Shown: positions 1-19,356 of the stretch, one piece after another | Numbering within the stretch: position 1 is the first letter of the stretch | Layout of the letters: the number at the start of each line of letters is the position of its first letter | DNA from: a bacterium | GTDB taxonomy: Bacteria; Blakebacterota; Blakebacteria; Blakebacterales; Blakebacteraceae | Direction of reading: 5' to 3' | Length of the DNA stretch: 19,356 bases | Assembly: GCA_025774615.1 (NCBI GenBank) | Contig: JALGVQ010000025.1 | Coordinates: 1 to 19,356, forward strand | Translations under genes and position numbers: made by a program | The notes under the pieces: model-generated | Databases searched by the model: none | What the model was told of the DNA's origin: nothing | Seen by the model: only the letters and a program-made list of their open reading frames with translations

Positions 1-474
1 TTCCATTGCTCACACACGCACCAGATAGGACAGGTGAAGGAGAGGGCAGGGGAGGTCCAGCCGAACGCGGCGGTCACGGACCGCTTTCAGGTGAACGGTG
101 AACAGCGTGCCGATCCAGTTGTTCTGATCCAGTATCTGACCGTCACCTCCGGTGGTTCCGGACAGATTCTGGGCATCGGCTCGGAAGTCACCCTGGCGTT
201 CAGGGCCGAGAACGTCGGCTGGGAAGCAAGTGGTGTCAGATTCGAACTCGTCTGTGATGATGACCGGGTCGAGGTCGGCAATACCCTGTTTTCACTCGAT
301 TTCCTGAATTCATTCGCCAGCGTGAATAATGTTGCCGAGCCATTCATCCTGAAGGTGAGAAATGATGCCCAACCTGGACAGATCACGTTCCATATCGATG
401 TCGAAAGCGAGGACGGCACCCGTTACCGGCGAACGTTCTCTTCGTTCCAACTGGCTTCGTTTCCTCCGCAATAA
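1..474 (+). CDS. C-terminal part of a secreted or surface protein, Ig/CARDB-like domain (5' end outside window)
   Basis: The frame is open from the first base to a TAA stop at 472-474, so the gene probably begins upstream. A GTG at 34 would give 146 residues but has no signal peptide behind it. From about residue 25 of that version the protein alternates short hydrophobic and polar stretches, as in a beta-sandwich: a VTLAFRAENVG segment, an FELVCDDDRVEVG segment, and a closing ITFHIDVESEDGTRYRRTF strand pair. That is the pattern of CARDB or similar Ig-like domains that sit at the C-terminus of exported peptidases and adhesins. No catalytic motif is visible. It converges on the dsrP end with 49 nt between them and no obvious hairpin. 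The domain assignment is an inference from pattern, and the function is unknown. Confidence 0.5.
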   Translation, partial: FHCSHTHQIGQVKERAGEVQPNAAVTDRFQVNGEQRADPVVLIQYLTVTSGGSGQILGIGSEVTLAFRAENVGWEASGVRFELVCDDDRVEVGNTLFSLDFLNSFASVNNVAEPFILKVRNDAQPGQITFHIDVESEDGTRYRRTFSSFQLASFPPQ

Positions 475-523
475 CAAGAATCGTCGGGTCGGGAGTAGCC
501 GGGTTGTGGTGGATAGGTAAGAC

Positions 524-1647
524 TCAGATCTTCTGGCCAGGCAGCACCCTCGCTTCAGTGGGGGCCAGCGGCATGATTCTCAACCCTACCATGAAGGCGA
601 ATCCGATCACCCCGAGAACGCCGAGAGTCTGCAGAACTTCCAGGTAGCTGATCGAGTAGCTGGCCACTCCCTCCACGATGACGGTGTCCAGGACCTCATA
701 TCCCGGAAAGAGATCGGGCGGATGGATGAGTCCGGGGATGACGATGAGGAACCGCTCGTGAAGAGCAGGATGGCGGGAATCACGCACCCGATGGTTATCA
801 GCCCAATCCAGAACATGAAGCTGTGGCTTCCGCCGAAGAGGAAGAACCTGCCCGCCTCGTAGGAGTCGGCCAGGTAGAGCCGGTGCACGTTCTCTATCAT
901 TATCAGATAGAGAGTGACCAGCAGGAAGATCGAAAGGAGGCGACGTCCCATCCAGATGATCAGTTCTTCGTCAAGATGACGTTTTGTGGCCCTGAAGAGG
1001 AATACGATCACACAGATCATCAGCGCCGCTCCGGAAGAGAGGGCGGCAGACACGAAGCTGGGAGGCAGGAGGGAGGAGTTGTAGAGTTCCCTGGGGACGA
1101 ACGCGAAGATGGCACCGGTACCGGTATGGGTACCGATGGCCCAGAGCACAACGACCAGTGAGGTGATCTTGGTGAGCGTGCCCTTCTCCTTGAAGAGGGC
1201 CCACAGGTAGAACACGCAGATCATGATATGCCCCGAGTAGAGCCCCGGGTTGATGGAGAACATCGAAGTGGCGTTGAAATAGGTGAACGGTTTGGTGAAG
1301 ACCCGATCGACCCGTCCCTGGTCGGTGAAAATGGAGAGGAGTCCTGCGATAAGAAAGAGCATGGCAAGATAGGCGGCGATCCGGGCGAACGGCTTGTATT
1401 CCATTTTCCCGAAAACGCCGTAGAGACCCGAAACCACCAGTGACCCGGCCGACAACCCGATATAGAAAATGGCCATGGAAATCTGGAGTCCCCACGGCAC
1501 GCGGTTCGTCATACCAGAAAGATGGAGCCCATGGTGGTGCATGACGAGAGTGGCGACGAATCCTCCGATGGAGAAGAGGGCAAGCACCGCTACCGTTACG
1601 TAGTACGGGGTCGACTTTCCTTCGATTTTCGCAAACTGGACATCCAT
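524..1647 (-). pseudogene. dsrP: DsrP/NrfD-family membrane quinone subunit, interrupted by a frameshift or small deletion
   Basis: DsrP is the integral-membrane subunit of DsrMKJOP that exchanges electrons with menaquinol and takes or gives them to the DsrO iron-sulfur protein. The start ATG at 1647 has a GAGGT Shine-Dalgarno 7 nt upstream and follows dsrO by 24 nt. The first ~297 codons show about eight hydrophobic helices, ending in IPAILLFT. After about position 757 this frame turns into a Ser/Pro-rich tail, while the next frame carries the expected NrfD-type ending: RFLIVIPGLIHPPDLFPGYE, a helix near EVLQTLGVLGVIGFAF, and LAPTEARV before the stop at 524. A helix usual between LLFT and RFLIV seems missing, so the lesion looks like a deletion rather than one lost base. 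It may be a true mutation or an assembly error. Family NrfD is clear; the DsrP assignment rests on the dsrJO context. Confidence 0.8.
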
Positions 1648-1671
1648 GGTGACTACCTCGCAGTCACGTTC

Positions 1672-2412
1672 TTACAGGCCCTGATAGTAGACCTTCGGTT
1701 CCGTACCCCAATCCGCTCGTATCCGCTTCAGCAATCCCTCTTTCACCAGCTGTGCTATTTCACTCTCGGGATCGTTCATGTCCCCGAAGATGAGGGCCCG
1801 TTGACCGGCCTGTTCACAGGCCTCGACACACGCCGGTCGACCGCCCTTGTCCAGGAGGTGGGCGCAGAAGTGGCACGACTCGGCGACCCCGTGGGACCGC
1901 CTCGGATATTCTTTGTTCGGCCATTCCGGGTTGTCTTTGTAGTTGAAAAAACGGGCGTTGTAGGGACAGGCGATCATGCAGTACCGGCATCCGATGCACC
2001 GGTGATGATCGATCAGAACGATGCCGTCCTCCCGTTTGTAGGTGGCCTGCACCGGGCAGACCTGGGCACAGGGAGGATTGTCACACTGGTTGCACATCAG
2101 CAGGACCGACTTCTCCTCCAGTCCGGAGGACTCATCCTTCGGGCGGATGGTCGCCCTGCGTATCCAGTGAACATCCCATCGCGGGTCTCCGTGCAGGGCG
2201 ACGTTGTTCTCCTGCCTGCAGGCATCCATGCAGGCGGTACAATCCGACTGACACCTGGTAAGGTCGATGACCATTCCCCATTTTTTCCCGGCCAGCGGGC
2301 TGTCAGCCTGAGCATCCTGGCTCGAGCAGGAAGCGAGGATCGGCAGACTCATCGCGCCGGAGACACCTGCCAGCGCCGGACCGCTCTTCTTCAGAAAGAT
2401 CCTTCTATCCAT
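1672..2412 (-). CDS. dsrO: DsrO-like periplasmic ferredoxin, four [4Fe-4S] clusters, Tat signal
   Basis: Periplasmic iron-sulfur subunit that relays electrons between the triheme cytochrome (DsrJ) and the NrfD-type membrane protein (DsrP). The 246-residue product begins with a twin-arginine signal, DRRIFLKK at residues 2-9, followed by a hydrophobic stretch, so it is exported folded. Sixteen cysteines form four cluster sites: C54/C58/C61/C65, C107/C110/C115/C119, C139/C142/C145/C149, and C180/C183/C195/C199. Length and layout match the DsrO/NrfC/HybA family. Its start lies inside the end of dsrJ (8-nt overlap). Its ribosome site, GGAGGTG, directly abuts a run of eight G in the coding strand (2422-2429), so dsrJ and dsrO are probably translationally coupled. 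Other members of the family (TtrB, PsrB, HmcB) look alike; the neighbouring DsrJ decides the name. Confidence 0.88.
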   Translation of the reverse strand: MDRRIFLKKSGPALAGVSGAMSLPILASCSSQDAQADSPLAGKKWGMVIDLTRCQSDCTACMDACRQENNVALHGDPRWDVHWIRRATIRPKDESSGLEEKSVLLMCNQCDNPPCAQVCPVQATYKREDGIVLIDHHRCIGCRYCMIACPYNARFFNYKDNPEWPNKEYPRRSHGVAESCHFCAHLLDKGGRPACVEACEQAGQRALIFGDMNDPESEIAQLVKEGLLKRIRADWGTEPKVYYQGL

Positions 2413-2830
2413 TTTTCACCTCCCCCCCCGGTATCGCTGTGCGTTCGGAGGCTGACTCCGGATAGTAGTGACAGCCGAAACAGTCGAGTGTCACGCTGGC
2501 TGCCGCGTGGCACCGGTCACAGAATTGGTCCCGGTTCTGATGACAATCACCGCATCCGGCGAGCGTCACCTCATCCCTGATCCCGTACCGGATGACCTTG
2601 TCCCTGATCTCCTTGAGTACATCCATGTGTCGGAACCGCATCTCGGTCGAATCCCGGATGCAGTTTTCCCACTTCGAATCGACAGGTTCCAGAAAGACGT
2701 CAGGCATCTCAGCGTCTCGGGACACATCAAGACCGATGGCGCTGATGCCGATGGGAAGGAGGATGATGGCCGCGAATATGGTGGCCCACCTGCTCCTGTT
2801 CTTCTCGGTCAGGATAGTGCTGCGTTTCAT
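2405..2830 (-). CDS. dsrJ: DsrJ triheme cytochrome c
   Basis: Membrane-anchored periplasmic cytochrome c with three covalently bound haems; in DsrMKJOP it links periplasmic redox chemistry to the membrane complex. The 141-residue product has one N-terminal hydrophobic helix (about residues 15-33), probably an uncleaved anchor. It has three CxxCH motifs: CGDCH at 93-97, CDRCH at 104-108 and CFGCH at 117-121. Upstream lies NCIRDSTEMRFRHMD with C57, matching the conserved DsrJ cysteine shown in Allochromatium DsrJ to be an unusual distal haem ligand. That cysteine, and the AASVTLDCFGCH ending, separate it from generic triheme cytochromes. The first two haem motifs are only six residues apart, a compact version by my recollection of the family. 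It starts 2 nt after qmoC stops. Maturation requires a Ccm-type system, not present here. Confidence 0.9.
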   Translation of the reverse strand: MKRSTILTEKNRSRWATIFAAIILLPIGISAIGLDVSRDAEMPDVFLEPVDSKWENCIRDSTEMRFRHMDVLKEIRDKVIRYGIRDEVTLAGCGDCHQNRDQFCDRCHAAASVTLDCFGCHYYPESASERTAIPGGEVKNG

Positions 2831-2832
2831 CT

Positions 2833-4080
2833 TCAGCTCCCCTCTCCGGCTTTACGGCCAAAGCGTTCGGCCAGGACCATGGCGGTCGTTCGATAGAGCA
2901 GATGGGACAGCTTCGAGTAGGGGAGATAGATCAACAGGGCGAATACGAAGACCAGGTGGATGAAGTAGATAACGTGCCGGTGGGGTACCATCCGCAGGTA
3001 ATGGAGCAGTTCGGCCGCGAACCCGGTCACCACCACCAGGAAGAGGGACCACACCAGCGACCAGTCGAAATATCTGCTGGTGCCGGCCAGGTGTCCGAAA
3101 TAGAGGCGCTCCCAGATCATCAGGAGACAACCGGTGAGTACCGCCAGCCCGCCGATGTTGGCCAGGAGTTTCCACGGACTCCAGAAACTGAAGGGGTATA
3201 CGAAATCGCTGCGGATCAGTGGATTGGAGGGTCCGGTGATGACCCAGAAGCCAACGAGCGAGAGAGCCAGGAACCCGAACAGGACGAAGAAGTGAGAGAT
3301 CGAACGGGAGTGATCGGTCTCGCACGACGTGAACCTGTCATGTACCACGATCTTCAGCAAAACCGATCCGATGCTCGAAAACACACCCTTTACCGGCTGG
3401 GGATCCTCTCCCCACACGCTCGATCCATTCAGACCCCTGGTGAACCTCACCAGTCCGATAACAGCCATAATGATCGCCAGGGATACGAAGAATCCGAAGA
3501 AGCTGTTGATGAGCCAGTGGGGCAGGGAGGGCATGAAGGAGAAGATGATCTCCTCTCCGGCAGGCTGGGTGAATCCCAGCGCATTCCCGATAGGTTCGCG
3601 GAAGCGTATTGCCAGCCCGAGAAGTACGGCCGGGATGGCGAGCAGGACAGGGAGAAAAGCCGGTTTGCTGACCCACCGGGCGAAGAACCGCGGGAAGGCA
3701 TAGTGATGGACGCTCTGCTGCCGCACAGCCGCAAGTACGTCTCCGGGCTGCCCGCTCCGGGGACAGTTGGTCGAGCAGTCATTGCAGTGGTGACAGAGCC
3801 ATACATCTGGATCCGTCATGAGACGGTCCTTCAGTCCCCACGAGGCCCAGGCCATTTCCTTGCGAGGGAAGGGGTTCTGGTCTGGTGAGAGCGGGCAGGA
3901 CGCTGAGCACGTCCCGCACTGGAAACACTTCTTGAGGGATTCGCCGCCGCTGCGGCTCAGAGCCCGGATAAACTCGAGATCGGGGTCGACCACTATCGAT
4001 CGACTGCCAGCTGTCTGTGCGAGTTGGGCCTGCTCTTCTGTCTCGGTGTTGCCGGGCGCCGTGGTCTCACCGGTCGCCAT
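2833..4080 (-). CDS. qmoC: QmoC, HdrC-like iron-sulfur domain fused to a cytochrome b membrane domain
   Basis: Membrane subunit of the quinone-interacting oxidoreductase that connects menaquinol to the cytoplasmic flavoproteins QmoAB and, through them, usually to APS reductase. The 415-residue product has an N-terminal HdrC-type ferredoxin domain with two cluster sites: CFQCGTCSASCP at about residues 52-63, and CHHCNDCSTNCP some 30 residues later. The rest is an HdrE/NarI-like domain of about six helices, with the characteristic DRFTSCETDHSRSISHFF stretch. The ATG at 4080 has GGAG seven bases upstream. It lies 47 nt after qmoB in a spacer carrying two CTGTCTGT copies, and is followed 2 nt later by dsrJ. 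In known operons qmoC is usually the last qmo gene, so the direct continuation into dsrJOP is the odd point. DsrM is a plain cytochrome b without this ferredoxin part, so this is not DsrM. Confidence 0.9.
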   Translation of the reverse strand: MATGETTAPGNTETEEQAQLAQTAGSRSIVVDPDLEFIRALSRSGGESLKKCFQCGTCSASCPLSPDQNPFPRKEMAWASWGLKDRLMTDPDVWLCHHCNDCSTNCPRSGQPGDVLAAVRQQSVHHYAFPRFFARWVSKPAFLPVLLAIPAVLLGLAIRFREPIGNALGFTQPAGEEIIFSFMPSLPHWLINSFFGFFVSLAIIMAVIGLVRFTRGLNGSSVWGEDPQPVKGVFSSIGSVLLKIVVHDRFTSCETDHSRSISHFFVLFGFLALSLVGFWVITGPSNPLIRSDFVYPFSFWSPWKLLANIGGLAVLTGCLLMIWERLYFGHLAGTSRYFDWSLVWSLFLVVVTGFAAELLHYLRMVPHRHVIYFIHLVFVFALLIYLPYSKLSHLLYRTTAMVLAERFGRKAGEGS

Positions 4081-4127
4081 GTTGCAACTCCTCTGGATGT
4101 CTATCCAGCTGTCTGTCTTGCTGTCTG

Positions 4128-6410
4128 TTACATCCCCTTGAACGGGTTGTAACCGATCTCTTCGATCAGTTCGCCGAACTTCTCGAATATCTCCGGGAGC
4201 CTCCCATATTCATCGATCGATAATTCGTGAAGCTCCACCCGTTCCAGATCCATCGCCATCTGTTCCAGCTTCTCCCTGGCGTTCTTCTGACGTACGGAGG
4301 CCAGCTCACTCCCTGTGATGAAGTGGCACTGGTAGTCATCACCGTATTTGCAGCCGAGCAGGATGACCCCGTCGTAGCCGGCCGACATCGCGTCGGTGAT
4401 CCATACGTTGTTCATCGATCCCAGGCACCGGAGCGGAACGACCCGTATCCATGGACTGCCCTTCATCCGTTTCTTACCCATCAGGTCGAGAGCCGGGAAG
4501 GCATCGTTCTCGCATGCCAGGACCAGGATCCTCGGTTTCTCGTCCCACTCTTCAGGTACGTTCACCGCCTTGATCATGGAGCCGATCATATGGATCGAGT
4601 AATCCTTGAACGAGATGATCCGTTCGGGGCAGGCGCCCAGGCATATGCCGCACCGGCGACACCGCGTTTCCTGCAGAAGGGGGGTTCCCTCCTTGTCTTC
4701 GTTCAGCATACCGAACGGACACTCCTCGGTGCAGCGCTTGCACTTGGTACAGCGCGACATCTGAAACTCGGGATATGAGGTGTCTCCTGCCCTGGGATGT
4801 ACCGCCTCTCCCCGGGAGGTCATCTCGATGCACTGGATCGCTTTCAACGCCGCCCCGGTGGCGTCATCTATGCTGCCGAGACCGTCGGTGGGCTCCCGTA
4901 CGGCGCCGGTGGGATAGATTCCTGTCCGGCGGCTTTCGTAGGGGAAACAGATGAAGTGGGAATCGGGGAATCCATACTCAAGCGCCGGAAGATCGGGGCC
5001 CTGCCGGTAATCGAGGTTCAGGATCTCGGTTCCCTCGTGGTGCTCGAGTTGCTTCACCGTTTCGGCCGCCTCTTCCTTCTTCTGTTCCGAATCTCCCTCG
5101 ACCATGGTGACCCGGGCATCCCCAAGAGCCCGGATGGATTCCCCGTCGGCGGCGTTGGGCACCATCCCTGCCGCGAGGACCACCAGGTCCACATGCACCT
5201 CGATCTGTTCCCCGAGCATGGTGTCGCGGGCGGTGATCGTGAATTCGCCGCTCCCGTTGCGGCTGACATCGGCGATCTCGCCCCTGGTCAGGAAGATCCC
5301 CGGATCATCCTGCGCCTTCCGGTAGAACTCCTCATACAGGCCGGGAGTCCGCATGAACTCATAGAATATGAACGCCTTCGCGTCCTCATCACCTTCACGC
5401 AGGTACATTGCCTGTTTGAGTGAGGTCATGCAGCAGATGGAGGAACAGTAAGACGGCGGTTTATTTCCGGTACAGCCACCACACTGCAGGAAAGCGATGC
5501 TCTTGACTTCCTTCCCGTCGGATGGGCGGGTGATCTTCCCCTGTTCTTTGACCATCGCTTCCAGATCTACGTTCAGGATGACATCGTCCAGTCCACCCCA
5601 GGAGAGGTCACCCCGGGGATCGTTCGGCATCCACCCTGTAGCCTGGATAATGGAACCCACCCTGAACTGGTCGATGGTCTCACCTTCCGGTTTTCCGTTC
5701 CCGAAGGAGGTGAGGGTCACATCGAAGAGGCCAGGAGCGCCGACGATCTCACTGGTGCCGGCTGAGGTGTAGACAGTGATCCCGGCATGTCCCTCCACTT
5801 CTTTTATAAGGTCCTCGACGCCGGTCTCCTCCAGGTCCCGGTAGGGAGGCCTGGTAGGGAAGGAGCGATGCTGCTTTGCCAGCCACCCACCGAGCTGGTC
5901 GGACTTCTCCACCAGCCGCACCTCATATCCCGCCTCGGCCGCCTCGTGGGCGGCAGTCAGACCAGCGATCCCGCCACCCACCACCAGGATACTCCGGTCA
6001 AGTTCCCCTTCCGGCTGGAATGGTACCGGGTGTTGCATCTCCTGCACTTTGGTGATGTACATTCGAAGGTAGTCTTCGGCTGCCATCTGGGTGTCTTCAT
6101 CATCCGGCGGGAGGCACCAGACCACCTGCTCCCGGAGTCCGACCTTTTCCACGATCACATCATCGGGGAAAGCATCATCGGTGTACTGCCGGGGCGAGAT
6201 ACCGGCAACAACGACCTTTGTCAGTCCCTCGTTACTGATATCATCATTGATTGCTGCAAGGCCGGGCCCCTCACAGGAGTCCACTGTTCTGCAGAATGGA
6301 ACACTGAATTCATCTGTGGCCACCGCGCAGAGAGCGTCGATATCCAGTGCCTCTGCCAGTCCATAGCCTGTACAGATGAATACGCCGATTTTTCCTTCTG
6401 ATTCAGTCAT
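4128..6410 (-). CDS. qmoB: QmoB, HdrA-like flavoprotein with C-terminal ferredoxin and MvhD domains
   Basis: Cytoplasmic FAD and iron-sulfur subunit of Qmo. The 760 residues hold, in order: an HdrA-type N-terminal domain (1-130); a Rossmann FAD site at 139-162 (VVGGGIAGLTAAHEA); the HdrA cysteine insert with C310, C313, C322, C326 and C327; two ferredoxin sites, C554/C557/C560/C564 and C584/C587/C590/C594; and an MvhD-like domain (about 626-720) with C633, C662, C687 and C695. This fusion and length are typical of QmoB. The N-terminal domain is odd: the family's CTGCG is CTGYG here (Y16) and the usual CSPR is ISPR (I71), so the N-terminal cluster seen in HdrA relatives is probably lost. Its start overlaps the qmoA stop by 4 nt (ATGA). 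The MvhD domain does not imply a hydrogenase; it is standard in QmoB. Confidence 0.92.
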   Translation of the reverse strand: MTESEGKIGVFICTGYGLAEALDIDALCAVATDEFSVPFCRTVDSCEGPGLAAINDDISNEGLTKVVVAGISPRQYTDDAFPDDVIVEKVGLREQVVWCLPPDDEDTQMAAEDYLRMYITKVQEMQHPVPFQPEGELDRSILVVGGGIAGLTAAHEAAEAGYEVRLVEKSDQLGGWLAKQHRSFPTRPPYRDLEETGVEDLIKEVEGHAGITVYTSAGTSEIVGAPGLFDVTLTSFGNGKPEGETIDQFRVGSIIQATGWMPNDPRGDLSWGGLDDVILNVDLEAMVKEQGKITRPSDGKEVKSIAFLQCGGCTGNKPPSYCSSICCMTSLKQAMYLREGDEDAKAFIFYEFMRTPGLYEEFYRKAQDDPGIFLTRGEIADVSRNGSGEFTITARDTMLGEQIEVHVDLVVLAAGMVPNAADGESIRALGDARVTMVEGDSEQKKEEAAETVKQLEHHEGTEILNLDYRQGPDLPALEYGFPDSHFICFPYESRRTGIYPTGAVREPTDGLGSIDDATGAALKAIQCIEMTSRGEAVHPRAGDTSYPEFQMSRCTKCKRCTEECPFGMLNEDKEGTPLLQETRCRRCGICLGACPERIISFKDYSIHMIGSMIKAVNVPEEWDEKPRILVLACENDAFPALDLMGKKRMKGSPWIRVVPLRCLGSMNNVWITDAMSAGYDGVILLGCKYGDDYQCHFITGSELASVRQKNAREKLEQMAMDLERVELHELSIDEYGRLPEIFEKFGELIEEIGYNPFKGM

Positions 6411-7660
6411 CTGTTGAGGTCCTGGATCGCTTTGAGGGCTACAGCCGTGGCTTCTTTCGTAGTGGTTGAAACGTCACAGGGATGCCGGGCGCACCCGGCG
6501 GAGTACACTCCTTCGACACCCGTACCCCCATCGAGAAAGCCGAACTCGTCATACTCCAGGTCGAGGGGGATCGGGACGTCGGCGGTGTTGGGGACGATAC
6601 CGGTTGCCAGTACCACCATATCGAACTGCGCCGCCGGTTTCTCGCCGGCAATGGTGTCTTCGACATCCAGGATCAGGTTGTTCCCGGCATCCTCACTGAT
6701 ACCGGCGACCTTTCCCTTGACGAAGGTGATATTCTCATCCTCGAGCAGGTCGTGGTAGAAGCTCTCGAGCCGACCGATGGTGCGGACATCGATGTAGAAG
6801 ATCGTGATCTTCGCTTCTTCATCCTGTTCCCTGATGTATCTGGCCTGTTTCAGGGAGGCCATACAGCAGACACCGGAACAGTAGGGGAGGTGGTTCTCAT
6901 CCCTCGAACCCGCACACTGGACAAAAGCGATATTCCTGGGTGCTTCACTGTCGGAAGGCCGGAGGATCATGCCCCCGGTCGGTCCGCCTGGAGCGGCGAG
7001 GCGTTCCATCATGAGATTGGTTATGATATTCGGGCACTGACCGAAGGCCAGGTTCTCGAGGTTTGCCGCGTCGAAAGGGCGCCAGCCGGTAGCGATGATG
7101 ATGGCTCCGACATCGATGGCGAACTCCTCCGCACTCATGCCCATATCGATCGCTCCTGGAGGAGCAGTCTCAGTCAGCGTAAGCATGTCAGCATCAGAGA
7201 GGGCTTCCCGATCAACAACATGAAGGGGGGGCCAGGCAGTATCGTGTGGATAGTAGAGGGCTTTGGTGGTCCCGACGTTCATGTTGAATTCGTCGGGCCG
7301 CTCCGAACCGAGCTGCTCGGTGATGGTATCGTCCAGGGAATGGTTCCCTGTGACATAGCGTGGAATCTTACTGATCCTCGCTCGGAAATCACCCACTGTT
7401 CCGGTGATCTCTTCCACGGTGGCCAGCGTATGCACGGTGATCCGGGGATTGTTTCGAATGCGGCGAGTATTGATTTCGAAGCCGCAGGAAGGAGGACACA
7501 TCTTGGGGAAGTACTTGTATGAGCGTATTACGCGACCCCCGAGAAAAGCTTCCTTCTCGACGAGGACCACAGAATAGCCAACCTCTGCGGCCTCCACGGC
7601 CGCAGTCATCCCCGCAATACCTCCACCGACAACCAGGATCGGTTTTGCGTCAGGATTCAT
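6407..7660 (-). CDS. qmoA: QmoA, HdrA-like FAD and [4Fe-4S] flavoprotein
   Basis: Cytoplasmic flavoprotein of the Qmo complex, partner of QmoB. The 417-residue product begins almost directly with the FAD-binding motif ILVVGGGIAGMTAAVEA (residues 8-24), followed by KMCPPSCGFEINTRRIR, a pattern I associate with QmoA. The HdrA-type cluster insert reads QCAGSRDENHLPYCSGVCCM. A second nucleotide-binding motif, VVLATGIVPNT, lies near residue 350. It lacks the N-terminal HdrA domain and the extra ferredoxins of QmoB, as expected. The ATG at 7660 has GGGAG six bases upstream. It is the first gene of the operon; its promoter lies in the region shared with the histidine kinase gene, where a Crp/Fnr-type palindrome sits 57 bp from this start. 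No aprAB or sat gene is adjacent, so the usual electron partner cannot be confirmed here. Confidence 0.92.
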   Translation of the reverse strand: MNPDAKPILVVGGGIAGMTAAVEAAEVGYSVVLVEKEAFLGGRVIRSYKYFPKMCPPSCGFEINTRRIRNNPRITVHTLATVEEITGTVGDFRARISKIPRYVTGNHSLDDTITEQLGSERPDEFNMNVGTTKALYYPHDTAWPPLHVVDREALSDADMLTLTETAPPGAIDMGMSAEEFAIDVGAIIIATGWRPFDAANLENLAFGQCPNIITNLMMERLAAPGGPTGGMILRPSDSEAPRNIAFVQCAGSRDENHLPYCSGVCCMASLKQARYIREQDEEAKITIFYIDVRTIGRLESFYHDLLEDENITFVKGKVAGISEDAGNNLILDVEDTIAGEKPAAQFDMVVLATGIVPNTADVPIPLDLEYDEFGFLDGGTGVEGVYSAGCARHPCDVSTTTKEATAVALKAIQDLNR

Positions 7661-7717
7661 GCCACACTCCCGAGTTGGCTGGGCACCTTCGTCAGTCTGC
7701 AGGCAGCGCGGCTATTC

Positions 7718-7733
7718 TGTGATGTATTTCACA
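7718..7733. promoter_or_regulatory. Crp/Fnr-family operator, TGTGA-N6-TCACA, between qmoA and the kinase gene
   Basis: A perfect inverted repeat, TGTGA then TGTATT then TCACA, lies in the 179-nt divergent intergenic region. It fits the Crp half-site consensus and, with the following A (TCACAA), is one base off the HcpR signal TTGTGA-N6-TCACAA known from sulfate reducers and their relatives. For the rightward promoter, a weak -10-like TCTATC at 7758-7763 would place the site near -43, a usual activator position. For the leftward qmoA promoter I see no good -10 box at the matching distance, so activation there is less certain and repression is possible. The regulator gene is not in the window. 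Confidence 0.6.
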
Positions 7734-7839
7734 ATTTGTCAAAGAGCTTATCCATGCTCTATCCTCTGGACGTGCTGAACACAGCGGAAAAGTACACCCT
7801 GACCGATCTCTGCTGGCAGACGGTTGGGAATAAAAGATC

Positions 7840-9801
7840 ATGATCGATCACGGAACAGAAGAAGCGAGTTTCAGACCAGGTCTCCGCAGCGTGCTGAGGA
7901 GGATGCGCCTTGTCTGGAAGGTGAACGGTCTCATTCTCGTAATTCTCGCCTTTATGCTGGGAATCCTGGGATATCTCGGCACACGGGCTCTGGAGCGGGC
8001 TGAGATCGATATGGCCCGTGATGTTTCCATGGTGAGTTCCGAGAGGATCATCACCAGGCTGGAAGAGGTCATGATGGGCCATGAAGCTGCCGAGCTTCCA
8101 GCCCTGGTGAACAGGATGGCGTTGGAGAACCCGGCCTATCGGAATATTCGGCTGATCGCCCACGAAGGTCGCGTGGTAGCCACCCAGATCCCATCGGATA
8201 CGCTCACCGTTGCTGAGGATCTGTGGCCCTGTATCGTCTGTCATCTTGCTCCCGGGCAGACACCTGAGGTCGCTTCCGAAACCTGCTGTGAAGTCCTCGA
8301 GTTCGAGAACCGGGAACGGGTACTCTCGGTGGTCACCCCGATCATCATTGAGGATGGGTGCAGTACCGAAACATGCCATCCGGGACTGTCGGCCGGTTCA
8401 GTCCTTGGGATACTGCAGGCGGATTTCTCCCTGGCGAGGGTCGACAACCTCATAACTCAGCAGAATCGGCATACCGCGCTCGCGATCCTCATCTCTCTGG
8501 TCGTTGGTATGGCCATCACCTGGATGATGACCGAACGTCTCCTGGGAAGACGTATCAGGATGCTCCGTGAGGGAGCGATGCGTCTTGCCGAAAAGGACTT
8601 CAGTTTCCGTTTCGGTGATACCACGGGAGACGGGCTCGCTGAAGTATTCGGAGTGTTCGACGACATGACTTCGGAACTCTCCGACACTCTTGCCGAACTC
8701 ATGGGTACCAAGGAATACCTGCAGGGTATCGTGGAGAATTCCGCTGACCTGATCATCACTGTTGGCCCGGACGGATTGATCAAATCATTCAACGCAGGCG
8801 CAGAGCAGGTGCTTGGCTACAGGCGGGAGGAAGTCATCGGGAAGAGTATCGAGATGATTTTCGCCGACCCGCGTGACAGGACAAGAGCCATCGAGCAGAT
8901 GCGAAATGGTGACCATGTGGTGAACTACATGACCCGGTTCGTGACAAAGGATGGTGAAACAAGACGTGTAATGAACACCCTCTCCCGGCTCCGGGCGGCG
9001 GACGGCACACCCATCGGAACGATGGGGATCAGCAAAGACATAACCGAAGAACTACGTCTCCAGGTCCAGTTGTTGAGATCGAAACGTCTTGCGGCTCTGG
9101 GCCAGGCCCTGACCGGGATCCAGCATTCGATCAAGAACATGCTGAACGTCATGAAGGGCGGGTCGTACATGGTCAAGCTCGGACTGGCCAAGGAGAACCT
9201 GCCGCTGGTTACTGAAGGATGGGAGATGGTCAGGACGGGTATCGATGACATGACCGAGATGTCGATGAGCATGCTCGATTTTGCCAAGACCCGAAAACTG
9301 AAACTGAGACAGACTGATCTGACGGAACTGATATTCAAAGTCCACGAACTGAGCCGGGTCAGACTTCAGGATCTTGGTATCGGGATGGATCTGGATGTCG
9401 CTCCTGATATTCCCCGGGTGATATGCGATACCGAAGGTATCCAGTCAGTCATCATGGATCTCCTATCGAATGCAATGGATGCCTGTTTGTGGAAAGAGTA
9501 CCCTGAGGGTGAACGCCCTCAGTTGATCCTGAGAGCCGTTGTGGCCGACCAGGATGGACGTATCGAGATACAGGTGATCGATAACGGAGAGGGGATGCCG
9601 GAAGAGGTTCAGGAACGGATATTCGTACCATTCTTCAGTACAAAGGAAAAGAAGGGTACGGGAATGGGGCTGGCGGTGGTGGCCCGTATTGTCGAGTCTC
9701 ATGAAGGAGAGACGTTCGTTGAGTCTGTGCCCGGGGAAGGAACGACGTTCAGAGTGTCGCTCCCGATCAATGGGCCAGGTCTAAAAGAGGAGCAGCATTG
9801 A
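7840..9801 (+). CDS. Membrane sensor histidine kinase with haem-c motifs in its periplasmic domain, HAMP and PAS
   Basis: Two-component sensor of 653 residues. Helix 1 is at about 30-48 and helix 2 at about 211-230; between them is a periplasmic domain of roughly 160 residues. That domain has a CIVCH haem-c motif (C131, C134, H135) and a second site CSTETCH (C174, C179, H180), a CX4CH spacing. A HAMP region follows (230-285), then a PAS domain (about 292-405), an H-box with H429 in IQHSIKNMLN, and a HATPase domain with N-box DLLSNAMDAC, G1 DNGEGMP and G2 GTGMGLAVV. It probably senses periplasmic redox potential or a haem ligand such as NO or sulfide; which one is unknown. Its neighbours are the divergent qmoABC-dsrJOP operon and the receiver gene whose ATG overlaps its stop by one base. 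Confidence 0.88.
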   Translation: MIDHGTEEASFRPGLRSVLRRMRLVWKVNGLILVILAFMLGILGYLGTRALERAEIDMARDVSMVSSERIITRLEEVMMGHEAAELPALVNRMALENPAYRNIRLIAHEGRVVATQIPSDTLTVAEDLWPCIVCHLAPGQTPEVASETCCEVLEFENRERVLSVVTPIIIEDGCSTETCHPGLSAGSVLGILQADFSLARVDNLITQQNRHTALAILISLVVGMAITWMMTERLLGRRIRMLREGAMRLAEKDFSFRFGDTTGDGLAEVFGVFDDMTSELSDTLAELMGTKEYLQGIVENSADLIITVGPDGLIKSFNAGAEQVLGYRREEVIGKSIEMIFADPRDRTRAIEQMRNGDHVVNYMTRFVTKDGETRRVMNTLSRLRAADGTPIGTMGISKDITEELRLQVQLLRSKRLAALGQALTGIQHSIKNMLNVMKGGSYMVKLGLAKENLPLVTEGWEMVRTGIDDMTEMSMSMLDFAKTRKLKLRQTDLTELIFKVHELSRVRLQDLGIGMDLDVAPDIPRVICDTEGIQSVIMDLLSNAMDACLWKEYPEGERPQLILRAVVADQDGRIEIQVIDNGEGMPEEVQERIFVPFFSTKEKKGTGMGLAVVARIVESHEGETFVESVPGEGTTFRVSLPINGPGLKEEQH

Positions 9802-10250
9802 TGCCGAAGAGAGTCCTGGTGGTAGACGACGACGAGAACACGAGACGCTTCCTCACGGTTGCCCTGGAGGAGAACGGGTACGAAACCGTGACTGCCGAGG
9901 ATGGAGATGACGGTCTGAAGAAGGTCCAGGAGTCGCCTCCCGACCTGATCCTGCTGGATGTGATGATGCCGAAGAAGACCGGATTCACCCTCTTCAAGCA
10001 ACTGCGCAAGACTGAAGAATACAAAGATATCCCGGTGATTATGCTGACCGGCGTTGCGGGAGCACTCGAAGAGGATGAAGAGCGTGCCGAAGGCGACACC
10101 ATGGAGAGTCCCTTCGACAGCCTTCGTGATACCCTGAGTAAGGCTATCACGAAGATGAGGGAAGAGGGCCTGGTGAAACCTGAAGTCTTTATCGACAAGC
10201 CGATCGACCCGGAAGACCTCATAGAGGCGGTACGGGGTCTCATCGGTTAA
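9801..10250 (+). CDS. Single-domain response regulator (receiver only)
   Basis: Phosphoacceptor partner of the upstream kinase. The ATG at 9801 overlaps the kinase stop by one base and has GAGGAG 8 nt upstream; a TTG three bases earlier is a weaker choice. The 149-residue product has the acidic pocket D9-D11, phosphoacceptor D53 in LLDVMMP, switch T83 in MLTGV and K133 in IDKP. No DNA-binding or enzymatic output domain follows. The stretch between T83 and K133 is about 50 residues, roughly twice the usual length, and is rich in Glu and charged residues; this insert covers the beta4-alpha4-beta5 face used for partner recognition. The signal must therefore reach another protein, by phosphorelay or by direct binding. 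An intrinsic terminator follows. Confidence 0.9.
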   Translation: MPKRVLVVDDDENTRRFLTVALEENGYETVTAEDGDDGLKKVQESPPDLILLDVMMPKKTGFTLFKQLRKTEEYKDIPVIMLTGVAGALEEDEERAEGDTMESPFDSLRDTLSKAITKMREEGLVKPEVFIDKPIDPEDLIEAVRGLIG

Positions 10251-10281
10251 CACCCCGGACGTCATACATGCATGTTTCCTG

Positions 10282-10318
10282 AAGCCCGGGCGGGGACACT
10301 CCTGCCTGGGCTTTTCTT
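10282..10318 (+). terminator. Intrinsic terminator after the two-component operon
   Basis: The left arm AAGCCCGGGCGGG (10282-10294) pairs with CCTGCCTGGGCTT (10301-10313), giving a 13-bp stem with two or three G-T pairs and a six-base loop, followed by TTTTCTT. It lies about 30 nt after the receiver stop, as expected for rho-independent termination on the plus strand. Confidence 0.88.
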
Positions 10319-10532
10319 CTGGTTGATATCCATACACTCGTCCAGCCTGGATATCCGACCATGGACCGCATCAGCGTGTTCGTACCTGCCTGTCGGTGCC
10401 CATGATCTCCCGGTCATATTCTTCATTCATAAGGTCCTGCCCGCTGTATTCCTTGCACTGAAGGATTCAGTGAAAGGAGAGACTCATATCACACACTCAT
10501 GAGAAATCAATAACAAGGAGAGGTGGTTGAGC

Positions 10533-10814
10533 ATGAGAGCAGTGTGGAACGGAAAGGTCATTGCCGAGAGCGATGCAACGATCGTGGTCGAACGGAACCA
10601 CTATTTTCCCCCTGACAGCATCAGGAGGGAATACTTCACAGAATCTGATAACCACTCTGTCTGCCCCTGGAAGGGTGAGGCGAGTTACTACAGTCTCGAT
10701 GTTGATGGTGAAGTGAACCGGGATGCAGCCTGGTATTATCCGAAACCGAGTCAGGCAGCCAGTGAGATCAAGGACCATGTGGCCTTCTGGAGGGGTGTGC
10801 AGGTGGAGGAGTAA
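10533..10814 (+). CDS. DUF427 family protein
   Basis: A 93-residue protein that I recognise as DUF427, a small widespread family without an established reaction. Typical features are the opening AVWNGKVIAES, a VVERNHYFP stretch, the SVCPWKGEASYY core with its cysteine, and the closing DHVAFWRGV. I chose the ATG at 10533 because the product then begins as in relatives. The strong AAGGAG at 10515-10520 is 12 nt away from it and only 6 nt from a TTG at 10527, so a two-residue longer form is possible. It is preceded by about 210 nt (10319-10532) in which I find no gene. It stands alone, converging on the DUF364 gene. Confidence 0.8.
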   Translation: MRAVWNGKVIAESDATIVVERNHYFPPDSIRREYFTESDNHSVCPWKGEASYYSLDVDGEVNRDAAWYYPKPSQAASEIKDHVAFWRGVQVEE

Positions 10815-10878
10815 TCAGGTCGTGCGAGCATCAGCCGTGAAGTCAGTGGTGAATTCCGGAGTCATCGAATACAGGCTC

Positions 10879-11649
10879 TCACCTGCCGTACGGGCAGATC
10901 TGCTCAATCCCCAGCAGTTCGCTCACACCTGCGGCCGTCACGCCATACACGATGCACGGTTTTCCGGCGGTGCGGGCCATGCGGTGGATATCATCGAATG
11001 TCCCGTTGACGAGAGTGGTTCCGGTTACCACCAGCACATCCGAGATATCGACCAGGTCGTGAGTGCGATCATGGCCGCTCCACACCTTCACTCCGAATCT
11101 TGTTTGATTGATATTTTCGGCATTCAGATCGGTGATGTGCACGCTTGATGCTCCAAAGGTGTCCACAAGCCGTTCGGCGATGGCCGGATTCATGCCGATG
11201 AGACCGACGTTAAGCCGACCGAATCGGTCGAGCAGCTGAGCTGCGATCTCCCGCGCACAATGCTCTGGATCTTCGTCCCTGCAGTGCACGGTCGCGGTCA
11301 CCCGGTCCAGGTGCCGGAGTACGGCATTGAGTGTGGCTACGAACACAGCACGACTCTGATTTGTTTCCAGATCGAATCCCAGAACTTCTCCGAGGGTACC
11401 TTCGAACTCACCGGGTGAGTCGGTGAACGCGTGCGCCCTTGCGTCTATGACAACGGCTTCGATGACACGTTCCTTGCCCACGATGATAGGGAAATCCCGC
11501 CTTCCGGGAGTGCCGATGGCCTCCTCGGGTGTCAGCGGCTTTGCCAGGACGGAAACATGAGCGTCAAGCAGACGCTCCCGGTCAACGATCTCCCGCAGGA
11601 GAACCCTGGATTGTTCCAGGATGGAGATGTCATCCAGTGATGAACTCAT
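10879..11649 (-). CDS. DUF4213/DUF364 protein (putative heavy-metal-chelation domain)
   Basis: A 256-residue soluble protein. The first ~100 residues resemble the DUF4213 N-terminal domain (enolase-N-like), and the rest DUF364, recognisable from the VLVVTGTTLVNGTFDDI segment near residue 210 and the preceding LIGMNPAIAERL. Family members have been named putative heavy-metal chelators and some are encoded near molybdenum, tungsten or iron uptake genes; no enzyme activity is established. Its ATG overlaps the stop of the TSUP gene by 4 nt (ATGA), so the two are almost certainly co-translated. The C-terminus overlaps a small inverted repeat (CTGCC/GGCAG at 10883-10897) too short to call a terminator. 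Confidence 0.75.
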   Translation of the reverse strand: MSSSLDDISILEQSRVLLREIVDRERLLDAHVSVLAKPLTPEEAIGTPGRRDFPIIVGKERVIEAVVIDARAHAFTDSPGEFEGTLGEVLGFDLETNQSRAVFVATLNAVLRHLDRVTATVHCRDEDPEHCAREIAAQLLDRFGRLNVGLIGMNPAIAERLVDTFGASSVHITDLNAENINQTRFGVKVWSGHDRTHDLVDISDVLVVTGTTLVNGTFDDIHRMARTAGKPCIVYGVTAAGVSELLGIEQICPYGR

Positions 11650-12434
11650 ATCGTGACTCCAAAGAAAATGAGAACGAATTTCAGTGCAACATACGAGAAG
11701 ATCACGCCGAAGACGATTTTCACGGTACCGGAAGCGAACCGGCGGTTGAGGGCTGCTCCCAGAGGAGCGCCGATAAGGGTGCCCAGGCAGAGGAGCAGGG
11801 CCACGTCAAGGACGACATACCCCTGCGCCGCCTTGAAAGTCGCACTGATGGCAGCATTGAAGCTGAAACATGCCAGTGAAGCGGCCATGGCTGTTTTGAC
11901 CGGTGTGCGGAGTAGAAAGGTAAAGGCCGGCACCAGGATGCTGCCTGTTCCGATACCCAGAAAACCAGGCAGTACTCCAGCCGACGCGCCTATAACCGAT
12001 TTCTGAGCGAGTGTTCCGTGAACAACAGTATCCACTCTCTCCGGTTCCTCCTTCTTCTCCCGCAGACCCGGGATGCCGTCGGCGATCATACGGACGGAGA
12101 TGACACAGAAGACCAGCCCGATCCCCAGGTCCAACCAGTGATCATGACGGGCCAGATAATGGAAAAGGAAGGAGAAGACGACACAGGCCAGAGAGCCGGA
12201 GACTATGAGAGGTACTATGGATCGCAGATTCAGATTGCCGCGCTTCAGGTGGTAGTAGCTTCCCCCGAGTGTGGTGAAGAAAACGGCCACGATGCAGGTG
12301 CCCGCTGCATAGGGCGGCGACAGCTCAACCACAAACCGCAACAGAGGCATCAGGACGATTCCCCCACCGATTCCCAGAAGTCCCCCCAGAGATCCCGCTA
12401 TAAGACCTCCGGCGAAAAGAAGCAGTTCAGTCAT
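11646..12434 (-). CDS. TauE/SafE (TSUP) family membrane transporter
   Basis: Inner-membrane protein of 262 residues with about eight hydrophobic helices. The hallmark duplicated motif is present twice: SLGGLLGIGGGIVLMP near residue 15 and GVLPGFLGIGTGSILVP near residue 150. Family members export or import small sulfur anions such as sulfite, sulfoacetate or thiosulfate, or related compounds. The substrate cannot be told from sequence, but sulfite or a sulfonate suits the sulfur metabolism suggested by the window. I place the start at the ATG at 12434, where MTELLLFAGG begins the first helix, with GGAG about 13 bases upstream; the frame stays open for 28 more codons into the end of the neighbouring gene but shows no transporter-like sequence there. 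Confidence 0.85.
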   Translation of the reverse strand: MTELLLFAGGLIAGSLGGLLGIGGGIVLMPLLRFVVELSPPYAAGTCIVAVFFTTLGGSYYHLKRGNLNLRSIVPLIVSGSLACVVFSFLFHYLARHDHWLDLGIGLVFCVISVRMIADGIPGLREKKEEPERVDTVVHGTLAQKSVIGASAGVLPGFLGIGTGSILVPAFTFLLRTPVKTAMAASLACFSFNAAISATFKAAQGYVVLDVALLLCLGTLIGAPLGAALNRRFASGTVKIVFGVIFSYVALKFVLIFFGVTI

Positions 12435-12472
12435 CCCGTAATGTGCTCTCCATCCCTGACTGGATGATCGGG

Positions 12473-13486
12473 TCAGAAATCCGGCTTCAGTGACCCGATG
12501 AATGAGGCATCCACCCACCAGACATCGGGAAAGCCGTTGCGGGGCATGTTGTGCAGGCCGAGAAGTTCTTCCAGCGTCCCTCCGGCCCGGGCGGCTACGG
12601 CCTCATCATCCTGGCGGGTGGACATGAAAAAGAAGTAGCGGCCGTCGGGTGAGACATACGGTACAGAGTCGAGGCGCCCCGCTGTATTGATCTTCTCCCC
12701 CATATTGACCGGTTCACTCCAGGTATCATCAGGTGAACGGAAGATAATGAAGTAATCGGTCATTCCCACGGTGTCGCCCATGCCGTCTACGGCGAGGATA
12801 AGGTACTGTTCGGCGGGATCGATGAAGGCATTGTAGCGGGTTGTCCCACAGTTCACCTGCCGGGGCAGCCGTTCCGGTTCCCCGTACTCTCCATCGACCA
12901 GACGCGATCGCCAGATCGCGTTCTCCTGCTCGCCGATGATCCGGCGGGTGAAGTAGATGGTGCCGTCATGGGTGAGGGTGGGGAAGTACTCGGCGTGTTC
13001 GGTGTTGACCGGCGATCCCGGATTGTATGGCTCGCTCCACCCATCACCCTCCCGGTCGCAGACCCAGATATCCTGTCCCTGGCCGGCGGGATCGTTCGAT
13101 GCGAAATACAGATGTTCACCGTCAGGGGTGATGTGCGGTTCGATGGTGAAGTACTCCGGGTTCATGGTGAATGGGAGAGCCTGCGGTTCGGTCCAGTGTC
13201 CGTTCTCGAGCCGCGAACCCATGATCGCTGACCAGGAGTAGTTCGGCCCGATCGCGCACCAGTAGATCTCATTGCCATCCGGGGTCATGGCGATATCGCG
13301 AGAGAACATGCCGGTCGAGACGATACCGGGAGCGAATAGTTCAGGTTCGTCGCCCGGCGGTGTCTGCCCGAGCCAGGGTCCACTGAGATGGGGAAAACTG
13401 TCGCTGATATTACCGCCGTTGCATCCGGTGATGAGTACCAGGACGCTGAGAGCGAGTACCAGGACGGTCTTTCTGATGCAGGGCAT
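12473..13486 (-). CDS. PD40 (TolB-like) beta-propeller lipoprotein
   Basis: A 337-residue exported lipoprotein: a hydrophobic leader ends in the lipobox LITGC with the acylated cysteine at residue 22. Beyond it are repeated blades of the WD40-like/PD40 type, each with a PDG turn followed by an aromatic strand: PDGNEIYWC, PDGEHLYFAS, HDGTIYFTRR, PAEQYLILAV and PDGRYFFFMS. Such propellers bind periplasmic partners or glycans; no catalytic residue is seen. The ATG at 13486 has GGAG ten bases upstream. It precedes the TSUP gene by 38 nt and may share its transcript, although the functional link is unclear. Confidence 0.8.
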   Translation of the reverse strand: MPCIRKTVLVLALSVLVLITGCNGGNISDSFPHLSGPWLGQTPPGDEPELFAPGIVSTGMFSRDIAMTPDGNEIYWCAIGPNYSWSAIMGSRLENGHWTEPQALPFTMNPEYFTIEPHITPDGEHLYFASNDPAGQGQDIWVCDREGDGWSEPYNPGSPVNTEHAEYFPTLTHDGTIYFTRRIIGEQENAIWRSRLVDGEYGEPERLPRQVNCGTTRYNAFIDPAEQYLILAVDGMGDTVGMTDYFIIFRSPDDTWSEPVNMGEKINTAGRLDSVPYVSPDGRYFFFMSTRQDDEAVAARAGGTLEELLGLHNMPRNGFPDVWWVDASFIGSLKPDF

Positions 13487-13705
13487 GAAAGGTCGACTCC
13501 AGTTGTGGATGATGAGACAGGTACTCTATTCGTGCGGGGCGGGCGCTTGCCAGACACGACGCATTGCGGACTCCCGGTGTTGACGACCACTTGCTGAGTC
13601 ATGCCGGAACAGGGAACCCGCTCCTGAACAACTCCGTACCATATGACTGGTAGCCAGCCATTCTCCATCGCTGCGGAACCTGGAGAGAATCCCCGGAGTA
13701 ACTGC

Positions 13706-14406
13706 ATGACGAATCGGGATCGTCTGTCTTCAGCACCAATTTTCAGAAACCACCTTTCTACGGCATCACTGTATCTGACAGTAGCAGTTCTCTTTTCGGG
13801 ATGCGGTCTGTTCGGCCCCTCTGAGACCGAGGCTGAGTTCTGGACCCGTATGGAAACGTACGTGACGAAGCGAATGGATTCCGCCGGTTCAGGGTTCGGT
13901 GTCGTTGTGATCCATGAAGGGACGGTCGTATTTGCCAGTGGGTGGGGGATGGCAAACATCGAGACAGCTATCCCGTTCTCACCTGATACCCCTACAGCAA
14001 TACCGGATACATCCTGCTGGCGATGATCGTGGAACAACTCACCGGCAAGACCTTTGCCGATTTCCTACACGACGGCGGGATATATACGACTCTGAACGAT
14101 TACGCAAAGTGGGATCAGGCCCTCTACACCGATACCCTCGTCGAACGATCCACCCTGAATCTGGCCTTCAGAGGGTACACCGGCGGCGACAATAATTTCG
14201 GATATGGCTGGATGGTCGGAAAGCACCGTCGCTGGAAATCCCTGCGGCACGGGGGATTCACAGTCGGTTATCTGAATTACGTCTTCCGGGTGCCCGAGAA
14301 GCGGTTCACCTACCTTTTACTCTCCAATGGTGGAATATTCGAGAACAATGGCTTCGGGACGTGGACCGATACCCTGAAGGATGAGATCTTCGATTACTAT
14401 ATGTAA
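13706..14406 (+). pseudogene. Decayed beta-lactamase-family (class C/serine hydrolase) lipoprotein gene
   Basis: The N-terminal fragment (ATG 13706, GGAG seven bases upstream) has a lipoprotein signal ending LFSGC, then the family start GFGVVVIHEGTVVFASGWGMA. At about 13990 the sequence jumps from SPDTP straight to YSNTGYILLAMIVEQ in another frame. The region holding the catalytic SxxK motif, about 80 residues in relatives, is gone. A second, in-frame jump near 14067 joins GKTFADFL to HDGGIYTTLNDYAKW, dropping perhaps another 80-100 residues. The YxN motif (YSN) and the C-terminal HGG motif (RHGGFTVGY) remain. Without the nucleophile serine it cannot act as a hydrolase. The stop is at 14404-14406. 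The 3' part starting at the ATG at 14023 could only give a small fragment. Either a relic or an assembly artefact. Confidence 0.8.
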
Positions 14407-14554
14407 GACGCTGCATTGAATAGAGTTCAGGCGTTCCTCAGTTCTATTTCAGTCTATCCAGTGGGGCACTTCACCAGTCCCGGTGACGGTTCTCCAGGTA
14501 AAGTGATTGAAACATACAGGGATCATCCGTGCGGCCGGTCGTCGATCTTCTGTT

Positions 14555-14589
14555 CCCGGATTGGCATAGAGTACGTCACCCCGGATTGG
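14555..14589. repeat. Direct repeat CCCGGATTGG, two copies 25 bp apart
   Basis: CCCGGATTGG occurs at 14555-14564 and 14580-14589, about 45-75 bp before the start of the small gene at 14633. The spacing is near two and a half helical turns, so the copies face opposite sides of the DNA. It may be an operator for autoregulation of the downstream pair, or chance. The rest of 14407-14632 shows nothing I recognise. Confidence 0.3.
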
Positions 14590-14632
14590 TATCTTTATGT
14601 ATTGAAACCATACCTTCACTGCGCAGGTGCTT

Positions 14633-14848
14633 ATGCTCAAATCGTCTGATCGAGTCCTTGAAATGGAGGATGGCTGGGCGAGAGCGCTCTATGCCACAAT
14701 GGACTATCCGGAAGCACTGGCCCGGTTCACAGCCCTGTGGGATCAGGCACAATTGCTGAATCCGGGAATAGGGAAATCCTGGGAAGAGGACATTAAAGCA
14801 GATATCACTCTGGCAAGGATTTTAAATGGGCTCCCGTCACACACCTGA
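14633..14848 (+). CDS. Small protein preceding a nucleotidyltransferase, possible antitoxin
   Basis: A 71-residue protein, acidic in its C-terminal half, with a pattern I recall from short genes that precede DUF6036/AbiEii-like nucleotidyltransferases: DYPEALARFTALWDQAQLLN, then an EEDIKADITLARILNGLP ending. It has no hydrophobic segment and no DNA-binding motif that I can identify. The start at ATG 14633 is preceded only by a weak AGGTG; a GTG two codons earlier is possible. Its end overlaps the next gene by 23 nt, so the two are probably translated together. Role as an antitoxin is an inference from gene order only. Confidence 0.6.
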   Translation: MLKSSDRVLEMEDGWARALYATMDYPEALARFTALWDQAQLLNPGIGKSWEEDIKADITLARILNGLPSHT

Positions 14849-15410
14849 TTTCGCGGAGCTTATTGTCCGTGTATCGAACGCTCTCAGGAACGAAGATCTA
14901 CCCTTCATGCTCATCGGAGGTCAGGCGGTACTCCTTCATGGACAACCGCGCCTGACTGAGGATATCGATATCACTCTTGGCGTTTCACCCGAGATGTTGC
15001 CATCGGTTCTCAATGCCTGTCAGGAAGCAGACCTGGAGATCCTCCCGGAAGATCCGGCAGTTTTTGTGGGTGAGACCTATGTGCTTCCCGCGATGGATCC
15101 GCCATCATCGATACGACTCGACTTCATTTTCTCTGATCTGCCATATGAACGGCAGGCCATCGAGCGGGCCGTCATGGTCGAACTCACCGATGTCCCCATA
15201 CCCTTTGCATCGGCCGAGGATCTCATTCTCCACAAGCTGTTCTCCGGTCGACCTCGTGATATCGAAGATGTGCAGGGAGTAATCCGTATCAGGGGAGAGA
15301 CTCTTGATTGGGATTATATCGAACTATGGGCCGGGAAATTCTCAGCCGTTGCGGGTAGAGAGCATATACTTGATCAACTGAAAAATATCAGGTTGGCTGC
15401 AGGATTCTGA
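14826..15410 (+). CDS. MNT/AbiEii-like nucleotidyltransferase, possible toxin
   Basis: A 194-residue soluble protein of the nucleotidyltransferase fold. The helix-turn-strand signature GGQAVLLHGQPRLTEDIDI (residues 31-49) supplies the metal-binding pair D46 and D48; a third carboxylate is D99 in SIRLDFIF. A conserved AEDLILHKLFSGRPRDIEDV segment in the C-terminal half is typical of AbiEii/DUF6036-type proteins, some of which modify tRNA or other targets as toxins. The ATG lies inside the preceding small gene (23-nt overlap), giving a two-gene unit like a type II or IV toxin-antitoxin system. All catalytic residues are present, so it looks active. A housekeeping nucleotidyl transfer role is possible. 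Confidence 0.8.
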   Translation: MGSRHTPDFAELIVRVSNALRNEDLPFMLIGGQAVLLHGQPRLTEDIDITLGVSPEMLPSVLNACQEADLEILPEDPAVFVGETYVLPAMDPPSSIRLDFIFSDLPYERQAIERAVMVELTDVPIPFASAEDLILHKLFSGRPRDIEDVQGVIRIRGETLDWDYIELWAGKFSAVAGREHILDQLKNIRLAAGF

Positions 15411-15460
15411 CGGGCACTCTCCAGGACTCTCACGGGTCGAGTTCCAACAGGGAGACAGTG

Positions 15461-16951
15461 ATGTCTGACACCACGCGACGGGAGTTCATCAGGAGGTCTG
15501 TAGCCGCGGGATCAGCCCTTGCCCTGACTGGAACGATGGCGTGTGAAGGAACCACGGGCTCACGGCAGAGGCATCCGAACCTCATCTATGTGTTCCCCGA
15601 TCAGATGCGGGCCCAGGCCCAGGGTTTCATGGGGGAGGACCCGGTCATCACGCCGAATCTGGATCGTTTCGCGACCGAGGGTATCGTCCTCGATCAGGCT
15701 GTCAGTAATTACCCGGTCTGCAGCCCCTACCGCGCGATGCTGATGACGGGCATGTTCCCTCACTCGAACGGCGTCCTGGCAAACTGCAACACGAACGGAG
15801 CGATGAACGGATATGAGCTCAGGGAATCCTCCCGGTGCTGGTCGGATGTACTGAAGGAGCAGGGGTACAGTCTGGGCTATATCGGCAAATGGCATCTCGA
15901 TTCGCCTTACAGGCCCTACGTCGACACTGGCAACAACAACGAGGATTTTGCCTGGAACGAGTGGACGTCACCGCAACGCAGGCACAGTTTCGATTACTGG
16001 CACGCCTACGGCACTTATGACAACCATAACCGGCCGGAGTACTGGACGACCGACGCGCCCCGCTCCGAGAGGGTGGTAGTCGACCAGTGGGGGCCGGAGC
16101 ACGAGGCTGACATGGCCATCCGCTACATCCGGAACGAAGGCGGTACGTTCCGCGATCCTGACCGGCCTTTCGCCCTGGTCGTCAGTATGAATCCCCCGCA
16201 CACTCCCTACCGGATGGTCCCGGAGCAGTACCTGCAGATGTATGGGGACGCTACGCCGGAAGAACTGATCAACAGACCCAACGTGAACCTGGAGGAGAAT
16301 TCGAGCGGGGCCCGACTGGCACGAAGACAGATCAGGAACTACCTGGCACAGGTGACCGGTGTGGACGACCAGTTCGGCCGGATACTCGCGGAATTGAAAG
16401 CCAGGGGACTGGAAGAGGACACGATCGTTGTGTTCACTTCCGACCACGGCAACTGTCTGGGGTGCCATGATCAGGTCACCAAGAACGTACACTATGAGGA
16501 ATCGATGCGGGTCCCCTTCATCATCCGCTGGAGCGGCATGCTCGAGCCACGAACGGATGACCTGCTGATCTCCACTCCCGATATCTATCCTACGCTGCTC
16601 GATCTGATGGGATTCGGGCCCGATGTTCCAGAGCAGGTGGAAGGAGTCAGTCATGCCCGCCTCTGTCTGACCGGCAGGGGAGGGCGACCCACCTCACAGC
16701 TCTATATGTGGGTACCCTACGGAGAACCCGCCCTGGGTCGGCGCGGTGTCCGCACCCACAGATACACTCTGATGATCAGTAGCAACCGGGCAGGGGAGAC
16801 AGAACAGATATTGCACGACAACCTGAACGATCCATACCAATTACGAAATATTGCCGGGGAGTCGAAGGGTATTGTGCAGGATCTTGTTGAGAAAGAACTG
16901 GATCACTGGTTGGAACTGACAGACGATCCATGGCATGGCAGAGGTGTCTGA
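15461..16951 (+). CDS. Tat-exported sulfatase (arylsulfatase family)
   Basis: Periplasmic hydrolase of sulfate esters, 496 residues. The N-terminus has a twin-arginine signal (TTRREFIRRSVAAGSALAL) ending in a cysteine (TMAC, residue 28) that may be lipidated. The catalytic motif is C87-S-P-Y-R91, matching the minimal CxPxR that formylglycine-generating enzyme converts to formylglycine; the fourth position is Tyr rather than the usual Ser. Metal-site signatures follow: PDQMR near residue 46 (in place of the common DD/DQ pair), GKWH near 142, and TSDHGNCLGCHD near 327, where the usual DHGD is DHGN. I chose ATG 15461 because GGAG lies six bases before it; the GTG at 15458 is too close. No formylglycine-generating enzyme gene is in the window. 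The next gene begins at or just beyond its end. Confidence 0.9.
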   Translation: MSDTTRREFIRRSVAAGSALALTGTMACEGTTGSRQRHPNLIYVFPDQMRAQAQGFMGEDPVITPNLDRFATEGIVLDQAVSNYPVCSPYRAMLMTGMFPHSNGVLANCNTNGAMNGYELRESSRCWSDVLKEQGYSLGYIGKWHLDSPYRPYVDTGNNNEDFAWNEWTSPQRRHSFDYWHAYGTYDNHNRPEYWTTDAPRSERVVVDQWGPEHEADMAIRYIRNEGGTFRDPDRPFALVVSMNPPHTPYRMVPEQYLQMYGDATPEELINRPNVNLEENSSGARLARRQIRNYLAQVTGVDDQFGRILAELKARGLEEDTIVVFTSDHGNCLGCHDQVTKNVHYEESMRVPFIIRWSGMLEPRTDDLLISTPDIYPTLLDLMGFGPDVPEQVEGVSHARLCLTGRGGRPTSQLYMWVPYGEPALGRRGVRTHRYTLMISSNRAGETEQILHDNLNDPYQLRNIAGESKGIVQDLVEKELDHWLELTDDPWHGRGV

Positions 16952-17000
16952 AGGTCTCTCTGTCGCACATCAGGGACTGCATCACTTATGGAGCCGTCGA

Positions 17001-19211
17001 TTGTCTCATCATCTCACGGTAGTGAAAAACTGGACATCATCTCATCGCGGATCTGTTTCGATCCTGCTGATCGCAGGGATTCTGGCTGCATGCCTGCCCC
17101 TTACTGCAGGCCGGGCTCAGGATCCGGATGACGGGCGACCGGTTCTGTACGCCGGTCGGACTGATAACAGTATCCGGTTGGACGGTCTGTTGTCGGAGGC
17201 TGCCTGGGCATCGGCTGATTCGGTCCAACTCGTCCAGGTGGAACCGGTGGAAGGAGAGGCTGCCTCCTTCCCCACGACGATACGGGTGCTGGCCGGGGAA
17301 GATGCACTATACATAGGCATCATTGCCTGGGATCCCGAACCGGAGGGCATAGTCTCCTATACCCGGGCGCGGGACGCCTCGCTGAGAAGCGAGGATCATG
17401 TCATGCTGCTGCTTGACACATTTCAGGATGGACGCCGGGGATACCTGTTCGCGGTGAATGCAGGTGGTGCCCGATACGATGCACTCGTCAGCGAACAGGG
17501 AGAAAGACAGAACAGTCAGTGGGATGCCATCTGGGATGCCGCTGTCGCCCGGGGTCCCTGGGGATGGTCGGTGGAGATCTGGATCCCGGTGAGCAGCCTG
17601 ATGTTCCGTGAAGGGCTCGATGGCTGGTGGTTCAACGTGGAGCGCCGTATCCAACGCAAGCTGGAGACCGATCGGTGGGCCAGCCCCCGGCTCGATTACC
17701 GGATCGGTCAGTCGAACCGGGCGGGGCTGTTGGCAGGATTACCTGAGTTCTCCCTCGGACTCGGGCTGAGCGTGCGACCATCATTCGTCGCCGGTCGGGA
17801 GCGGACCGGTCCGGGCTCCACCCCTTTCTGGACCAATGATCTGAGTCTGGACGTCTCCCAGCGTCTCAGTCCGAACCTGCTGGGACAGCTCACTATCAAT
17901 ACGGATTTTGCTGAAACCGAAGTGGATACCCGTCGTTCCAACCTCACCCGATTCCCACTCCTCTTTCCGGAGAAGCGCACCTTTTTCCTGGAGGGGGCTG
18001 ATCTCTTCGACTTCGGGCTCGGACTGGGTCGTGATCTGCTCCCATTCCACAGTCGCAGGATCGGACTGGTTTCAGGTTCTCCTGTCCCGGTCACAGCAGG
18101 AGGACGGATCTCAGGGCAATTGAACGGCACCAGTGTCGGAGCCCTCGCGGTGCGGACCGGCGAAGTGGCCGGGCTGACACCCACAGCCGATATGGGAGTG
18201 GTGCGGATCCGGCAGAACCTTCTGGCTGAATCAAGTATTGGAATGATCACGACATTCGGTGACCCGCAGGGGCGCAGCGGTTCCTGGCTGTCCGGTGTCG
18301 ACCTGACGTATCAGACATCCTCATTCCGTGGTGACAAGAATTTCATCGCCGGTCTGTGGGGGATGCTGACCGACCGGGAGGACCTGTCTGGGGACAGATC
18401 GGCGGTCGGGTTGAAGATCGATTATCCCAACGACCTGTGGGATATCGCGTTCACATGGAAACGGATCGGCGAATCATTCGATCCCTCGCTCGGCTTTGTG
18501 CCTCGTCCGGCTACGCACCAGTATTATCTGTCGGCGCAGTACAGTCCCCGACCCGACTGGAAACTGGTCCGTCAGATGTTCCACGAGCACCGCCTGACCG
18601 TGGTGACCGATCTGGCAGGGCAATGGGAGAGCTGGCGTTTCTTCTGGGCTCCTTTGAACTGGCGGCTGGAGAGTGGTGACCGCGTCGAATTCAATATTGT
18701 ACCCACCGGGGAGAGATTGCCCGAGCCCTTTGAGATCTCGTCGGGAGTGGTGTTACCCGCGGGTTCCCACGACTGGTGGCGATACCGGCTTGAAGCCCAG
18801 TTCGCTGAAAAACGTCGTGTCAGCGGTCAGGCCACCTGGTGGTTTGGGGGATTTTACGGCGGACACCTCGATCAGATCGAACTTACCGGTGCCTGGAAAC
18901 CCTCGACCCTGCTTGTGATCGAGCTGAAAGGGGAGCACAACATTGCTCGCCTTCCCCAGGGTGACTTCGAGCAGACCCTGGCCGGTGTCAGAATACGGCT
19001 CAACATTTCTTCTGATCTGCAGATATCGAGCTACCTGCAGTATGATGATGAGAGCCGTCAACTGGGCACCAACACACGCCTGCGTTGGACCTATCACCCG
19101 TATGGCGAGATATTCCTTGTCTGGAACAATAACGTGGCAGATCCTTTCGACCGCTGGGAAACGCAGGGTTATCAGTTGATGGCAAAGGTGAAGTATGCGT
19201 GGTGGTTCTAA
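17001..19211 (+). CDS. CBM9-like/DUF5916 outer-membrane beta-barrel protein
   Basis: A large exported protein of about 736 residues. A signal sequence (VSILLIAGILAACLPLTAGRAQ) is followed by a CBM9-type carbohydrate-binding domain beginning at IRLDGLLSEAAWASAD, then a DUF5916 region that from about residue 240 shows alternating amphipathic strands and ends in aromatic YAWWF, the mark of a BAM-inserted barrel. ELDTRRSNLTRFPLLFPEKRTFFLEG-type core residues (e.g. FPEKRTFFLEGADLF) are typical of DUF5916. Function is unknown; glycan binding or uptake is likely. Start: TTG 17001 has GGAG seven bases upstream and gives a signal peptide of normal length. The frame also opens at ATG 16935, inside the sulfatase end, but lacks a ribosome site. 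Co-transcription with the sulfatase is likely. Confidence 0.82.
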   Translation: MSHHLTVVKNWTSSHRGSVSILLIAGILAACLPLTAGRAQDPDDGRPVLYAGRTDNSIRLDGLLSEAAWASADSVQLVQVEPVEGEAASFPTTIRVLAGEDALYIGIIAWDPEPEGIVSYTRARDASLRSEDHVMLLLDTFQDGRRGYLFAVNAGGARYDALVSEQGERQNSQWDAIWDAAVARGPWGWSVEIWIPVSSLMFREGLDGWWFNVERRIQRKLETDRWASPRLDYRIGQSNRAGLLAGLPEFSLGLGLSVRPSFVAGRERTGPGSTPFWTNDLSLDVSQRLSPNLLGQLTINTDFAETEVDTRRSNLTRFPLLFPEKRTFFLEGADLFDFGLGLGRDLLPFHSRRIGLVSGSPVPVTAGGRISGQLNGTSVGALAVRTGEVAGLTPTADMGVVRIRQNLLAESSIGMITTFGDPQGRSGSWLSGVDLTYQTSSFRGDKNFIAGLWGMLTDREDLSGDRSAVGLKIDYPNDLWDIAFTWKRIGESFDPSLGFVPRPATHQYYLSAQYSPRPDWKLVRQMFHEHRLTVVTDLAGQWESWRFFWAPLNWRLESGDRVEFNIVPTGERLPEPFEISSGVVLPAGSHDWWRYRLEAQFAEKRRVSGQATWWFGGFYGGHLDQIELTGAWKPSTLLVIELKGEHNIARLPQGDFEQTLAGVRIRLNISSDLQISSYLQYDDESRQLGTNTRLRWTYHPYGEIFLVWNNNVADPFDRWETQGYQLMAKVKYAWWF

Positions 19212-19304
19212 GGGGAAAGCCCGCCAGGTTGTTGGCTCAACAGGTTGGCCGATCGCCCCCTATACTCCGTCATTGAAGAATCTCTGAACTTCACAGTACC
19301 ATTG

Positions 19305-19344
19305 TCCGCCAAAGGGTACGGGAGGTCTCACTATTGTTGGCGGA
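19305..19344. repeat. Inverted repeat TCCGCCAA / TTGGCGGA
   Basis: TCCGCCAA at 19305-19312 is mirrored by TTGGCGGA at 19337-19344, with 24 bases between. It lies in the 145-nt tail after the DUF5916 gene. There is no T-run after the right arm, so it is not a good terminator; it could be an operator or part of a gene that continues outside the window. Confidence 0.35.
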
Positions 19345-19356
19345 TACGACGGTACC

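Follow-up and report, generated by a model that had tools for sequence, protein, structure and literature searches.

We report an operon, qmoA-qmoB-qmoC-dsrJ-dsrO-dsrP, in which a Qmo module and a DsrJOP module are united without dsrM or dsrK; this hybrid, first proposed in the initial annotation, is real and widely conserved. QmoABC is a membrane complex serving APS reductase, and DsrJOP is the half of a different sulfur complex that faces outwards. We put the probability that the two form one membrane complex, QmoABC-DsrJOP, on the APS-reductase side of sulfate or sulfite metabolism at roughly 60%, and we infer its physical assembly, its partnership with AprAB, and proton translocation from what the sequences show directly: the gene order and its conservation, the residue signature, the ancestry of JOP, and the co-occurring genes.

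Energy conservation by QmoABC and the second electron donor of AprAB are an open question: menaquinol-driven reduction of AprAB should be endergonic, and the confurcation proposal leaves its second donor unidentified (PMC10553843). A conserved operon in which Qmo gains another quinone site, along with a periplasmic cytochrome bearing three hemes, suggests one particular partner that can be tested. If true, a single complex would be a concrete answer to what pays for menaquinol-driven APS reduction, a presumably endergonic step, or to what drains sulfite oxidation. The operon further marks JOP as a plug-in module common to the Apr and Dsr branches.

The operon in the window and in a same-genus genome

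The window, i.e., the whole stretch of DNA analysed (19,356 nucleotides), is one entire contig (C270) of a metagenome-assembled genome (MAG) of 3.3 Mb in 324 contigs, 82% complete, and carries the following features:

qmoA, 6407..7660, minus strand: HdrA-like flavoprotein; the L023 ortholog is 86% identical
qmoB, 4128..6410, minus strand: HdrA-like flavoprotein with 4Fe-4S and FlpD (MvhD) domains
qmoC, 2833..4080, minus strand: HdrC-like 4Fe-4S domain and six-helix cytochrome b; signature H360, R363, P366, R368, W303
dsrJ, 2405..2830, minus strand: triheme cytochrome c with three CxxCH motifs
dsrO, 1672..2412, minus strand: periplasmic ferredoxin-like subunit
dsrP, 524..1647, minus strand: NrfD-like quinone subunit, frameshifted via a 70-bp loss near 764
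PAS sensor histidine kinase, 7840..9801, plus strand: in divergent orientation; CxxCH and CX4CH in its periplasmic domain
receiver-only response regulator, DVU0259-like, 9798..10250, plus strand: 96.5 bits to NF045717, below its cut-off; the L275 ortholog is 69% identical

The six genes stand in a row on one strand with the spacings originally described, namely a 4-nt overlap of qmoA and qmoB, a 47-nt gap between qmoB and qmoC, a 2-nt gap between qmoC and dsrJ, an 8-nt overlap of dsrJ and dsrO, and a 24-nt gap before dsrP, which starts at 1647. The contig continues for 523 bp past dsrP; dsrM and dsrK are absent from the operon, and aprBA and sat were not found in the window. Both QmoA and QmoB are HdrA-like, with the FlpD/MvhD domain in QmoB. 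QmoC (NF038018, 383.7 versus 300 bits) and DsrO (NF045797, 286.6 versus 200 bits) score above their NCBIfam equivalog cut-offs. DsrJ (NF038038, 66.7 versus 100 bits) and DsrP (NF045798, 78.7 versus 350 bits; 77.3 for an intact relative) score below theirs, an early sign of divergence; against PF03916 (NrfD), DsrP scores 138 bits.

The reading of dsrP as a gene reaching position 524 needs a correction: it is not a single open frame but is split between two, one covering 607-1647 and the other 524-787, and 524 is the end of a frameshifted tail. It is split in this way because 70 bp are missing relative to the intact 397-aa ortholog in the same-genus genome G001 (L055:3452-4645). The loss sits at a short direct repeat, CTCTTC, and could reflect either a collapse during assembly or a genuine deletion; it takes out about one membrane helix and shifts the frame. 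In G001, qmoA-qmoB-qmoC-dsrJ and the start of dsrO lie on one contig, and the end of dsrO and dsrP on another; the two are unjoined at dsrO, a gap that the window bridges, and the full-length proteins of the window and G001 are 80-88% identical. A gene for a 664-aa multi-helix protein follows dsrP on the same strand in G001, so no dsrM or dsrK follows there.

The frameshift, along with a second qmoABC and a canonical JOP in the same genome, would suit a non-functional or decaying duplicate of little meaning in the window's organism. We consider this improbable, as the operon is intact in G001, is conserved across phyla, and keeps its catalytic and ligand residues, and the 70-bp loss at a direct repeat may itself be an assembly collapse.

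Distribution across phyla and ancestry of the modules

A scan for QmoC in one genome per species (84,980 species) yielded 80 loci, with a break among them. In the loci L067-L079, QmoC is 48-72% identical to that of the window and is always followed by dsrJ, with dsrO and dsrP after it wherever the contig continues; the order qmoC-dsrJ-dsrO(-dsrP) also occurs in L280 and L292, contig ends permitting, and further hybrid operons were found in G130 and G224. Spacing between qmoC and dsrJ varies from -74 to +63 nt among hybrids. The search for qmoC directly followed by dsrJ, a check put forward in the initial annotation, thus finds this order in at least seven phyla (Acidobacteriota, Gemmatimonadota, Zixiibacteriota, Electryoneota, Latescibacterota, Planctomycetota, and LCP-89), whereas none of dsrJ, dsrO, or dsrP lies within 2.5 kb downstream of qmoC in any of the 49 canonical loci for which 1.5 kb or more of downstream sequence is available; such recurrence is therefore not chance. 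Hybrid-type DsrP was detected in 7 of 386 diverse genomes, the window's genome and G001 among them. No dsrM or dsrK stands next to JOP in the other operons read from the main hybrid clade, and in L079/L281 dsrM-dsrK lie farther downstream, past sat.

Fragmentation of the MAG into 324 contigs could raise the suspicion that assembly or binning artificially joined qmoABC to dsrJOP, which we regard as barely credible given the same join in many independent assemblies, including three sequences labelled chromosomes (CP070631, CP070824, and CP070717). Two findings that would have counted against the original proposal, absence of the gene order from relatives and an assembly join between qmoC and dsrJ, are hence excluded, the former by G001 and the other phyla, and the latter by this recurrence.

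The module does come apart. L081 keeps dsrJ with a His360-type QmoC and has no dsrO or dsrP, and L082:7001-10588, from an Acidobacteria MAG that also holds a full hybrid operon (L280), reads qmoC-dsrO-dsrP without dsrJ and encodes a QmoC with the canonical Arg360; JOP is therefore not indivisible.

The DsrP tree falls into two deep halves (split 100/100), one with canonical DsrP, both from these genomes and from known sulfate reducers, and the other with an Archaeoglobales DsrP, the JOPs of non-canonical dsr loci (G164, G065, G221, and G351), and a hybrid clade of 14 rows (100/100), which is nested among dsr-linked JOPs of other lineages. Hybrid DsrP is only ~25% identical to the host's canonical DsrP, and the deep split rules out a recent duplication of the host's own JOP. 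Judging from this nesting, the hybrid JOP probably derives, by recruitment, from a dsr-linked JOP of the second kind rather than being a copy of the host's. Such a JOP is not unique to Qmo: G164, G065, and G221 have it in dsr operons, and G351 has it close to dsrA; in G221, J-O-P is followed by dsrA, dsrB, the gene of a DsrL-like NAD(P)-binding protein, and then dsrC, dsrM, and dsrK. Two DsrP branches have been described, with DsrP2 in sulfur oxidisers and Archaeoglobus (PMC8076601), and our second half is probably the DsrP2 branch, judging from the Archaeoglobales DsrP and the JOPs of non-canonical dsr operons that it includes. Separately, L225 and L238 (G126 and G128) encode, beside canonical DsrO, a very divergent DsrP-like protein that shares 24-26% identity with canonical DsrP and clusters among other NrfD proteins.

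The subunit phylogeny that the initial annotation had called for thus sets JOP apart from the host's copy and also unites the hybrid QmoCs (support 97 over the full set of rows, 79 once three long branches are dropped, and 100 for an inner 14 rows), but it does not gather the hybrid QmoBs in one clade. QmoC and JOP therefore behave as a stable unit, with QmoAB exchanged.

Most operons of the main hybrid clade are linked to a PAS sensor kinase, which tends to come with a receiver-only regulator and is placed upstream, downstream, or inverted relative to the operon; no sensor kinase was seen beside L079 or L280. The periplasmic CxxCH and CX4CH-like motifs of the kinase occur in the window, G001, L067, L068, L069, L072, L073, and L078, and the periplasmic domain is missing in L070, L071, L075, and L076. 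From these motifs, the kinase is probably a two-heme (heme-c) redox sensor. In G000, contig C58 encodes an HmcF/TmcB-like protein with a C-terminal DVU0259-type receiver fusion (L003:9322-11301), and its gene adjoins that of a histidine kinase; DVU0259 itself lies near tmc.

Other sulfur genes, QmoC residues, and the proposed complex

Separate dsr and apr genes were sought in the same genomes. Both the window's genome and G001 carry a second qmoABC, with aprA beside it in G001, and a canonical dsrK-dsrJ-dsrO-dsrP-dsrA, with dsrM seen in G001; aprA was not found in the window's own genome (82% complete). All 15 genomes reached via hybrid and near-hybrid loci have dsrAB, 14 of the 15 have a DsrK above the cut-off, and most have two DsrO above the cut-off, one canonical and one hybrid. 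AprA is present in 15 of 17 genomes checked (G121 with a C-terminal fragment only). Most hybrid-bearing genomes have a second QmoC; the hybrid one is the sole QmoC found in G121 (chromosome CP070631), G126, and G128.

It had been proposed that QmoABC here takes the place of DsrMK, in which case the hybrid would pass electrons to DsrC. JOP does normally partner DsrMK, and QmoB, QmoC, and DsrK have Hdr ancestry in common, but canonical dsrK and dsrM accompany JOP in the same genomes, QmoABC has no DsrK-type subunit, and the operon is linked to sat and aprBA rather than to dsrC or dsrAB, making this replacement very unlikely; we reject it. The sat gene directly follows dsrP in L079 (qmoABC-dsrJOP-sat), and aprBA adjoins the hybrid operon in L068/L069, sits between the hybrid and canonical qmoABC in L275, and directly precedes qmoABC-dsrJ in L081. 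Such direct adjacency is confined to a few hybrid loci, and no dsrAB linkage was seen for the hybrid operon. The hybrid is therefore an extra complex and no substitute for DsrMK. The initial annotation had counted a complete dsrMKJOP elsewhere, with the JOP here of different ancestry, against its proposal; these genomes hold just that, and with it the replacement idea falls, while the hybrid complex survives because the gene order tracks the QmoC type from phylum to phylum.

Several further sulfur-related loci were observed. A dsrM-like/dsrK-like pair without JOP lies beside siroheme synthesis genes on G000 contig C58 (L003:12897-13820 and L004:1-1404), its dsrK-like gene apparently split by a frameshift. 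A third Qmo-like set, perhaps type II Qmo or Hdr-like, occurs in both the window's genome and G001 (L022, G000 C323; L025, G001 C175) and comprises a QmoA-like protein, a 603-aa HdrA-like protein, a 104-aa ORF, and a QmoC-like protein (28-34% identity). A conserved ORF of 83-98 aa recurs near dsrB (L284:13883-14134, L283:15709-15960, L274:10305-10601, and L293:4676-4927) and is possibly a divergent DsrD; looked for as a marker of the direction of sulfur metabolism, DsrD itself gave no match in Pfam, where this ORF matched no family.

Residue by residue, 17 hybrid QmoC rows were compared with 81 canonical ones. Position 360 is His in 17/17 hybrid and 0/81 canonical rows (Arg in 81/81), or 18 His versus 82 Arg with the G224 row added, and Ile in two remote QmoC-like rows. 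R368 is likewise found in 17/17 versus 0/81 rows, R363 and P366 each in 17/17 versus 1/81, and W303 in 17/17 versus 2/81; Tyr295 and Asn286-Pro287 are also distinct to hybrids. Twelve of the 13 hybrid-distinct positions fall within 279-303 and 354-368, a clustering equalled in 0 of 100,000 random draws, which ignore shared descent; residues common to one QmoC clade can also be mere inheritance. The eight cluster Cys and H247/H263/H375/H393 are conserved in hybrid and canonical QmoC. Hydropathy and an AlphaFold model (mean pLDDT 82.3), which matches HdrC and, more weakly, NarI, give six membrane helices. The HdrC domain of the QmoC family is cytoplasmic, which, given six helices, would place both stretches in the periplasm; the hybrid-distinct residues are thus predicted to lie on one side of the membrane, in two periplasmic loops. 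Hybrid DsrJ keeps the three CxxCH motifs and the conserved Cys and His in alignment with canonical DsrJ. Hybrid DsrP keeps the NrfD quinone and proton residues (D109, S128, H174, T177, R186, E252, and R322), the gate position being Arg (R322) in hybrids and Lys in canonical DsrP; roles for these residues in quinone binding and proton passage have been proposed (PMC8076601). A PDB sequence search returned no Qmo or DsrMKJOP structure, the only relatives of the membrane subunits being HdrA/HdrC, NarI, and ActC-type.

In the proposed complex, QmoA and QmoB would face the cytoplasm and trade electrons with AprAB, as suggested by their family and by the sat and aprBA linkage in relatives, and QmoC would take electrons across the membrane via its 4Fe-4S clusters and b hemes. 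DsrJOP would dock on the periplasmic face of QmoC at the reshaped loops 286-303 and 360-368, where DsrP would exchange menaquinone and may translocate protons, DsrO would relay electrons, and triheme DsrJ would pass them to or from periplasmic c-type cytochromes. The sensor kinase, with its probable heme-c domain, may tune expression to the periplasmic redox state. By this route AprAB would be driven by, or drained into, quinone and periplasmic carriers together, and we lean slightly towards electrons flowing inwards to APS. The fullest version, in which a single transmembrane complex connects APS reductase directly with periplasmic cytochromes and, at two sites, with menaquinone, after a dsr-linked JOP module was recruited to QmoC and spread across phyla, is offered tentatively.

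In the main rival reading, one operon would yield two complexes, an ordinary QmoABC and a separate DsrJOP acting as a cytochrome:quinone oxidoreductase, with the menaquinone pool as their sole coupling. DsrJOP has its own quinone subunit, the modules are separable (L081 and L082), and a quinone cycle between the two halves has been proposed even for DsrMKJOP (PMC8076601). Yet the clade-wide changes in QmoC are confined to predicted periplasmic loops, a pattern that a docking or redox contact would explain but a link through the pool would not, and QmoC remains paired with JOP even where QmoAB has been swapped; two complexes therefore seem to us somewhat unlikely, and we favor the joined QmoABC-DsrJOP complex.

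In practice, the QmoC signature H-x-x-R-x-x-P-x-R (360-368) allows this variant to be spotted in genomes, and caution is needed when reading MAGs, as dsrJOP in a hybrid operon is not evidence for a second Dsr complex.

Comparison with known systems

The initial annotation knew of no described complex of this makeup, and we likewise found no description of a joined qmoABC-dsrJOP operon in the open literature, a scope that leaves aside subscription papers, preprints, and supplements. None appears in passages of PMC10504309, PMC10439189, PMC10591310, PMC8528874, and PMC13047784, though one may yet be given in the synteny supplement of PMC10504309, nor in those of PMC11406059, PMC10564751, PMC9326234, and PMC5812927. 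The parts are known; what we did not find described there is their union in a single operon that spans several phyla and has a QmoC signature of its own.

The hybrid resembles QmoABC (type I, with AprAB as partner) in its three subunits, Fe-S motifs, conserved QmoC His, and, in several relatives, linkage to aprBA/sat, but it differs from canonical QmoABC in the dsrJOP that follows, in His360 for Arg and two reshaped periplasmic loops of QmoC, and in usually sharing the cell with a second Qmo. With DsrMKJOP it has in common the triheme motifs of DsrJ, DsrO, an NrfD-type DsrP, and the order J-O-P; in contrast, it lacks DsrM and DsrK, and its DsrJ and DsrP fall below the NCBIfam cut-offs. Its DsrP probably belongs to the same deep branch as DsrP2 (PMC8076601), but with Qmo rather than DsrMK as the partner. 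As in Tmc/Hmc and Qrc of sulfate reducers, periplasmic cytochromes would be coupled to quinone and/or cytoplasmic partners, and a DVU0259-like regulator accompanies the hybrid; unlike in those systems, the cytoplasmic module is QmoAB, with no TmcB or HmcF, and the cytochrome is of the DsrJ type. Finally, the QmoAB-HdrBC and QmoAB-HdrD variants described in PMC10504309 are likewise recombined Qmo modules, but they dispense with QmoC, whereas the hybrid keeps and extends it.
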